64,000 nucleotides of DNA, taken from Verrucomicrobiia bacterium (lineage in GTDB: Bacteria > Verrucomicrobiota > Verrucomicrobiia > Palsa-1439). The stretch lies in the NCBI GenBank assembly GCA_022072455.1, contig JAJVHY010000004.1:426295-490294 (forward strand). The letters run 5' to 3'. Made by a program: the position numbers and the translations under genes. Shown piece after piece: positions 1 through 64,000 of this stretch; the stretch's first letter is position 1, and the number at the start of each line of letters is the position of its first letter. The notes beneath the pieces were generated by a model. It was not told the origin of the DNA. It worked only from the letters and a program-made list of their open reading frames with translations, and did not search any database.

Positions 1-364
1 TCGTGTTGAGCGCGACGGTGCCGACGGTGGCGCCGGTCTCGCCATTGACGCCGGTGATCGAGGTCACCGTCGCCGAGTGCGGCAATCCATCGTACGTCAC
101 CGTGTAGGGCGTCACCACGACCGTCGCGTTGGCCTTGTTAATGGTGTTGGTAATGGTGGTCACCGAGATGTTGTTGTAGTTGGCCGTGCCCGTGAAACTC
201 CAACTGTCGCTGCTATACGTCCCGGCTGCCGTGTGCGTCGTGTTGAGCGCGACGGTGCCGACGGTGGCGCCGGTCTCGCCATTGACGCCGGTGATCGAGG
301 TCACCGTCGCCGAGTGCGGCAATCCATCGTACGTCACCGTGTAGGGCGTCACCACGACCGTCGC
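1..364 (-). repeat. 237-bp tandem repeat coding 79-residue MBG-type modules
   Basis: Bases 1-127 are identical to bases 238-364, giving a period of 237 bp (79 codons) inside the giant surface protein. Each unit codes a module with the core VTYDGLPHSATVTSITGVNG. Identity without synonymous change suggests recent duplication or gene conversion. The array continues beyond the left edge, so its copy number cannot be given. Confidence 0.9.
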
Positions 365-3300
365 CGTCGCCTTACCTATGGTGAATGCGGTGGCACTGGA
401 CGAGGCCGTGTTGAAATTGCTGTCCGCCGCCAACGACACCTGCGCCGTATAGCTGCCCGCGGCCGTCGGCCGAGTCGCACTGGGTCCGTACGTCGTTCCG
501 CTGACCCCAACATAGGTCCATGTCGCCGCACCGTTGTCGCCGGTAGGACTCGTTGTGAAGCTGTTTGGTCCCTGCGCCGACCCGTTGTAGGTGTAACTGC
601 CCACCGTCACCGTCACCGTCGGCGTCGCCTTGTTTACGGTCAACGTCGTGCTGGTGTTGTTCGGTGCGGCATTGAGACTGGCGTCGCCGGCATAGGCGTA
701 GGTGATCGTGTACGGCGTGGCCGACGCCGGAATCGTCGCAGTGGGGAAACTCACGGAGAAGCCGCCCGCACCGCCGGAGATCGTGGCAGGTTGCGTTGAG
801 CCGTTGATCGTGACGCTGACCGTCTCGCCATTCGCGGGATAAACCGGACCGCTGGCGCTGACTGTGCCGCTCAACGTGACGCTGGTCGTTCCATAGGTGA
901 TGCTCTGGCTGCTGGTCACACCGGTGATGCTCGGAGTCGCGGGAGTGATGTTGAAGGTGCTGGAGGTGGCGCCGGTCAGGCCGCTGGAACTGGCGGTGAG
1001 AGTGTAGCCGGTGCCGCTCTTGTTGATGGAAATGTTGCTGAACGTCGCGGTGCCGCCGCTGGCCGCGACGGGTGTGGTGCCGCTGAGCGTGCCGCTGCCG
1101 GGGTTGGTCCCGATGGCGAGGGAGACGTTCGCGGAGCTGGAGACAAGGTTGCCGTATTGATCTTGGATCTGCACGGTGATCGCCGGGCTGATCGATTGAC
1201 CGGCGGTCGCATTGCTGGGTTGTTGGATGAACGCGAGTTTATTGGCGGAGCCAGCGGTGATGTTGAAGGTGCTGGAGGTCGCCCCGGTCACACCGCTCGC
1301 GGCGGCACCGAAGGTCAGTCCCGTGCCGGCTTGGCGGATAACCAAGTCGTTGAAGGTGGCTTTGCCGGTCGCGTCGGTGGTTTGCGGATTCGTGCCGCTG
1401 TAGAGCGTGCTGCCGTTGACCGTCAGGGTGATGGCGACTCCGCTTTGCGGAACGTTGTTGTTGGAGGCGTCGCGAAGTTGGACCACCACGCTGGCCATCG
1501 TGCTGCCGGCGGTCGTGTTGGCTGGCTGGGTGGTGAAGACGAGTTGCGTCGCCGCACCGACAACTTGGAATGAACTGCTCGTCGCGGTCTTGCCGTTGCT
1601 GGTCGCGGTGAGTTGTTTGCCGCTGCCGGTGGCGCTGATGGTCAGATTATTGAACGTCGCCACGCCGCTGGCGTCCGTCGTCTGGGGCGTGGTGCCGCCG
1701 AGGGTGCCGGTGCCGGCGCTGAGGGTCATGGCGACGTTGGCGCCGGGGACGACGACGTTCAGCGCGTCTTTGGCGGTCACGGTGACGGCGGGGTTGATGG
1801 CGGAGTTGACCACGGCGGTCGAGGGTGGTTGTTGGCTGAAGGTGACAGTGTTCACCGCTTGGTCGCCGATGGCAAAGCTGCCGGAGCCGCTCTCGCCACT
1901 GATGGTGGCGGAGGTGCCGGTCGGCGTGCCGTTGAGGGTGGTGGTCGTCCACGAGCCGTTGTACTGACGGACGACAAACTGGGAGGCTGTGGCTGTGCCG
2001 TCGACGTCGCCGCTCACGTAGTTGAACGTCGCGCCGTACGTGCTGAAAGTCGAACCCGATTGGGTCAGCGTCCAGGTGCGGTTGACGCTGCGGCTGGAGT
2101 CGATGCCGGAGGTGGCGATTTGCGCATGGTCACCGGCGCTGGTCGTCGCCTTGATGGTCCGCGTGCCGGAACCGCTGACGGTCAGGCCCGACAAGGAGAC
2201 AGGGGAGTAGGTGGTCGCGTCGCCGATGGGGAACGTGGGCGAGGTGGTGCCGTTGTTGAAGGTGAGCGTCAGGTTGCCGTTGACGTAGCTGGACGAACTG
2301 GCGCCGGTGATGGAACTGCTGGCACCCATCGTCAGCGTGTTGGCTCCGGTGGCAACGATGCCGCTGGTGAGCGTGAGGTCGCCGTTAACGGTCACATTGC
2401 CGCTGAGGGTGACGCCGTTGGCGTTGTTGATCGTCATGTCGTTGACGCTAGTCGGCAAGCCACTGGTGACTTGGGCGCCGGTCGTGCCGTTGAAGGTGTA
2501 ATTGGCACCGGTGTTAAACGTCTTGGTGGTGGTCGTGATGTTCCCGTTGAGGCCGCCGGTATGACCGGAGATGAGCGTCGCGGCGGAACTGTTCGCCACG
2601 ATGAATGAGCCGGCACCGCTGATGACTTGGATGTCGCAGTCCAAGGTGCCGTTGACGGTGAAGGATTGACCGGAGCTAACGGAGAGGCTGCTGGCCAATG
2701 TCAGCGCCGCGCCATTGGCGACGACGAAGTTCATGTTGGCCGTGTTCAACGTACCGCTCGACTTCGTGAAGGTGCCGCTGACGCCGTTGAACGTCACGGT
2801 GATGTCGGAGGAACCGTTTTCAAACGTGCCGCCGGTCTGGGCATACGAACCGCTGACCGTGATCGTGCCGCCACCCGAGTCGCTCGCCTCGAATGTGCCG
2901 CCCTGCATGTTGAAATCGCCGCCGATTGCCAAGCCGATCTCCGCAGAGTTACCGCCTCGCAGTGTGCCGGTGCCCGTGGTCACGACGGTGAAATCACCGT
3001 TCACGGTCGCCAGGTCGCCGGCCAAACTGATCGTGCTGGATTGGTTCGGGCAGTTCCACGTGAAGTTCCCGAAGGTCTGATCGTAGCCCGCCGGGTTGCT
3101 CGAATACGTCGTGTAGCCAATGATTTCACAGGTCGAATTGGCGTTCCAAGTCGCTGTCGGAATCGTGCCACCGGTCGTCGTGAAGTTGTGCTGGTACTTG
3201 CCGCCCGATTGGAAAGTCAGCGTGCCGTTCCGGTTGACCGTGCCCGCGTTCTGCAGGACGCCGCCGGCGTTGACGTTGAGCGTCACGCCGGAGTTGATCG

Positions 3301-6300
3301 TCAGCGTCCCCTGGACGACGAGCAACCCGGTGAGGTTCAACGTACCGGTTTGCGTCCGCAAACTGATCGTGTCGCCGCTCTGGATGGTAATCAGCTCGCC
3401 GGCCGCACCGGTCGGCGCGCTGCCAGCGGCCACCCAGCTCGACCCGTTCCACGTCTGCCAACTGGCCGTGCTGTCCCAGTTGCCGCTCGAACTGACATTG
3501 CTGCGGTAATCGCCGCTCGCGGTATTGATGACGATGTTGTCCGAGGTGCCCGTCTTGCCATTGCCGTCGGTGGCAGTGACGGTGATTGTTTCGGGAACGT
3601 TGTCGCGGGTGCTGATCGTGAACGTGCCGTTGACTAGCGGCTTGGTGACGTCGCCAAACGTGCTGTCGCCGTTGCTGTCGAAGTCGACGCTGCCGGTGCC
3701 GCTCATGGTCACCACCGTCGCGCTGTCGGTCGTGACGGTGTTGTTGTTGGCGTCCTGTGCCGTGACGGTGACGGTGAACGCCGCGCCGCGCACTTGCGGC
3801 GTGGTCGCGCTGACCGCGTAGTGATCAATCGGCCCGTGCGTGACTGTGATAGTGCCGCTGGTCACACTCAACGACGGGCTGCTGAGCGTGGCAGTCAGCG
3901 TCTTGCTGCCGGTCTGGCTGATGCTCAAACCGCTGAAGGTGGCGAGGCCCGCGGCCAGTGACTGCGCACCGCCGCCCGCCAACACGCCGCCGCCGTTGAG
4001 CGTCAACGTGACCGTGCCACTGCTGACGTCGTTGCCGTAGGTGTCGAGGACCCGGACCGTGACCGCCGGCGACAACGTCGCGCCCGCCTGGACAGTGGCG
4101 GGCGGGCCTTGGAGGAACTGGATCGTGGCAGCCGTGGCGGCGTTGATCGCGAAGCTCGTGCTCGTGGCTGCCGTCAGGCCGCCGCCGTTGGCGGTGAAGG
4201 TCAGGCCGGTACCGGCTTGGCGGATCACCAGGTCGTTAAAGGTCGCCTTGCCAGTCGCATCGGTATTCTGCGGATTGGTGCCCGAGTAGAGCACGCTGCC
4301 GTTTAGCGTCAACGTGATGGGCGTGCCGCTCTGGGCCACCGCGTTACCGTTGGCGTCTTGGACTTGCACGACGACGCTGGCCAGCGTGCTGCCGGCCGGG
4401 GTGCTCACCGCCGGCTGGGTCGTGAACCCGAGCTTGGTGGCCGCGCCCGCGAGCACCTCGAACGCCGCGCTGTCCACCGACGCGGTGGGCGAGGTCATGC
4501 TGGCGCGCAAGGTCTTGCCGGCGCCGGCCTGGGTGGTGCTCAGGTTCGCGAAGGTCGCGATGCCGTTGGCATCTGTGGTCTGGCTGGTGGTCCCAGCGAG
4601 CGTCCCGCCGCCCATCAAGGCCATTGACACCGTCTTGCCGCTGATGTTGTTGCCGTACGCGTCGGTGACCCGCACGGTCACCGCGGGTGCCAGCGTCTGG
4701 CCGGCGCCGACGGTGGCGGGCGGGCCCTGAACGAAGGCGAGGTTGGCCGCGGTGCCCGCGGTGATGTTAAAGCTCGAACTGGTGGCTGCTGTCAGGCCGC
4801 CGCCGTTGGCGGTAAAGCTCGCCCCGGTGGCCGCTTGCCGGATGACGAGGTTGTTGAAAGTGGCGCGGCCGTTGGCGTCGGTCGTTTGTGGGTTGGTGCC
4901 ACTATAGAGCGTGGCGCCATTCGCGGTCAGGGTGATCACGGTGCCGCTCTGCGACTTGTTGTTACCAAACTGGTCCTGGATCTGGACGATGACGTTCGCC
5001 ATGGTGGACCCGGCGGTGGTGTTTGCGGGTTGGGTCGTGAACGCAAGTTGGGTGGCGTCGCCAGCCACCATGATCAAGGTCCCCATGTTGGCGCCGGTGG
5101 ACACTTCGTTGTCCGTGCCTGACTTGGTGATATTGGCGCTGGTCAGCGGCGTGCCATTGATCGGGCGCACCTTGATGCCGGACCAGGTGAACACGGACCG
5201 CCGACTCGAAGTGCTCTCGACCGTGACGTACATCGTGATCTGGCTGGCCGTCGGACTGAAATACTCGTCCCGCGAATCGCCAGTCTGTGAGTTGGAGCTG
5301 TTGATGTACGCATCCGAACCGCTGCCGCTGCCCGTGACCTGCACCCGCACCGAGTTCGCGGTGGTGTCGAACTCGAAACCGGCGGGCGCGTTGAGAATGA
5401 ACGAGCCCCCGTCCAATCCGTCGCTGTCAGTCTCGGTGACCACCGGCCCCGTCAGCTCGGTGTAAGCGCCTGTGCCGCCCGCGCGCGCCGTGTCCGCCGA
5501 GATGGAGCTGCTGCCGGTCGCCACAACCACAGTCGCGTTGTCCGTGAAGCGGGTGGTTGCGCTCAAGCCCGAGCTTTGCCCCTTCGCGGTCAGGTCGAGC
5601 GTCGTGCCGAGGAAATCTTCGCTGAAGACCAGCCAGGTGGTGGTAAACTCACCATTTGCATCAGCCACAACTTCCCAAGCATCGTATGCCGTTCCCGCAT
5701 CGGGGCCTTCCACTTGGACGACTTGGTTGCTCACGGTCTCGCCCGGCAGGAAGCCCGAGCCAGTGATGTCCACAAAGGAATATGGCGGATAATCATCCCG
5801 ATCGGTCGTAATGTTGGCCGGATTGTAAAGCGCGGCGGTGCTGACGAGTTCGTTGCTGCTGTTGATGCCGCCAATGACAAGAATTTGCTTATTGGTGGCT
5901 AGTTCACTGGCGGTCTGGCCGGTGCGCTGGAGCGGGACGGCATTGGTGCTCGTCAGGTCTTCCCATTGATTGCTGCTGGCAACCGATAAGACACCCGCCA
6001 TGTCAGAGCCGAGCACAAGAACTTTGTCGTTCGCCAGCAACGTCGCGCTAGAATTGGTCGCCGGCAAGGTCGCGACAGCGGTGAAGGTTTCGGTGGCGGG
6101 ATCGTATTGTTCAACCGTGTTACCGGCATCGCCGCCCACGAGCAGAACTTTCGCATCGGTCGTGGAAATGGCAGTGGCATCCGAGCGGGTGGCGGTCATG
6201 GGTTGTGCTACGAGCGTGAAGGTCTGGTTGGTCAAATCGAAAAATTCGGCCGTGTTGGCGCCGCCGCCGGTCAGGAAGACACTGTTGTCGGCAAAGAGTG

Positions 6301-6898
6301 TTGCGGAGTGCGCGGTCCGGGCCTGTTGGAGGAAACCAACCGAGGTAAACGTGCCAGTCGCGGGATCGAACAGCTCAGCCGTACCGGCGACGTCGCCGCC
6401 GGCGAGCAGGACTTGACCGTCGGTCAGTTTCGTCGCGGAATGCTGGCTCCGCGCGGTGGTCATGGACGCGATGGTTTGGGAGGTCTGTGTGGCTGGATCG
6501 TAAATTTCCGCCGCGCTCAGCGCGCCGCCGGCATTGTGACCGCCAGTGATCAAGACGCGACCGTCATCGAGCAAGGTGGCCTTGTGGCCGACGCGCGCGG
6601 TGCCGAGGTCACCGGCGACGGTGAATGCGTTGGTGGAAGGGTCGAAGACCTCAATCGCCGCGACCGCGCCGGCTTCGTTCTCGCCGCCGATGACGAGAAT
6701 GCGTCCGTCCGGCAGGACGGTGGCCGTGTGGCCTTGGCGCGGGACGTTGAGCGGCGAGACCGCGGTGACGCGCGGGGAAGTGCTCGCGTCGGCGGAGGAA
6801 ACCCAGCCGATCATGTGGATGGGCACGACGAGTGTCAGGATCAGCCAACTGGAGATGATGGAGTTGAGTCCGCGCAGAACGACGTTATTTCTTTTCAT
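1..6898 (-). CDS. Giant secreted Kelch / Ig-like / MBG-repeat surface protein, 3' end beyond window
   Basis: Read directly on the minus strand from ATG at 6898; the frame stays open to base 1, so at least 2,299 residues are encoded and the C-terminus is missing. A Shine-Dalgarno-like AGGGA lies 6 nt before the start. The N-terminus (MKRNNVVLRGLN then a hydrophobic stretch ending near SADA) looks like a signal peptide. Residues about 45-355 form six to seven Kelch-type repeats (pattern HTATVLPDGRILVIGG). An ITGSGF-type Ig domain follows, then several Big/invasin-type domains of about 90-100 residues (FTTQPANTTAGS motif). A G/N/T-rich beta-helix-like part lies at about nucleotides 3500-2180, then three more Ig-like domains and MBG-type modules. 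Such proteins are usually exported and act in surface attachment or cell-cell contact; the substrate is unknown. It follows a sigma-factor gene by 28 bp, so the two are probably co-transcribed. Confidence 0.88.
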   Translation of the reverse strand, partial: MKRNNVVLRGLNSIISSWLILTLVVPIHMIGWVSSADASTSPRVTAVSPLNVPRQGHTATVLPDGRILVIGGENEAGAVAAIEVFDPSTNAFTVAGDLGTARVGHKATLLDDGRVLITGGHNAGGALSAAEIYDPATQTSQTIASMTTARSQHSATKLTDGQVLLAGGDVAGTAELFDPATGTFTSVGFLQQARTAHSATLFADNSVFLTGGGANTAEFFDLTNQTFTLVAQPMTATRSDATAISTTDAKVLLVGGDAGNTVEQYDPATETFTAVATLPATNSSATLLANDKVLVLGSDMAGVLSVASSNQWEDLTSTNAVPLQRTGQTASELATNKQILVIGGINSSNELVSTAALYNPANITTDRDDYPPYSFVDITGSGFLPGETVSNQVVQVEGPDAGTAYDAWEVVADANGEFTTTWLVFSEDFLGTTLDLTAKGQSSGLSATTRFTDNATVVVATGSSSISADTARAGGTGAYTELTGPVVTETDSDGLDGGSFILNAPAGFEFDTTANSVRVQVTGSGSGSDAYINSSNSQTGDSRDEYFSPTASQITMYVTVESTSSRRSVFTWSGIKVRPINGTPLTSANITKSGTDNEVSTGANMGTLIMVAGDATQLAFTTQPANTTAGSTMANVIVQIQDQFGNNKSQSGTVITLTANGATLYSGTNPQTTDANGRATFNNLVIRQAATGASFTANGGGLTAATSSSFNITAGTAANLAFVQGPPATVGAGQTLAPAVTVRVTDAYGNNISGKTVSMALMGGGTLAGTTSQTTDANGIATFANLSTTQAGAGKTLRASMTSPTASVDSAAFEVLAGAATKLGFTTQPAVSTPAGSTLASVVVQVQDANGNAVAQSGTPITLTLNGSVLYSGTNPQNTDATGKATFNDLVIRQAGTGLTFTANGGGLTAATSTSFAINAATAATIQFLQGPPATVQAGATLSPAVTVRVLDTYGNDVSSGTVTLTLNGGGVLAGGGAQSLAAGLATFSGLSISQTGSKTLTATLSSPSLSVTSGTITVTHGPIDHYAVSATTPQVRGAAFTVTVTAQDANNNTVTTDSATVVTMSGTGSVDFDSNGDSTFGDVTKPLVNGTFTISTRDNVPETITVTATDGNGKTGTSDNIVINTASGDYRSNVSSSGNWDSTASWQTWNGSSWVAAGSAPTGAAGELITIQSGDTISLRTQTGTLNLTGLLVVQGTLTINSGVTLNVNAGGVLQNAGTVNRNGTLTFQSGGKYQHNFTTTGGTIPTATWNANSTCEIIGYTTYSSNPAGYDQTFGNFTWNCPNQSSTISLAGDLATVNGDFTVVTTGTGTLRGGNSAEIGLAIGGDFNMQGGTFEASDSGGGTITVSGSYAQTGGTFENGSSDITVTFNGVSGTFTKSSGTLNTANMNFVVANGAALTLASSLSVSSGQSFTVNGTLDCDIQVISGAGSFIVANSSAATLISGHTGGLNGNITTTTKTFNTGANYTFNGTTGAQVTSGLPTSVNDMTINNANGVTLSGNVTVNGDLTLTSGIVATGANTLTMGASSSITGASSSSYVNGNLTLTFNNGTTSPTFPIGDATTYSPVSLSGLTVSGSGTRTIKATTSAGDHAQIATSGIDSSRSVNRTWTLTQSGSTFSTYGATFNYVSGDVDGTATASQFVVRQYNGSWTTTTLNGTPTGTSATISGESGSGSFAIGDQAVNTVTFSQQPPSTAVVNSAINPAVTVTAKDALNVVVPGANVAMTLSAGTGTLGGTTPQTTDASGVATFNNLTISATGSGKQLTATSNGKTATSSSFQVVGAATQLVFTTQPANTTAGSTMASVVVQLRDASNNNVPQSGVAITLTVNGSTLYSGTNPQTTDATGKATFNDLVIRQAGTGLTFGAAASGVTGATSSTFNITAGSANKLAFIQQPSNATAGQSISPAITVQIQDQYGNLVSSSANVSLAIGTNPGSGTLSGTTPVAASGGTATFSNISINKSGTGYTLTASSSGLTGATSSTFNITPATPSITGVTSSQSITYGTTSVTLSGTVSASGPVYPANGETVSVTINGSTQPATISGGAGGFSVSFPTATIPASATPYTITYAYAGDASLNAAPNNTSTTLTVNKATPTVTVTVGSYTYNGSAQGPNSFTTSPTGDNGAATWTYVGVSGTTYGPSATRPTAAGSYTAQVSLAADSNFNTASSSATAFTIGKATATVVVTPYTVTYDGLPHSATVTSITGVNGETGATVGTVALNTTHTAAGTYSSDSWSFTGTANYNNISVTTITNTINKANATVVVTPYTVTYDGLPHSATVTSITGVNGETGATVGTVALNT

Positions 6899-6926
6899 TG
6901 TATTTCCCTTTTTTCCCTTGGCAAAA

Positions 6927-7457
6927 CTAACTGAGCGCTTGGCTTGTTGATTCTTCGAGCAAGGCGCCGGTAATGCGGCCAATCTTGCGGCGATGCTTGA
7001 TCACGGCCGGATGAGTGACCCGTAACTCGCGGGCGATTTCTCGAACTCCCAGACCCTTCATCAACAAATTCAAAATCTCCTGCTGCATGGCGTTGAGTTG
7101 TGGCTTGATGATTTCAACGATTTCTTGCGTCACCAACTCAGCGAACCCGTCCGCCGGATCCACGGCATCCACCAAACAAAACACATGCCCGTCCAAGTCT
7201 TCGCTGGTCATCCCGAGAGGAACGAGGTCGCGCGCTCGTTTGAGAGAATCCACACTCCGGCCAATCTTCAGATAATTGCGGGCCCGGTATTCACAACTCT
7301 TGACGTACCAACTCTCTGTCCGCCCCACTTGGGCCGTTTTCACTTGGCAGAGATGGACTAACATCTCCTGCATGAGATCTTTGCGCAGCTCCTCGTTGGC
7401 GGTCAGCTTCGCAGCCACCCCACGCAACTTTAGATATATCCGACTCTCGCCTGTCAT
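6927..7457 (-). CDS. Small sigma-70-like (ECF-like) RNA polymerase sigma factor
   Basis: 176 residues. The C-terminal third (MQQEILNLLMKGLGVREIARELRV then HPAVIKHRRKI) is a clear helix-turn-helix like sigma region 4, and residues about 22-80 (LRKDLMQEMLVHL, SWYVKSCEYRARNYL) resemble region 2. Start ATG at 7457 has a strong GAGGAG Shine-Dalgarno 7 nt upstream. The family directs RNA polymerase to a limited regulon. Its only close partner is the giant surface protein 28 bp downstream on the same strand, so it may control its own operon. No anti-sigma gene is adjacent. A general LuxR-type regulator is less likely, since the region-2-like part is present. Confidence 0.75.
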   Translation of the reverse strand: MTGESRIYLKLRGVAAKLTANEELRKDLMQEMLVHLCQVKTAQVGRTESWYVKSCEYRARNYLKIGRSVDSLKRARDLVPLGMTSEDLDGHVFCLVDAVDPADGFAELVTQEIVEIIKPQLNAMQQEILNLLMKGLGVREIARELRVTHPAVIKHRRKIGRITGALLEESTSQALS

Positions 7458-7717
7458 CTCTTTACTCCTCAGTACAATGTTGAAATCACAAAAATGTCAG
7501 AAAAACCGCCGTGGCAGACAGGGCCGACGACGAAACTGTGCAACCAAGAAACAAAAGTGAACACATACAAAGCGGCCTGCGTGCCAGATAAAATATACCT
7601 TGCGAGGCGATTGCCTTTTTCTTGTCGCAAGACATTCCCAACAGAGCGGTTAGCGCGTCGCGAAAAGTCACTCGCCCTTGGGTGACAATTGGAGAAGGGG
7701 GTGTTTTCCTGATTTTC

Positions 7718-7792
7718 TGTTCAGCCGGGCGAACACTCCGAACACAGCAACCGGCACAACTGAACAGCCAAGTGTTCAGTTTCTTGAACACT
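7718..7792. promoter_or_regulatory. Array of six GAACA/TGTTC half-sites (candidate operator)
   Basis: Half-sites lie at 7718-7722 (TGTTC), 7731-7735, 7740-7744 and 7762-7766 (GAACA), 7773-7777 (TGTTC) and 7786-7790 (GAACA). TGTTC-N8-GAACA occurs twice, 55 bp apart. CTGAACA-N6-TGTTCAG (7760-7779) and AGTGTTCA-N6-TGAACACT (7771-7792) are overlapping perfect inverted repeats. The array lies in the 480-bp non-coding stretch upstream of the sigma gene and just before a GATAAT -10-like box on the plus strand. The binding protein is unknown. Confidence 0.55.
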
Positions 7793-7802
7793 CAGCAGTT
7801 GG

Positions 7803-7884
7803 GATAATCGATAGCTGACGAGAGAGGTAATGGCGATTTCAACGCCGGGCTGACACAGCGCTGCCTGATATCAGGCAGCTTTTT
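7803..7884 (+). ncRNA. Candidate short terminated transcript (sRNA or leader-peptide RNA)
   Basis: A GATAAT box (7803-7808, 5/6 match to the -10 consensus) is followed about 70 nt later by a strong hairpin/T-tract terminator, with nothing else coded on this strand. Between them a GAGAGG Shine-Dalgarno-like site precedes ATG at 7830 and a seven-codon reading frame (MAISTPG). There is no good -35 box at the expected distance, but the inverted repeat AGTGTTCA-N6-TGAACACT covers that position, as expected for an activator-dependent promoter. This is an inference from layout only. The rest of 7458-7936 holds no convincing gene. Confidence 0.3.
7860..7884 (+). terminator. Rho-independent terminator-like hairpin
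   Basis: GCTGCCTGATATCAGGCAGC (7860-7879) is a perfect 20-bp palindrome followed by five T on the plus strand. On the minus strand it has no U-tract, yet it lies just after the yihY-like stop codon, so it might also end or stabilise that transcript. Confidence 0.6.
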
Positions 7885-7936
7885 CACGGCGTCTCGACCC
7901 TCAGCCCAGGCAGTGTCGTGTACGCAGCCAGCAGTC

Positions 7937-9265
7937 TCAACCCACCAAATCGCGGAAATTGAGATTGGCCGGCGCGCTGCGCTCGGTTTGCCGCAACTCG
8001 GCCAGTAATTTCTCGACCGGCACGTTGCTCTCCGCTTTGGCGTCCGGGCCCGGGCCAGTGCGCAATGCCGTCAGCACATCCGCAATGAAAATCGTCTCCG
8101 GGGCCCGCGCCGGCATGATCCCCGCCCGTTCGTCAGAAAGCCGCGTCACCAACCCGCACTCCTGCAGCCGGAATATCAACTGATTCAACCACTGCGGCGG
8201 CGCCCCGATCCGCTCCGCCAACTCCTCCAATCCTGGCGCCGGTTGTCCGCGCATAAACCGCTCACAGGCCAGCAACACCGCCCGGCACGCCAACAGTTCG
8301 CGGCCATATTGATCAATCCGTTCACTCGCCCGCTGCTGGAGATAGACCCGCACATTTTGCGCCGCGTACGACACCTGCGCCCCCAGCAGCACAATCATCC
8401 ACGCTAAATACAACCCCACCAACAACACCGGCAAAATGCCCAGTGCCCCATAAATCTGGTTATAACCGACCGCCCGTGAGACATAGAGCGTACTAAGCAG
8501 ACTGTTCACCTGCCAGAGGGTACCGGCAAATACCCCGCCGGCAATCGCCGCCGACAGCCGCACCCGCGTGTTCGGCATCAACGCATACATCAACGAAAAT
8601 GCCACCCACAACACCGCAAACGGCATCACCCGTAAAAAAAACTTCTCCATCCCCGGCAACGCCGTCAGCGTCCCGACCACGTGCAGAAACTCCGTCCGCC
8701 CCGTCCAGTACATTGCCAACAACAGCAACACCGGCCCCAGCGTCACTGTCGTCCAATAATAAACCACCCGTCGCCAGATCGAGCGCCCCTGCTGGATGCC
8801 CCATATGTCATTGAACGTCTGCTCAATCGTCATCAACAACCGCAACGTCACAAACACGAGAAAAACCGTTCCCACCGTCCCCAACGCCCCGGCATTGATG
8901 TTGTCAATGAAGCCCTGAATCTTCTCCACTGCCTCCTGCCGGGCGACTTCATCCTCCGTCATCGCCACCGTATCGAACAACTTATCCATCAGTTTCGGCA
9001 CCAACTCCGCGCTGCTGTCGTGCAGAAAATTCTTCGACATGCTCACTCCGACCGCCAGCAACGGCACCAGCGCCAACAACGTCGTGTACGCCAAGGCCGC
9101 GGCGCGAACGGGACACCGGTTCGTGACAAATCCACGCCAAATCAAGACGAAGAAATAGACAACCGTTCGCAACCGGTTGATGACCGGCTTGGGCGAGACG
9201 GTCTCGTGAAGAATCTCCCGCGCCAGTTCCCGGAGACGGGCAAGCAGCCTGACGATTTGCGCCAT
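7937..9265 (-). CDS. YihY/virulence factor BrkB family membrane protein
   Basis: 442 residues from ATG 9265, 10 bp after the LysE-type gene. The YihY/BrkB core is clear: RAAALAYTTLLALVPLLAVGVSM near residue 55 and about six hydrophobic segments up to residue 305 (including QIYGALGILPVLLVGLYLAWMIVLLGAQVSYA). The C-terminal 120 residues are soluble and resemble a winged-helix (ELAERIGAPPQWLNQLIFRLQECGLV), a frequent extension in longer family members. The molecular function of this inner-membrane family is not settled; it is often, probably wrongly, called ribonuclease BN. It is the last gene of the psd-pssA-lysE-yihY operon. Confidence 0.85.
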   Translation of the reverse strand: MAQIVRLLARLRELAREILHETVSPKPVINRLRTVVYFFVLIWRGFVTNRCPVRAAALAYTTLLALVPLLAVGVSMSKNFLHDSSAELVPKLMDKLFDTVAMTEDEVARQEAVEKIQGFIDNINAGALGTVGTVFLVFVTLRLLMTIEQTFNDIWGIQQGRSIWRRVVYYWTTVTLGPVLLLLAMYWTGRTEFLHVVGTLTALPGMEKFFLRVMPFAVLWVAFSLMYALMPNTRVRLSAAIAGGVFAGTLWQVNSLLSTLYVSRAVGYNQIYGALGILPVLLVGLYLAWMIVLLGAQVSYAAQNVRVYLQQRASERIDQYGRELLACRAVLLACERFMRGQPAPGLEELAERIGAPPQWLNQLIFRLQECGLVTRLSDERAGIMPARAPETIFIADVLTALRTGPGPDAKAESNVPVEKLLAELRQTERSAPANLNFRDLVG

Positions 9266-9275
9266 GCCGGCCAGC

Positions 9276-9977
9276 TTAGGAGGCAGGTTGGGTCAAGTCA
9301 ACGCCGGGCGCGGGCCGGGCCGGCACCACCAATCGGTACGCCAACAACGCCGCAAAAATCAAAAACACCACGCCGCACACCCGCACAAAAATTGTCAAGG
9401 TCTCCGGCCGCACCCGCCGGTGCGCGCGCGACACAAAAAATGCCAACAGAAAAAACCACAACGCCCCCCCAAAAAACACCCCCACCAGACACGCCGCCCG
9501 GCTTGGCCACTCTGCCCGCACCCAGTCATGCGAAAACAACAACTCCGCCACCGCCGCCCAAACCACCACCAATGCCAGGTTGGACGCCGTCAGCAGAAAA
9601 CCCAGCAGAAATGATTTTGGATGATGCCAGCGTTCCTCCGCGCGCTCCGCTGTGGCCGCGCTCCGAGCCTCCACGATTTCCGGTTTCGCCAACAGACTTT
9701 TGATCCCCAACGCCGTGATTGCCACCACCGCGACAATCCGCATCCCAAACGCAATCTCCGGTTTGTCGAGAATGGACGACCGGCCGGCCAACATCAGTGC
9801 CGCATAAATCGTCTCCGCGGCAATCGCGCCCATCCCGGCAAGAAAAGCCGGCAAAAAACCTTTCCGCAACGCATTATTGATGATCGTCAGATTGACCGGC
9901 CCGACTGGCACGGAAATCACAAACCCACAGCCAACCCCCGCAAGACCGGCGCGCAACAATCCATCGAATTCGCCCAC
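9276..9977 (-). CDS. LysE/RhtB family amino-acid exporter-like protein
   Basis: 233 residues starting at GTG 9977, 6 nt after the pssA stop. The N-terminal segment GFVISVPVGPVNLTIINNALRKGF carries the family's conserved P-V-G-P motif, and there are six predicted membrane segments, the usual size and topology for LysE-type translocators. These inner-membrane proteins export amino acids or other small solutes by proton exchange; the substrate cannot be told from sequence. Its place in a phospholipid operon gives no direct hint. Confidence 0.8.
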   Translation of the reverse strand: MGEFDGLLRAGLAGVGCGFVISVPVGPVNLTIINNALRKGFLPAFLAGMGAIAAETIYAALMLAGRSSILDKPEIAFGMRIVAVVAITALGIKSLLAKPEIVEARSAATAERAEERWHHPKSFLLGFLLTASNLALVVVWAAVAELLFSHDWVRAEWPSRAACLVGVFFGGALWFFLLAFFVSRAHRRVRPETLTIFVRVCGVVFLIFAALLAYRLVVPARPAPGVDLTQPAS

Positions 9978-9983
9978 GTGTGT

Positions 9984-10787
9984 CTACTCCCCTTCTCCCT
10001 CAGCTTCCGCCTCATCATCCGGCTCGATCTCCCGCCGCCACCGTTTACTCACCCATGGCCGCGCCAATCCGTACAACATATACACCACAAACAGCGCCGC
10101 CAACGTCACCTGAAAGTACCGGACCAACAACAACCCCACCACCGCCGCCGCCGCAAATGCCGCCACCGACCGCGACAACGTCCAGTCAATGTACTTGAAC
10201 GTCGGATAGCGCACATTGCTGACCATCAACACCGACAACAAAATCATCAACCCCGGCAACACCCACCGCGAATTATCCAACTCCCGCGCATGATCCTGCG
10301 TCCAGATGATAAACATCGTCACGCTCACCACCATGGCCGCCGCCGACGGAATCGGAAACCCGATGAACTCCCGTCCATGCGTCGCCGATGGCCGGGAGCT
10401 CAACACATTGAACCGCGCCAGCCGAATCCCGCCACACAACAAATAAATCGCCGCGATGATCCATCCGCTTTGCTCGAACTGATACAACACAATCCGATGC
10501 ACCAAAAACGCCGGAGCCACCCCGAAGCTCACAATATCCGCCAACGAATCAAACTCCCGGCCAAACGCCGACAACTTCTTCGTCAACCGCGCCAGCCGGC
10601 CATCCATGAAATCAAACGCAAACGCCGCCAAGATCAACTGGATCGCCGTCATGATCGGCGCGAACGACTCCCCCTCCTTGTACTTGAAAATCCACGTCAA
10701 CGCGAAAAACCCGCAAATCAGATTCCCGGCCGTCATCAAATTCGGCAGAAAGTAGATTTTTACCTTCTCACTATCGCCGTTTTCCAC
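9984..10787 (-). CDS. pssA: CDP-diacylglycerol--serine O-phosphatidyltransferase
   Basis: About 267 residues. It makes phosphatidylserine from CDP-diacylglycerol and serine in the inner membrane. The CDP-alcohol phosphotransferase signature is complete near residue 45: DG-x2-AR-x8-G-x3-D-x3-D (DGRLARLTKKLSAFGREFD then SLAD). Several hydrophobic helices follow, and the tail is acidic (EPDDEAEAEGEGE). Start chosen at GTG 10787, 7 nt after the psd stop; an in-frame extension to 10877 would overlap psd and has no family similarity. A later start near 10760 is possible because GAGAAGG lies there. Its product is the substrate of the enzyme coded just upstream. Confidence 0.9.
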   Translation of the reverse strand: MENGDSEKVKIYFLPNLMTAGNLICGFFALTWIFKYKEGESFAPIMTAIQLILAAFAFDFMDGRLARLTKKLSAFGREFDSLADIVSFGVAPAFLVHRIVLYQFEQSGWIIAAIYLLCGGIRLARFNVLSSRPSATHGREFIGFPIPSAAAMVVSVTMFIIWTQDHARELDNSRWVLPGLMILLSVLMVSNVRYPTFKYIDWTLSRSVAAFAAAAVVGLLLVRYFQVTLAALFVVYMLYGLARPWVSKRWRREIEPDDEAEAEGEGE

Positions 10788-10794
10788 CGCCGGG

Positions 10795-11412
10795 TTAGGG
10801 TCGTTTTGCAAGAATCGTCTCCCCTCCCTTCGCGTGATCCCCGATCTTCGCCACAATCTCTGTTCCCGCCGGCACACAAATCTCCACCCGCGACCCGAAC
10901 CGGATCATCCCCAACCGCTCCCCTTTTTCCAGCGTCGCCCCCTCGTCGGCCCAGCCCACAATCCGGCGGGCAATCAACCCGGCAATCTGCCGCACCGTCA
11001 CCCGGTACCCATCCGCCATCTCGATCTCCAACAACCGGAATTCATTCTGCGCCGAAGCATTCGGGTTCCGCACATCCAAAAACTTCCCGGCCTGATACTG
11101 CACCCGCTTGATCGTACCGGCCACGGGCGACCGTTGGACGTGCACATCGAAGATCGACAGGAAAATCGCCACCATTGTCGTGTCCCCGACCGGCTTGATC
11201 TCCACAATTTTGCCAGTCGCCGGGGCAACAATGGATTTCGCATCTGCCGGCACTGCTGCTGTCGGATCCCGGAAAAACGAAATCGTAAACACCAGCAACA
11301 CGACCGAAACCGCGGCGGCCGGCCAACACCGCCAATAAACCCCGGCCCCCGCCAGGATCAACAAAACCAAAATCACCCACTTGCCCTCAAGTAAAGTTCG
11401 TGCGGTAAACAT
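10795..11412 (-). CDS. psd: Phosphatidylserine decarboxylase proenzyme (short type)
   Basis: 205 residues, the short Psd form of many bacteria and archaea rather than the 300-residue E. coli type. It decarboxylates phosphatidylserine to phosphatidylethanolamine. Two hydrophobic helices occupy residues about 10-47. The core has APATGKIVEI, FLSIFDVHVQRSPVAG and, near residue 173, RFGSRVEI, where the G-S bond is the expected self-cleavage site that forms the pyruvoyl group. ATG 11412 is the first gene of the operon, followed directly by pssA, so substrate-forming and substrate-using enzymes are made together. Confidence 0.92.
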   Translation of the reverse strand: MFTARTLLEGKWVILVLLILAGAGVYWRCWPAAAVSVVLLVFTISFFRDPTAAVPADAKSIVAPATGKIVEIKPVGDTTMVAIFLSIFDVHVQRSPVAGTIKRVQYQAGKFLDVRNPNASAQNEFRLLEIEMADGYRVTVRQIAGLIARRIVGWADEGATLEKGERLGMIRFGSRVEICVPAGTEIVAKIGDHAKGGETILAKRP

Positions 11413-11465
11413 GTTGTGCTGGCATCTTAACCGAACCCGCCGGCATGTGAAACGAATTCTTGCGG

Positions 11466-11494
11466 TTGACGCTCTCCCCGGCGGGGTGTATCAA
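11466..11494 (+). promoter_or_regulatory. Sigma-70-type promoter for the pseudopilin gene
   Basis: TTGACG (11466-11471), a 17-bp spacer and TATCAA (11489-11494) give near-consensus -35/-10 boxes at ideal spacing. The spacer holds the GC-rich inverted repeat CCCCGGCGGGG. The gene's GGAGG Shine-Dalgarno (11516-11520) and ATG (11526) follow at suitable distances. Confidence 0.55.
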
Positions 11495-11525
11495 TCAATC
11501 GTATAGCAAACCGTTGGAGGTCTAC

Positions 11526-12227
11526 ATGCGTGCCCCAAACAAACGTCCTGTCGCGTTTACCCTAATTGAGCTGCTGGTGGTCATCGCCATCATTGCCATT
11601 CTAGCGGGCTTACTCCTACCCGCCCTCAGTTCCGCCCGCGAAAAAGGCCGGCGGATTGCCTGCGCCAGTAATATGCGCCAGATTGGGGTCGGGATGCTGG
11701 CCTACGCGAGTGACAACACGTTGCATCTGCCTACGCTCTACAGCGGCAATACTGGGAATATGACGTGGGACGCAATTTTGATCACGAATGGGTACTTAAC
11801 TGCCAAGATTTTTCTGTGCCCATCCGACCGCGGGGTTCGTGCCACCGGTACTCAACCACGCACATACGGAATGTCCGTGGGAGGCGATTACAACGCTGGT
11901 GGTGGAGGTTTCCCGAACCAGTTTTGGATTCAAGGCTCGCGGATTACATGCCTATACTTAACTAATTCAGCCGATATTGTCTTGATGGGTGAGCGTCCCG
12001 CGCGAGCAACTGGTGCACCTGCTGTGATCGGCGACAACCAGCAAGGATGGATTGACAAGACGTTTACATTTTCCGCCCACTTCAAGGGCTCGAATCCCGG
12101 CAATACTGCGACTTACATCAAGAAGTCCAACTACCTCTTTATGGATGGGCATGTTTCTTGGTTCGAGAATACCAACAGTTTTAATGCAATGTTTCCGAAC
12201 GCTCCCGGATCCCAAGTTTGCCAATAG
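11526..12227 (+). CDS. Type II secretion/type IV pilin-like protein (pseudopilin) with H-X9-DG motif
   Basis: 233 residues. ATG 11526 has GGAGG 5 nt upstream. The N-terminus [26 protein letters not shown] is a classic class III leader: cleavage between A and F leaves Phe1 and Glu5, followed by a hydrophobic helix. The C-terminal FMDGHVSWF preceded by a His is the H-X9-DG type seen in many copies in Planctomycetes and Verrucomicrobia. Such proteins are processed by PilD and exported by a GspE/PilB machine; an HTH-GspE-like ATPase is coded at 39525-40997. It stands alone behind its own promoter, next to polysaccharide genes. Confidence 0.9.
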
Positions 12228-12272
12228 TTGCCCAATCGGGGATTGAGACTTCGTTCCGGTAAATCACACTCG

Positions 12273-13040
12273 ATGGGCGAGCCACTCACCACTGAGCAGT
12301 TTTGGGCGCAGCATTGGGAGTCGCCCAATCAGCACAGCGCCCGCACCACCGGTTATGCCGCCCGTTTCTGGGACAATGTCTACAGTCGCGCCTTACACGA
12401 CGTGCGGAAAGGTCAGCGATTTCTCGAAGTCGGGTGCGGCAACTCCCAACACCTCCCACTTCTCGCACAACGGTACGGACTCGAAGTCACCGGGGTGGAT
12501 TATACGGAGAACGGCTGCGCACAAGCGCGGGAATGGCTGGCACGCGCCAATGTCACCGGCACAATCTTGAAACGCGATCTATTTGCGGCCAATGCCGATT
12601 TGCGCGGACAGTTTGACTTTGTGGCGTCATTTGGACTCGTGGAGCACTTTGCGAATCCCGCCGAGTCCATTGCGTTAATGAAGCGTTTTCTCAAACCCGG
12701 AGGTCGTCTGATCACAACGGTGCCGAATATCACCCCCGGCAGTCTGCTGGTCCGGGTGCAACGGATCATCGGCCCGCGCACCCTCGCCGCCCACCGCTTA
12801 ATGACGCTGGATGATTTTCGGCAATTCCACGAGTCGTGCGGCTTGCGGACGACTCACTGCAATTTCGAAGGCATGGGCGCAAGCCTCGTCTGTGATGAAG
12901 TAACACCACGCAATCGCCTGCTTCATGCGGTGACTTTTCGCGGTATGCAAGTGATCCGACGTACACATGAACTACTGGGCTTGCCGCTGCCGCGCTGGCG
13001 CTTCACATCGTTGATGATGTTCTATATCGGCTCGGCCTGA
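12273..13040 (+). CDS. Class I SAM-dependent methyltransferase
   Basis: 255 residues from ATG 12273; a TTG-started 15-residue extension has no Shine-Dalgarno. The SAM-binding motif I FLEVGCGNSQHLPLL is at about residue 50, motif II VTGVDYTENG follows, and FGLVEHFANP plus LKPGGRLITTVPN complete the Methyltransf_11/23 fold. The substrate is unknown, but the gene opens a region of glycosyltransferases and a flippase, so methylation of a surface glycan or its lipid-linked precursor is likely. Its stop codon is 4 bp from the convergent flippase stop. Confidence 0.85.
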   Translation: MGEPLTTEQFWAQHWESPNQHSARTTGYAARFWDNVYSRALHDVRKGQRFLEVGCGNSQHLPLLAQRYGLEVTGVDYTENGCAQAREWLARANVTGTILKRDLFAANADLRGQFDFVASFGLVEHFANPAESIALMKRFLKPGGRLITTVPNITPGSLLVRVQRIIGPRTLAAHRLMTLDDFRQFHESCGLRTTHCNFEGMGASLVCDEVTPRNRLLHAVTFRGMQVIRRTHELLGLPLPRWRFTSLMMFYIGSA

Positions 13041-13044
13041 CCGG

Positions 13045-14403
13045 TTACGGCCGCAATTGTAGATCAGTTTTCTTCGGTAGGAGAAATTCACGGATTGGCA
13101 AGGCTGAAAGGCGTTTGACGATTATCAGATCCACCAGCGTCCCGGCGGCAAAGGCGGCCATCGTCGTCCAGGCGGCTCCGACCATCCCAAAATTCTTGAC
13201 CAACGGATAAACCAACAACGCCATGGTCAACCCGGAAGCTCCCGTTGACCAGATGCTCAGTTGGGGCCGGTTCATGCCGTAGATGTAGTTGATCAAGATG
13301 CGCGAGGTGGATTGAAAGAGGACGGCAATCAACAACCACTGCAAAGGCTCCACCGCCGGCAAAAAACTCGGTCCATAGACCAACCAGACCAATGGCCGGG
13401 CCACCAGCGCCAAACAAATTCCCCCGAGCACCATCAGCACGAGATTGATTCGACACGCGCGCGCCGTAACTGCCGCCGCCGCGCTGTGATTGGCGGCCAC
13501 CCGTGGAAACAACACCACACTGATGGATTCCGGCAAAATCAACAACGCTTCCCGCAAACTGGTCGCAATGGAGTACCACCCAAGATGCACCGCCGGCAAG
13601 AGTACACCAAGTGCAAACGAATCCAAGCGGACACTCAACTGAGCCAGAAACAACCGGACCTGACTGCGGATGCCATAGTGAAAGGCTGCCTTCAGGTAAG
13701 CCACCGCGAAACGCGGCCGGCGACCATCGCGGCGGCTGAGATAGATCGTCAACCCCACTGCGTTGATCAGATTCGAGCCAACCAACGCTTGGGTGACAGC
13801 CAGCAGCCGGTTATCCATCAACCACATCGCCAACAGCATCCAGACCAACAACGACACCGAGCGCACCAAGGCGGAAACATTGAACGCGGTGAACTGCCCC
13901 AGCCCTTGAATCACCGTCGTCAAATTGTTCAGGAGCAGGTTGAACGGGATGGTCAACAGCAGCGCGTAGAACACAAGATGATTGCCCACCGGCCAACTGA
14001 CAAGCTCGCCTGCCACCAATCCCAACATCAGTCCCGCGTAAAAAACCCCGGACACAATGGAGACCGCCAGCAATGTTCCCAGCGCTTCCGGCAGGCTAAA
14101 CCGCCGGCTGCCCATCAGGAAAATATTCGCATCCATGAAACTAAAGTTGCCAAACGTCACCACCCACGAAACCACGAGCGTGGCAAAAGTCAGCACCCCT
14201 TTGTCGGCCGGACCAAGATAGCGGGCGATGATGACGCTGGTGCCAAAACGCAGGACATAATCCACCACCTTGGTGACAAAAACCAACGTGACCGGCTTGA
14301 ATGCAATCTTCAACGCACGTGACAGATACCGGAAACCACCGCCGCGCACCAGACTGAAGTCGGTCGCCGCTCTGCATTTGACAGCCGGCAACAGAATCGG
14401 CAT
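13045..14403 (-). CDS. Wzx-like polysaccharide flippase
   Basis: 452 residues with 12 or more hydrophobic segments. The N-terminal core (KVVDYVLRFGTSVIIARYLGPADKGVLTFA) matches the polysaccharide biosynthesis/MATE-like flippase family that moves undecaprenyl-linked oligosaccharides across the inner membrane. It fits its setting among glycosyltransferases and an O-antigen polymerase/ligase-like gene. ATG 14403 is only 11 bp from the divergent methyltransferase start, leaving almost no promoter room; GTG at 14349 (VRGGGFRYL) is a plausible alternative start. Confidence 0.85.
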   Translation of the reverse strand: MPILLPAVKCRAATDFSLVRGGGFRYLSRALKIAFKPVTLVFVTKVVDYVLRFGTSVIIARYLGPADKGVLTFATLVVSWVVTFGNFSFMDANIFLMGSRRFSLPEALGTLLAVSIVSGVFYAGLMLGLVAGELVSWPVGNHLVFYALLLTIPFNLLLNNLTTVIQGLGQFTAFNVSALVRSVSLLVWMLLAMWLMDNRLLAVTQALVGSNLINAVGLTIYLSRRDGRRPRFAVAYLKAAFHYGIRSQVRLFLAQLSVRLDSFALGVLLPAVHLGWYSIATSLREALLILPESISVVLFPRVAANHSAAAAVTARACRINLVLMVLGGICLALVARPLVWLVYGPSFLPAVEPLQWLLIAVLFQSTSRILINYIYGMNRPQLSIWSTGASGLTMALLVYPLVKNFGMVGAAWTTMAAFAAGTLVDLIIVKRLSALPIREFLLPKKTDLQLRP

Positions 14404-14414
14404 GGTGCCCGCGC

Positions 14415-15320
14415 ATGTCGGCCCCCAGCAACATCGTCAGCAACACCTTTGAGCGCGGCTTCCTCAAAGTCCCGCTCGAAACCCAGATCCGTCATTGTGA
14501 CGACTACGAATTAGTGCCGTTGTTTCGCCGCTGGTTTTCCGAAAATCAACCCATCCTCGAAGCCGGGTGTGGCTCTGGCCGGTGGGTCGCTTGGTTCGCC
14601 AACCAAGGCTGGCAGAGCGTTGGTTTGGATTGGAGCGCCGCCCTCTGCGCCCGGGCCACCGCGGCTTTTCCCCAGTTGCGTTTCCAAGCCGGTGACATGC
14701 AAGCCATGCCCTTTGCCGACGGCGAATTCGGCTCCATCGTCGCACTCGGCTCCATCGAACACAGCCCCGGTGGCCCCGAGTTGGCCCTCCGTGAATTTGC
14801 CCGCGTCCTGCGCCCCGGTGGCGTCGCCATCATCACCGTTCCGCACCTGGGTGCCGTCCGCCGTCTCACCGGGTGGCTTTCCGCGCCGGGAACCTGGTTG
14901 AAATCCTGCCGGCCAGTCCGCCGCCTTACCGGCAAAATCGGCTGGCAAGGCCGCAGCCGGCGCGCGGCCCGTCAAACCACGCGTCCCGGTTGGACCGCGA
15001 CATTTTCTTGGGACGAAAACGGCTGTTCGTTCTATGAGTACCGGTTCACCAAAGTTCAGATGCGCAAATTCCTGCGCGATGCCGGCCTGGAAATCGTCGA
15101 AGAATCCGTCGCCTTCGGTGATGAAGGCATCTATCACTGCTTCGGGCGACTCGCCGGCCGGTTTGATCTGGAACGCGCCGTGGTTGTCTTCAACCCACTC
15201 GGACGCTTCCTGCGCGCCGCGCTGCCGCTCCACTGCATGGGCCACATGCTCTGTTACGTCGTCCGCAAAACATCGGCAAACACTGCCAGCGTCCGCTCCG
15301 CCACAACGCGCGGCGCATAA
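14415..15320 (+). CDS. Class I SAM-dependent methyltransferase
   Basis: 301 residues. Motif I ILEAGCGSGRWVAWFANQG and VGLDWS are near residues 47-75, with GDMQAMPFADGEFGSIVALGSIEH and LRPGGVAIITVPH following, a full UbiE/Methyltransf_11 pattern. A basic insert (RLTGKIGWQGRSRRAARQ) lies at about residues 175-192. The substrate is unknown and presumably a surface polysaccharide component. The last 67 bp overlap the 3' end of the convergent glycosyltransferase, so the tail (KTSANTASVRSATTRGA) may be of low functional weight. Confidence 0.83.
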   Translation: MSAPSNIVSNTFERGFLKVPLETQIRHCDDYELVPLFRRWFSENQPILEAGCGSGRWVAWFANQGWQSVGLDWSAALCARATAAFPQLRFQAGDMQAMPFADGEFGSIVALGSIEHSPGGPELALREFARVLRPGGVAIITVPHLGAVRRLTGWLSAPGTWLKSCRPVRRLTGKIGWQGRSRRAARQTTRPGWTATFSWDENGCSFYEYRFTKVQMRKFLRDAGLEIVEESVAFGDEGIYHCFGRLAGRFDLERAVVVFNPLGRFLRAALPLHCMGHMLCYVVRKTSANTASVRSATTRGA

Positions 15321-16423
15321 TTCGCCGCCGCGTAAACCCGCGCGGCTTCTCCCATCGCTGCCCGGCTGCTGCTGTCAGCCAACAAACTCACCACGGCCTC
15401 GGCAAAACCATCTGCCCCGACCAATCGGCCGGTCGTCCCATCCTGCACCATATCCGGCACCCCGCCCACCGGCGTGGCCACGACCGGGACACCGGCCGCC
15501 ATGGCTTCCCCGATACACATGGGTGCCGTCTCCTGCAGCGACGGCAGCAATAGCAAATCGGATTGCGCCAAAGCCCCGGCCACACTGCTTTCACTCTGAA
15601 CCCCCAGCCATTCAATTTGCTCCGCCACACCCAACTCCTGAGCCCGGCCGCGCAACCGCTGCGCATAATCCGCCGACCCACCGCCGACTCCGCCAACCAC
15701 CCGCAGCTTCACCGGCCGGTTGGCTTGCCGCTGAATCACCGGCAACGCCTCAATCAACAGATGCACCCGCTTGAGCGGATAGATCGTCCCCACATACAAC
15801 AACGTGAACGCAGCCGGCGTGGCCCGCCGGGCAGACACCTCAAAAAAACAAGGGGCAATGGCATTCGGCACGAAGTGCCGTTTTGCCGGACTGCGAAACT
15901 CCGTGAGAAAATCATCCGTCTCACGACTCAAGCAAATGACATGACGCGCCCGCCGGGCCACCACCGATTCCATCCACCGGGGAACATGATTGAGCGAAAA
16001 GAACGGCGGCGGATTCACCTTGTGGATACGATGCATCACACCGTGGAACGTCACCACGTTCGGAAATGGTGCTGTGACGGTCGTGAATCCGTATTCTTCT
16101 TCGCACCCCTGCCCGTTGACGATGTCCGGTTTGATCTTGGCGAGTTCCCGCAGAATGAGTTGCCGGCGCCAGAGAAAAAAACTTGGGCTGCCAGACAGCG
16201 GCGGACTCGGCACCCGATAAACAGTGCCCAACGGGCCCTCCTCTACCATCACCTTCTGGACATCGCGCGAGACAATGACGATGTGAATGTCCGCCACCCC
16301 CAACTCGCGGAAACCGCGCAACAAATTCGATCCGGACGAAAGCCGATACGGCAGACGGTCCGCCGGCCGTTCCAAGCCGCGCGTCCGGTACGTGTCAAAC
16401 CCACCAATTAATGCGATGCGCAC
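15254..16423 (-). CDS. Glycosyltransferase family 4 (GT-B)
   Basis: 389 residues. The C-terminal half has the GT4 signature: LYVGTIYPLKRVHLLIEALP, LRVVGGVGGG, and the E-x7-E region PSLQETAPMCIGEAMAAGVPVVATPVGG. The N-terminal GT-B domain starts MRIALIGGFDTYRTRGLERPADR. Retaining sugar transfer from a nucleotide sugar at the inner membrane is expected; donor and acceptor are unknown. It overlaps the upstream GT4 gene by 16 bp (translational coupling) and the convergent methyltransferase by 67 bp. Confidence 0.9.
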   Translation of the reverse strand: MRIALIGGFDTYRTRGLERPADRLPYRLSSGSNLLRGFRELGVADIHIVIVSRDVQKVMVEEGPLGTVYRVPSPPLSGSPSFFLWRRQLILRELAKIKPDIVNGQGCEEEYGFTTVTAPFPNVVTFHGVMHRIHKVNPPPFFSLNHVPRWMESVVARRARHVICLSRETDDFLTEFRSPAKRHFVPNAIAPCFFEVSARRATPAAFTLLYVGTIYPLKRVHLLIEALPVIQRQANRPVKLRVVGGVGGGSADYAQRLRGRAQELGVAEQIEWLGVQSESSVAGALAQSDLLLLPSLQETAPMCIGEAMAAGVPVVATPVGGVPDMVQDGTTGRLVGADGFAEAVVSLLADSSSRAAMGEAARVYAAANYAPRVVAERTLAVFADVLRTT

Positions 16424-17514
16424 AGTCGTTGAAAAAGAGTTTCGTATTGTTCGGCCATCCGGGCCAGCGTGAACCGGGCCCCCGCATGTTCGCGGGCCGC
16501 CGCGCTGAATTGCGTGAACTGCAGGCTGGTCAACTGCCGGATGCCTTCCACCAAAGCCCCAACATCCCCCGGCGGCGCGAGATAGCCCGTGCGCCCATGC
16601 ACGACGGTTTCCGGTATGCCGTCAACCCGGTACGCAACGACAGGGCGAGCCGCCAGTTGCGCTTCAATCATGACCAACCCCAATGGTTCTTCCGCCGCTG
16701 GATGAACGAGCAGGTGCAATTGTTGCAGCATACCGGCTGCCCCCTTGTTCCAATAGCCGTGGAGGATGAACCGCTCCGTCAGACCGGCTCGTGAAATGGC
16801 CCGCTGCAACTCCTTCAACAACGGCCCGTCGCCGAAGACATGCATCCGAAAATCGATGCTATCACAAAGCTGCGCGGCGACGTCCACCAAATGCAATGGC
16901 TGCTTCTGCGGCACAACACGCCCGATGAATCCGAGTTGCCAAGGCGGCCCCGGCTGCGGTGCCGCCAGCCCCAAAAGACTGACATCATCCATCCCGCCGG
17001 TAATGATCGCGTGAACTTTGGCGGAATCCATTTGCGGAAAACGCCGCACCGTAACATCGGCGGTAACACGGGAGACCCCAACGATATGGCACAACGGATG
17101 GTAGAGCATCCGCGCCACTGCTGCTTTCTTGATTTTTGCTATGAGGCCGGTCGGCTCAACCGGCCGTGCTCCATGAATCGTCCAGACCATGGGAATCCGG
17201 CGCCGCCGGCAAACCTCGAAAACAGCGAAGACGTTTCCATGCGCGGACACAATTTGCGTTTGATGTTCACCGGTCAGCCGCCATAGCAACTGGGCAGCGG
17301 CATGGTGCGGTTTGAACCAAGGAAGGTGTATATCAAAAAAATGGTATGGCATCTCCGTCGGGATGCGGCTCCGCAGTTCCGGTGCATTGTCATACGGCCC
17401 CACCAAAACGACCCGATGTCCCCGTTGATGTAACTGCAACGCCAACTCCAGCGAAGTGCGCTCTTGGCCGCCGACCGGATGCGCGACGTAGCTGCTCCAG
17501 ACGAGAATATTCAT
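16408..17514 (-). CDS. Glycosyltransferase family 4 (GT-B)
   Basis: 368 residues. The N-terminus MNILVWSSYVAHPVGGQERTSLELALQL has the glycine-rich GT4 acceptor-domain start. LGFIGRVVPQKQPLHLVDVA, FGDGPLLKEL and HPAAEEPLGLVMIEAQLAARPVVA (E-x7-E) mark the nucleotide-sugar domain. It begins 11 bp after the polymerase/ligase-like gene and overlaps the next GT4 by 16 bp, forming a three-gene minus-strand operon. The sugar specificity cannot be told. Confidence 0.9.
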   Translation of the reverse strand: MNILVWSSYVAHPVGGQERTSLELALQLHQRGHRVVLVGPYDNAPELRSRIPTEMPYHFFDIHLPWFKPHHAAAQLLWRLTGEHQTQIVSAHGNVFAVFEVCRRRRIPMVWTIHGARPVEPTGLIAKIKKAAVARMLYHPLCHIVGVSRVTADVTVRRFPQMDSAKVHAIITGGMDDVSLLGLAAPQPGPPWQLGFIGRVVPQKQPLHLVDVAAQLCDSIDFRMHVFGDGPLLKELQRAISRAGLTERFILHGYWNKGAAGMLQQLHLLVHPAAEEPLGLVMIEAQLAARPVVAYRVDGIPETVVHGRTGYLAPPGDVGALVEGIRQLTSLQFTQFSAAAREHAGARFTLARMAEQYETLFQRLCASH

Positions 17515-17525
17515 CGCCCACCAAA

Positions 17526-19091
17526 TTATGCGGGCGCGGTGGCGCGCTGGCGCGTCAACGTTGGCTTACCCCCATAGTCATTGCCATGGAGTGCGCGTGG
17601 TTCATCAGCGAGATACAGTAAAGCTCGAATGAAGGCACAGAAAAAAGCCAGCTCGATTAATTTCCCAACATCATCACCGTAAATCAGCGTAAACTGAACC
17701 GGCCCCCAGACAAGCCAAGTCGCCAGAAGGATGGCCAACGGTTGAAATTTGGTTCCGCGCAGCCGCTGCACTGCGCGGACAGCATGTTTCGCCGCCGCAT
17801 ACATGAAGGCATAAAGCAGCATCAAACCCACAACACCGAAATGCTTGATGGTGCTCAATGGACCATTATGATACCCGCCAGTAATATTAAACGCTTCGCG
17901 GGCACTGCGCGCGCGCGCCATCCAAGCAAGATCTTCCTTCGATGTTCCAATCCCATCGCCGAAGAGTGGGTTGCGAATTTCACCCTCATGAATGATGGAG
18001 AGCCACCAGTCAATTCGGGAGGCGGTACTACTGCGCCCCTCCTCGATCGCCTTTGTTGACCATCGGCCAGGTAACCAGGCCAACGTCCGCTGCACCGGGG
18101 CTGGCAGATCATAGACTCGCCCCTGACCAAAACAAATTACTCCAAAGAAGACCGTGGCGATTGCCATCGTGCCCCACACCTCCCGCCAACCGGAATGAAG
18201 CCAGGTCCCCACCATGATGGCGGCGATGGCGAGAAGTAAATCGCTCCGAAATCCGGTCAGGAAAATGCATGCCAATCCGCCAACAAATAAATACGAACGA
18301 AAGCGGAGGGGATTGAAGAGTGTCCGCGGTGGATAGTAAGCGCACAGGACATAAACCAAGCTCAACCCCAATGACTTGAGCCCCACCAGCCGCACACTGT
18401 ACCACGCCATACCGCTGGCTTCTGCATTGTACATCGACAAATCTACCGACGCATTGAAGAACCAAAGATAAACCGACAATGAAGGAAATAGGTAGGCAAT
18501 AATATTAAACATGGTAAAGGCTGCATTGCTAGCCAAGTAAAAGAGCGGGGCGCGCGCCAGCAACGACGGGTGTTGGGAGGAGTCACGCAGCACCCAGTAG
18601 GCACATCCAGCAATGGCAGCATTCAGGTACGGACGACCACCAACCATTTCCGTCCCCAAAGCGCGAAACCCCACCGGAAAGCGCAAGAAAGTCACTCCGA
18701 GCCAAAAAAAGTTCACCAATAACAACACATCAAGAGGATGCCGCCAGGAAAATGATCCGCTGTGATTCAGAATGCGGGCCGTGATGCAGGCGACAAACGC
18801 CACCATCACCGTCATATCCCGGAGCGAAAATGGTAACCGCAAGATCTCAGTGCTGCCGACAAACGCCCACCCTAATAAGATTAACACCCAAGCCCGGCTG
18901 CCAAAACTGATCACGATAGCACACGCGACGATGATCCCGGTGCCCATCATCAGAATTCGCCACGACTCTGTCCCAACGAAAAAACCGACAACCATCGCCA
19001 AAACGATACCCACCAATATGGCCATCCACTGCTTCAAGGTGGCTTGGAGGTCTCCCGACCCAGTCTGAAACTTCGACGAAGAGTTTCCCAT
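17526..19091 (-). CDS. O-antigen polymerase/ligase-like membrane protein
   Basis: 521 residues from ATG 19091 (a TTG start at 19100 is less likely), with about 10-12 hydrophobic segments. A long periplasmic loop at about residues 335-405 includes STASRIDWWLSIIHEGEIRNPLFGDGIG and GGYHNGPLSTIKHFGVVG, typical of the Wzy_C/O-antigen ligase fold. These enzymes polymerise repeat units or attach polymer to an acceptor on the outer face of the inner membrane. It heads an operon with two GT4 genes and faces a GT2 gene across a 114-bp divergent gap. Polymerase and ligase cannot be told apart here. Confidence 0.78.
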   Translation of the reverse strand: MGNSSSKFQTGSGDLQATLKQWMAILVGIVLAMVVGFFVGTESWRILMMGTGIIVACAIVISFGSRAWVLILLGWAFVGSTEILRLPFSLRDMTVMVAFVACITARILNHSGSFSWRHPLDVLLLVNFFWLGVTFLRFPVGFRALGTEMVGGRPYLNAAIAGCAYWVLRDSSQHPSLLARAPLFYLASNAAFTMFNIIAYLFPSLSVYLWFFNASVDLSMYNAEASGMAWYSVRLVGLKSLGLSLVYVLCAYYPPRTLFNPLRFRSYLFVGGLACIFLTGFRSDLLLAIAAIMVGTWLHSGWREVWGTMAIATVFFGVICFGQGRVYDLPAPVQRTLAWLPGRWSTKAIEEGRSSTASRIDWWLSIIHEGEIRNPLFGDGIGTSKEDLAWMARARSAREAFNITGGYHNGPLSTIKHFGVVGLMLLYAFMYAAAKHAVRAVQRLRGTKFQPLAILLATWLVWGPVQFTLIYGDDVGKLIELAFFCAFIRALLYLADEPRALHGNDYGGKPTLTRQRATAPA

Positions 19092-19205
19092 TGTTGACAA
19101 CCAACTTAGAAGTTAAGCCCAACCATTGCAAGAGTCATTGAGTCATTCAGGCACGCTCGACAGACACTGTTGATTCTGCTTAACATCCACCCGATTCTCC
19201 TACCC

Positions 19206-19991
19206 ATGCCAACCACGCTCCAACCCATGGTTACAATCGTCACTCCATCGTTTAACCAAAGCTCTTTTCTTCCCCACACCTTGGCGAGCGTCCGCGGCCA
19301 AGACTATCCCAACGTTGAGCACATCATCATGGACGGCGGCTCAACCGATGGCACCCTCGAAATCCTGCAAGCGGCACCAGGAATCATCTGGGTTTCTGAA
19401 AAGGACCGCGGCCAAGTTCATGCCATCAACAAAGGCTTCCAGCGGGCGACTGGGGAGATATTGGCGTGGCTCAATTCAGACGATACGCTCAACCCTGACA
19501 CCATCCGCCTCGCCGTCACGGCACTCCAGCGGACGGGCGCGGATCTGGTCTACGGCGACGTCGAGATCATCAACAAAAACGGTACCCCGCTCAAACTCTC
19601 CCGCGGTATTCCCTTCGACTACCGGGTGCTGCTCTACGGAATTAACTACATCGGCCAACAAACTGCCTTCTTCCGCCGTGAACTCCTGACCAAAGCCGGT
19701 CCTCTCCGGGAAGAATATGACAATGGATTTGACTACGAACTCTGGCTCCGGATGGCACTTCATGGCCGGCTGGCGTACACGCCGGAGTTACGCGCCCAAA
19801 TCCGTCTTCATCCCACCGCCAAGTCCGTCGCTCGTTCTGCCGTCACCCACCGGGATCGCGAACGAATCCGCGAAGAGTATTGGTCGCAAGGTGGCCGGGC
19901 GCAGTTCTGGATGCGGCAACCAATGCGCCAGATTCTCAACTATTGGTATCGGCTGCGCCGCCAACTCGCGATCCGCAGCAGCTCTACATGA
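19206..19991 (+). CDS. Glycosyltransferase family 2 (GT-A)
   Basis: 261 residues from ATG 19206. It has the GT2 N-terminal fold MVTIVTPSFNQSSFLPHTL and VEHIIMDGGSTDGT, the metal-binding region LAWLNSDDTLNPD, then IGQQTAFFRRELL and FDYELWLRM in the acceptor half. This matches the short WcaA-like enzymes that transfer a hexose or deoxyhexose to a lipid-linked glycan at the cytoplasmic face. An in-frame TTG start at 19170 would add 12 residues without family similarity. Confidence 0.88.
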   Translation: MPTTLQPMVTIVTPSFNQSSFLPHTLASVRGQDYPNVEHIIMDGGSTDGTLEILQAAPGIIWVSEKDRGQVHAINKGFQRATGEILAWLNSDDTLNPDTIRLAVTALQRTGADLVYGDVEIINKNGTPLKLSRGIPFDYRVLLYGINYIGQQTAFFRRELLTKAGPLREEYDNGFDYELWLRMALHGRLAYTPELRAQIRLHPTAKSVARSAVTHRDRERIREEYWSQGGRAQFWMRQPMRQILNYWYRLRRQLAIRSSST

Positions 19992-20035
19992 ATTGGTCCA
20001 GCCACGCATTGACTCACGGAACGCGAAGCGATCCA

Positions 20036-21058
20036 TCAAGGGTAGGTGATCTGGAGCCGGTAGAATTTGTTCTTTTCTGTCGCGCTCAAGTCCGTCACGC
20101 TGACTTCGGTGCTATTGGTTATTGGACTACTGACGGTGGTCAAGTTCGTGAACCCGCCGGTCACCAGGTTGGTCCGATACTCCACGGCATAAGCGCGACC
20201 GCTGGCCCAAGGCGAAAAAGTCAGCTTCGTCTGGTTCGGCTGCCCAGCCACGCTCGCGATCTTCAACACGAATACTGAGGCCGCATTGGTCGGGTCGAGA
20301 CCCGCCACGTACTTGAACCGGTTGTTCTGTCCAGTGCCAGTCACATCCATGCCCGGCCCGGCATTGGGATTTTCCAGTCCAAAGAACGCGAACTGCCAAC
20401 TGTCCGGCAGTTGGTCGCCGGCATAGCTGCCGAAGTTATCAGGCTGGTTGTCGATGACTTGCACGTAGGTGTTGGTCAACCTGCCCGAGTAGAATCCGCT
20501 GACTGGACCAGCGACGGTCGCATACACATTCGTCGCTGTCAGTACTCCGTTACTGTCGACGGAAGCAAACGGGTAACTCACCGCACTCCAGATGATGTCG
20601 CTACCACTGAGCATGGTCACTGTCATATCATCCAGTGTTGCCAGGCCAGCGAGTTGGCTGGTCGCGCCTTCGTTGAGAAAGGCTGGAGTGCCCGTAACCG
20701 ATAAGCTTGCCACTTCGGTGAGTTGACCGATGTACCCCTGTCGGTTTGTCGTCGCGCCAGTACTGGAGAAGCCTGCGATGCCGCCGAGGCTGCCGTCCAT
20801 CGAATAGCTGGCGCTGGTCGCGTGCTGTCCGCCGCCGTCAAGCGTGGTGGCACTGCTGGCAGCGGAGCTTGTAAGAGTGTGGAGCATCAGGATGAGGAGC
20901 GTCAGGACTGCGGAGAAAAACTGGCCCGGCTGACGAACGGTTTCGGTGGCAGACAGTGCGCTTGCCGCCGGTCGGAAGTCGTCGCTTCCGTCGTGTATCT
21001 GCGCTCGAGTCCGGCAATGTTGCGGAGGCGACGACTCATGGACAAGGTGCGGAATCAT
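20036..21058 (-). CDS. Secreted protein with DQLPDSWQ-type C-terminal module
   Basis: 340 residues. A hydrophobic segment at about residues 48-66 (FFSAVLTLLILMLHTLTSSAASSA) looks like a signal peptide behind an unusually long basic N-terminus, so the true start may be downstream of ATG 21058. Residues 70-120 resemble the SYSMDGSLGGIAG-type repeat of Verrucomicrobia secreted proteins. Near residue 215 is DQLPDSWQFAFFGLENPNA followed by GLDPTNAAS, the conserved C-terminal module of that group. Function is unknown, probably on the cell surface. The start overlaps the stop of the upstream gene by four bases (ATGA), so both are translated together. Confidence 0.75.
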   Translation of the reverse strand: MIPHLVHESSPPQHCRTRAQIHDGSDDFRPAASALSATETVRQPGQFFSAVLTLLILMLHTLTSSAASSATTLDGGGQHATSASYSMDGSLGGIAGFSSTGATTNRQGYIGQLTEVASLSVTGTPAFLNEGATSQLAGLATLDDMTVTMLSGSDIIWSAVSYPFASVDSNGVLTATNVYATVAGPVSGFYSGRLTNTYVQVIDNQPDNFGSYAGDQLPDSWQFAFFGLENPNAGPGMDVTGTGQNNRFKYVAGLDPTNAASVFVLKIASVAGQPNQTKLTFSPWASGRAYAVEYRTNLVTGGFTNLTTVSSPITNSTEVSVTDLSATEKNKFYRLQITYP

Positions 21059-22674
21059 GGTGTGTGCCCGACGAGGATTCCGTTGGTAAAGTGCAGAGTT
21101 ATGAAGGTCGCAGGGAGCGCCGTGAGGACGTTGATGGAGTAATTGATGCCCGTATTCGTGAGGTAGGCGTTTCCGTTGCCATCACGGAGTGCCCCCAAAA
21201 CGACCAGATTGCTCTTGACCGTCAGCGTGCTACCGGCGCTGCGCACCAGTTCTGTATCGCGGGCCGCCGCACCAGTGCCCCAGGAAATATTGCCGCCGGA
21301 AGTGAAACCCATACGCGCAAACGTATCTCGGTTTACACCAAACAAGGCGGCGTCTTGTGTGACGTTGTTTGCTCCAGCAACCAAAACCGGTACTTGTGGA
21401 AGCTCGGCAATCGCCGTCCAACCTACCGCGTACCCTTCAATAATGTTAGTCCCGAATTGCCAGTTGGGAGAGTTTAGGTATCCGAAAGGATCAATCGTGA
21501 TAAAGGGTTTTACCCCATCACGCATCATCCATTGTTGCTTTCGATAACTGAAATCGTTGCGTGATGCGGAAACAAATAAGTTGGTGTGGGTGATGCCCTG
21601 ATAAGAGTAATACTGCGCCCACTCTCCCTGAGTGCCGGTGCGGCTTGGGTCGGAAATGAGTTGCAGGCCGCCCAAATCGGTTAACGTATAGGCACCGGCC
21701 CCGCTAAAAACCCTTAGTCCAAGCTGATTCGTAGCCTGTTGGATGGAAAGCATTGTCGGCCATGCCGCCGAACCAGAGAACGAGTGGGCGGAGTTTGTTA
21801 GTCCGGTGCGGCCTCCGTATGAAAACGCAAAGTTCGTCTGGCCCCCCCAATAGACCGGATAGTTAGCCATGAGGTCTGTCGTAATGCCCAACCGCTCGCG
21901 GGCGACGGTAACAAAATACTGACCGCCAGGGTCAACCGAATCCCATCCCATCTTCGCCCTGTTCGTCACGCCACTCGCATCGAGTCGTGCAAAATCCAAC
22001 TCACCGTTTCCGTTTGTGCCGCTTGACCATAAAGTCAACACCCTTTGATTGGCACCAGAAGTGAACTTAACCTCGCGCGAACCGTTGGTGAGGTAGATAC
22101 TGGCGGACACTCCGCCAAGTCTGGCGGAATTGTCGGCATACGTCGCCGTGCCCACCGACATCAACGGGTAGTTGCCGCCGTTGGTCGCATACCCGTACCC
22201 CTCCACAATTCCCTGCACCGCGCCGGGCGCGAATTTATTACTGGTGATGATACCATCTGGGATATTGCCGGCCACCATGGCATAACCGACCGCGGCAATG
22301 CGTTGGTCAGGGCTGAGGAGTTGCGAACCAGAACCGCCGTCGAACCAGACGCGGAGCCGCACATCGGAGTTGTTGAAAACTTGGGGAGCGATGGGCGTCA
22401 TCCCGTTGCCCAAGAGCACGGCATACAGGCCTTTGGTGACCGTCAGCGCCACGGCCGTGGCCGGTGTTCCAACCGCGGTGCCGTCGTTGCTCCAATAGTT
22501 TGTCGCGCCGGCCCCATCCACGAGGGCAAACTTGAACTGACCGGTGCCCGTGAAGTTCGTGCCGGCAACCGTCACGCGGCCTTGGTAATTGATCATTTGC
22601 GGCACCTGAGCCAACACGGACAGGCTGCAGAGTACAAGACTCCATCCAACGATCGTAAATCGAACTACGCTCAT
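21055..22674 (-). CDS. Large secreted protein of unknown function (tail-fibre/collar-like)
   Basis: 539 residues from ATG 22674, with GAGG about 7 nt upstream. Residues 1-23 (MSVVRFTIVGWSLVLCSLSVLAQ) are a good signal peptide. The mature start VPQMINYQGRVTVAGTNFTGTGQFKFALVDG is a motif known from many PVC and Bacteroidota secreted proteins with phage tail-fibre-like repeats, and IPDGIITSNKFAPGAVQG resembles collar-type trimer repeats. The chain is rich in G, N, S and T with no enzymatic motif. It is coupled by ATGA to the next secreted protein. Both sit inside the polysaccharide region, so a role in a surface layer or glycan display is possible. Confidence 0.75.
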   Translation of the reverse strand: MSVVRFTIVGWSLVLCSLSVLAQVPQMINYQGRVTVAGTNFTGTGQFKFALVDGAGATNYWSNDGTAVGTPATAVALTVTKGLYAVLLGNGMTPIAPQVFNNSDVRLRVWFDGGSGSQLLSPDQRIAAVGYAMVAGNIPDGIITSNKFAPGAVQGIVEGYGYATNGGNYPLMSVGTATYADNSARLGGVSASIYLTNGSREVKFTSGANQRVLTLWSSGTNGNGELDFARLDASGVTNRAKMGWDSVDPGGQYFVTVARERLGITTDLMANYPVYWGGQTNFAFSYGGRTGLTNSAHSFSGSAAWPTMLSIQQATNQLGLRVFSGAGAYTLTDLGGLQLISDPSRTGTQGEWAQYYSYQGITHTNLFVSASRNDFSYRKQQWMMRDGVKPFITIDPFGYLNSPNWQFGTNIIEGYAVGWTAIAELPQVPVLVAGANNVTQDAALFGVNRDTFARMGFTSGGNISWGTGAAARDTELVRSAGSTLTVKSNLVVLGALRDGNGNAYLTNTGINYSINVLTALPATFITLHFTNGILVGHTP

Positions 22675-22934
22675 GTGTTTCCTCTGGGGCAAGAATTCTC
22701 TGATAACGCTCTTCAGGCGCTGCGCTGATGCTGTAACGACTGTCGGCGACATCAGCCCTCATGATTGACGCGAGCTGCTCCCTTCCGTGAATTCACGTCT
22801 GATTGAGGCCGGCCGTGCAGGTTTGTCTGAGTTGCTGCAGACAGAACTATCCGCTGAGTCGCAGCATTGTCAAGACTGACGCCGCGCGGTTCACTCGACA
22901 TGGTTTTGGTTTGTATGCTATGGGGAACACCATC

Positions 22935-24137
22935 ATGAACGAAACGGAGGTGACAAATCACCGCGCTCAACCCAAGCGCTTGCGGATCGGAATTAACGCC
23001 CTCGGCGCCATCTCCAAGGATACCGGCGGCCAGACGTACCTCGCCAACTTCATCCGCACTTGTGTCGAGCTACAACTGCCCCACGAGTATTTCATTTTCT
23101 ACAGCGGCCCCCCCGAGGATATTTGGGGCGACCTCCCCAATAACTTTCATAAGCTTATCATCCCTGGAACTGCCCGCAGCGGCGTCTCCAAGGTATTCGG
23201 CGAGCAATTTCTTCTGCCGTTATGGATCATCGGGCGGCGTCTGGATGTCTTCTATTTTCCCGGCAACTTCGTTTCATTTCTGCTCGGCAAACCAATGGTC
23301 GTTGCCATCCGCAGCCTGCTGGATGATTACTTTCCCCAAGCCGTTCCGCGGTCACGCCGCTACTACCGGAAAGTCTTCCGCTGGTTAACTACACGGCGCG
23401 CGGCGCGCATCCTCGTGCCATCGGCGCTGACAGCCCGCGAAGTGGTCCGGTTGCTCGGCGTGCCATCCGACAAGGTGACTGTCGTGCCCCATGGCGTCAA
23501 TCATCAGGTGTTTGCCAACCGCCCGTCTACCGAAGCGGTCACCCAGCAACTCCAAGCCATGGGAGTTCAGCGCCCTTATTTCCTCTTTGTCTCTGCCCTT
23601 TGGCCTTACAAAGGTGCCGAGAACTTCATCGCAGCAGTGCAGCAAATCCGGGCGCGGACCGGTCGCCAAGACATTACAGGCGTCATGGCCGGCAAAGGAA
23701 TCGCCGCAGACGCGTTTCTCAAACAACTTCAAAAGCAAATCAATGACAGCGGGCTACAGGACGCCATTCATCTGGTCGGGAACCGTCCGCATAATGAACT
23801 CGCAGCCTTGTATTGGGGAGCCGAAGCGTTGGTTTTCCCTTCCTACTGCGAGAGTTTTGGCAACCCGCTCGTGGAAGCCATGGCCGCTGGAACACCCATC
23901 ATTGCCTCTAACCGTCACGCCGTCCCCGACACCGTCGGCCCCGCCGGAATCATTATAGACCCGGATGATGGAGAACAGATTGTGACCGCCATGCATCGTC
24001 TCCTGACTGAACCGGACCTGCGCGCCGAGTTGATTGCCCTTGGCCGACAGCGAAGCGAACAATTCAAGTGGCCGCAGTCAGTGCAGAGTGCCCTGAAGGT
24101 ATTTGAAAAAGCCGCCGCTCTGCCGGCACAAGGCTAG
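22935..24137 (+). CDS. Glycosyltransferase family 4 (GT-B)
   Basis: 400 residues from ATG 22935 (GGGGAA 7-12 nt upstream). LRIGINALGAISKDTGGQTYLANFIR begins the acceptor domain. PYFLFVSALWPYKGAENFIAAV, IHLVGNRPHNELAALYWGAEALVFPSYCESFGNPLVEAMAAGTPIIASN with E-x7-E, and GIIIDPDDGEQIVTAM form the donor domain. It resembles mannosyl- or rhamnosyl-transferases of O-antigen clusters, though the donor is not certain. It is followed 32 bp later by the YfhO-like gene on the same strand. Confidence 0.92.
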   Translation: MNETEVTNHRAQPKRLRIGINALGAISKDTGGQTYLANFIRTCVELQLPHEYFIFYSGPPEDIWGDLPNNFHKLIIPGTARSGVSKVFGEQFLLPLWIIGRRLDVFYFPGNFVSFLLGKPMVVAIRSLLDDYFPQAVPRSRRYYRKVFRWLTTRRAARILVPSALTAREVVRLLGVPSDKVTVVPHGVNHQVFANRPSTEAVTQQLQAMGVQRPYFLFVSALWPYKGAENFIAAVQQIRARTGRQDITGVMAGKGIAADAFLKQLQKQINDSGLQDAIHLVGNRPHNELAALYWGAEALVFPSYCESFGNPLVEAMAAGTPIIASNRHAVPDTVGPAGIIIDPDDGEQIVTAMHRLLTEPDLRAELIALGRQRSEQFKWPQSVQSALKVFEKAAALPAQG

Positions 24138-24169
24138 TTACCGGAAATGTTGCCTCACTTGGATTTACC

Positions 24170-26593
24170 ATGAAAGCTCGCCTCCGTTCTCTATTGTGGG
24201 GTTTGCTAGTGGTGGCCATTGTTATTGTGTTCTTTGGCCCCACCGTTTTTCGCAATCACTCCTTGGTGCCGACTGACATGCTGCACCAACTGATCTTCCC
24301 TTACTCCGCCAACACCGACCACATTCGCGTTCAGAATCATTACACCATGGACGCGCTGACCATTGACTATCCCTGGGGTGTTTTTTGGCAACAATCCGTT
24401 CGCGCCGGCGAACTCCCCCTCTGGAATCCTCACATTCTTGGCGGTCACCCCCATCAGGCCGAATCCATGCCGGCGGTCTTCAGTCCATTCAAATTGTTTT
24501 ACCTCTTCACTACCGCCGAGCGGGCTTTCAGCCTCGGAATTGTGCTGGAATTCATTCTCGCTGGCCTGTTCATGTTCGCCTTCCTGCGGGAAATCGGCCG
24601 GTCTGATGCCGCCGCGTTCATTGGGAGTTGCGCGTACGCACTCAATAGCTCGTTACTTCTCTGGTACTGGCGCGCGCCGAATGTTTTCTGTTGGGCGCCC
24701 TTGATCCTCCTGCTGTGGGAACGTGCAGTCAGCCGCTCGTCAACCCGGCAAGCGGCGGGTGCCGGGTTTGTCCTCGGCGTGGCCTATCTTAGCGGCAACA
24801 TCCAAGCCGCGGCGCATCTAACTTTTCTTTGCGGTGGCTACGCCTTGCTCTGCAGTTCGCCCCCCCTGCCGCAGCGCGCCGGCAAACTCATCCTCATGTT
24901 AGGAATCGCATTAACGTTGGCGGCAGTTCAGTTCCTGCCGACGCTGGAGTTACTAACGCAAGATGCGTTCGGTTCCACGCGTGTTCGCGGTCCCGCCGCC
25001 AGCCTGCGTCATACACTCCTGGGCATTCCGGCATTGATCACTTTTGTCTTCCCGGCGATAACAGGTTCAACGGAGTCGTTTGACCTATTGAAGGCTGTGG
25101 GGGCCTCGCGCGGTGACTTCGCAGGCTACATCGGATTACTTCCCTTCACCCTCTGCTTGATCGGCGCGCTGGTTGTCGCTGACCGACGCGTCCGTGGATT
25201 ACGCCTCATAATTGTGGCCGTGCTGGTTTTACTCTTCCTCACACCATTCGTCCGTTTTCTCTACCACCGTTTTTTTATTGTCATGGTTTTTGCGATGGCC
25301 GTCATTGCCGCCTTCGGCACAGATACCATTCTGACTCACCCAGCCCCAGACCGGGCACGCATTACGAAGCTGTTTCGGGTGATGGGTTGGGGCGGCGGAC
25401 TGATCTTACTGGCCGTGCTGGGTGTCCAATTGGCTCTCACATGGAATTGGTCAACCTGGTTGCCAGCAGCGAAGCGATATATTCTTTTGCACTCTTCCCG
25501 CACTTCATTCAGCTTTCGACCTGACTGGCTTGAAGAACGTGTCGAACTGCTCTTTGCCCATTACAGGGTCACGAACTTCGAGTTTTGGCTTCCCGTCCTC
25601 TGCTTGGCAATCGGCTTCGGGCTTTGGTTTGTTTATTCACGCGGCAACATGCGCCGTTCATGGTTCGTCGCCGGATTGGTCGTGTTCAGCGTGCTTGATC
25701 TGATTGCATTGGGCCGACCACTCGTGCCCCAAGTTGACCTGCAAAAGTATCCACTGCGCATCGAACATCCAACCTTGACGCCAGTCCAGAATGATCCAGA
25801 CCTGTTCCGGGTCTGGCGCTGGAGTCCGAACGCTCCATTTATTTATCGCCCTAGTTTGTTACTGCCGGCGCGGGTCAACGATATTTCGGGAAACTTCTCG
25901 TTGGCCCCCGAGAATGTCCAGTCGTTGGAGAAATTGATCCAGACTCCCAGTGGATTCAGTCCTGTGCTGAATTTGTTGAACGTGAAATATTTTTATTCAG
26001 ATCAGACCAATGCGTTACCCGCCGATCAGTTTCCGCTCATTGTCGAATCGAACGGATTGCGATTGTATCGGAATGAGCAAGCATTGCCTCGGTTCTTTTT
26101 TGTGACGCACGCCGAAGTGATCCCGAGTCACCCAGCCGTATCAGCACGCTTAATCCAATCCGATTTTAACCCGCGTACCACGGTTGTCCTTGAAGAGTCT
26201 CCGCCGCCTCTGTCCGGCGGTGGGACACAAGCTGAGATTCAGGTGTCACAGTATCGCGGCGGCCGTGTGGATCTTGCGGTAACAACCACCTCGGCCGGCC
26301 TGTTGGTGATATCCGACACGTATTACCCCGGCTGGAAAGCTTGGGTGGATGGCAAACCGACAAAAATATTCCGCGCCAACTCAGCGCTCCGCGCCATCTA
26401 CTTACCAGCCGGCCAGCATCTGGTGAAACTTCGTTTTGTACCGGTGACGTTTCTGGTGGGAGCGGCTGTCAGCGTCCTCACCTTCGGTCTGGCGCTCGTT
26501 TGGATGCGAGCCAGCCCGCGGCAAAAACCGTCAAGGTCAAATCCACCGGCAAGCGATACCGCAAATACCACTCCACGATCACCAGCGTGCTGA
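24170..26593 (+). CDS. YfhO family multi-pass membrane protein
   Basis: 807 residues with about 12 hydrophobic segments in the first 530 positions and a soluble C-terminal domain ending in another helix. LPLWNPHILGGHPHQAESMPAVFSP near residue 80 and YYPGWKAWVDGKPTKIFRANSALRAIYLPAGQHLVKLRF near 715 are the YfhO signatures. In Gram-positive bacteria YfhO-type GT-C proteins glycosylate teichoic or lipoteichoic acids. Here the gene follows a GT4 in a glycan cluster, so transfer of a sugar from a polyprenyl carrier on the periplasmic side is likely. Its last 116 bp overlap the convergent ArnT-like gene, and the terminal 25 residues are low-complexity. Confidence 0.85.
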   Translation: MKARLRSLLWGLLVVAIVIVFFGPTVFRNHSLVPTDMLHQLIFPYSANTDHIRVQNHYTMDALTIDYPWGVFWQQSVRAGELPLWNPHILGGHPHQAESMPAVFSPFKLFYLFTTAERAFSLGIVLEFILAGLFMFAFLREIGRSDAAAFIGSCAYALNSSLLLWYWRAPNVFCWAPLILLLWERAVSRSSTRQAAGAGFVLGVAYLSGNIQAAAHLTFLCGGYALLCSSPPLPQRAGKLILMLGIALTLAAVQFLPTLELLTQDAFGSTRVRGPAASLRHTLLGIPALITFVFPAITGSTESFDLLKAVGASRGDFAGYIGLLPFTLCLIGALVVADRRVRGLRLIIVAVLVLLFLTPFVRFLYHRFFIVMVFAMAVIAAFGTDTILTHPAPDRARITKLFRVMGWGGGLILLAVLGVQLALTWNWSTWLPAAKRYILLHSSRTSFSFRPDWLEERVELLFAHYRVTNFEFWLPVLCLAIGFGLWFVYSRGNMRRSWFVAGLVVFSVLDLIALGRPLVPQVDLQKYPLRIEHPTLTPVQNDPDLFRVWRWSPNAPFIYRPSLLLPARVNDISGNFSLAPENVQSLEKLIQTPSGFSPVLNLLNVKYFYSDQTNALPADQFPLIVESNGLRLYRNEQALPRFFFVTHAEVIPSHPAVSARLIQSDFNPRTTVVLEESPPPLSGGGTQAEIQVSQYRGGRVDLAVTTTSAGLLVISDTYYPGWKAWVDGKPTKIFRANSALRAIYLPAGQHLVKLRFVPVTFLVGAAVSVLTFGLALVWMRASPRQKPSRSNPPASDTANTTPRSPAC

Positions 26594-27737
26594 ACAACGT
26601 CACCCCGGTAATCAACCAAAGCGCAAACCGGCCGGTCGGCGTCTGCCGGTACTTCCACCACCCCCAGAACCCGGCCGGAAAGATCACCAACCAAACCACA
26701 GTCGAGATCGCCCGATTCCGCGGCGACATTTGACCGGTACATGGGCCAAGGGCGGTATAAAATCTGACCCAGCAGAGCTTGGCGTATTCCCGCGGGTTCT
26801 CTTTGATCCATAACACCCCCGGATTACTCCTTTGGGCCTTGGCTCTCTCTAAATACTCGACATAGCGTTGTTGTTCGACCGGACTCGCCTGCCATTGCGT
26901 CCATGGATTGCCAGGCCGGCGCTCCCAAAGACTCAACCACCCCAACGACTCATAGTACGGGTTATTCGCCTCCCAGATCACCAACGAGGGATTATCGCGC
27001 GCCTTCTGCGCATCGGTGGGGGTTCCATACTGACTGCTCGCCACTTTCACGACGGCCACCAGACCCAGCCCCACCGCCGCCACTGCCGGGGCCAGCCGCT
27101 TCTCACGAATGGCTTGGAGCAACAACCATCCCGCTGCGCCCACCCCAATCACAAAAAATGCGGCTTGAGTAAAAATCCCACAGCCAATGGCCAGCGTGAA
27201 CAACAGGAGTCGTTTTTCGGCTGTCGCCAGTAGTGCCAGAGCCACCCAGAAAAGCAGGAGGATGGTCGGGTTGATATAGGCCACATACATGGCGAGCCGG
27301 ACATTGACCAGAATCAACACCCCGCCCAGCAGTCCAGCGAGCGGCAAATTGCCGGCAATTCGCTGAACCGTCCTTCCAACCAACCAACACGTCAACCCCG
27401 CCAGAATTGCCTGGCCCACCGCGACCGAGAGTAGCCCCACTCCGCCCAGCCCATAGCAGCCGGCCAGAAAGTAGGCGTACATCGGCGCGTGAGTAAACAC
27501 CGCCCCCGAGCGCGTCCGTGGAATCCCAGTCGCCAACGCCTCCATGGCCGCGCGATTGTAAACCGCGGCATCGCCTTCGCGCTCCGAGTTCCAACTCGGA
27601 AAAGCCGCTAGAAATGCTTCCCCACGCAACCGCAGCGAAAGTTTCGCCGGCAGCGCCTCGTCCTTGGTAACGTAGTAAACACCAAACGCACCGTGAACCA
27701 GCGCAGTGAGGAGTGCCAACCAGAGGAGTTTCTTCAT
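26478..27737 (-). CDS. ArnT/GT39-like multi-pass membrane protein
   Basis: 419 residues from ATG 27737, which overlaps the stop of the upstream methyltransferase (ATGA). The first periplasmic loop carries FPSWNSEREGDAAVYNRAAMEALATG, resembling the acidic loop of GT39/GT83 polyprenyl-phosphate sugar transferases. About nine to ten hydrophobic segments follow, and a loop with ANNPYYESLGWLSLWERRPGNPWTQW lies before the last helices. It probably transfers a sugar from a polyprenyl-phosphate donor on the periplasmic side; substrate unknown. The 58 residues upstream in the same frame overlap the methyltransferase and are rejected. Confidence 0.7.
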   Translation of the reverse strand: MKKLLWLALLTALVHGAFGVYYVTKDEALPAKLSLRLRGEAFLAAFPSWNSEREGDAAVYNRAAMEALATGIPRTRSGAVFTHAPMYAYFLAGCYGLGGVGLLSVAVGQAILAGLTCWLVGRTVQRIAGNLPLAGLLGGVLILVNVRLAMYVAYINPTILLLFWVALALLATAEKRLLLFTLAIGCGIFTQAAFFVIGVGAAGWLLLQAIREKRLAPAVAAVGLGLVAVVKVASSQYGTPTDAQKARDNPSLVIWEANNPYYESLGWLSLWERRPGNPWTQWQASPVEQQRYVEYLERAKAQRSNPGVLWIKENPREYAKLCWVRFYTALGPCTGQMSPRNRAISTVVWLVIFPAGFWGWWKYRQTPTGRFALWLITGVTLFSTLVIVEWYLRYRLPVDLTLTVFAAGWLASKRAPDRR

Positions 27738-28333
27738 ATGGGCTTCTGAGCCACAATAACGAATTCGTTGTGACGGAAGATTCGACCGACAATTCGCGGT
27801 AAGGGAAACGAATAAGCTTTCACCGGCACCAACCCAAGACGTCGAACCAACGCAGTTAGTTGGATAAAGTCCATGAACTGCACATGCGTGGGATCCGAAC
27901 GGTACCCGCATTCCTGGGGACAGATTAACACGATTCGTCCACCGGCTTTGATCAACGGGAGGTACTGACGCAAGAGTTCCTCGGTCGCCGCCGGCAGCAG
28001 GTGCTCGGCGACGTGCGAGAGCAGCAGTGAGTCAAACCGGGCCGGCTGGTTGAACTCGGAGGCCACAAACTCCTCAGGCAGATAGGCGCGTAAACCCCTC
28101 TCTCGCGCAGTGGCGATGGAATGCGGATTATGATCAATCCCGACCCCATTGCCGCCCAGATGACCAAGGTGCCGTCCCACGCCACACCCGATATCCAACA
28201 CAAACCCAAGTCCGAGCTGGCGCACATGCCACCGGTAGGGAGCTTGAACGTCCAAGAGCCGCTTCCACCAGATGGATTCGAGTCGAACCAGCCGGCGGGT
28301 ATAACTGACGTCTTGTGTGTTCAAGGCGTCCAT
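27734..28333 (-). CDS. Class I SAM-dependent methyltransferase
   Basis: 199 residues from ATG 28333, 2 bp after the stop of the GT2 gene. FVLDIGCGVGRHLGHLGGNGVGIDHNP is SAM motif I plus the acidic loop, and SLLLSHVAEHLLPAATEELL and LIKAGGRIVLICPQECGY complete the fold. FPLPRIVGRIFRHNEFVIVAQKP near the end resembles methyltransferases of polysaccharide clusters. The downstream gene starts inside its stop codon. Target unknown. Confidence 0.87.
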   Translation of the reverse strand: MDALNTQDVSYTRRLVRLESIWWKRLLDVQAPYRWHVRQLGLGFVLDIGCGVGRHLGHLGGNGVGIDHNPHSIATARERGLRAYLPEEFVASEFNQPARFDSLLLSHVAEHLLPAATEELLRQYLPLIKAGGRIVLICPQECGYRSDPTHVQFMDFIQLTALVRRLGLVPVKAYSFPLPRIVGRIFRHNEFVIVAQKPI

Positions 28334-28335
28334 TC

Positions 28336-29388
28336 TTACCACCGGACAATGGCCAGAATCAACCAACGCAGCACCCAGAAGCACGGATCAAATATCCCCC
28401 GCGCCAGCTTGCCAATACCGCCGGCATCCACCTGACCAAAATCGAGGCGAAAGATTGTCGTTCGCAACAGCTCGCAGTCGCGGACGCGCCGCAACCGTTG
28501 CGTCTCGCGTCGCTTTTTCAGAATCACTTTCCAGTTGGTAATCACGTCCCAATAAGCGCGCCACTTTGTGGCAAAACTCTTTCGATCTTTCAAAATAACA
28601 AACCCCCACGTGACCAATTCCGCCAAAAACAATACCGGCAGGAGCAAAAGGAGAGTCGGCCACCGGTAGAGCTTCAGCAGGGTCATGTACCGGTTGCGCT
28701 CTTGGTACAGGACTTTATTCGGACCAAAACGGAGCTTGTAATCATGCTCAATCTCGCTCCCCGGCGCGTAGTGACAAGTCCACCCATTCAACCGGGCACG
28801 CAGCGCAAGATCAGTTTCCTCCATGTAAATGAAGTAATCCTCGTCAAACCCACCCAGCGTCTCGAAGAGCTCCCGGCGAATAGCAAACGCAGCCCCGGAA
28901 ACTGCGCTGATTTCGCCACCTTCGCTATAGTCAGAGCGGGGGCGATTCATTCCCCGGCAGAGCGTCAGTCCACTAATATGCACATCATTACCACAGGTGT
29001 TGATGCAGTCCGGCCGGCTCATCAAGAGCAACTTGCTCGTCGTTAGCCCCACCCGTGGATCGGCAAAAGGCGCCAACAACTGTTCGAGCCAAGCCGGCGC
29101 GACCCGCGTGTCCGGGTTGAGAAATACCAAAATCCGCCCGCGCGCCAGCCGACTACCGCGGTTGTTCCCAGCCGCAAAACCCAGATTGGTCGGATTGGCC
29201 AACACCCGCACTTGAGGAAAATCCGTCGCAAGAAATTCGCGACTGCCATCGTGGGAATTATTATCGGCGATGATCACCTCAAAATCCCCGCGACTGGCAA
29301 ACACAGTCGGCAGACAAACCTGCAACCGGTGCTTCTCGTTCGTGTTGACGGTGATGATGCTGGCCACCGGACTGTCGGCCGTGTTCAC
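28336..29388 (-). CDS. Glycosyltransferase family 2, rhamnosyltransferase-like
   Basis: 350 residues. VASIITVNTNEKHRLQVCLPTVF, FEVIIADNNSHDGSREFL, NLGFAAGNNRGSRLARGRILVFLNPDTRV and GGFDEDYFIYMEETDLALRARLNGW are the WbbL/GT2 pattern of bacterial rhamnosyltransferases. Two hydrophobic stretches after residue 240 may anchor it to the membrane. Start is GTG 29388 and its first bases overlap the stop of the upstream DPM1-like gene (GTGA). The sugar specificity is by analogy only. Confidence 0.9.
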   Translation of the reverse strand: MNTADSPVASIITVNTNEKHRLQVCLPTVFASRGDFEVIIADNNSHDGSREFLATDFPQVRVLANPTNLGFAAGNNRGSRLARGRILVFLNPDTRVAPAWLEQLLAPFADPRVGLTTSKLLLMSRPDCINTCGNDVHISGLTLCRGMNRPRSDYSEGGEISAVSGAAFAIRRELFETLGGFDEDYFIYMEETDLALRARLNGWTCHYAPGSEIEHDYKLRFGPNKVLYQERNRYMTLLKLYRWPTLLLLLPVLFLAELVTWGFVILKDRKSFATKWRAYWDVITNWKVILKKRRETQRLRRVRDCELLRTTIFRLDFGQVDAGGIGKLARGIFDPCFWVLRWLILAIVRW

Positions 29389-30383
29389 AGTTGGCGATTC
29401 GCGCCGCCGGTCGGCGGTGCGCCTTCATTCCCCACCGGATGAATCGGCACCGTCGGCGCATGTTGGATGTCCATGCCAATCGCCTGCAAGAGAAGTTGAA
29501 TTCCCAGAATCAACGGCAAGACGGCGATCATCACCGTTCCCGTGGAAGCTGTCACTCCAGCTTGCGCCGACACATACCAGTGGTACGCCCCCCACGTAAC
29601 TCCAAACACACACGCCAACACACCGGCCACGAGAAACAAAGACACCGCGGTGAAATCACGGATGAAATACTGGACCAGAACCCGCCGCACAAACCCCCGC
29701 ACCAACAACGGCGGAAATTCCACCAGCGTCCGGCCTTCGGACAAATGACTTACCTTATCCCCATAGCGAGCCGGCAAAAACACATCACGGACCACGGCAC
29801 GCTGCAACCCCAACTCCAACAGCAAACTGTTCTCGAAAAAGAATCGCCGATGCAATCGCGTTTGATCCAACAACCGAAAAACTCTGGCGTCAATGGCGAG
29901 ATACCCATTGGTCGGATCAAAGATCTGCCAATAACCCGAAGCCACCTTCGCCATAAATGACAAACCAATATTACCTGCCCGCCGCAACCACGGCATCGTC
30001 CCAATCTCGCGCGCATGGAGAAACCGGTTGCCCTTCGCGTAATCAGCCACCCCCATTCGCACCGGATCCAAGAGCGCCGGCAATCCCGTCGGATCCATTT
30101 GGCCATCCCCATCCATCTTCACAAAAATATCCGCTCCCAACTCCAACGCCCGATTCATCCCGGCAATTGTCGCACCACCAACACCCTGATTTTCCGGTAA
30201 CCGCACCAACACCACCCGCGAATCACCTACGGCGGCAACGTTCGCAGCGGTTTGGTCCGGCGATCCATCATCCACCACAATAATGTGATCAACCCACGCC
30301 GGCAGCGATCGCACCACAGCGGCGATCCGCGACTCTTCACAGTACGCAGGAATTACAATGGCGATTCGGAGGCTTTTGTACAT
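29385..30383 (-). CDS. Polyprenyl-phosphate sugar transferase-like GT2 (DPM1-like)
   Basis: 332 residues from ATG 30383. Its N-terminal GT-A domain (LRIAIVIPAYCEESRIAAVVRSLP, DHIIVVDDGSPDQTA, NQGVGGATIAGMNRALELGADIFVKMDGDGQMDP with DGDGQMD as metal site) matches dolichol-phosphate mannosyltransferase-like enzymes. Two C-terminal hydrophobic helices lie at about 240-300. It would load a sugar onto polyprenyl phosphate, the donor that the ArnT-like and YfhO-like GT-C proteins of this region need. It is the first of four coupled minus-strand genes (30383 to 26478). Confidence 0.88.
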   Translation of the reverse strand: MYKSLRIAIVIPAYCEESRIAAVVRSLPAWVDHIIVVDDGSPDQTAANVAAVGDSRVVLVRLPENQGVGGATIAGMNRALELGADIFVKMDGDGQMDPTGLPALLDPVRMGVADYAKGNRFLHAREIGTMPWLRRAGNIGLSFMAKVASGYWQIFDPTNGYLAIDARVFRLLDQTRLHRRFFFENSLLLELGLQRAVVRDVFLPARYGDKVSHLSEGRTLVEFPPLLVRGFVRRVLVQYFIRDFTAVSLFLVAGVLACVFGVTWGAYHWYVSAQAGVTASTGTVMIAVLPLILGIQLLLQAIGMDIQHAPTVPIHPVGNEGAPPTGGANRQL

Positions 30384-30428
30384 AATCAGCGCTCGCGACT
30401 TATAGTACAAATTTGGCGGGAAATAAAA

Positions 30429-31652
30429 GTGAAACCAGAATCCGTAAACATTGTTCGCCAAGAGCCACACTACCACCCGGCTCGGATCCGCCAGTCGGTC
30501 GCCGCGCTCGGAATCAACTGGCGGGAACTGATCCACCCCGGCGACCGGGTCGTTCTCAAACCGAATTTCATCCGTGAATCCCACACCAACCGGCCCGGTG
30601 AATGGGAACAGATCATCACCCACGGCACCGTCATCACTGCCGTCGCCGAGCAAGTTCTCGCCGCCGGCGGCAAACTCACCATCTGTGACGCACCGCAAAC
30701 TGACAGCGACTTCGACAAAATCTGCGAACTCACCGGCGTCCGCCAACTCGACGCCGAAATCCTCGACCTCCGCCGCGAAGCGTGGCGCACCGAAAACGGC
30801 GTCATTGTCGACCGCCGCAAACTGCCGGAAGACCCGCGCGGTTACACCCTCGTGGATCTCGGTGCGAAAAGCTGGTTTCACAACAAAGCCGGCCAGTTTT
30901 ACGGCGCCGACTACGACACCGCCTTCACCGCGCAACACCACTCCGCCGGCAAACACGAGTACCTCCTGTCAAAAACCGCGATGGACGCCGACGTGTTCAT
31001 CAACCTGCCGAAACTCAAGACCCACAAAAAAGTCGGCCTGACCGTCAGCCTCAAAAACCTCGTCGGCATCAACGGCGACAAAAACTATCTCCCGCATTTC
31101 TGTCTCGGCACCCCCGATGAAGGCGGCGACGAATTTCCGGACAGCCGCGCCAAAACCAAAGTCCAAGCCAAGCTCCTCAAGCAACTCAAAGGCAGCCCGC
31201 TCTGGACGCCGACCGTGAAAAAAATCGGCGCCAAAATCTTCGGTGATACCGGCAGCGTCGTCCGCTCCGGCAACTGGCACGGCAACGACACGACGTGGCG
31301 CATGGTGTTGGACTTGAATCGCGCCCTCTTCGAGTTCGACGGTGCCGGCAAGCCGCGCACCACCCCGCACCGGTATCTCTCCATCGTGGACGGCATCATT
31401 GCCGGCGATGGCAACGGGCCGATGGAAGCCGACGCCAAACCCTGCGGCGTCCTGCTCGCCGGCACAAACCCCGCCGCCGTGGATTTCGCCTGCGCGAAAC
31501 TGATGGGCTTCGATTGGCAGAAGCTCCCGATGATCCGGGAAGGCCTCCGGCAATTCGGCTTACAACCCGAAGACATCGTGGCCGACATCGGCACACCATT
31601 CCGTTTCACGCCGCATTTCGGCTGGAAGGGACACATTGAAGCAGGTCTATAA
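30429..31652 (+). CDS. DUF362 domain protein
   Basis: 407 residues from GTG 30429 (GGGA about 10 nt upstream). GDRVVLKPNFIRES, VITAVAEQVLAAGGKLTICDAPQTD, ADVFINLPKLKTHKKVGLTVSLKNLVGINGDKNYLPH and LLAGTNPAAVDFACAKLMGFDW are hallmarks of DUF362, whose biochemical role is unclear. No ferredoxin-type cysteine clusters are visible, so it is the Fe-S-free form. The stop overlaps the start of the PaaK-like gene by 17 bp, implying coupled translation. The divergent neighbour, 45 bp away, starts the GT2 operon, hinting at a role in the same surface glycan. Confidence 0.85.
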   Translation: MKPESVNIVRQEPHYHPARIRQSVAALGINWRELIHPGDRVVLKPNFIRESHTNRPGEWEQIITHGTVITAVAEQVLAAGGKLTICDAPQTDSDFDKICELTGVRQLDAEILDLRREAWRTENGVIVDRRKLPEDPRGYTLVDLGAKSWFHNKAGQFYGADYDTAFTAQHHSAGKHEYLLSKTAMDADVFINLPKLKTHKKVGLTVSLKNLVGINGDKNYLPHFCLGTPDEGGDEFPDSRAKTKVQAKLLKQLKGSPLWTPTVKKIGAKIFGDTGSVVRSGNWHGNDTTWRMVLDLNRALFEFDGAGKPRTTPHRYLSIVDGIIAGDGNGPMEADAKPCGVLLAGTNPAAVDFACAKLMGFDWQKLPMIREGLRQFGLQPEDIVADIGTPFRFTPHFGWKGHIEAGL

Positions 31653-32913
31653 CGCGCTGCCGATCTGGGCGCAGACGCTCGCGGTCAATTTCGCGAGCCG
31701 ACAAAATTTTCGCCTGAAATACGGCGGCGTGTTTCGCGGCTGGCTCGTCGACCTCGAACACAACGAGAAAAAATCCCGCGACGAACTGCTGCACCAACAA
31801 CAGGTCGCGATCCGGTATCTCCTCGAATACGCCGTCGAACACGTCCCGGCGTACAAAGGCCGGTCACCGGAAAAATTGAGCGAGTGGCCGATTCTGGAGA
31901 AACGGGAAATCACCGGCGCGCATCTCTCGGACGAATTTCAGCCCCGCGACTTGATGGAACTCCACACCAGCGGCACAACCGGTACGCCGTTGACCGTGAA
32001 ATTCTCGAAAGAGTATCACCAGGTCGAAATGGCGTTTCGCTGGCGACACAAGGCGTGGGCCGGTGTGCCGTTTTTGAGTTCGAGCGCTTACGTGTCCGGT
32101 CACCCCGTGGTCCCGCCGATGCAAACGAAGCCGCCGTTCTGGCGCTGGGACCGGTATGAAAAACGGCTCCTGTGTTCCTCATACCACATCGACCCGCCGG
32201 CGTACGCGGCGGCCTTTCAGAAGTACCGGCCCGATTTCATCCACGGCTACCCGTCGTCGCTCTGCCAACTCGGCTTGCCCGCTGAAGCCTTGGCGAAGAC
32301 GGGCGGTTACAAACCAAAAGCCGTCTTTACCGCGAGCGAGACGTTGCTCGATCATCAACGCGCCGCCATCGAAGCCGGCTTTGGCGCGAAAGTCTTCAAC
32401 TGGTACGGCAACACCGAGATGACCTGCAACATCGTCGAGTGCGCCGCCGGCAACCTGCATTACCGGACCGACTACGGCTTCCTCGAACTACTCGACGACG
32501 GCACGATGATTGTGACCGGCTTGAACAATCGGGCGATGCCCTTGATCCGTTACCGGATCGGCGATCGCGCCACTGCCAAGGCCGGAGCGTGTTCGTGCGG
32601 CGTGGCGTTTCCGTTGATTGAACGCATCGAAGGCCGCGTGGAAGATTACGTCCGCACGCCAAGTGGCCGGTTGATTGGCCGGCTCGATCACCTCTTCAAA
32701 GACGCCCGGTATGTCAAAGAAGCCCAGATCGTCCAGCGGCAACTCGACGAAATCATAATCCGCGTGGTGAAAACCGGTCCGTTCGATGAAGCGCCAGTCC
32801 GCGCTGAAGCCCGGCAGCGGCTGGGCGACATGCGCGTCACGTTCGAGTACGTGGACCGAATCGAGCGGACGGCGGCGGGCAAATTCCGGTTCGTTATTTC
32901 GGAATGGCGCTGA
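31636..32913 (+). CDS. PaaK/CapK family AMP-forming ligase-like protein
   Basis: 425 residues starting at TTG 31636 with GGAAGGG upstream. The P-loop LHTSGTTGTPLTVKFS, FNWYGNTEMTCNIVECA and MPLIRYRIGDRA are the AMP-binding motifs of phenylacetate-CoA ligase relatives; the C-terminal subdomain ends YVDRIERTAAGKFRFVISE. Relatives called CapK occur in capsule and polysaccharide clusters with an unproven role, perhaps activating an acyl group. The DUF362-PaaK pair beside glycosyltransferases suggests acyl or amide modification of the polymer. The last 20 bp overlap the convergent isomerase-like gene. Confidence 0.85.
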   Translation: MKQVYNALPIWAQTLAVNFASRQNFRLKYGGVFRGWLVDLEHNEKKSRDELLHQQQVAIRYLLEYAVEHVPAYKGRSPEKLSEWPILEKREITGAHLSDEFQPRDLMELHTSGTTGTPLTVKFSKEYHQVEMAFRWRHKAWAGVPFLSSSAYVSGHPVVPPMQTKPPFWRWDRYEKRLLCSSYHIDPPAYAAAFQKYRPDFIHGYPSSLCQLGLPAEALAKTGGYKPKAVFTASETLLDHQRAAIEAGFGAKVFNWYGNTEMTCNIVECAAGNLHYRTDYGFLELLDDGTMIVTGLNNRAMPLIRYRIGDRATAKAGACSCGVAFPLIERIEGRVEDYVRTPSGRLIGRLDHLFKDARYVKEAQIVQRQLDEIIIRVVKTGPFDEAPVRAEARQRLGDMRVTFEYVDRIERTAAGKFRFVISEWR

Positions 32914-33622
32914 GCAACGTCGCCGCGTCGCGCAGAAAATTCTGCGGATCGTCGTTCACCACGAACTCCAACAAGGCCGCGCACTGGAGCAGTTGGAAAT
33001 ACTGCCGCCAATTTTCAATCCCCTCCGCCAACGGCCGCCGTTCCGTCGTCCAGTGATACACATGGACGTGGGCCAGCCGCGGGAGCACGCCGCGGAGACT
33101 GGCGAGGTTGTCGGCGACGGCGCGCTCTGGCCGCGGTTGCCAGAGAGTCAAGAGGTTTGGGTGCGGGACTTCGCGGAGGAGTTGTTGCGCGGACTCGTCG
33201 GTGTCGGTGAGTGTGCCATTGTGGAACTCGTAGGCGACCCGGATGCCCGCTTGGGCAGCGCAATCGGCGATCCGATTGGAATCGGCAATGACCGCGGCGC
33301 GTTGGGCCGGCGTGGCCTGCGCGGAGCCGACGCTGCCGGCCCAGACGCGGATGACCGGCACACCGAGCGCGACGGCGCAATCCAGCACCGGCTCAAACGG
33401 TTTGTCACCGCTGACCCGGTAATACGAACCATACGCGAGCGCCCGGAGTCCCGCATCCTGTGTCTGTTGCCGGACTTCCTTGGCGCGCGCGACATCGCCA
33501 TGCGGCACGTGGATGTCGCCGCCCCATTCAATACCGGCCAGACCGGCTTGTTTGACGAGGGCGATGATTTCCGCAGGGGAAAGTTTCCGAAAACTGACCG
33601 ACACAAGACCGGGAGTAATCAT
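32894..33622 (-). CDS. Sugar phosphate isomerase/epimerase-like TIM-barrel protein
   Basis: 242 residues. It has the AP-endonuclease-2/xylose-isomerase-like barrel: LVSVSFRKLSPAEIIALVKQAGLAGIEWGGDIHVPHGD, VIRVWAGS, IRVAYEFHNGTLTDT, LAHVHVYHW. E33 in the GIEWGGD strand, E in YEFHNGT and H in HVHVYHW are likely metal/catalytic positions. Substrate unknown. ATG 33622 overlaps the stop of the upstream 2-hydroxyacid dehydrogenase (ATGA). With that gene and the AraC regulator it forms a three-gene unit likely to act on a sugar or sugar acid. Confidence 0.82.
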   Translation of the reverse strand: MITPGLVSVSFRKLSPAEIIALVKQAGLAGIEWGGDIHVPHGDVARAKEVRQQTQDAGLRALAYGSYYRVSGDKPFEPVLDCAVALGVPVIRVWAGSVGSAQATPAQRAAVIADSNRIADCAAQAGIRVAYEFHNGTLTDTDESAQQLLREVPHPNLLTLWQPRPERAVADNLASLRGVLPRLAHVHVYHWTTERRPLAEGIENWRQYFQLLQCAALLEFVVNDDPQNFLRDAATLLSAIPK

Positions 33623-34539
33623 GCGAGTAAGGCTGCCTTATCTTTGGTGATTTGCCACTGCAAGGGTTTGCCAGCAAGATACCGGCGGAGTTCTTCAACC
33701 ATGTATTGCCCCATCCGCCGGCATTCGGCGCCCATCGAACCGGCAATATGCGGCGTGAGGATGACGTTGGGCAGTGTACGCAGCGGCGAATCGGGCGCGG
33801 GCGGTTCGGGATTGGTCACATCGAGAACGGCGGTGAGGTCGGGCCGTTGCCGGAGCACGTCAATCAACTCATTCTCGCGGATGATTGCTCCCCGAGCAGT
33901 GTTGATGAATGTCGCGCCCGGTTTCATCATCGCAAAATGTTCCCCGGTAATCATCCCCCGCGTCTCCGGCAGGTTGGGTGTGTGCAACGTCACCACATCC
34001 GCCCGGCGGAAAACTTCCGCCAACGAAACCATCTCGATCCCGGCGGGCTTCGTGAAGGGATCGAAGGCGATGAGCTGCAGATCATGGTGCTGCAAGCGCC
34101 GCCAGACCTCGCGCCCCACCATCCCCAGTGAGATGATTCCGACCGTGCTCCGGTACGCGCCCGGCACTGCCGCCGCCCGCACCAACCCCCGCTGCTGCCA
34201 GAACTTTTTCAGGCTCAACAGTGTCGTGGCCAGCGTATATTCCGCGACCGGGACAGCGTTGGCCGCGTAAGCGCTGGTAACAACAATGCCGCGTTGCCAG
34301 AACGCCTCGGTGACAAACCCGCGAATCGTGCCGGCGCCGTAAAACACCGCCTTCACCGCCGGCGCGTCCGCGAGGAATTTTTCATCCATGACCGGGGCGC
34401 CCCACCCGGAGAAAATCACCTCCGCCTGGTCGAGCCGGTCGGTGACTTCCACCAACTCCGCGATCTGTGTGTGTTGCTCCGGCCCGTAGATCAACTCCGC
34501 CGAGTTCTGGTCTAGTAAAAAGATTCCGCGTGGACGCAT
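33619..34539 (-). CDS. D-isomer-specific 2-hydroxyacid dehydrogenase
   Basis: 306 residues from ATG 34539; a longer TTG-started form overlaps the araC-like gene and is rejected. The NAD-binding motif reads VGIISLGMVGREV, where the first Gly of G-x-G-x2-G is Ser. Catalytic Arg (NTARGAII), Glu (TNPEPPAP) and His (TPHIAGSM) are all present. Such enzymes reduce 2-keto acids or oxidise D-2-hydroxy acids with NAD(P). Placement between an AraC regulator and a sugar isomerase suggests a sugar-acid substrate. Confidence 0.87.
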   Translation of the reverse strand: MRPRGIFLLDQNSAELIYGPEQHTQIAELVEVTDRLDQAEVIFSGWGAPVMDEKFLADAPAVKAVFYGAGTIRGFVTEAFWQRGIVVTSAYAANAVPVAEYTLATTLLSLKKFWQQRGLVRAAAVPGAYRSTVGIISLGMVGREVWRRLQHHDLQLIAFDPFTKPAGIEMVSLAEVFRRADVVTLHTPNLPETRGMITGEHFAMMKPGATFINTARGAIIRENELIDVLRQRPDLTAVLDVTNPEPPAPDSPLRTLPNVILTPHIAGSMGAECRRMGQYMVEELRRYLAGKPLQWQITKDKAALLA

Positions 34540-34576
34540 GGCCGGCAGGCTACCCAGCACCTTCGGCACCAGCAAG

Positions 34577-35476
34577 TCATAACTCACGTTGCCGGCGATA
34601 CCGGCCGGGGGGTACGCCAATCAGGCTTTTGAAGCTGCGCGCGAAGAACGCGGGTTCAGCATACCCAACTTCACCGGCAATGGTTTCGATCGTCTTTTCT
34701 GTGTGCCGCAACAACTCGCAGGCGCGCTCCATTCGCAACCGGCGCAGATGCTCGACCGGGGCGCGGCCGATGGCGCGTTGAAAGACGCGCCGGAATTGCG
34801 CCACAGACAACCCGGCGACGCGGGCGAGTTCGGGAATGAAAATTGGCGCAGCGAGTTGCCCGCGCAGAATCTCCAGCACCGGCAATAAGCGCCGGAAATC
34901 CGCCAGCCGGGCTGCGGGCGCCTGGCCGGACATTCGTCCACCGTGTTGCCGGATGAGATGCAAGAGCAACCGGAACGTCAGCGCCTCCAAGCCCCGCCGC
35001 TCGCCGACCGGCTGGAGCGCGTATTCCCGGCAGGCCTCGTGAAACATCTGCCCCGCCGCCGTATCCCCCGCCAGCGGGAACACCACCGGAAAGCGCAGCA
35101 GCGCCGGCAACGTCAATGACTCGAATACCACGGCCGTGTAATGCAGCGCGATGACCTGAATCGGATCATCCGGGCGCGTCGTCGCGCTGTGGCGCACGCC
35201 CCGGCTGAAGTGGGCACAATCGCCTGAACGCAGTGGCCAGTCCCGCCCGTCCACGCGCACCGTCGCCCGGCCTTGCGTGATGTAAAAAAGCATATCATCC
35301 GGCACCGTCCGTTCCCGCATGCGCCACCGGGCCGTACACCGGTACTGAGTCGCTGTGACACCGGTAATTGTGACCTGGTCAAGCAACCCCTCCAGCCAGT
35401 CGTGTCCCGGCAAGTCTGGGTACGACGGATAGCTGGTCTCGGCCAAGTTCAGAAGGTTCGCGGAAAACTGGCGCAT
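34577..35476 (-). CDS. AraC family transcriptional regulator
   Basis: 299 residues. An N-terminal cupin-like sensor (residues about 30-130, GRATVRVDGRDWPLRSGDCAHFSRGVRHSA) is followed by two C-terminal HTH motifs (FIPELARVAGLSVAQFRRVFQRAIG and KTIETIAGEVGYAEPAFFARSFKSLIGVPPGRYR), the typical AraC/XylS arrangement. It probably senses a sugar or derivative and controls the downstream dehydrogenase and isomerase and/or the divergent PhyH/URO-D genes. The 96-bp divergent gap holds a short palindrome, GCGCAATTTGCGC (35539-35551), a possible site. Confidence 0.9.
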   Translation of the reverse strand: MRQFSANLLNLAETSYPSYPDLPGHDWLEGLLDQVTITGVTATQYRCTARWRMRERTVPDDMLFYITQGRATVRVDGRDWPLRSGDCAHFSRGVRHSATTRPDDPIQVIALHYTAVVFESLTLPALLRFPVVFPLAGDTAAGQMFHEACREYALQPVGERRGLEALTFRLLLHLIRQHGGRMSGQAPAARLADFRRLLPVLEILRGQLAAPIFIPELARVAGLSVAQFRRVFQRAIGRAPVEHLRRLRMERACELLRHTEKTIETIAGEVGYAEPAFFARSFKSLIGVPPGRYRRQREL

Positions 35477-35572
35477 TTACGGGCAGACTGTAACCGGTAA
35501 TGAGCGAAAAAGGCAGAGAAATGATTCGGCGAACGCTGGCGCAATTTGCGCGCGCGCCGTAAAGTCACCGTC

Positions 35573-36334
35573 ATGCGTTACCTCACTCCGCAACAATTCG
35601 CACAATATCAACGTGATGGTTATCTGGTCATCGATGACTTTCTGACCACCGCGCAACTGCAAAACATCCGCGCGGAGATCGCGCAGATCCAACAGGACAA
35701 TGCCGGACTGACCCGCGATACCGGCGGGTTCAATCTGGAGAAAGTCGGGGGCGATTCCTTGAACCCCGACGCGCCAGTCCTTCGCGCCGGTATGCTGCGG
35801 AAAATCCAGGGCGCGGTGTTCTATCTCGCGAGCGTGAAGGACGTGTTCACCACCGGCAAGCTGCTTGATTGCATGGAAGACATCATGGGGCCGGCAATTT
35901 ATTATCATTCATCGAAAGTGATGTTCAAACCCGCCCACGGCGGCGCGGCCAAACCGTGGCACCAAGACGCGGCGTACTGGCGCAACTACGAACCAAGCCA
36001 GGTCACGGTCTGGATCGCGATTGATGATGCGACCGAGGCGAACGGGTGCGTCTGGGCGATTCCCGGCTCACACAAGCTGGGGCTGATCCCGCATGTCCAC
36101 AAGGAACTGCAGGTGCCGGAGTCGCGGATCGATCTCACGCAAGCGGCGCCGGTGCCGGTGCGGGCGGGTGGGTTGTTGATTTTCCATTCGCTCGTGTTGC
36201 ACATGTCGAAGGCCAACACGTCGGCCAACCCTCGGTGCGCGATCATCTGCGATTACGATTGTCAACCCCATGCCGCCATGGACGCGCGCGGGGCGGTGGG
36301 CGTCTGGACGCTGCGCGAGGCAGCGGGGGCTTGA
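35573..36334 (+). CDS. Phytanoyl-CoA dioxygenase (PhyH) family protein
   Basis: 253 residues from ATG 35573. It has the double-stranded beta-helix fold of Fe(II)/2-oxoglutarate oxygenases: YQRDGYLVIDDFLT at the start, the facial triad WHQDAAYW (H-x-D) and FHSLVLHMS (distal His), and ANPRCAIICDYD with the Arg that binds 2-oxoglutarate. The family hydroxylates varied small molecules; the substrate is unknown. It is divergent from the AraC regulator and followed 3 bp later by the URO-D-like gene, so both are probably co-expressed. Confidence 0.87.
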   Translation: MRYLTPQQFAQYQRDGYLVIDDFLTTAQLQNIRAEIAQIQQDNAGLTRDTGGFNLEKVGGDSLNPDAPVLRAGMLRKIQGAVFYLASVKDVFTTGKLLDCMEDIMGPAIYYHSSKVMFKPAHGGAAKPWHQDAAYWRNYEPSQVTVWIAIDDATEANGCVWAIPGSHKLGLIPHVHKELQVPESRIDLTQAAPVPVRAGGLLIFHSLVLHMSKANTSANPRCAIICDYDCQPHAAMDARGAVGVWTLREAAGA

Positions 36335-36337
36335 ACC

Positions 36338-37423
36338 ATGACGTCCCGGGAACGATTGCGGCGTTGTTATTTTCACGAAGAACTGGATCGCCCCGGGGTT
36401 TACAGTCGCACCAATTATCCCGCCGGCGACCCCAGTTATGATCGGCTGAAGGCGTATCTCCAGACGCATGCGGATTTGAAGCAAAGCTGGAGCGGCCGGC
36501 AGTTCGAGTTGCCGGCCACGACTGAGCAGTGGAGCGAGCCGCACTCGGAAGAATTCGACCGTCGCGTCACCATCCTGCACACGCCCAAAGGTGATTTGCG
36601 TTCGACGCGATTCGTCAGCCGTCGCGGATTGCCGGGGTTCGAGGAAACCTACTTCATCAAGTCCCGCCAGGACGCCGAGGCGTACCTCGCCCTCCCACTC
36701 CCGGAGGTGGCTGGGGATGTGACCGCATTCCTTGCAGCCGACCGCGCGCTGGGCGCACGCGGGATCATGGACGTGACTCTTGGCTTGAACCCCGCCGGGT
36801 TTGTGGCCGAGTTGTGTGGCTCGGAGCTGTTCGCGCTGATGAGCGTCACCGACCGCGACATTCTGCTGGCGTTGTGCGAGCGGCAGATGCGCATCATTCT
36901 CAACGCGCTGAAGTTTCTGCTGGCGCGCAACGTTGGGCCGTATTTTTCGATGTTGGGCGAGGAGTTTGCCGTCCCGCCGTTGCATGGCTGGCAGGATTTC
37001 CGGGATTTCAACGTCCAATTCGACAAACCAATTCTCGATCTGATCCACAATGCCGGCGGGCGGATTCACATTCATTGTCACGGCAGCATCAAAACGGTGT
37101 TTCAAGGGTTTCTCGAAGTCGGGGCCGATGTGTTGCATCCGTTTGAGGCGCCACCGATGGGCGACCTTACGCCCGCCGAAGCCAAAAAATTCGCGCACGG
37201 CCGCCTCTGTCTCGAAGGTAACATTCAAATCGCCGACATGTACGAGAAACACCCGCCGCACATCCGCGAACAGACCCGGGCGTTGATCAAGACCTGCTTC
37301 GCCGACCGGCGCGGGCTGATTGTCAGTCCCACCGCGTCGCCTTACATCCGCGGCGCAGGCGAACAATGCTTCCCGCAGTACCAGGCGATGGTTGACGAAG
37401 TGCTGGCGTTCACGCCAGTTTGA
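36338..37423 (+). CDS. Uroporphyrinogen decarboxylase-family (MtaA/URO-D-like) protein
   Basis: 361 residues. The barrel of the URO-D superfamily is recognisable from SVTDRDILLALCERQMRIILNALKFLLARNVG, DLIHNAGGRIHIHCHGSIKTVFQGFLEVGADVLHPFEAPPMGDL and LCLEGNIQIADM. The IHCHG Cys and the later Cys in LCLEG fit the zinc-ligand pattern of MtaA-like corrinoid methyltransferases better than true HemE. This subgroup is often found near sugar-catabolic genes in Verrucomicrobia and Lentisphaerae; no reaction is established. It overlaps the convergent GIDE-LemA gene by 14 bp. Confidence 0.78.
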   Translation: MTSRERLRRCYFHEELDRPGVYSRTNYPAGDPSYDRLKAYLQTHADLKQSWSGRQFELPATTEQWSEPHSEEFDRRVTILHTPKGDLRSTRFVSRRGLPGFEETYFIKSRQDAEAYLALPLPEVAGDVTAFLAADRALGARGIMDVTLGLNPAGFVAELCGSELFALMSVTDRDILLALCERQMRIILNALKFLLARNVGPYFSMLGEEFAVPPLHGWQDFRDFNVQFDKPILDLIHNAGGRIHIHCHGSIKTVFQGFLEVGADVLHPFEAPPMGDLTPAEAKKFAHGRLCLEGNIQIADMYEKHPPHIREQTRALIKTCFADRRGLIVSPTASPYIRGAGEQCFPQYQAMVDEVLAFTPV

Positions 37424-38690
37424 CGGCGACCGGCGCGCGCTCGAAATCGGTCGCCTCCAACAACGGCACCGGACGCAGCCCGGCCAGCGTCGCAAAGAAC
37501 CGGTCAGGAATGATCTGGCGGCGCGTGTTGTAGAACGTTGTGATGTCGTTGTAGTAGCTGCGCGCCAACGCGAGCCGGTTTTCCGTGTCGGTGAGTTGCT
37601 CCTGCAACTTTTGAAACGCGTCATTGGCCGTCAGTTCCGGATACGCTTCCGCGATGGCCCGAATTGCCGGCAGACAGCCGGCGGGGTCCGGCCCCGGTTG
37701 ACCGGGCGCAGTCGCGGCTTGCTGGGCGCGGAGTTGGGCGAGTGTGGCCTGGACGATTTCTTCGTGACCGCGCAACCCTTCGACGGCGCGCACCAGGTTC
37801 GGAATCAAGTCATGCCGGCGTTGCAGTTGCACGTCCACGTTCGACCACGCTTGGCGGACACGTTGCCGGAGATTGATCAGGCTGTTGTACACGAGAATCC
37901 CGCCCGCCAGCAGCCACAACGCGAGGTACCCGCCGGCCACACTCATGACCACGGGCGGTTTGCCGGCAAATCCGCCGGCAGTCAGCAGCCCGCCAAGAAT
38001 GCCGAGTCCCCACCATTGCCAGCGCAGGCCGCGCGCGATTTGTTCCTCGGTGCGCGTGGAGATCAGAAAGACCGGCGCGGCAGCGTGGCTGGCGATTTCG
38101 GCGGCGACCATGTCTTCACGTTCGCGCGCCTGGCCCATCACATAGACCGGCGCATGGAGCGGAATCGCTTGTTCCGTGAACTGCCGCCGGTGGTCCGAGT
38201 TGGCGACCGCGTGCGCCGGGCCTTTGGCGAAGTACAACGGATCAGCGCGGCCGCAGGTCTGGGAAAAAATCTGTTGCGTCTCGATCTTCGCGCCGGCGGG
38301 CCGGATGAGCAGGACGCCGCAATCGTCGCGCAGATAGAATGGAATCTGTTCGCCGCCGCTGGCGACAGTTTTCCAGCCGCTTTCGTGTTTTGTTCGCGTC
38401 CGCGTCTGTCCCTTGCCGTCCCGGTACGTTTCCGTGACGGTGCGCGACCAATGTTCCGCGACGCTCCAGGCGTAGTGGACACACGGCTGACCGGCGAGGT
38501 AGCTGGTCAGCGGTTGCTCAGCTTCGGCGGTGCCGCGGAGTTCGACCAAGCCGATGAACACGCCGGTTGTCTTGATGGTGGGGATGTCTTGGATCAACCG
38601 CCGGCGGCGCCCCGCGCGCAGCGCGAACCCCAGGGACAACAATCCGAGGACTCCCCCAACGACCGGCACCCACCAGTCTTGTGCATTCAT
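37410..38690 (-). CDS. Membrane protein with GIDE-type and LemA domains
   Basis: 426 residues from ATG 38690. An N-terminal helix (residues about 8-25) precedes a GIDE-type domain without RING (LVELRGTAEAEQPLTSYLAGQPCVHYAWSV then GWKTVASGGEQIPFYLRDDCGVLLI). Two helices at about 235-285 follow, then a C-terminal LemA domain (RVRQAWSNVDVQLQRRHDLIPNLVRAVEGLRGHE to RSYYNDITTFYNTRRQIIPDRFFA). GIDE-like domains are known from mitochondrial MUL1 and many bacteria; LemA proteins are envelope proteins of unclear role. A long N-terminal extension in the same frame overlaps the divergent SDR gene and is rejected. Confidence 0.82.
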   Translation of the reverse strand: MNAQDWWVPVVGGVLGLLSLGFALRAGRRRRLIQDIPTIKTTGVFIGLVELRGTAEAEQPLTSYLAGQPCVHYAWSVAEHWSRTVTETYRDGKGQTRTRTKHESGWKTVASGGEQIPFYLRDDCGVLLIRPAGAKIETQQIFSQTCGRADPLYFAKGPAHAVANSDHRRQFTEQAIPLHAPVYVMGQAREREDMVAAEIASHAAAPVFLISTRTEEQIARGLRWQWWGLGILGGLLTAGGFAGKPPVVMSVAGGYLALWLLAGGILVYNSLINLRQRVRQAWSNVDVQLQRRHDLIPNLVRAVEGLRGHEEIVQATLAQLRAQQAATAPGQPGPDPAGCLPAIRAIAEAYPELTANDAFQKLQEQLTDTENRLALARSYYNDITTFYNTRRQIIPDRFFATLAGLRPVPLLEATDFERAPVAVKLA

Positions 38691-38775
38691 TGGCCGGAAT
38701 AGTGGCGCAGACGCGCCGGCATTCCAAGCACATCCAGTCTTGCCGGGGGAGTGGGCTTGGCGTAAAAATCGCGCC

Positions 38776-39528
38776 ATGTCTTCCTCTCTTTTTGATCTTA
38801 CCGGCGAAACAGCGGTCGTCATCGGCGGCACGGGCGTGTTGGGCGGCGCCATTGCGCAGGGACTCGCGGATGCCGGCGCGAAAGTCACCGTCATCGGGCG
38901 CACGAAACGCAGCGAGTTGCCGTTTGTCGCGGCGGACGCCACGAAAATTGACAGCCTGCGCCGGGCGCACGAACAGACCGGCACCCCGACCATCCTCGTC
39001 AACGCCGCCGGCGGCAACGATCCCAAGGCCACCGTCACGCCCGAAATGCCGTTCGAGAAAATCCCGCATGAGAATTGGGCCGGGGTGTTCGATTTGAACC
39101 TTGTCGGGGGCGTGCTGTTTCCGTGTCAGGTGTTCGGCGCGGCGATGACCCGCGGTTCAATCATCAACATCGCCAGCGTGTCGGCACATATTCCGCTGTC
39201 GCGCGTCGTGACGTATTCGGCCGCAAAAGCCGCGGTGCTCAATCTCACGATGTTTCTCGCGCGCGAATGGGCCGGCAAAGGTGTGCGGGTCAATTCGATC
39301 ACGCCGGGCTTTTTCCCCGCAGAACAGAATCGCCGGTTGCTCTTCAAAGAGGACGGCACCCCGACGCCCCGGGCACAGGCAATCATGGGGCATACCGCGC
39401 TGAGCCGGTTCGGCGAACCCAAAGAATTGGTCGGCGCGGCCGTGTTCCTCGCGAGCAGCCGGGCCAGTGGGTTTGTGACCGGCACGGATCTCCGCGTGGA
39501 CGGCGGTTACTTGTCGCAGACGATTTAG
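38776..39528 (+). CDS. Short-chain dehydrogenase/reductase, fructuronate-reductase-like
   Basis: 250 residues from ATG 38776. The Rossmann start is AVVIGGTGVLGGAIAQGLADAGAKV (T-G-x3-G-x-G type). The active site is complete: IINIASVSAHIPLSRVVTYSAAKAAV with Ser, Tyr and Lys. The insert VTPEMPFEKIPHENWAGVFDLNLVGGVLFPCQVFG is typical of SDRs annotated as D-mannonate oxidoreductases. That function would fit the nearby sugar-acid genes but is inferred from similarity. The stop overlaps the convergent HTH-GspE gene by four bases. Confidence 0.87.
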   Translation: MSSSLFDLTGETAVVIGGTGVLGGAIAQGLADAGAKVTVIGRTKRSELPFVAADATKIDSLRRAHEQTGTPTILVNAAGGNDPKATVTPEMPFEKIPHENWAGVFDLNLVGGVLFPCQVFGAAMTRGSIINIASVSAHIPLSRVVTYSAAKAAVLNLTMFLAREWAGKGVRVNSITPGFFPAEQNRRLLFKEDGTPTPRAQAIMGHTALSRFGEPKELVGAAVFLASSRASGFVTGTDLRVDGGYLSQTI

Positions 39529-40997
39529 CGCACTCCGCAGACGCGGACGACTTCATCAATCGTCGTCACACCCCGCGCGGCCTTGGCCAGTCCGTCAGCG
39601 ACCATGGTCGTCATGCCCTGCCGGATCGCCACGGCCCGGAGCTCACTGGGCGACGCGCCTTGTTGCAGGGCGTCGGCGATTTCCGGTGAGACTTCCAACA
39701 CTTCGACGATCACAGTGCGCCCCCGAAAACCGGTCCGCAGGCACTTGGGACAACCCACTTCACGCCGGTAGTCCTGCGGCAACTCCTCCCAAACGAGGCC
39801 ACCAGCTTGCGCCAGTTGCCGGACACGATCGGCGATTTCCGGAGTCAGACTTTCCGCCACGCTGCAGTCAGGACAAAGCCGCCGCACCAATCGTTGCGCC
39901 ACAATCAGCTTCGTCGCGTCCGTCACCAAATACGGCAACGCGCCGATGTCCACCATGCGGATGAGCGCAGTCGCAGCTTCATCGGTGTGCATTGCGGACA
40001 AGACCAGCCGGCCGGTGAGCGCCGCTTGAAAACAGACCTGGAGCGTGTCGTTGTCGCGGATTTCACCAATGAGAATCACATCGGCGTCCGATCGCAACAA
40101 CGCACGGGCCGCCGCCGCAAAAGTCATCCCGGTATTCTGGCGAACCGGCACTTGGACCACTCCCGGCAGGAGGTACTCAACGGGGTCTTCAATCGAAACA
40201 ATCTTGCGCGCCGGAGTATTGACTTGGGTGAGACAAGCGTAAAGCGTGGTCGTCTTGCCGCTGCCCGTTGGCCCGGTCAGCAGAATCAATCCCGCCGGCG
40301 ACTCCAGACCGCGCAACAGCCGGTCACGATTGTGTGGCGCAAGATCGAATCGCTCCAACGTCACGGCCGCTTGGTCACGCGACAGCACCCGCGCGGTCAG
40401 CGACTCGCCCAACAGGGTCGGCAAAAACGAAACTCGCAGATCCACCTGACGCTCGTCGAGCCGCAGCATGATGCGCCCGTCTTGGGGGCGTTCCCGTTCA
40501 TGGAGGTCACACCCGGCCATGATTTTCCACTGCTCGATGATTGGGCCCAGCAGCCGGATGTCAAATTGCGCGACCGGCTGCAAGACTCCGTCAATTCGAA
40601 AACGCACCGAGACGCCCCCCTTGGGGTGCTCTTGGGATTGTTGGGGTGCCAGATGGATGTCGCTGGCATGACTGCAGACAGCCAATTGCACCATGAGGTT
40701 GACCGCCTGCACAGTAGTGTTTTCGGTGCTTTTCGGAGGTGTTTCTGCGCCAAGTTTTTGGAGCTGTGTTTCTAATGACGTAATCAAGGGTTCCACCGAA
40801 ATCGGCAGGTCAATCCTCGGTTGCTCCCCTTTCAAGAATCGCTCGATGTCGTCCCGATGAAACCGCCATTGGCGGCCAACTTTCATGCCTTTGAGTTTCC
40901 CGGCGCGCAACCAGCGGTAGAAAGTGGGCCTAGTAGTCTTCAGCAATGCGATGGCTTGATCCATTTCGAGTAGTTCGGCAGTAGGTTTCTGTTTCAT
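39525..40997 (-). CDS. GspE/PilB-type secretion ATPase with N-terminal excisionase-like HTH
   Basis: 490 residues. Residues about 8-58 (LLEMDQAIALLKTTRPTFYRWLRAGKLKGMKVGRQWRFHRDDIERFL) form a winged HTH of the excisionase/MerR type in place of the usual MshE_N/GspE N-terminal domain. The rest is a complete GspE ATPase: Walker A GPTGSGKTTTLY, Asp box SIEDPVEYLLPGVVQVPV, Walker B ADVILIGEIRDNDT, His box LSAMHTDEA, and the C-terminal zinc module CPDC to CPKC. It should power type II secretion or type IV pilus assembly; pseudopilin and pilT genes occur elsewhere in the window. The ATG is preceded by a 19-bp palindrome (41008-41026). Confidence 0.88.
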   Translation of the reverse strand: MKQKPTAELLEMDQAIALLKTTRPTFYRWLRAGKLKGMKVGRQWRFHRDDIERFLKGEQPRIDLPISVEPLITSLETQLQKLGAETPPKSTENTTVQAVNLMVQLAVCSHASDIHLAPQQSQEHPKGGVSVRFRIDGVLQPVAQFDIRLLGPIIEQWKIMAGCDLHERERPQDGRIMLRLDERQVDLRVSFLPTLLGESLTARVLSRDQAAVTLERFDLAPHNRDRLLRGLESPAGLILLTGPTGSGKTTTLYACLTQVNTPARKIVSIEDPVEYLLPGVVQVPVRQNTGMTFAAAARALLRSDADVILIGEIRDNDTLQVCFQAALTGRLVLSAMHTDEAATALIRMVDIGALPYLVTDATKLIVAQRLVRRLCPDCSVAESLTPEIADRVRQLAQAGGLVWEELPQDYRREVGCPKCLRTGFRGRTVIVEVLEVSPEIADALQQGASPSELRAVAIRQGMTTMVADGLAKAARGVTTIDEVVRVCGVR

Positions 40998-41007
40998 GAT
41001 TATTGTG

Positions 41008-41026
41008 TATCATAAGCATTATGATA
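41008..41026 (-). promoter_or_regulatory. 19-bp palindrome before the HTH-GspE gene
   Basis: TATCATAA-GCA-TTATGATA is a perfect 8-bp inverted repeat, its near edge 10 bp upstream of the ATG at 40997, in an AT-rich stretch unlike the surrounding GC-rich DNA. It overlaps the expected promoter of the HTH-GspE gene and is a likely operator or -10 region. Confidence 0.5.
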
Positions 41027-41116
41027 TGTAAAGATATTTTTAGATCGATGTTTCTTGTTGATGCACAGTGATTGCCGTTCTAGTATCCGGCCATCTTTCA
41101 CCCCGGAAAGAAATGA

Positions 41117-42076
41117 ATGACACGAATCCTACTGACCACTACATCCTTTCAAGACACACCGGGCGCACACCACAAACTGATTGAAGGGTTTGAGATCGTC
41201 CGCGAACGCGGGCCGTTACCGGAAAGCCGCATGCTCGAACTCGTCGCCAAGGGCGACTTTGACGGCTGGCTCATCGGCGACGACGCCATCACGCGGACGG
41301 TTATCCAAAAATCGTTGCCGCGCCTGAAAGTCATCAGCAAATACGGCATCGGCCTCGACAAAGTCGACGTCAAGGCCGCGACGGAGTTGAAAGTCCCGGT
41401 CACCTACTGTCCCGGCGTCAATCACACGACCGTCGCCGAACACACTTTTGGACTGATGCTCGCGATTTTCCGCGACATCGTCGTGGAGTGCAACCACGTC
41501 AAAGCCGGCAACTGGAAACGGCTGACCGGCCACGAGTTGATGGGCAAGACAATTGCCGTGCTCGGCATGGGCCGTATCGGCAAGGAAGTCGCCCTGCGCG
41601 CCCATGCGTTCAGCATGAAGGTCATCGGCTTTGATAAATACTGGGATTTCGATTTCGCCCGGCACTTTAACGTGACGCGGGCCGAAACCGCCGACGCAGC
41701 AATCCAGGACGCGGACGTCATTTCATTGCATACGAATCTTTCCGACGAAACCCGGCATCTCATCAACGCCGTCCGGCTCGCGAAAATGAAGAAGGGCGCC
41801 GTTTTGATCAACACGGCGCGCAGCGAATTGGTGGACATGCCGGCCATCATAGACGCGTTGAAATCCAATCATCTGGCCGGCTACGGCACCGACGTGCTCG
41901 ACCAAGAGCCGCCGCCGAAGGATCACCCGCTGTTCGCCTGTCCGAACGCCATCATCACTCCGCACATCGGCAGCCGCACCTACGAAAGCGTCGCCCGGCA
42001 AGCCACGATGGCGGCGGAAAATCTGATTCGCGTCCTCCAAGGCCAACCGGCCCTTGCCCAAGCCAACAAATTCTAG
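41117..42076 (+). CDS. Phosphoglycerate dehydrogenase-like D-2-hydroxyacid dehydrogenase
   Basis: 319 residues. It has the intact NAD motif VLGMGRIGKEV and catalytic Arg (INTARSELVD), Glu (GTDVLDQEPPPKDH) and His (ITPHIGSRT), with KYGIGLDKVDVKAATE upstream as in SerA-type enzymes without the ACT domain. It probably oxidises a phosphorylated or plain 2-hydroxy acid. It precedes gnd by 9 bp, so the two may share a transcript. A role in serine synthesis is possible but not shown; the neighbouring AGT-type aminotransferase would fit. Confidence 0.88.
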   Translation: MTRILLTTTSFQDTPGAHHKLIEGFEIVRERGPLPESRMLELVAKGDFDGWLIGDDAITRTVIQKSLPRLKVISKYGIGLDKVDVKAATELKVPVTYCPGVNHTTVAEHTFGLMLAIFRDIVVECNHVKAGNWKRLTGHELMGKTIAVLGMGRIGKEVALRAHAFSMKVIGFDKYWDFDFARHFNVTRAETADAAIQDADVISLHTNLSDETRHLINAVRLAKMKKGAVLINTARSELVDMPAIIDALKSNHLAGYGTDVLDQEPPPKDHPLFACPNAIITPHIGSRTYESVARQATMAAENLIRVLQGQPALAQANKF

Positions 42077-42085
42077 GAGATCACC

Positions 42086-43534
42086 ATGCCATCCGACATC
42101 GGCCTCATCGGTCTTGCCGTCATGGGCGAAAACCTCGCCCTCAACATCGCCAACCACGGATTCTCGATTTCCGTATTCAACCGTACCACTGTCAAAGTGG
42201 ACGAATTCGTCGCCGGCCGTGCTCAAGGCAAGCCGGTCACCGGCGCGCACACGCTCCAAGAATTCGTCGCGTCGCTGAAAGCCCCCCGCAAAATCATCAT
42301 GCTCGTCAAAGCCGGCAAGGCGGTGGACGAATTGATCGAACAACTCCTCCCCCTCTGCGCGCCTGGCGACATCCTCATTGACGGCGGCAACAGCCTGTTC
42401 ACGGACACGATTCGCCGCACGCAGTACGTCGAAGGCAAAGGTCTGCTCTACGTCGGCTCGGGCGTGTCGGGCGGCGAAGAAGGGGCACTCAAAGGTCCCT
42501 CGATGATGCCGGGGGGCAGCCCGGCCGCGTGGAAACACATCAAGCCGATTTTCCAGGCGATCTGCGCCAAGACGCCAGACGGCGATCCGTGTTGCGACTG
42601 GATCGGCGAGAATGGCGCCGGTCACTTCGTGAAAATGATCCACAACGGCATCGAGTACGGCGACATGCAGTTGATCTGCGAAGTGTACGATGTGATGAAA
42701 CGCGGCCTCGGCATGACCAACGCCGAGATGCACGCGGTATTCGACGAGTGGAACAAAGCTGAACTCGACAGCTACCTGATCGAGATCACTCGCGACATCC
42801 TCGGCTACAAGGACGAAGCCGGCAACGAAGTCGTCGATCTCATTCTCGACGCCGCCGGCCAGAAGGGCACTGGTAAGTGGACGGTTGTCGCTGCACTCGA
42901 CGATGGCATGCCGTTGACGCTCATCGGCGAGGCAGTGTTCGCCCGGTGTCTTTCCGCCGTGAAAGAAGAACGCGTCGCGGCTTCGCAAGAAATCAAAGGC
43001 AAAGTCGGCACCTTCAAAGGCGACCGGGCCAAAGTGCTCAAAGATCTGCGCGCCGCGTTGTACGCCGCGAAACTCGTCAGCTACGCGCAAGGCTACCAAC
43101 TCATGCGCGCCGCGGCGAAAACGCACAAATGGAATCTCAACTACGGCGGCATCGCGCTCGTCTGGCGCGGCGGCTGCATCATCCGATCGGCGTTTCTCGG
43201 CGACATCAAAAAAGCGTTCAAGCGCAACCCCGACCTGCACAATCTGCTGCTCGACAAATTCTTCAAAAAAGCCGTCAGCAGCCGGCAAGCGGGCTGGCGG
43301 CGAACGGTCATCCTCGCGACCAAACTCGGCTTACCGGTGCCGTGTATGAGTAGCGCGCTTTCGTACTTCGACGGTTACCGGAGCGAGCGGTTACCGGCGA
43401 ACCTGCTCCAAGCGCAACGCGACTATTTCGGCGCGCACACCTACGAGCGGGTGGACAAACCGCGCGGCGAAGTGTTTCACACCAACTGGACCGGCCGCGG
43501 CGGCGCGACGACGTCGCAGACGTATTCGGTCTGA
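42086..43534 (+). CDS. gnd: 6-phosphogluconate dehydrogenase (decarboxylating)
   Basis: 482 residues, the full length of the classical enzyme. It converts 6-phosphogluconate to ribulose 5-phosphate with NAD(P) in the pentose phosphate pathway. The N-terminal [21 protein letters not shown] (GxGxxG-like), [33 protein letters not shown] (substrate-binding signature), [26 protein letters not shown] (catalytic Lys and Glu region) and [17 protein letters not shown] at the C-terminus are all present. It probably follows the 2-hydroxyacid dehydrogenase in one transcript. Confidence 0.95.
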
Positions 43535-43587
43535 AACTCCGCAAGAACCGGGTCGCCACCGGCGCGCGGGGCGTTTACGTTGACGAC

Positions 43588-44424
43588 ATGACGCAAGCGT
43601 CCCTTGACTATTCGCGCATCGAAAAAGCGCTGCAGTTCTTGAACGCGAATCACCGACGCCATCCGGCGCTCGATGAGATCGCCGGCCACGTCCATCTCAG
43701 CCCATTCCATTTCGAGCGGCTCTTTCAACGCTGGGCCGGGACAAGTCCGAAACGATTTCTGCAATTCATCACCAAGGAACATGCGAAAGTCTTGCTGCGC
43801 GAGTCGCGGAGTCTCATGGACACGGCGTTCGAGTCCGGGCTGTCGGGTGTCGGCCGACTTCACGATCTCTTTGTTTCCTGTGAAGCCGTGACGCCGGGCG
43901 AGTACAAGCGCAACGGCCAAGGCGTCACGCTCCGGTATGGTGTTCATCCCACGCCCTTCGGCGACTGTTTGGTGGCCACGACAGAGCGGGGCATTTGTGC
44001 ATTGCGCTTTGATGAGGGCTTGCCAGCGCTTCGCGCGGAATGGAGCGCCGCGCTGTTTATCCGGGACCAAGCGCAGACCGGCCAACTGTGCCGGCAAGTG
44101 TTTGGTACTGCGCGCGGGAAGTTTCAGCTACACTTGCGCGGAACAAACTTTCAACTCAATGTCTGGCAGGCCTTGCTCAGTATTCCCGCCGGCACTCTCG
44201 TCAGTTATCGTGACATCGCGGAGAAGATCGGCGCGCCCGGCAATTCGCGCGCCGTTGGCTCCGCCATCGGTCGCAACTCCATCGCCTATCTGATCCCGTG
44301 TCACCGGGTGATTCAGAGCATGGGCGTCATCACCGGCTACCGTTGGGGCAGCGTCCGCAAACAGGCGTTAATTGGCTGGGAAGCGAGCCGCTACACGGCG
44401 GCGGCGATGAGGTCGCCCACTTGA
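43588..44424 (+). CDS. Ada-like AraC-HTH/methylated-DNA-protein-cysteine methyltransferase fusion
   Basis: 278 residues. Residues about 8-105 are an AraC-type HTH pair (LDEIAGHVHLSPFHFERLFQRWAGTSPKRFLQFI then DTAFESGLSGVGRLHDLFVS). Residues 120-270 are an MGMT domain with the catalytic IPCHRVIQ, the Arg-finger region NSRAVGSAIGRN and YRWGSVRKQALI. The N-terminal zinc/phosphotriester domain of E. coli Ada is missing, so the protein can remove O6-alkyl groups but lacks Ada's phosphotriester-driven switch. It overlaps leuB by 34 bp tail to tail. Confidence 0.92.
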   Translation: MTQASLDYSRIEKALQFLNANHRRHPALDEIAGHVHLSPFHFERLFQRWAGTSPKRFLQFITKEHAKVLLRESRSLMDTAFESGLSGVGRLHDLFVSCEAVTPGEYKRNGQGVTLRYGVHPTPFGDCLVATTERGICALRFDEGLPALRAEWSAALFIRDQAQTGQLCRQVFGTARGKFQLHLRGTNFQLNVWQALLSIPAGTLVSYRDIAEKIGAPGNSRAVGSAIGRNSIAYLIPCHRVIQSMGVITGYRWGSVRKQALIGWEASRYTAAAMRSPT

Positions 44425-45452
44425 GTCGTTCCTAAGCCCATCCTGCCGGCGGCAAGGGATTTGATCTTGCCGCTGTTGAGCGAGCCGGTCACCGCTTTGT
44501 CGATGGCGGCGGCAGCTTTCGTTTCGCCGAGCGTGTCGAGCATCATGCCGGCGGCGTTGATGGCGGCGATGGGGTTTATGACGTTTTGGCCGGTGTACTT
44601 CGGCGCACTACCGCCCATCGGTTCGAACATCGAGACACCTTCGGGATTGATGTTGCCGCCCGCGGCGACCCCGAGGCCACCTTGGATGATGGCGGCGAGA
44701 TCGGTGATGATGTCGCCGAAAAGGTTTTCTGTGACAATGACGTCGTACCATTCAGGCTGTTTCACGAACCACATGGTCGCGGCATCGACGTGATTGTAGT
44801 CTTGCTTGATGTCTTTGTAATCCCGGTCACCAATTTCCTTGTGCGTGCGCGCCCAAAGATCGCCGGCATGGGTGAGGACGTTGGTCTTGTGGACGAGCGT
44901 GAGCATCTTCTTCTTGTTGCGCCGCCGGGCATATTCGTAGGCGTAACGGACGCAGCGTTCGACGACGGGCCGGCCGTAGATCATGACCTGCGTGGCAATT
45001 TCCATCGGCGTGCCTTTTTGCACGACGCCACCGACGCCGGTATAGATGCCGCCGGTATTTTCGCGGACGACGACGAAATCAATGTCGGTCGGCGTCTTGT
45101 CCTTCAACGGACAGTCTTCAACCCGGTAGAGGCGAACGGGGCGGAGATTGATGTATTGGTCGAGCGTGAACCGGGCTTTGAGCAGGATGCCGGTTTCGAG
45201 GATGCCGGGTTTCACGTCCGGGTGGCCGATCGCGCCGAGGAAGATGGCGTGCTGTTTGCGGAATTCCTCGATCACGGAGTCCGGCAACGTCTCGCCAGTT
45301 TTGAGGTAGCGTTCGCCGCCGAGGTCGTAGTTCGTATAATTGAGTTTGAAACCAAATTTGCGTTGGGCGACTTCGAGCACTTTGACCGCTTCACGCACGA
45401 CTTCCGGGCCTGTGCCGTCGCCGGGAATGACTCCGATGTTGTAACTTTTCAT
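44391..45452 (-). CDS. leuB: 3-isopropylmalate dehydrogenase / isocitrate dehydrogenase family
   Basis: 353 residues from ATG 45452; a 28-residue upstream extension lacks similarity. IGVIPGDGTGPEVVREAVKVL, NLRPVRLYRVEDCPL, VVRENTGGIYTGVGG, and the signature VIVTENLFGDIITDLAAIIQGGLGVAAGGNINPE mark the beta-decarboxylating dehydrogenase family. The short length fits LeuB. The enzyme oxidises and decarboxylates 3-isopropylmalate in leucine synthesis, and leuC occurs 14 kb away at 59806. Tartrate or isocitrate specificity is a less likely alternative. A 60-bp gap separates it from a divergent aminotransferase. Confidence 0.85.
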   Translation of the reverse strand: MKSYNIGVIPGDGTGPEVVREAVKVLEVAQRKFGFKLNYTNYDLGGERYLKTGETLPDSVIEEFRKQHAIFLGAIGHPDVKPGILETGILLKARFTLDQYINLRPVRLYRVEDCPLKDKTPTDIDFVVVRENTGGIYTGVGGVVQKGTPMEIATQVMIYGRPVVERCVRYAYEYARRRNKKKMLTLVHKTNVLTHAGDLWARTHKEIGDRDYKDIKQDYNHVDAATMWFVKQPEWYDVIVTENLFGDIITDLAAIIQGGLGVAAGGNINPEGVSMFEPMGGSAPKYTGQNVINPIAAINAAGMMLDTLGETKAAAAIDKAVTGSLNSGKIKSLAAGRMGLGTTQVGDLIAAAV

Positions 45453-45512
45453 AAGGCGCGGAGTATTCTTGCCGGCTTGCGGTTTTTCAATCGAATTCTT
45501 ATGGTGACACCT

Positions 45513-46676
45513 ATGCAAATTCCCGCACCGATTCAACCGCCAAAACGATTACTCATGGGGCCCGGCCCGAGCGATGTCGCGCCTTCCGTCTTGATGGCGA
45601 TGAGCAAACCCATCGTCGGTCACCTCGACCCGGTCTTCGTCAAAATCATGGATGAGACCAAGACGATGCTGCGCGAAGTCTTCCAGACAAAAAATGACAT
45701 GACGTTCCCGATCAGCGGTACCGGCAGCGCGGGCATGGAATTTTGCTTCGTCAACCTCATCGAACCCGGCGACACCGTCGTCATCGGCGTCAACGGCGTC
45801 TTCGGCACGCGCATGTGCGACGTGGCCGGTCGCTGTGGCGCGAACGTCGTGAAAGTCGAAGCGCCCTGGGGACAAATCATCGAGCCGAAACAAATCGCTG
45901 ACGCGCTCAAGACCTGCAAACCGAAACTCGTGGCCATCGTCCACGCCGAGACGAGTACCGGTGCGCTGACGCCCGTCGAAGAAATTTCCAAACTCGTCCA
46001 CGCTGCCGGTGCGTTGTTCGTCCTCGATACCGTCACCTCGCTCGGCGGCTGCCCGGTCAAACTCGACGCGTGGCAAGTGGATGCCGTTTACAGCGGCACC
46101 CAAAAATGCCTGAGCTGCCCCCCCGGCATGTCGCCGGTATCACTCAGTCCGCGCGCGATGGAAGTGGCGACCAAACGTAAGACGAAGGTGCAGAGCTGGT
46201 ATCTCGACGTCAACCTGCTCGCGTCCTACTGGGGACAAGACCGCGTCTACCATCACACCGCCCCGATTTCGATGGCGTACGGATTGCACGAAGCGCTCCG
46301 GCTGGTTCTCGAAGAGGGACTCGAAAACCGATTCCGCCGGCACGAACAAAATCACAAGGCGCTCAAAGCCGGTCTGCATGCGATGAAGATGGAGATCGCC
46401 TCGCAAGCCGGTCACCAACTCTGGCAACTCAACACCGTCACTGTCCCCGCCGGCATTGACGAAGCCGCGGTGCGCCGCCGGTTGCTCAACGAATTCAGCA
46501 TCGAAATCGGTGCCGGCCTCGGCCCGCTCAAAGGCAAAATCTGGCGCGTCGGCCTGATGGGTGAGACGAGCAAGAAGGAGAACATCCATACTTTCCTGCG
46601 CGCGTTCGGCAAAATTTTGAACGAGTCCGGCTACGCCGTGAATGTCGAGGTTGCGATTGCAGCGGCTAAGGTCTGA
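45513..46676 (+). CDS. Class V aminotransferase, alanine-glyoxylate/serine-pyruvate type
   Basis: 387 residues. ATG 45513 has GGTGA 5 nt upstream; ATG 45501 is a possible longer start. LLMGPGPSDVAPSVLMAMSKPIVGHLDPVFVKIMDE is the AGT N-terminus. DTVTSLGGCPVKLDAWQVDAVYSGTQKCLSCPPGMSPV contains the PLP Asp and the Schiff-base Lys (GTQK). The family transfers amino groups among alanine, serine and glyoxylate in a PLP-dependent reaction; one substrate cannot be fixed. The nearby phosphoglycerate-dehydrogenase-like gene makes a serine/glycine role attractive. Confidence 0.88.
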   Translation: MQIPAPIQPPKRLLMGPGPSDVAPSVLMAMSKPIVGHLDPVFVKIMDETKTMLREVFQTKNDMTFPISGTGSAGMEFCFVNLIEPGDTVVIGVNGVFGTRMCDVAGRCGANVVKVEAPWGQIIEPKQIADALKTCKPKLVAIVHAETSTGALTPVEEISKLVHAAGALFVLDTVTSLGGCPVKLDAWQVDAVYSGTQKCLSCPPGMSPVSLSPRAMEVATKRKTKVQSWYLDVNLLASYWGQDRVYHHTAPISMAYGLHEALRLVLEEGLENRFRRHEQNHKALKAGLHAMKMEIASQAGHQLWQLNTVTVPAGIDEAAVRRRLLNEFSIEIGAGLGPLKGKIWRVGLMGETSKKENIHTFLRAFGKILNESGYAVNVEVAIAAAKV

Positions 46677-46682
46677 GGTAAA

Positions 46683-48014
46683 CTATCTCTCGACCGTAAA
46701 CGTGATGTCCTTCTTATCATCACCGCCATCGTCTTTACCGTCCTCGCCAACGCTGTACACGACATAGCCCTTCGCTAGTTCCTTGTAACGCAGTGGCTGG
46801 TTTGTAAAAGTGTCGTTTGGAATGGCGTTGAGAATATCGGGCACAAGCTCGTTGAGCCCTTTCGGTACATCGGCGTTTCCTCCACGACGTCGCTCGATGG
46901 CAAGCGCCGTCCGAGCAATCCGCAATCTGGCTTGAGTATCTAGAAATCGAGTCGTCATTTGATTCAGATCGGAAATTAGGAGTCGCGTGAAATAATTGTA
47001 GCTTGGCAGCTGTTCCCAGCGACCCAACTCGATAACCTGTGACGAGGAGGATTGGATTCGGTCGAGATACGTTTCGCATTTCTTCAGGAACACAAGTTGG
47101 TCGACCGCCAACAACCCCGCAACACTGTAGATCGTATAAGCGATGGAATAAGGAAGCGGAAGCTGACTGCGACTCAGGCGAGTTACGTGAGTAAGGTTTT
47201 GGACTATCTCCATGTATATGCAGGGATCAGTGGCAAATGCTTCACAACCAATACACCGCTGACTAATAACTGCGTGGACAAGTACCTCAATCCTGTCCGC
47301 CTCGGAAAGTTCCGAGGCAAACTCCTCGACTTGTCCCGAGGAGAACTGTGTTCGGCTCGCAAGATATTCGATTCCATCCACGGCCCGCCTCCGCGCTTCC
47401 GCTTGCACTAAGCAGGCGATGTTGCCCGGCTCGTTATCTAACGATTGCGCTAATGTAAGAAGGGCGGTTAGCGATTTGACCGCGGCTGGCAAGTCACCAT
47501 CATTCACACGATATATCGATTCCAACTCGAGAAGTTTCGCCGCCTGCCTCAATGCGGTAAGATGGTCATAGAAATGGTCAGGGTCGCTGCTGAACCAGTT
47601 TCGCAAGTCAATGGGATACCGGCATGGCGCCCCAGCGACGGCCTGATGCAAAAGTTCGAGCGCGTGTTTATTGCCGGCTAAATAAGCCGCAGTCGCCGCT
47701 TTTGTTTCCGGTGACAGAGCCTCGCCTCTCTTCGGGCCGCTTGCCTGCCCAACAGGCATCGGTAGTGCCTCACGTGCGTTCGCGCTCGGTTGCGCGATGT
47801 TGGCCCAAGCATTCGAGTAAAGCGTTGCCGCGTTCTCGCCCGGCGGCGGGGTCGGATACCACTGGTTGAGTTCGGCGAGCGTGACCGGTAATCCTTGCGC
47901 ACTAATCGCATTGAGTTTTGCCTCGACCATCCAATGCAGTGTGAGCCGGTAAGCAGCAAAGATAACCACCAGAAGCAGCACAGCCCGCCAACGCCGGTAA
48001 GCCTTTGTGCTCAT
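46683..48014 (-). CDS. Membrane-anchored protein of unknown function
   Basis: 443 residues from ATG 48014 (ATG 48026 also possible). A single N-terminal helix (WRAVLLLVVIFAAYRLTLHWMV) suggests an inner-membrane anchor with a periplasmic, mostly alpha-helical body. LPVTLAELNQWYPTPPPGENAATLYSNAW near residue 42 and CLVQAEARRRAVDGIEYLA near 200 are motifs I associate with PVC-group proteins without known function. The C-terminus (YVVYSVGEDGKDDGGDDKKDITF) resembles the endings of pseudopilin-like secreted proteins. No enzymatic motif is seen. It is convergent with the aminotransferase (6 bp) and divergent from purB. Confidence 0.7.
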   Translation of the reverse strand: MSTKAYRRWRAVLLLVVIFAAYRLTLHWMVEAKLNAISAQGLPVTLAELNQWYPTPPPGENAATLYSNAWANIAQPSANAREALPMPVGQASGPKRGEALSPETKAATAAYLAGNKHALELLHQAVAGAPCRYPIDLRNWFSSDPDHFYDHLTALRQAAKLLELESIYRVNDGDLPAAVKSLTALLTLAQSLDNEPGNIACLVQAEARRRAVDGIEYLASRTQFSSGQVEEFASELSEADRIEVLVHAVISQRCIGCEAFATDPCIYMEIVQNLTHVTRLSRSQLPLPYSIAYTIYSVAGLLAVDQLVFLKKCETYLDRIQSSSSQVIELGRWEQLPSYNYFTRLLISDLNQMTTRFLDTQARLRIARTALAIERRRGGNADVPKGLNELVPDILNAIPNDTFTNQPLRYKELAKGYVVYSVGEDGKDDGGDDKKDITFTVER

Positions 48015-48080
48015 GCCGGCGAGCATAGCATTTGGCGACACGTTGACAACACTCCGGGCGTTCGCTAGCCTGCCGGCATT

Positions 48081-49367
48081 ATGATTCGACGTTATTCACG
48101 CGAAGCGATGCGAGCGATTTGGACGGAGGAGAACAAGTTTGCCATCTGGTTGCAGATTGAAATTCTCGCCTGCGAGGCGCGGAAGATTCCGGCCAAGGAC
48201 CTCGCGATCATTCGCAAGAAGGCGAAGTTTTCTGTCGAGCGCATCAACGAGATCGAGAAGGTCACCAACCATGATGTGATCGCCTTTCTGTCGTGCGTCG
48301 CGGAGAACGTCGGGCCGGCGTCGCGGCATATTCATGAAGGGTTGACGTCGTCGGATGTGGGCGACACGGCGTTGGCGTTTCAGATGGTGCAGGCGGCGGA
48401 TATTTTGATCGCGGACGTGAAGGCACTGCGAAAGGTCGTGGCGAAGAAGGCGAAGAAGTACAAGTTCACGCCGTGCATGGGGCGGACGCACGGGGTGCAT
48501 GCGGAGCCGACGACGTTTGGGTTGAAGATGGCGTTGATGTACGACGAGTTTGGCCGGGCATTGGCGCGGCTCGAACGAGCACGGGAGATCATGGCGGTCG
48601 GCAAGATTTCAGGTGCGGTCGGGACGCACACGCATTTGTCGCCGGCGGTGGAGGCGTATGTGTGCCGGAAACTCGGGCTGAAGCCGGCAAAGATTTCCAC
48701 GCAGATTTTGCAGCGTGACCGGCATGCGGAATACAGCGCGGCGCTGGCGCTGGTCGGCAGTTCGATTGACCGGTGGGCGCAGGAGTTCCGGCATCTCCAG
48801 CGGACCGAGGTGCTCGAAGCGGAGGAGTTTTTTGCGGAAGGCCAGAAAGGTTCGAGCGCGATGCCGCACAAGCGCAACCCGATCACGTGCGAACGCCTCT
48901 GTGGTCTCGCGCGCGTGTTGCGCGGCAACTGTCTGGCGGCGATGGAAAACGTCGCACTCTGGCATGAACGCGACATCAGCCACAGCAGTGTCGAACGCGT
49001 TATTCTCCCAGACTCGACGACGTTGCTCGATTACATGCTCGTGAAGTTGACCGACATTGTCGACCGGTTGCTCGTCTATCCGGCACGCATGCAGGCAAAC
49101 ATCGACCTGAGCCGGGGACTGACGTTCTCACAGGCTGTCTTGCTGGGGTTGACGAAGAAAGGGCTGACGCGCGAGGCCGCCTACAAGATCGTCCAGACGA
49201 ACGCGATGAAAGCGTGGAAGGATTCCCGGATGTTCAAGGACTTGCTGCTTGAAGACGCCGCGGTCATGGAACACCTCAAGCCCGCTGACGTGGAGAAACT
49301 GTTCGACGTGAGCATCCACTTCCGCGAAGTGAACAACACGTTCAAGAAAGTCGGGATTCGCGGCTAG
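48081..49367 (+). CDS. purB: Adenylosuccinate lyase
   Basis: 428 residues. It splits succinyl-AICAR and adenylosuccinate in purine synthesis. The fumarase-superfamily signature [15 protein letters not shown] is at about residue 260, and [33 protein letters not shown] (catalytic His) and [13 protein letters not shown] complete the active-site regions. The stop codon sits inside a CTAG shared with the stop of the convergent gene, so no transcription terminator can lie between them. Confidence 0.95.
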
Positions 49368-50722
49368 CGAAAGAGGCCGCGGCGTTTGATCACTTCGCCA
49401 GCGGCAGGTGGAACAACCGCTTCCCACGCGGGATTGCCGGACTGGATTTGCCCGAGAACTTCGCGGGCGAGAATTTTGAGCAGTTTCTCGTCGATGCCGC
49501 TCATGGATTCAATGAGCTTGTTGTCGAGCAGGTGCGCGTAGAGATGCCGGAGGTGCGGCGGCGCTTGGTAATCCACGGGGCTGACGACTTTGCCGGCGGG
49601 ATCGAGCGCGGGGCAGACATAGAGTTTGAGGTCGCCTTGAAAGAGTTGGCCAAGGGCTTGGAGGATTCCGCCGGGGACATCGGTGTAAAACTGTTCGTCG
49701 AAGAGTTCTTTGACGTTGCGCAGGCCCATCGCGAAGCCGATGTGTTTGGTCGTGAGCCGACGGAGAAACGGGACAAGCCGGTGGTAGCGCATGTAATTCG
49801 AGATCATCACCGTGTAGCCAAGCGAGCCGAGGATGTCGGCGCGGGCGAGGAAATCGGCGTGATCAATCTTGCCGTCGGTCTGGAGTTGCCGGAGCGTCAT
49901 TTCCATTAAGACGGCAGGATCGTCGCCTGCCGGGAAATGTTGCCGGGCGGCATCGAGGATGGCGGTGGTCAGATTGGTGATCGGGCGGAAGCTGCCGCGT
50001 TCGATGAGGATGGATTTTTTGTAGAGCGCGTCGACCGGTTGGACGACTTCGCCATCAGCGGTGAACATCGCGGCGTCAGTGAACTGCTGTTGGACGAGTT
50101 GGAGGCTCATCAGCCGGTTGTCCACACCTTGGAAGGCGGGGCCGGCGACGCGGAGCATGTCGATCTCGATGCGGTCGTGGGTCAGGTTATCGAGCAGCGA
50201 AGTGATGAGCGCAGCCGGCGCGTTGTAGAGGTAGAACGCGCCGTGAATAAGATTCACACCGAGCGCGCCGATGGCTTCCTGTTCGCGGACGTTTTCCGCA
50301 TCCAACATCCGGACATGCAAAATGATCTCAGACGGCTCAGCTTCCGGTATGTGCTGAAACCGGATGCCCATCCAGCCGTGGCCGTCGTCGTGCCGGCTGT
50401 AACTGCGGGCGGCCATCGTGTTGGCGAAGACGAAGAAGTTGGTTTTGTCGCCGCGCTTGGCCGCAAGCCGTTCGAGCAGGAGCGGATATTCGTGGTCGAG
50501 CATCGCGGCGAGGCGTTGCCGGCTGACGTACCGGGTGCAGGGGCCGTAGACGGCGTCGCTGACGGACATGTCGTAAGCCGAGATGGTTTTCGCGACGGTG
50601 CCGGCGGCGCCGCCGACGTGGAAGAACCACCGGGCCACTTCCTGCCCGGCCCCAATCTCCGCGAAGGTGCCGTAACGCGTGGCATCAAGGTTGATCTGCA
50701 ACGCTTTATCGCGAGTGGTCAT
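49364..50722 (-). CDS. Conserved protein of unknown function
   Basis: 452 residues from ATG 50722, overlapping the stop of the lipoate-ligase-like gene (ATGA). The N-terminal third is strikingly regular: [54 protein letters not shown], then [33 protein letters not shown] and GWMGIRFQ. I recognise this as a widespread conserved family but know no biochemical function. There is no signal peptide or membrane segment, so it is probably cytosolic. Coupling to a lipoyl/octanoyl transferase-like gene suggests a link with cofactor or fatty-acid metabolism. Confidence 0.7.
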
Positions 50723-51360
50723 AGGCGCTTGTTCCAAGCGACCGCGGAATACTTACCGTCGGCGAGCCAGGTGATCATCGCATGTTCTTCGCCGGTCAGG
50801 TTGTATGGCTGGAAATCGCAATCGAATTGTTGCCGGAACCCCGCCGGCAAGTCGGCAACTTTGGCGGCGATGGAGCCTTGATGGAGCATGCCGTCGCGGT
50901 TGCGGCGTTGCGCGCCACCGGCCAGTTTTTCACCGGTCGCGGCGACAACATCGCCGGCAACGGGGTTTTGGAAGCATTCGTAATTGCCACGGGGCGTGGC
51001 GTTGTGTGTGGTGAGTTGGGAATGGAGTGTGATGGCCACAGCTTGGTGAATCGCGCAGTAAGCGTCGTTGGTTTTGAGTTTGTGCAGCGCGTGACCGGGC
51101 GGCACGACGACGGTAAAAGTGGTGTCGTTGACGTGATAGACAAGCCCGCCGCCGGTGAGCCGGCGGACAATGTCAAATTTGCCGGTGAGTTCGGCCGGGA
51201 ATTTTTGGAAGTAGCCGATGGAGACGGCTGGTTTGTCCCACGTGTAGAGACGCAAGAGTGGCCGGCCGCGTTGCGCGGCGGTGCGGAGGAGGACTTCGTC
51301 GGTGGCCATGTTGATGGCCGGCGACGCGGCGGGTGATTGGAGCAGGTCCCACATTTCCAT
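50719..51360 (-). CDS. Lipoate-protein ligase A / octanoyltransferase family protein
   Basis: 213 residues with the BPL/LplA/LipB fold: AINMATDEVLLRTAAQRGRPLLRLYTWDKPAVSIGYFQ, VRRLTGGGLVYHVNDTTFTVVVP (RRxTGGGxVxH) and NPVAGDVVAATGEKLAGGAQRRNRDGMLHQGSI with the catalytic Lys region. It transfers lipoate or octanoate to carrier proteins, or acts on biotin; which one is not clear. ATGA overlap couples it to the conserved protein downstream. Confidence 0.85.
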   Translation of the reverse strand: MEMWDLLQSPAASPAINMATDEVLLRTAAQRGRPLLRLYTWDKPAVSIGYFQKFPAELTGKFDIVRRLTGGGLVYHVNDTTFTVVVPPGHALHKLKTNDAYCAIHQAVAITLHSQLTTHNATPRGNYECFQNPVAGDVVAATGEKLAGGAQRRNRDGMLHQGSIAAKVADLPAGFRQQFDCDFQPYNLTGEEHAMITWLADGKYSAVAWNKRL

Positions 51361-51400
51361 GCCGGCACTCTAGCCGAGGTCACCAGCGAGCGGCAAGCGG

Positions 51401-53197
51401 TCAGAGCTGGAGGCCGCGGGATTCGGGATTTTGTTTTTTGTCACGGAGCAGGCAGCACTGGAGCAGGAGGTTGTCGGTGCTGGTGCGGATGGTGACCGGT
51501 GGATTGTCGCGCAGTGGAACGATGCGGAAGTGGCCGTCGTCCCAATCGAGAAGTTCGAGAGCCGCTTGTTCGCCTTTCAGGTCGCCCCGGGTCGCGGCGA
51601 TGATTTGACCTTGTTGGAGGATGAGTTCACCGGAATGTTTCGCAGTTTCGAGGGAGATTTTGACGGACCGATTGCCGGCGCAGAGGATTTGCACCATTTC
51701 CATGATGCCCATTTCGCGCAATGCGCCGCGGACGCCGTCGCCGCCGCTGTCCTTCGCTGAATGATGCCGGGCGATGATCCGGTGGATTTTCATCGCCATG
51801 ATTTCGACGTTGTGCGGTTTGGGAAGCCAGTCTTCCGCGCCGAGTTCGAGGGCGAATTTGACAAGATCGTTGTCAGCCAGCGCGTGGAAGACGACCGGGA
51901 TGCGGCGCAGTTCGGGATCAGATTTTAGCGTTTTCAACAGCTCGAAGCCATCGCCTCGGCCATCGAGTTTGTTTTCGGTGATCACGAGCGTGAAATTTTG
52001 GTCGCGCAAATGATGGAGCGCGTCTTCGATGGATTTGGCGATCGTGACGTGGAGGTCGCTGTTTTCCAGTCGCAGCCGGAGGACTTGCTGCTCCTCGGGA
52101 TTCGGGTCAACGATGAGCACGGCGGCCCAGAAAATATTCATCGCGCTGATGGTCTGCTCGTGCCGGCGCATGTGGATGAACGTTTCGAGCACTTGCGGAT
52201 CGAACGCGCTGGCGGCTTGCCGGCGGAGCTCTTCGATGACTTGGTCTTCGGTTTGCTGGCTGTCCGTGTTGGTGCGGCGCAGCGAATCGTACGCGTCGGC
52301 CACCCGCAGAATGTGCGCGGCCCGCAGCAACTGGGCGGATTGATCAGGCGCGGGCGCGTCGGTCGGCGCCACATCGGCGGCGGTATGGATGAGTTCGGTG
52401 ATTGGGAACGGGAATTTGAGGTTGCTCAGCATCTCCACGGTCGAGCGCACCGACGCCGGTAAGCGGTCGTGACGCGAATAGAGCGGTGCGCCGATTTGCC
52501 GGTGGGTCTCCAAACTGCCCAGATCGTGCAGCAGCCCGGCCAGCGTGACGGCATCGAGTTCACGCCGGCTCAAGCCGAGATGTTGCGCCACGAGCCGGCA
52601 ATGTTTGGCGACGCTGTGGGCGTGGCCACGCGCGCCAAGGTTGGCGCCTTCGAGCAGCGACATCAGCAGGTCCGCGAGTCCCAAGGTGCATTGGGCCAAT
52701 GATTCGTAGTCGATCACTTGGCCCAGCAGCAGTTCGCTGAAGTCATCAATGATCCGCACGCTGGTTTTGGTGTGGAGATCGCGCAGGATGTGTTCGGTTT
52801 GCAGGTTCAACGGGACACAGTGCCGGCGGGCGAGGAGAAAGTCAGCCGGTTGATCGGCCAGCGCGCTTTTCGCTTCGGCGAGACAGGAAGCGGTGGCGAC
52901 GTGGTAGTTTTCGTGTTCGAGCAGGCGGGAAATCAACCGCCGCACCTCTTCATCGCTCTCGACCAGCAGGATTGTGCCGCGTACCTGGCGCGCTTCCGCG
53001 GCGGCGTCAGTGCGCCGTTTGCCATTGGGTTTGGCTTTGGTCTCGTGGTTGTCGTACTCGAAGAGATTGGGCAGATTAAGTTTGAGGACGCTATCGTCGA
53101 GGTTGGGCGGGGGCGGCACGGCGGCGGCAGGCGCCGGGGGCGGAAGTGGGGGCGGCGCGGCGACTGCCGGTTTTTCTTTTTTGGAAAACAGCCCCAT
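51401..53197 (-). CDS. Degenerate REC-HD-REC-PATAN signalling protein
   Basis: 598 residues. A Pro/Ala-rich N-terminus (residues 1-35) precedes a receiver-like domain (GTILLVESDEEVRRLISRLLEHENYHV) whose phospho-site region reads PADFLLARRHC, with no Asp. An HD domain follows (GHAHSVAKHCRLVAQHLGLSRRELDAVTLAGLLHDLGSLE) with HD kept but the GYP motif absent. A second receiver (VLIVDPNPEEQQVLRLRLENS) has TLVITENKLDG, where Asp is Glu. The C-terminal DUF4388/PATAN domain is GVRGALREMGIMEMVQILCAGNRSVKISLE. It starts 2 bp after the pilT stop and is probably a regulatory partner of the retraction ATPase rather than an enzyme. Confidence 0.8.
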   Translation of the reverse strand: MGLFSKKEKPAVAAPPPLPPPAPAAAVPPPPNLDDSVLKLNLPNLFEYDNHETKAKPNGKRRTDAAAEARQVRGTILLVESDEEVRRLISRLLEHENYHVATASCLAEAKSALADQPADFLLARRHCVPLNLQTEHILRDLHTKTSVRIIDDFSELLLGQVIDYESLAQCTLGLADLLMSLLEGANLGARGHAHSVAKHCRLVAQHLGLSRRELDAVTLAGLLHDLGSLETHRQIGAPLYSRHDRLPASVRSTVEMLSNLKFPFPITELIHTAADVAPTDAPAPDQSAQLLRAAHILRVADAYDSLRRTNTDSQQTEDQVIEELRRQAASAFDPQVLETFIHMRRHEQTISAMNIFWAAVLIVDPNPEEQQVLRLRLENSDLHVTIAKSIEDALHHLRDQNFTLVITENKLDGRGDGFELLKTLKSDPELRRIPVVFHALADNDLVKFALELGAEDWLPKPHNVEIMAMKIHRIIARHHSAKDSGGDGVRGALREMGIMEMVQILCAGNRSVKISLETAKHSGELILQQGQIIAATRGDLKGEQAALELLDWDDGHFRIVPLRDNPPVTIRTSTDNLLLQCCLLRDKKQNPESRGLQL

Positions 53198-53199
53198 GG

Positions 53200-54282
53200 T
53201 TAGGCCGCCTTGGTCGCAGCCGCCATGGCGTTGGTCTTGGCCGCGAGGATATGTGGATGCTCGGAATATTTCTGGGCCTCTTCCGAGGTGATGGTCCCGC
53301 TGAGCACGAGTTCAATCAAATGCTGGTCGAGTGTCTGCATGCCGGTGGTGCGGCCGGTCCCGATGGCGGACACGATTTGGAATGTCTTTTGTTCGCGAAT
53401 CAAGCTGCGGATCGCCTGGGTGGCGACGAGCACTTCGTAGGCGCCGCACCGGCCCTTGCCACTGGCACGTTTGGGCAACTGTTGCGCGATGACGCCGCGC
53501 AACGATTCCGCCAGCATCGTCCGGATCTGCGCCTGCCGGTCCGCAGGGAAGACATCAATGATGCGGTCAACTGTTTTGGCGGCGCTGTTCGTGTGCAGTG
53601 TCCCAAAGACGAGGTGGCCGGTTTCCGCGGCGCTGATGGCGAGCTGAATCGTTTCGAGATCGCGCATTTCACCGACGAGAATCACGTCCGGGTCTTCCCG
53701 CAGCGCTGCCTTCAACGCGCTGGCAAACCCGTCCGTGTGCGCGCCGATTTCGCGTTGACTGACGAGCGACTTGATCGGTTCATGAATGAATTCGAGCGGG
53801 TCTTCGAGGGTGAGAATATGGCAGTTACTGGTCGCGTTGATATGATGAATCATTGAAGCCAGCGTCGTGGACTTGCCTGAGCCAGTCGGGCCGGTGACAA
53901 GGACAAGACCGTGGTTGTAATCGCACATCGTCTTGAAAACTTCCGGTGCGCCGATCTCTTCCAGCGTCAAAACTTTGAACGGAATGATGCGGAACGCCGC
54001 CGAGATGCCGGTATGTTTCCGGTAATAGTTCGCGCGGAAACGGGCGAGGCCGGGTGAGCTGTAGGCGAAGTCGAGGTCGTTGGTCTTCTCGAATTTCTCG
54101 ATCTGTTTTTCAGTCAAGACCTCATACAGCATCGGCCGCAAGACTTCTTCCGTCATGGGGGGGTAGTCCACCTTTTTCAGCGTGCCATGCAACCGCAGCA
54201 TCGGCGGCGCACCAACCGACAAATGCATATCAGACGCCCCCTGTTCCTTCATCTCCTTAAAAAAAGCATCGAGTTTCGCCAT
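53200..54282 (-). CDS. pilT: Type IV pilus retraction ATPase
   Basis: 360 residues from ATG 54282 with GGAAGTG upstream. Walker A GPTGSGKSTTLASM, Asp box LTLEDPLEFIHE, Walker B PDVILVGEMRDLETI, His box GTLHTNSAAKTVDRIIDVFP, and the AIRSLIREQKTFQI and GMQTLDQHL motifs identify PilT. It powers pilus depolymerisation and twitching at the inner membrane. The next gene on the strand is a degenerate receiver/HD/PATAN protein 2 bp away, a likely co-transcribed regulator. No pilB or pilC lies beside it. Confidence 0.94.
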   Translation of the reverse strand: MAKLDAFFKEMKEQGASDMHLSVGAPPMLRLHGTLKKVDYPPMTEEVLRPMLYEVLTEKQIEKFEKTNDLDFAYSSPGLARFRANYYRKHTGISAAFRIIPFKVLTLEEIGAPEVFKTMCDYNHGLVLVTGPTGSGKSTTLASMIHHINATSNCHILTLEDPLEFIHEPIKSLVSQREIGAHTDGFASALKAALREDPDVILVGEMRDLETIQLAISAAETGHLVFGTLHTNSAAKTVDRIIDVFPADRQAQIRTMLAESLRGVIAQQLPKRASGKGRCGAYEVLVATQAIRSLIREQKTFQIVSAIGTGRTTGMQTLDQHLIELVLSGTITSEEAQKYSEHPHILAAKTNAMAAATKAA

Positions 54283-54586
54283 AATCACTTCCAATTAGCA
54301 GGGGATATGCCGCCGCGACCTGCGGCGGTCAGGCGCTGCAGAATCAGCGGAATCTGTTCAAAAATGACCGGTCCACACTCCGATGCGCAACACTGCCAAC
54401 GCCGCGACTGATGCCTCGGCCGGTCCGCTCGCTTGGGCATGCACTGCCCTCGTTACGGTGATTGCATCCGCACTACACCGACATGGGATTCTTCCAACTC
54501 ATCCCGGTCGCCATGATCGCCTCCAACACCGTCAGTCCTCCACCATCTCACGCCGGTCACGGCAACACCGGAATATGTATTTTACA
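54283..54586. other. Intergenic region upstream of pilT
   Basis: About 300 bp with no convincing gene. It contains a GC-rich stem CCGCCGC-N5-GCGGCGG (54310-54328), which would fold 28-46 nt before the pilT ATG in the mRNA leader. Short frames on both strands lack family similarity. Confidence 0.5.
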
Positions 54587-54611
54587 GTTTACAGAGTTGA
54601 CCCCGTTGACC
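54587..54611 (+). repeat. Left copy (L) of 25-bp inverted repeat bounding the sialidase-like gene
   Basis: The 25-bp sequence beginning GTTTACAGAGTTGACCCC matches the reverse complement of 55798-55822 at 23 of 25 positions. It lies 11 bp beyond the stop codon of the sialidase-like gene. A diverged third copy (R) is at 57165-57180. Confidence 0.85.
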
Positions 54612-54622
54612 AATTTCCCATT

Positions 54623-55795
54623 TCAAACCAACGGGAATTCACGGCCATCCGCCGCAATCATCCGGTTAGGGCGCTTCCAGTATACTTTGGTCAACCAGAT
54701 ATCGCCATTGCGAGCCTGACCATCGCGCGGCCATTCGGCCACGGTTATATAGCTCTCGAAAGGCGTGATAGGCCAGACCCAGAAATTCCCCATCGGCAAC
54801 GAACCCAGACCAGGGCTGACCGAGTGATCAGGAATAATAATCCGCTCAGTAGCACGGCAAAGCCGCAGTGTGCGTAAATCCACATCGGCACAGTGCAGCG
54901 GTGCGCGATGCCGCATGACATGGGCGTTGTCCTCGCGAATCCGGGTATAAACAAGCGCCAGACCATCACTGTGCGCCAGCAACTTGGTCATGGTCTGGTC
55001 CATCGCGATTGGCGAACCGTCATCCCAACACCATGGACGGGGAGGTTCCCAGAAACGCCCCCCATCCTCGCTCACCAAGATGTACCCGTGACCGTCTTCG
55101 GCCCGGGCCGTCATGAACAAGCGTCCCTGACACTGGGCAAGATGGGGTTCATAGAGTCCGCGGCGCGAAGCGACCGTATGATGATTGGAAATATGTTCGA
55201 GCAAGAAACGCGAACCATGCCGACGCGCAATCAGGGTCTGAACGTGGTAATGCCCACGGATAAAGCCATCTTTTCCGCAGGTGGCGACCGGCTCCGGTGA
55301 CGTCGTAAACGCCTGCACAATTGTATCGGGGTCTATTTCGAGGCTGGCCGTGGACCAGGTATGATACAGCGCCGAGGGAGGCGAAATAAGCGAGGGCGGC
55401 GCAGGCAGAAGATCGTTAGCATGCAGACCTTTACGTTGCCAGACAGAGTGATCGGGGCGGCCATTTGGTTCCCTTGGTTCCTGCAAGGGGGTGAGCGTCT
55501 CGAACAGATCATCCGTTTGATAATAGTGCCAGAGCGAATGTTTGTCGCGCCCGTAACGATCCGTACTCACAGCACGCAGCTCGATGCGCGGGGGATTCCC
55601 CGGCCGACTGGTCAGTAGTTCCGGGTGAACCCAGAGATCCTCGTGCGCTTGACCGGGAACAATGATCACACTTTCGAAGCGATCCACGATCGACTCGGGG
55701 GCGGCGGTAATTTGTAGCCGGGAAAGAGCATTGGCCCTCAAGCCCATGATCGATTCGGACGGTTGACAATGCGATGTGGAGGGTATTTCGTTCAT
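54623..55795 (-). CDS. Sialidase/BNR-like protein inside an inverted-repeat pair
   Basis: 390 residues. One clear Asp-box VSEDGGRFW (S-x-D-x-G-x2-W) near residue 245 and motifs such as LYEPHLAQCQGRLFMTARAEDGHGYILVSEDGG and SIAMDQTMTKLLAHSDGLALVYTR suggest the six-bladed BNR propeller of sialidase-like proteins. No signal peptide is visible, so it may be cytosolic or the start may differ; the catalytic Tyr/Glu pair is not certain. ATG 55795 lies 2 bp inside repeat copy M and the stop is 11 bp inside copy L, so the gene fills the space between the repeats. The RAYT gene follows on the other strand. Codon and base use look less GC-biased than in neighbours. Confidence 0.65.
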   Translation of the reverse strand: MNEIPSTSHCQPSESIMGLRANALSRLQITAAPESIVDRFESVIIVPGQAHEDLWVHPELLTSRPGNPPRIELRAVSTDRYGRDKHSLWHYYQTDDLFETLTPLQEPREPNGRPDHSVWQRKGLHANDLLPAPPSLISPPSALYHTWSTASLEIDPDTIVQAFTTSPEPVATCGKDGFIRGHYHVQTLIARRHGSRFLLEHISNHHTVASRRGLYEPHLAQCQGRLFMTARAEDGHGYILVSEDGGRFWEPPRPWCWDDGSPIAMDQTMTKLLAHSDGLALVYTRIREDNAHVMRHRAPLHCADVDLRTLRLCRATERIIIPDHSVSPGLGSLPMGNFWVWPITPFESYITVAEWPRDGQARNGDIWLTKVYWKRPNRMIAADGREFPLV

Positions 55796-55797
55796 GG

Positions 55798-55822
55798 GGT
55801 CATTGGGGTCAACTCTGTAAAC
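55798..55822 (-). repeat. Right copy (M) of 25-bp inverted repeat
   Basis: Inverted relative to 54587-54611 with 23/25 identity. It starts 2 bp upstream of the sialidase-like ATG and lies 48 bp before the RAYT start. Between it and the RAYT is a small stem CCTTG-TTGT-CAAGG (55833-55846). GGGGTCA-type sequences of this kind are often found beside RAYT genes. Confidence 0.85.
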
Positions 55823-55870
55823 AATAAATTCTCCTTGTTGTCAAGGCGTTTTGCGGGGTAAAAGTACGAC

Positions 55871-56815
55871 ATGGCAAGACCGGTTCGAGTCGAATTCGAG
55901 GGCGCGGTTTATCACATCACCGCGCGTGGTAATGAGCGGCGCGCAATCTTCCGCGACAACAAGGATCGGGAGCGGTTTGTCGAGACGTTGGCGGAGATGG
56001 TGGAGAGGTTTTCGGTTCGGGTGCATGCGTATTGTTTGATGCCGAATCATTATCATTTGGTAGTGGGGACACCGTTGGGGAATCTGTCGCAGGCGGTTGG
56101 GTGGTTGCAGGTGACGTACACGGTGCGGTTCAATCGGCGCTGGCGGCGGAGCGGGCATTTGTTTCATGGGCGGTTTAAGGCGCAGTTGGTGGAGGCGGAC
56201 GAGTACGCGCAGTGGTTGGTGGAGTATGTGCACTTGAACCCGGTCCGGCCCCGGCGTAAGGGCGGGCCGGTCGCGCGGGAACGGGCGGCGGAGTTGGACG
56301 AATTTCCGTGGAGCAGTCACCGGGAGTATGCGGGCTTGCGGTCGGCACCGGGGTGGTTGTGCCTGGATTGGCAGCGGTATTGGGGCGCGAACGAGCGGGC
56401 AGCCGCGCAAGGGTACCGGCAGCGCGTGGCGAGTTTATTCGCGGCGGGAACGGTAGCGAGTCCGTGGGTGAACTTGCGGGGAGGATTGGTGTTGGGCGGA
56501 GAGGAATTATGGGCGAAGGCCGAACGATTGGTGGCGGGAAAACAAGGTCAGGATGAGGGACACTGGACCAAAGCCATCGAGCGCGAACAAGTGCGGATGC
56601 GGGTGGAGGACTTGGTGGCCGGCGAACCGGATGAGCGGATCAAATTGTGGCTGCTGGTGCGGTTGGCCGGAGAGCGGAACGCAGTCGTGGGACGCCGGTT
56701 TGGCTACCGGGATGGGGCGGGTGTGGCGTACGTGTTGCGGCGGGTCGAAGCCGAAGCGGCGCAAAATCCAGAGCTGGCGCAGAAATTGGCGCAATACAGA
56801 CATTCCGTAAACTGA
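55871..56815 (+). mobile_element. REP-associated tyrosine transposase (RAYT, Y1 family)
   Basis: 314-residue CDS. The Y1_Tnp/IS200-like core starts ARPVRVEFEGAVYHITARGNERRAIFRDNKDRERFVETL. The metal-binding HUH motif is MPNHYHLVV, and the nucleophile Tyr is expected in DEYAQWLVEYVHLNPVRP. FPWSSHREYAGL is the conserved RAYT tail of the core, and a longer basic C-terminal region follows. RAYTs nick single-stranded DNA at REP-type hairpins and are normally single-copy domesticated transposases. Here repeat copies M (upstream) and R (57165-57180, inverted relative to M) flank the gene. Confidence 0.9.
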
Positions 56816-56822
56816 CCACCCC

Positions 56823-56951
56823 TCCGGCAGCTTCACTGTTGCACACCCGTCACCTGTTGGCTGTTTTGCGTGGTGACTCTGACCGAAAAAATCATGGCCC
56901 GCGCAGCCGGCAAAACCGCGGTCAACCCGGCGACAATGTCTGGGTCGAAGT
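56823..56951 (+). pseudogene. Broken duplicate of the leuC leader and first codons
   Basis: About 130 bp align at nearly 90% with 59754-59886, covering about 50 bp of leader and the first codons of leuC, including EKIMARAAGKTAV. One A is missing after codon 17, shifting the frame, and similarity stops shortly after. It begins 7 bp after the RAYT stop codon. Confidence 0.8.
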
Positions 56952-57164
56952 GGCCGGCATCTCTCCGACTCGGTTTACACCTGCGCAAATGCTTTCCGAA
57001 AGTCCCCCCCCATCAAGGGAACGACTATTTGAAAGTTAGCCGTGAAGTTGCCACAAGGGCCGTGTAACACGTCCAAAAATGACCAACCCACTCCGATATC
57101 ACCTCTTCGAACACCACGCATGATGGCTCGACGGTCGGAGCGACACCTGAACACGACCTTGACA
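56952..57164. other. Non-coding remnant DNA between leuC fragment and LPS kinase gene
   Basis: No supported gene. It contains a C-run (57003-57011) and leads into the third repeat copy. A 65-codon frame from 56870 is just the shifted leuC fragment with random extension. Confidence 0.5.
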
Positions 57165-57180
57165 GTTTACAAAGTGAACC
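57165..57180 (+). repeat. Diverged third copy (R) of the RAYT-linked repeat
   Basis: ACAGTTTACAAAGTGAACC (57162-57180) matches 54584-54602 at 16 of 19 positions in the same orientation, and so is inverted relative to copy M. It overlaps the stop codon of the LPS kinase-like gene. Confidence 0.5.
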
Positions 57181-57970
57181 GCACGGGCTGCGCATCGGGC
57201 CAGCGCTCGCGCATGTAGGCGGCGGTCTTGCGGGTGAGGGTTTTAGCTTCCTCGTCCAGCACGGTTTTACCGAGGTACCGTTTCACGAACGCGAGCCGTT
57301 CGCCCCGGCTGCAATATTGCAGCGCGGATTTGTCCAGCGACGCCAGATCGCGCCAGCGACGACGTTCTTTGCCAAACTGAACGAACGCGCCACGCGGACA
57401 GTCGATCCACCACAATTGCGGCGCGGCGGGCGCGTTCCATGTCACCAGAATGTTGCGCCAGACAAGGTCGTGATGAAAAAAACCGGCGGCATGGATCGTC
57501 CGCGTCATATCGGCGAGTTGCTCGCGGAGCGCAATGCGCAGTTCGCGGTGGGCTGACCGGGAGCGGTCAGGACAGTGAGTCGCAAGAAACTGGATCAACC
57601 CCAGCCCCTCGGGCACGGCGGTGGTGATGATGAAGGCGCAGCGCAACCGGCCGATCCGATCGCGTTCCTCACCACAAGCGACGGCGGCGGGCGTGCGAAT
57701 GCCTAGTTGCTGCAGCGCGGCGTAGTTCACGAATTCACAGCGCGCTTTGGAGCGGCGCCCGACGAAACTCCAGGCGGGAGTCGGATAATGGTACCGCTTG
57801 TAAAACACCGCGACGGCGCCACCGGTGCGCGGGCGGAGCGTTTGCGGTTTCACAATGACTTTCTCTTCATCCGGTAACGGCTCGCCGGCAAAGAACTGGG
57901 TCACGGCGGCCACCGACGTGAGACCTAATTCCTGAAACAGCGGTTGAAAAGCTGGCGCGATTTCAATCAT
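57167..57970 (-). CDS. LPS kinase-like protein (WaaP/InaA family)
   Basis: 267 residues from ATG 57970, which overlaps the stop of the acyltransferase gene (ATGA). The kinase-like fold shows VAVFYKRYHYPTPAWSFVGRRSKARCEFVNYAALQQLGIRTPAAVACGEE (nucleotide-binding region), the catalytic loop HAAGFFHHDLVWRNILVTW (H-x-D-x4-N) and WWIDCPRG (DFG-like Asp). WaaP-type kinases phosphorylate heptose or Kdo of the LPS core. Together with the LpxL-like gene it implies a Gram-negative outer membrane. Its stop codon overlaps the diverged repeat copy R. Confidence 0.85.
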   Translation of the reverse strand: MIEIAPAFQPLFQELGLTSVAAVTQFFAGEPLPDEEKVIVKPQTLRPRTGGAVAVFYKRYHYPTPAWSFVGRRSKARCEFVNYAALQQLGIRTPAAVACGEERDRIGRLRCAFIITTAVPEGLGLIQFLATHCPDRSRSAHRELRIALREQLADMTRTIHAAGFFHHDLVWRNILVTWNAPAAPQLWWIDCPRGAFVQFGKERRRWRDLASLDKSALQYCSRGERLAFVKRYLGKTVLDEEAKTLTRKTAAYMRERWPDAQPVRFTL

Positions 57971-58971
57971 GGACGGGCTTCGAGTTTGACGTACCGGGAA
58001 TAGGCGGGATACCGGCCTTGTTCGGGCGTGGCGCGCGGGGTCCAGCGCTTGTAGCTCCAAAGCCAATGCTCCGGTTGCTCGCGAATGACCGATTCGCAAA
58101 ACCGCAGGCACGCCTGATTGAGCGCGCGAACGTCAGCGGCATCATCGCCAGTGCGCGGGCAGACGATTTCCGGGCCGTACTCAATCCGCGTGCGGCCGTT
58201 GCCGAGGGGATAGGCGACGCCGGGAATCAGCGCGGCCTGCGTGCGCAAGGCAAAGGCGCCAATTGCCGCAGGACTGAAGACCGGCAAACCGAAAAATTCC
58301 AGCCAGGTGCCGCCCCGCTTGCGGGTGGCGTTTTGGTCGATCAGTAGCGCGATGCTGCCGCCGTGCTTGAGCGTGCGCAACAGCGTGGTGGCCGCAAACC
58401 GATTCGGCACCAACGCATGCCCGGAGACGCCGCGCAGCCGGGCAAAAATCGTCTCCAGTGAGCTGTTCCGCATCGCTTCCTGGACGACGGTCAGCGGGAA
58501 TCCCATGAAGCCGGTCGTCTGGCCGAGCAATTCCCAATCGCCGAAATGCAGGGTGAGGAAAATAACCGGGCGATTTTGTTGCTTGATGGCCCGGAGAGCT
58601 TCCAGGTTCGCCGCGTCGATCTCCACGAATTGCCGGTAGTTCTCGCGCGTGAGGCGGCGCGACCAGAACAGACAGAGAATCGTCGCCACCGCATTTTGCA
58701 GCGAGCGCCGGGCAATGCGGTCCTTTTCCGCCGGTGTTTTGGCGGTGCCGAACGCCAGTTCCAGATTGGCTCGCGAGACGGCGCGGACGTTGGCCGACAG
58801 CCGGTAAGCCAGCGCGCCGAGTCCCCGGCCGAGCCGCCACACAAACGGGCGCGGAAACAGCGGGATGATTGCGGCCACCGTTCGGAGGGCCACCCATTCC
58901 AGCCGGTGACGCAGGCTTTTGGCCGTGGAAACGGACTTCGACGCGGCTTTCATGTGGGCAAATGATGGCAT
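57967..58971 (-). CDS. Lipid A acyltransferase-like protein (LpxL/HtrB family)
   Basis: 334 residues from ATG 58971 (ATG 58953 also possible). An N-terminal helix is followed by ANLELAFGTAKTPAEKDRIARRSLQNAVATIL, the catalytic region FLTLHFGDWELLGQ, QEAMRNSSLETIFARLRGVSGHALVP and GGSIALLIDQNATRKRGGTWLEFFGLPVFSPAAIGAFALRT, all of the late acyltransferase family. It would transfer a secondary acyl chain to lipid A or a similar lipid at the inner membrane. The next gene, an LPS kinase-like protein, starts inside its stop codon. Confidence 0.9.
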   Translation of the reverse strand: MPSFAHMKAASKSVSTAKSLRHRLEWVALRTVAAIIPLFPRPFVWRLGRGLGALAYRLSANVRAVSRANLELAFGTAKTPAEKDRIARRSLQNAVATILCLFWSRRLTRENYRQFVEIDAANLEALRAIKQQNRPVIFLTLHFGDWELLGQTTGFMGFPLTVVQEAMRNSSLETIFARLRGVSGHALVPNRFAATTLLRTLKHGGSIALLIDQNATRKRGGTWLEFFGLPVFSPAAIGAFALRTQAALIPGVAYPLGNGRTRIEYGPEIVCPRTGDDAADVRALNQACLRFCESVIREQPEHWLWSYKRWTPRATPEQGRYPAYSRYVKLEARP

Positions 58972-59082
58972 CCCGGTGATGGTTCGGCAATCCTTTCGAT
59001 ACCCACCGGTCGGCGCCGTCACGAATGCGGCGGTTTTTGCATCGTTGTCAGGGTCGGTCGGGCTGGTGTATTGTCCCCGCCC

Positions 59083-59733
59083 ATGGGCGAACACAAGACC
59101 TACAAAACCCGCTTTCAGGATCGCGCGAAGGCCCGCAAATATGCCCACCGGTTCGAGCAGGGGGCGCACAAACGGATCAACCAACGCGAACAAAAAGCGG
59201 TGCGCGAAATCTTTGCCGGTCTCAATGGCATCCAGCGGATCGTCGATGTGCCATCGGGTGCCGGCCGCTTCGCGCCGACGCTGGGGCAGAACGGGCGCAT
59301 CCTGGTGGAGATCGATTCAGCGCACGAGATGTTGGTGTTCGCCAACGAACGCGCGGTGCAGGCGGGATTGCGAACGATCTGTTTGCAAGGCGACGCGAGC
59401 GTGCTGCCGTTGGGGACGGCGTCCGTGGATTGTGTGTTCTGTAACCGCTTGCTCCATCACATCTACGCCGGCTCGGAACGACTGGCGTTTTTGCGGGAGT
59501 TTCACCGGGTGACGCGCCGGTATCTGGTGATCAGTTTTTTTGATTATCACCTGTTCGGTTCGTTGCGGCGCGCCCTCAAGAAGTTGAAGGGGCGCAACCC
59601 GAACTATCATGAACAGCCGACCCGCGAGCAATTCTATGCCGAGGTCGCCCAAGCGGGCTTCCAGGTCACGCGCCTTGTCCCCGCCGGCCCGTTCTGGGTG
59701 GCAGAGAAGTACCTGGTGCTGGAAAAGCTTTGA
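59083..59733 (+). CDS. Class I SAM-dependent methyltransferase
   Basis: 216 residues from ATG 59083. RIVDVPSGAGRFAPTLGQNGRILVEIDSAHEML is SAM motif I in the less common VPSG form, followed by GDASVLPLGTASVDCVFCNRLLHHI and EFHRVTRRYLVISFFDYH. A basic N-terminal segment (KTRFQDRAKARKYAHRFEQGAHKRINQREQKAV) may bind an acidic or membrane target. Placed between the lipid A/LPS pair and leuC, it may modify a lipid or sugar; substrate unknown. Confidence 0.82.
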   Translation: MGEHKTYKTRFQDRAKARKYAHRFEQGAHKRINQREQKAVREIFAGLNGIQRIVDVPSGAGRFAPTLGQNGRILVEIDSAHEMLVFANERAVQAGLRTICLQGDASVLPLGTASVDCVFCNRLLHHIYAGSERLAFLREFHRVTRRYLVISFFDYHLFGSLRRALKKLKGRNPNYHEQPTREQFYAEVAQAGFQVTRLVPAGPFWVAEKYLVLEKL

Positions 59734-59805
59734 GCGCAGGGATTGATCTGCGCCGCCGGCAACTTCACCGTTGCGCACCGGTCACCTGTTGGCTATTTTG
59801 CGGAC

Positions 59806-61161
59806 GTGACTCTTACTGAAAAAATCATGGCCCGCGCGGCCGGCAAAACTGCGGTCAAACCCGGCGACAATGTCTGGGTCAATGTGGACGTGTTGATGAC
59901 GCACGACGTCTGCGGGCCGGGCACAATCGGCGTGTTCAAACGCGAATTCGGCCAGGACGCCAAAGTCTGGGACAAAAATAAAATCGTCATCATCCCCGAC
60001 CACTACATTTTCACCGCTGACTCCAAGTCCAACCGGAACGTGGACATCCTGCGCGATTTCGTCCGCGAACAGGGCCTCAAGTATTTCTATGACGTCATTG
60101 ACGACCCGAACGGACACTGGGTTTTCGACGCCGCCAAAGGCCCGATGAAACGCCAGTACGGCGACAGCTTTGCCGGCGTTTGCCACACGGCGTTGGCCGC
60201 CAAAGGCCATACCCGACCCGGCGAGATACTCCTCGGGACCGACTCGCACACCTGCATGGCCGGCGCGTTCGGCGAATTCGCGACCGGCATTGGCAACACC
60301 GATGCCGGCTTCGTGCTCGGCACCGGCAAGCTCCTCTTGAAAGTACCGGAAACGATGCGCTTCCGGCTCGAAGGCAAAATGCAAAAAGGCGTGATGGCCA
60401 AAGACATCATCCTCCACGTCATCGGCGACATCGGGTTCGACGGCGCGACGTACCGGGCGATGCAGTTCGACGGCCCCGGCGCGAGCTCCTTGAACATGGA
60501 CGACCGGATGACCATCGCCAACATGGCCATCGAGGCCGGGGGCAAAAACGGCATCTTCGAGCCTGATCAAACAACCTTCGACTACGTCAACGAACGCACC
60601 AAGTTCAACGGCACCAAAACCGCCTACGACCCGATTTTCTGCGACAAAGATCAGCGGTTTTTCTACGACAAAACTTTCGATCTCACGAAACTCGAACCGA
60701 CCGTCGCCTGCCACCCGAATCCCGGCGTGCGCAAGCTGGCCAAGGAACTCGGCAACATCGCGCTCGACCGCGCCTACATCGGCTCGTGCACCGGCGGCAA
60801 ATCCAGTGATTTCTTCGCCTTCGCGCAGATCGTCAAAGGCAAGAAGGTGAAGATCGACACGTTCGGCGTCCCGGCCACGCCCGAAGTCATCGCCGACCTC
60901 CGCGCCGCCAACGTCTGGCAAGTCCTCGTGGATGCCGGCGTCCAGATGTCTGAGAATCCCGGCTGCGCCGCCTGTCTCGGCGGACCGGCCGACACGTTTG
61001 GTCGCATGAACAAACCGATGAAATGCATCTCGGCCACGAACCGGAATTTTCCCGGCCGCATGGGACATCTCGAATCGCAGGTGTTCCTTGCCAGCCCCTA
61101 CACCGTCGCCGCCAGCGCGCTCACCGGTAAGATTACCGATCCGCGCGAATACTTGAGTTGA
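59806..61161 (+). CDS. leuC: 3-isopropylmalate dehydratase large subunit
   Basis: 451 residues from GTG 59806 (VTLTEKIMARAAGKTAVKPGD; ATG 59827 would cut conserved residues). It belongs to the aconitase superfamily: LLGTDSHTCMAGAFGEFATGIGNTD, YIGSCTGGKSSDF and NPGCAACLGG supply the three Cys of the 4Fe-4S cluster. It isomerises 2- and 3-isopropylmalate in leucine synthesis together with LeuD, which is not in the window. The length fits the LeuC/homoaconitase type, so homoaconitase is an alternative. A broken copy of its leader and first codons lies at 56823-56951. Confidence 0.9.
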   Translation: MTLTEKIMARAAGKTAVKPGDNVWVNVDVLMTHDVCGPGTIGVFKREFGQDAKVWDKNKIVIIPDHYIFTADSKSNRNVDILRDFVREQGLKYFYDVIDDPNGHWVFDAAKGPMKRQYGDSFAGVCHTALAAKGHTRPGEILLGTDSHTCMAGAFGEFATGIGNTDAGFVLGTGKLLLKVPETMRFRLEGKMQKGVMAKDIILHVIGDIGFDGATYRAMQFDGPGASSLNMDDRMTIANMAIEAGGKNGIFEPDQTTFDYVNERTKFNGTKTAYDPIFCDKDQRFFYDKTFDLTKLEPTVACHPNPGVRKLAKELGNIALDRAYIGSCTGGKSSDFFAFAQIVKGKKVKIDTFGVPATPEVIADLRAANVWQVLVDAGVQMSENPGCAACLGGPADTFGRMNKPMKCISATNRNFPGRMGHLESQVFLASPYTVAASALTGKITDPREYLS

Positions 61162-61631
61162 TGAAACTCTACATTCTTCGTCACGCCACCGCCGAGGACA
61201 TTGCTCCGACGGATGCGAAGCGGACGTTGAATTTGCGGGGCGAGCTCGAAGCCGAGCGCGTTGGCCGCGCCCTGCCAAAATTAGGCGCCAAACCAACTCA
61301 CATTTTCACCAGTCCGCTGATCCGCGCCCAGCAAACCGCCGAAATCGTCGCACGCGTTCTTCAACATACCGGCCCGGTTCTCACACTGGAGGAACTCACC
61401 AACGGAACGCCGTCGACCATGCTGCTCCACGCCATCAAAGCGCACTTGCACGACGGCGAAGCCTTGCTCGTCGGCCACATGCCGAGCGTGGCTGGTCACG
61501 TGGGCGAACTGACGGGAAAAGATAAAGTCGCATCATTTTCGCCGGCTAGCATCGCTTGCCTCGACCTGCCCGAATGGAAAATCGGCGCCGGTAAGCTGTT
61601 GTGGATGAAACAGTATCGCGACTTGCCATAA
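61161..61631 (+). CDS. sixA: Phosphohistidine phosphatase SixA-like protein
   Basis: 156 residues. ATG 61161 shares its A with the leuC stop codon (TGATG), so it is probably translated with leuC. The histidine-phosphatase motifs are KLYILRHATAE (RHG-type, catalytic His), SPLIRAQQTAEIVA and VGHMPSVAGHV (second His). SixA removes phosphate from His in phosphorelay or PTS proteins. Why it follows leuC is unclear. Confidence 0.88.
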   Translation: MKLYILRHATAEDIAPTDAKRTLNLRGELEAERVGRALPKLGAKPTHIFTSPLIRAQQTAEIVARVLQHTGPVLTLEELTNGTPSTMLLHAIKAHLHDGEALLVGHMPSVAGHVGELTGKDKVASFSPASIACLDLPEWKIGAGKLLWMKQYRDLP

Positions 61632-61638
61632 TTTCTTT

Positions 61639-61680
61639 TTGACAAATTCAAACAAGTGTTTCAATTATTCGATTGAAACA
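61639..61680 (+). promoter_or_regulatory. Promoter and operator of the TetR/RND operon
   Basis: TTGACA (61639-61644) is 18 bp before AATTAT (61663-61668). The perfect inverted repeat TGTTTCAAT-N6-ATTGAAACA (61657-61680) covers the -10 box and ends on the first base of the ATG. A regulator bound here would block transcription and initiation. No Shine-Dalgarno lies in the short space, so the mRNA may be nearly leaderless. Confidence 0.7.
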
Positions 61681-62309
61681 TGAGTTTGATCACTGACGAC
61701 TCCAATACTCGCGTCCGGCTCCTTAACGCTGCCGGTGAAATCTTCGCCGAACGCGGGTTTCGCGCCGCCACGATTCGTGACATTTGCGAGCGAGCCAAAG
61801 CCAACATTGCCGCCGCGCATTATCATTTCGGCGACAAGGCGGAACTGTATCTGGCCGTGTTGAAGTGGTGTTCCACCGAGGCGCTGAAAAAATACCCGCC
61901 GACGCTTGATCTCCCCGCCACTGCGCCGGCGGCAGAACAACTCCATGCGTTCGTGCGGTCGTTCCTGTTTCGCATTGCCGACAAAGGCCGGCCTGAGTGG
62001 TACGGCCGGCTGATGGCCCATGAAGTCGCCGAGCCGACTGCCGCGATGAATGTCTTGATTGATGAAGTTTTCCGGCCGCTGCTGGAACGCTTGGAAGTCA
62101 TCATCCGCGAACTGACCGGCTTGACCGACGCGCGCATCGTGCAAGCCTGCATCCGCAGTGTCATCGGGCAATGTCTGCACTACTATCACGCCCGGCCGGT
62201 CATCCAACGGCTGGATCCAACCCAAACTTTCGAGCCGGCAGATTTGGATCAGATCGCGCAACACATCACGAAATTCTCCCTGGCCGGCCTGCGGGAGTAC
62301 CGGCAATGA
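61680..62309 (+). CDS. TetR family transcriptional regulator (CerR-type C-terminus)
   Basis: 209 residues. The N-terminal HTH is TRVRLLNAAGEIFAERGFRAATIRDICERAKANIAAAHYHFGDKAELY (TetR_N). The C-terminal part (FVRSFLFRIADKGRPEWYGRLMAHEVAEPTAAMNVLI and RIVQACIRSVIGQCLHYYHARPVIQRL) matches the CerR/DUF1956 group often placed before RND pumps. It most likely represses its own operon through the inverted repeat that overlaps its start codon. The outer-membrane-factor gene starts inside its stop codon (ATGA). Confidence 0.92.
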   Translation: MSLITDDSNTRVRLLNAAGEIFAERGFRAATIRDICERAKANIAAAHYHFGDKAELYLAVLKWCSTEALKKYPPTLDLPATAPAAEQLHAFVRSFLFRIADKGRPEWYGRLMAHEVAEPTAAMNVLIDEVFRPLLERLEVIIRELTGLTDARIVQACIRSVIGQCLHYYHARPVIQRLDPTQTFEPADLDQIAQHITKFSLAGLREYRQ

Positions 62310-63715
62310 ACCGCGCGCTTGTGGGGCTGTTGTTGTTGGCCGGGTGTTCGGTCGGACCGGATTACCGGCCGCCGAAGGTGGCGGTACCACAACACTGGGA
62401 AATTGGCGCGAGCACAAATGCCCCAAGTAGCAACTGGTGGCGGACGTTGGGCGACGCGACTTTAACCTCGCTCATTGACCGGGCGGTGCAGACCAACCAC
62501 GACGTGCGCATCGCCGAAAGCCGCCTCCGGGAAGCGCGCGCGTTGCGGGCCGGCGTCGCGTGGGATTTGGCGCCGACCGTGACCGGGGTGGCTTCGCTCA
62601 TGGATCAACGGCGCTCGGAGAACGCGCAAACCTTCACCGCGCCCAACCAGATTTTTCAGACCGACCTGTACGATGCGCACTTTGATGCGCGCTGGGAGAT
62701 TGATATTTTTGGTGGGAAACGCCGGGCACTCCAAGCGGCCTCGGCGCGTTTTGCCGGCATTGAAGAAGAGCAGCGGACGGTGTTGGTCAGCGTGGTGGCG
62801 GAGGTGGCGCGCAATTACATCGAAGTCCGCGGCGCGCAACACCGGCTCGCGATCGCGCAGAAAAATGTCGCCGCCCAACAGGAGACGCTCGCGGTCGTGC
62901 AAGCGCGCTTCCGCGCCGGCCTCGCCAGTGAACTCGAAGTGAAACAAGCCGAGGCGCTCCTCGCCACGTCCCAAGCGCGGTTACCGGCGATCGAGACGTT
63001 GCACCGGGCTGGAATTCATCGGCTCAGTGTGTTGGTGGGGCAATTACCGGGGGCGTTGACGACGGAACTGAGCACGCCGGCAGGATTGCCGGCGGTGATA
63101 ACGGCGATACCGGTGGGGTTGCCGGCAGATTTGTTGCGGCGGCGGACCGATGTGCGGCGCGCCGAACATGAGTTGGTCGCGGCGACGGCCGGGATCGGCA
63201 TGGAAGTGGCCGAATTGTTTCCCAAATTTGCGTTGGTGGGCAGTGGCGGGTTTCAGAGTTTGAGCGCAAGCGACTGGTTTGTGCCGGCGGCCCGGTACTG
63301 GTCGGCGGGGCCGACGGTGACGTGGCGGTTGTTGGATTTTGGGCGGATTCGCGCGCAGATCAAGGCGGCCAATGCCCGGCAAGAGCAGGCGTTGGCGGCG
63401 TATGAGCGGACGGTGTTGCTGGCGTTTGAGGACGTCGAGAACGCGTTGGTGGCGTATGCGAACGAGCAGGTCGGGCAACGGGCGTTGGCCGAAGCCGCGA
63501 CGGCCAACCGGCGCGCGGTGGAGTTGGCCAATGACCTGTACACGCAAGGGCTGGGCGAATTTCTCAATGTCTTGGAGGCCGAACGGGCGTTGTTTCAGGC
63601 GGAAGATCAACTCGTGGATAGTCAACGCCGGTTGACCACAAATCTGATCGCTTTGTACAAGGCGCTCGGGGGCGGATGGGAGCGGAAATATGAGGACTGG
63701 GAAAATTCACGTTAG
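62306..63715 (+). CDS. RND efflux outer-membrane lipoprotein (NodT/OprM family)
   Basis: 469 residues from ATG 62306. The signal peptide MNRALVGLLLLAGCSVGPDYRPPKV ends in a lipobox (LAGC). WWRTLGDATLTSLIDRAVQTNHDVRIAESRLREARAL, SELEVKQAEALLATSQARLPAIE, VGLPADLLRRRTDVRRAEHELVAATAGIGMEVAELFPKFALVG and DLYTQGLGEFLNVLEAERALFQAEDQLV are the paired OEP domains of TolC-like channels. It forms the outer-membrane exit duct of a tripartite pump. The adaptor gene overlaps its last 26 bp, an order (channel before adaptor) different from E. coli acrAB. Confidence 0.92.
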   Translation: MNRALVGLLLLAGCSVGPDYRPPKVAVPQHWEIGASTNAPSSNWWRTLGDATLTSLIDRAVQTNHDVRIAESRLREARALRAGVAWDLAPTVTGVASLMDQRRSENAQTFTAPNQIFQTDLYDAHFDARWEIDIFGGKRRALQAASARFAGIEEEQRTVLVSVVAEVARNYIEVRGAQHRLAIAQKNVAAQQETLAVVQARFRAGLASELEVKQAEALLATSQARLPAIETLHRAGIHRLSVLVGQLPGALTTELSTPAGLPAVITAIPVGLPADLLRRRTDVRRAEHELVAATAGIGMEVAELFPKFALVGSGGFQSLSASDWFVPAARYWSAGPTVTWRLLDFGRIRAQIKAANARQEQALAAYERTVLLAFEDVENALVAYANEQVGQRALAEAATANRRAVELANDLYTQGLGEFLNVLEAERALFQAEDQLVDSQRRLTTNLIALYKALGGGWERKYEDWENSR

Positions 63716-64000
63716 TCTGCTGCTGGCCGCGGGCATCGCGCTGGCGGGGTGTTCACCGAAGAAACCGGCCGGCGGCCCGCCGGTGACCGCACCGGAAGTG
63801 GCCACGCTCACCATCGCTCCGCAGCCGGTCGAATTGACGAAAGAGTTGCCGGGGCGGACGGCGCCGTTTTTGTTGGCGGAGATTCGGCCGCAGGTCAACG
63901 GGCTGATCCTGAAACGGTTGTTCACGGAAGGCGCCGATGTGCAGGCCGGCGAGGAACTTTATCAGATTGATCCCGCCCCGTTTCAGGCGGTGCTCGATCG
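63690..64000 (+). CDS. RND membrane fusion (adaptor) lipoprotein, 3' end beyond window
   Basis: 103 codons were read directly from ATG 63690 to the edge. MRTGKIHVSLLLAAGIALAGCSPKK is a signal peptide with lipobox LAGC. VTAPEVATLTIAPQPVELTKELPGRTAPFLLAEIRPQVNGLILKRLFTEGADVQAGEELYQIDPAPFQAVLD is the N-terminal part of an AcrA/MexA-type adaptor, with the lipoyl-like half (GADVQAGEELYQID). It links the inner-membrane RND pump, expected just beyond the edge, to the channel coded upstream. Confidence 0.88.
   Translation, partial: MRTGKIHVSLLLAAGIALAGCSPKKPAGGPPVTAPEVATLTIAPQPVELTKELPGRTAPFLLAEIRPQVNGLILKRLFTEGADVQAGEELYQIDPAPFQAVLD

Follow-up and report, generated by a model that had tools for sequence, protein, structure and literature searches.

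The part of the window described here (the window being the whole 64,000-nucleotide stretch that was analysed) carries an ORF of 390 aa that resembles sialidase/BNR-repeat proteins (54623..55795, reverse strand) and lies between the two arms of an inverted repeat, and directly beyond it a complete TIRtron unit of 1,018 bp (55805..56822, forward strand), a size matching the ~1.02 kb class of complete TIRtrons, which encodes a RAYT/TIRYT transposase of 314 aa (55871..56815, forward strand). A pattern search of the window located exact copies of GTTTACAGAGTTGACCCC at 54587-54604 (forward strand) and 55805-55822 (reverse strand) and no further copy at up to three mismatches, where 0.02 would be expected. 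Extending the comparison to arms at 54581-54611 and 55798-55828 gave 27/31 complementary positions (87% over 31 nt); the inverted repeat is real and chance is ruled out. An earlier, sequence-only reading of this DNA had reported inverted copies with 23/25 identity at 54587-54611 and 55798-55822, leaving 2 bp before the start codon and 11 bp after the stop codon of the ORF, with a RAYT beginning 48 bp outside the right copy, and all of these positions and distances were confirmed.

The same reading had assigned the neighbouring gene to the RAYTs, an assignment that held in profile searches, in which the protein matched Pfam Y1_Tnp (PF01797) above the cut-off (E=4.9e-14) and NCBIfam REP_Tyr_transpos with E=6.7e-19, the latter at 68.2 bits and so below its 80-bit cut-off. 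The translation contains an HUH motif, NHYH, and a Y motif, YVHLNP, which agree with the patterns NH[YF]H and Y[IV]HLNP of TnpA_REP subclass 2.1, a group reported to lack REP hairpins and probably corresponding to TIRYT (Quentin et al. 2018, PMC6006769). A C-terminal extension reaches ~190 aa past the core, and its last 138 aa are without a Pfam match at E<=1. Judged by its motifs, the transposase is a Y1/HUH enzyme of the TIRYT class, TnpA_REP subclass 2.1. TIRYT stands for TIR-associated tyrosine transposase, and a TIRtron is the unit made up of such a gene between its terminal inverted repeats. Published TIRYTs have TIRs of the GGGGWSAS type, which in some cases give rise to repeat families (Di Nocera et al. 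2013, PMC3733652; PMC6006769).

The flanks of RAYT homologues in this bacterial family follow a constant plan, with GGGGTCA and a variable stretch 5' of the transposase start and the inverse complement of the GGGGTCA end overlapping or just following the transposase stop. Each TIR is laid out as two 7-mers (e.g. TTTACAG, TGTCCAG, TTTCAAG or TGTCAAG) followed by AGTTGACCCC; the two ends within one unit are alike, and ends vary between units. In the window, the left TIR end of the TIRtron (55798..55828, reverse strand) has its tip at 55805, from which one outward stutter unit (AATGACCCC) enters the start of the sialidase-like ORF. The sequence of this end at 55805-55822 is GGGGTCAACTCTGTAAAC, and its tip, GGGGTCAA, fits GGGGWSA, the final S of GGGGWSAS being unmatched. 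The right TIR end (56797..56822, forward strand), which the earlier reading had not described, overlaps the transposase stop codon, as it does in homologues, and is degenerate here and intact in nine other RAYT-bearing units. The other arm of the inverted repeat is a lone TIR end at 54581..54604 (forward strand) with the pattern TTTACAG TTTACAG AGTTGACCCC, its CCCC tip pointing rightward, toward the sialidase-like gene; a left partner for it was sought and not found. The inverted repeat is thus the TIR of a TIRtron. We also considered the lone end as a piece of a longer conserved element and rejected this, since the genome repeats only its ~30 bp (about 24-31 bp recur) and no conserved body. 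Subterminal hairpins of the IS200/IS605 kind were absent, 0/9 ends folding significantly better than shuffled sequences.

The source genome was searched by pattern, as DNA and as protein. The GTTTACAGAGTTGACCCC-type end occurs in 10 places at up to two mismatches, and exact GAGTTGACCCC sites number 25 against 1 for the reversed control, so that this genome contains the TIRs as a dispersed repeat family; the earlier reading had proposed a genome-wide search for the end and had named uniqueness of the repeat as evidence against its cassette, and the repeat is not confined to this locus. In 11 genomes of the family, those with more RAYTs tended to have more ends (rho 0.87, with counts entered by hand). 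The only genome of the same genus (G001) has neither the ends nor the RAYT nor the sialidase-like gene, and offers no useful empty site.

End polarity, a property that the sequence-only reading had left out, was tallied over 21 neighbouring end pairs less than 2.6 kb apart in the retrieved family loci. All nine RAYT-containing pairs (span 968-1124 bp) have their GGGG tips pointing outward from the transposase gene, and all seven pairs with inward tips, the sialidase interval included, lack a RAYT inside. Both tips flanking the sialidase-like gene face the gene, opposite to the RAYT-bearing units, and because they do so the gene is bordered on each side by the outer tip of a separate element and is inside neither. 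Outward pairs of the same TIR type also occur as MITE-like units in the genome from which the window derives (contig C3, L218 4332-4484 and 5988-6139), each ~150 bp long with ~100 bp of non-coding DNA inside. The body of these units gave a single 15-nt match in the window, which we discounted (E=0.39), and the C3 locus had no informative orthologue from which an empty site could be read. Six further gene-sized inward intervals are present in the family, enclosing a 305 aa ORF on contig C14, a Pel9A-like gene and a sulfatase gene on C3, and, in relative G008, a 140 aa ORF (C108) and a 289 aa ORF (C137), the sixth lying on contig C31 of G010. Any gap between two intact outward elements necessarily has inward tips; the inward pattern alone is therefore no proof of cassettes. 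The polarity rule provides a simple check for a gene flanked by inverted repeats before it is described as a cassette.

As to the gene itself, the ORF scored E=0.045 against Pfam BNR_2, under the cut-off, and its translation contains a single Asp-box, SEDGGRFW. An AlphaFold model of the ORF (pLDDT 76) aligned in the PDB with propellers of the sialidase superfamily at ~10% identity and weak TM-scores of 0.3-0.5. The description sialidase/BNR-like given by the earlier reading therefore survives at the level of the predicted fold and not in the profile search, and identities and TM-scores this low are too weak to establish sialidase activity. The nearest full-length homologue (L202) is 39% identical, has a signal peptide by inspection and carries no ends of the TIR type beside it; the ORF in the window lacks a signal peptide, and nothing aligns to the ~23 N-terminal residues next to the end, so that the ORF may be 5'-truncated. 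A collection-wide scan with the gene returned a single relative, 39% identical and free of ends, and the only paralogue in the source genome (40%) has no TIR-type ends alongside. TIR-type ends were found beside none of the homologues, and the genome holds no second copy of the gene between ends.

These results bear on the proposal of the sequence-only reading that the gene and its two repeats form a non-autonomous unit moved by the neighbouring RAYT. Exact bounding of the gene, 23/25 identity between the ends and a RAYT only 48 bp away speak for such a unit, yet its ends face the wrong way when compared with every RAYT-bearing unit, no second copy or empty site was found, and homologues lack the ends, so that we regard it as very improbable. 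What stands of the proposal is the tie to the RAYT, the repeats being the transposase's own ends, recurrent in the genome and tracking RAYT number, whereas the placing of the gene inside those ends does not. Two observations that the reading had itself set against a cassette, the gene occurring without repeats and the repeats enclosing non-coding DNA, were both made at least in part, in the homologues elsewhere and in the ~100 bp interiors of the MITE-like units, respectively.

The surroundings of the gene pair differ between relatives. In G008, pilT (74% identical) and a leuC-like gene (81%) are divergent and 66 bp apart with no intervening block, whilst in the window they are separated by 5.5 kb, and since the two genes lie side by side in the relative this block represents an insert. 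From pilT onward it comprises the lone end, the sialidase-like gene, the TIRtron, a partial leuC copy, a kinase gene and genes for an acyltransferase-like and a methyltransferase-like protein (the last two assigned from reading the translations), followed by the intact leuC. The partial copy (56821-56956, forward strand; 138 nt), another feature missing from the earlier reading, comprises the upstream region and 5' end of leuC, is 88% identical to 59753-59890 and starts at the right end of the TIRtron, so that duplicated leuC stretches flank the kinase/acyltransferase/methyltransferase block. A degenerate TIR-like end (57160..57183, forward strand) adjoins the stop codon of the gene for the Kdo/WaaP-like kinase. 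The ~120 bp preceding this end resemble the ~260 bp that precede the lone end, with 0/150 shuffles reaching the score, which is suggestive of homology between the two stretches and gives the appearance of one version of the site stacked on another. In G008 the entire 5.5 kb is missing and not just the tip-to-tip interval, and a precise empty site for the sialidase-like gene was not found.

An insert of this kind invites the idea of a composite or inside-out unit, in which the transposase or its relatives would act on outer ends, namely a left end of the lone element and the right end of the TIRtron, and move the lone element, the sialidase-like gene and the TIRtron together as one 2.5 kb transposon. 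The occupation of the pilT-leuC gap relative to G008, the abutment of the right TIRtron tip on leuC-upstream sequence and the recurrence of inward-tip pairs around single genes would all fit, but no convincing left outer end was found between pilT and 54581 in the window at up to three mismatches, the right end (56822) is degenerate, and the genome contains neither a second copy, only the ~30 bp ends recurring, nor a paralogue with ends, that at 40% identity having none. We consider such a transposon unlikely.

The ends are not scattered evenly. GAGTTGACCCC sites form 8 neighbour pairs separated by 100-2500 bp where 0.30 would be expected, and after the two RAYT pairs were dropped and the array on contig C8 was counted once, 4 clustered pairs were left, a number reached in 0.015% of simulations. 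Given this clustering and the recurrent inward intervals, some process brings ends and accessory genes together, and accretion driven by recombination or by a transposase may be that process.

Many tips are also accompanied by short repeats. A tandem repeat of at least 9 nt lies outside the tip in 28% of 89 distinct family ends against 1% of random positions, and since the 89 include some chance matches within genes, the real proportion is if anything greater. A typical stutter consists of 2-3 copies of GACCCC plus 3 nt (e.g. L011 7334-7380, L142 4912-4945 and 55796-55808 in the window). Partial duplications also have tips at their edges, as seen for leuC, a HAD-like gene and Rhs fragments. 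In the array of Rhs-like fragments at L182 2513-7263 (contig C8) the duplicated cores each begin ~5 bp beyond a RAYT-type tip, and another tip is where a partial copy of the HAD-like gene ends. At L012 400-3420 (contig C22) two accessory ORFs each follow an apparent 3' fragment of a glutaminyl-tRNA synthetase gene, with a RAYT-type end ~55 bp past each ORF in the same orientation. One reading of stutters, partial gene copies and arrays of single genes between lone ends would be that accessory genes accrete at TIRYT ends, where processing of the tip repeatedly joins nearby or foreign DNA to it and leaves these traces behind; we hold this to be unlikely, and if true it would amount to a transposase-driven gene-collecting system distinct from integrons.

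Integron parts were also seen in the genome. The frame of an integron integrase at L014 6127-6795 (contig C35) meets a RAYT-type tip after about residue 195, and an integrase copy at the start of contig C3 (L228 1-549), 99.4% identical over a 176 bp overlap, reads on uninterrupted; strains may differ at this point, the gene may be present twice, or the assembly may be responsible. Hairpins resembling attC (GCTGGAGGC..GCCTCAGCTTGAGCG) occur at L013 121-183 and 2540-2590 (contig C30) and at L092 200-275, between small same-strand ORFs, in an integron-like array housing a TIRtron. On the 3' side of the sialidase-like gene no attC was found, the window having no match to the attC-like core of the genome at up to two mismatches, though a more divergent attC may be present.

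Identical lone ends or MITEs to either side of accessory genes could alternatively serve as portable homology, with genes swapped or stacked between strains at these islands by homologous recombination in an integron-like manner and without a dedicated recombinase. Direct MITE copies, 91% identical, on either side of the Pel9A-like gene and the further inward tip pair around the sulfatase gene are in line with such exchange, as are the Rhs fragments duplicated with a tip at the edge, the HAD-like fragment joined to a tip and, in the window, two diverged copies of the stretch that precedes the ends together with the duplicated leuC 5' end, as if alleles had been stacked. Ends of ~25-30 bp are, however, short for efficient homologous recombination, the two copies around the sialidase-like gene are inverted, which favours inversion over excision, and no exchange was observed at one genome per species; we think this improbable, slightly more so than the composite transposon.

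Most likely, then, the sialidase-like gene is no mobile cassette in its own right and has a neighbouring element on each side. We favour with reasonable confidence the explanation that it is neighbouring DNA within an accessory island between pilT and the leuC-like gene, and not cargo of this end pair. The presumed activity of the TIRYT is the nicking and joining of single-stranded DNA at [7-mer][7-mer]AGTTGACCCC TIRs. The window contains one TIRtron (55805-56822) and, 1.2 kb off, one lone end of the same type (54581-54604), probably the relic of a second, MITE-like element; the tight fit of the gene would result from insertion and recombination at gene borders in a region that was already variable. 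Against the neighbouring-DNA explanation stand the recurrence of single genes between inward tips, the clustering of tips, the 2 bp fit and the missing left partner of the lone end.

TIRYTs account for much of the Y1 transposase superfamily, and TIRtrons are known but little-studied small bacterial transposons. The genomes of this family supply a clean definition of the TIR, the size and polarity of the element, MITE-like copies and a candidate pair of interrupted and intact intI genes, which makes the mechanism testable.

Several known systems share features with this locus. As in integron cassettes, single accessory genes are separated by short recombination-related sequences, and the source genome has an integron integrase and attC-like hairpins at other loci; the window, however, has no attC-like core match, and the ends are RAYT TIRs in either orientation. 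REPINs and MITEs are thought to be mobilised by RAYTs (PMC3116915), and the ~150 bp non-coding units with two inverted transposase-type ends at the C3 locus (L218) resemble them, although here copies are few and the ends do not form single-strand hairpins, showing no significant fold. With TnpA_REP subclass 2.1 the transposase shares the NHYH and YVHLNP motifs and a long C-terminal extension, which in the subclass has DnaA_C/HTH similarity and here has no Pfam match. Like the described TIRtron, the element has a Y1 transposase gene between TIRs with a GGGGWSAS-type tip, and TIR copies are dispersed, single or grouped. Unlike it, the tip is GGGGTCAA, departing from GGGGWSAS at the last S, the ends follow a 7+7+10 pattern and often bear a tandem stutter beyond the tip, one of them, a lone end, faces a gene, and ends lie at the edges of accessory genes and of partial gene duplications.
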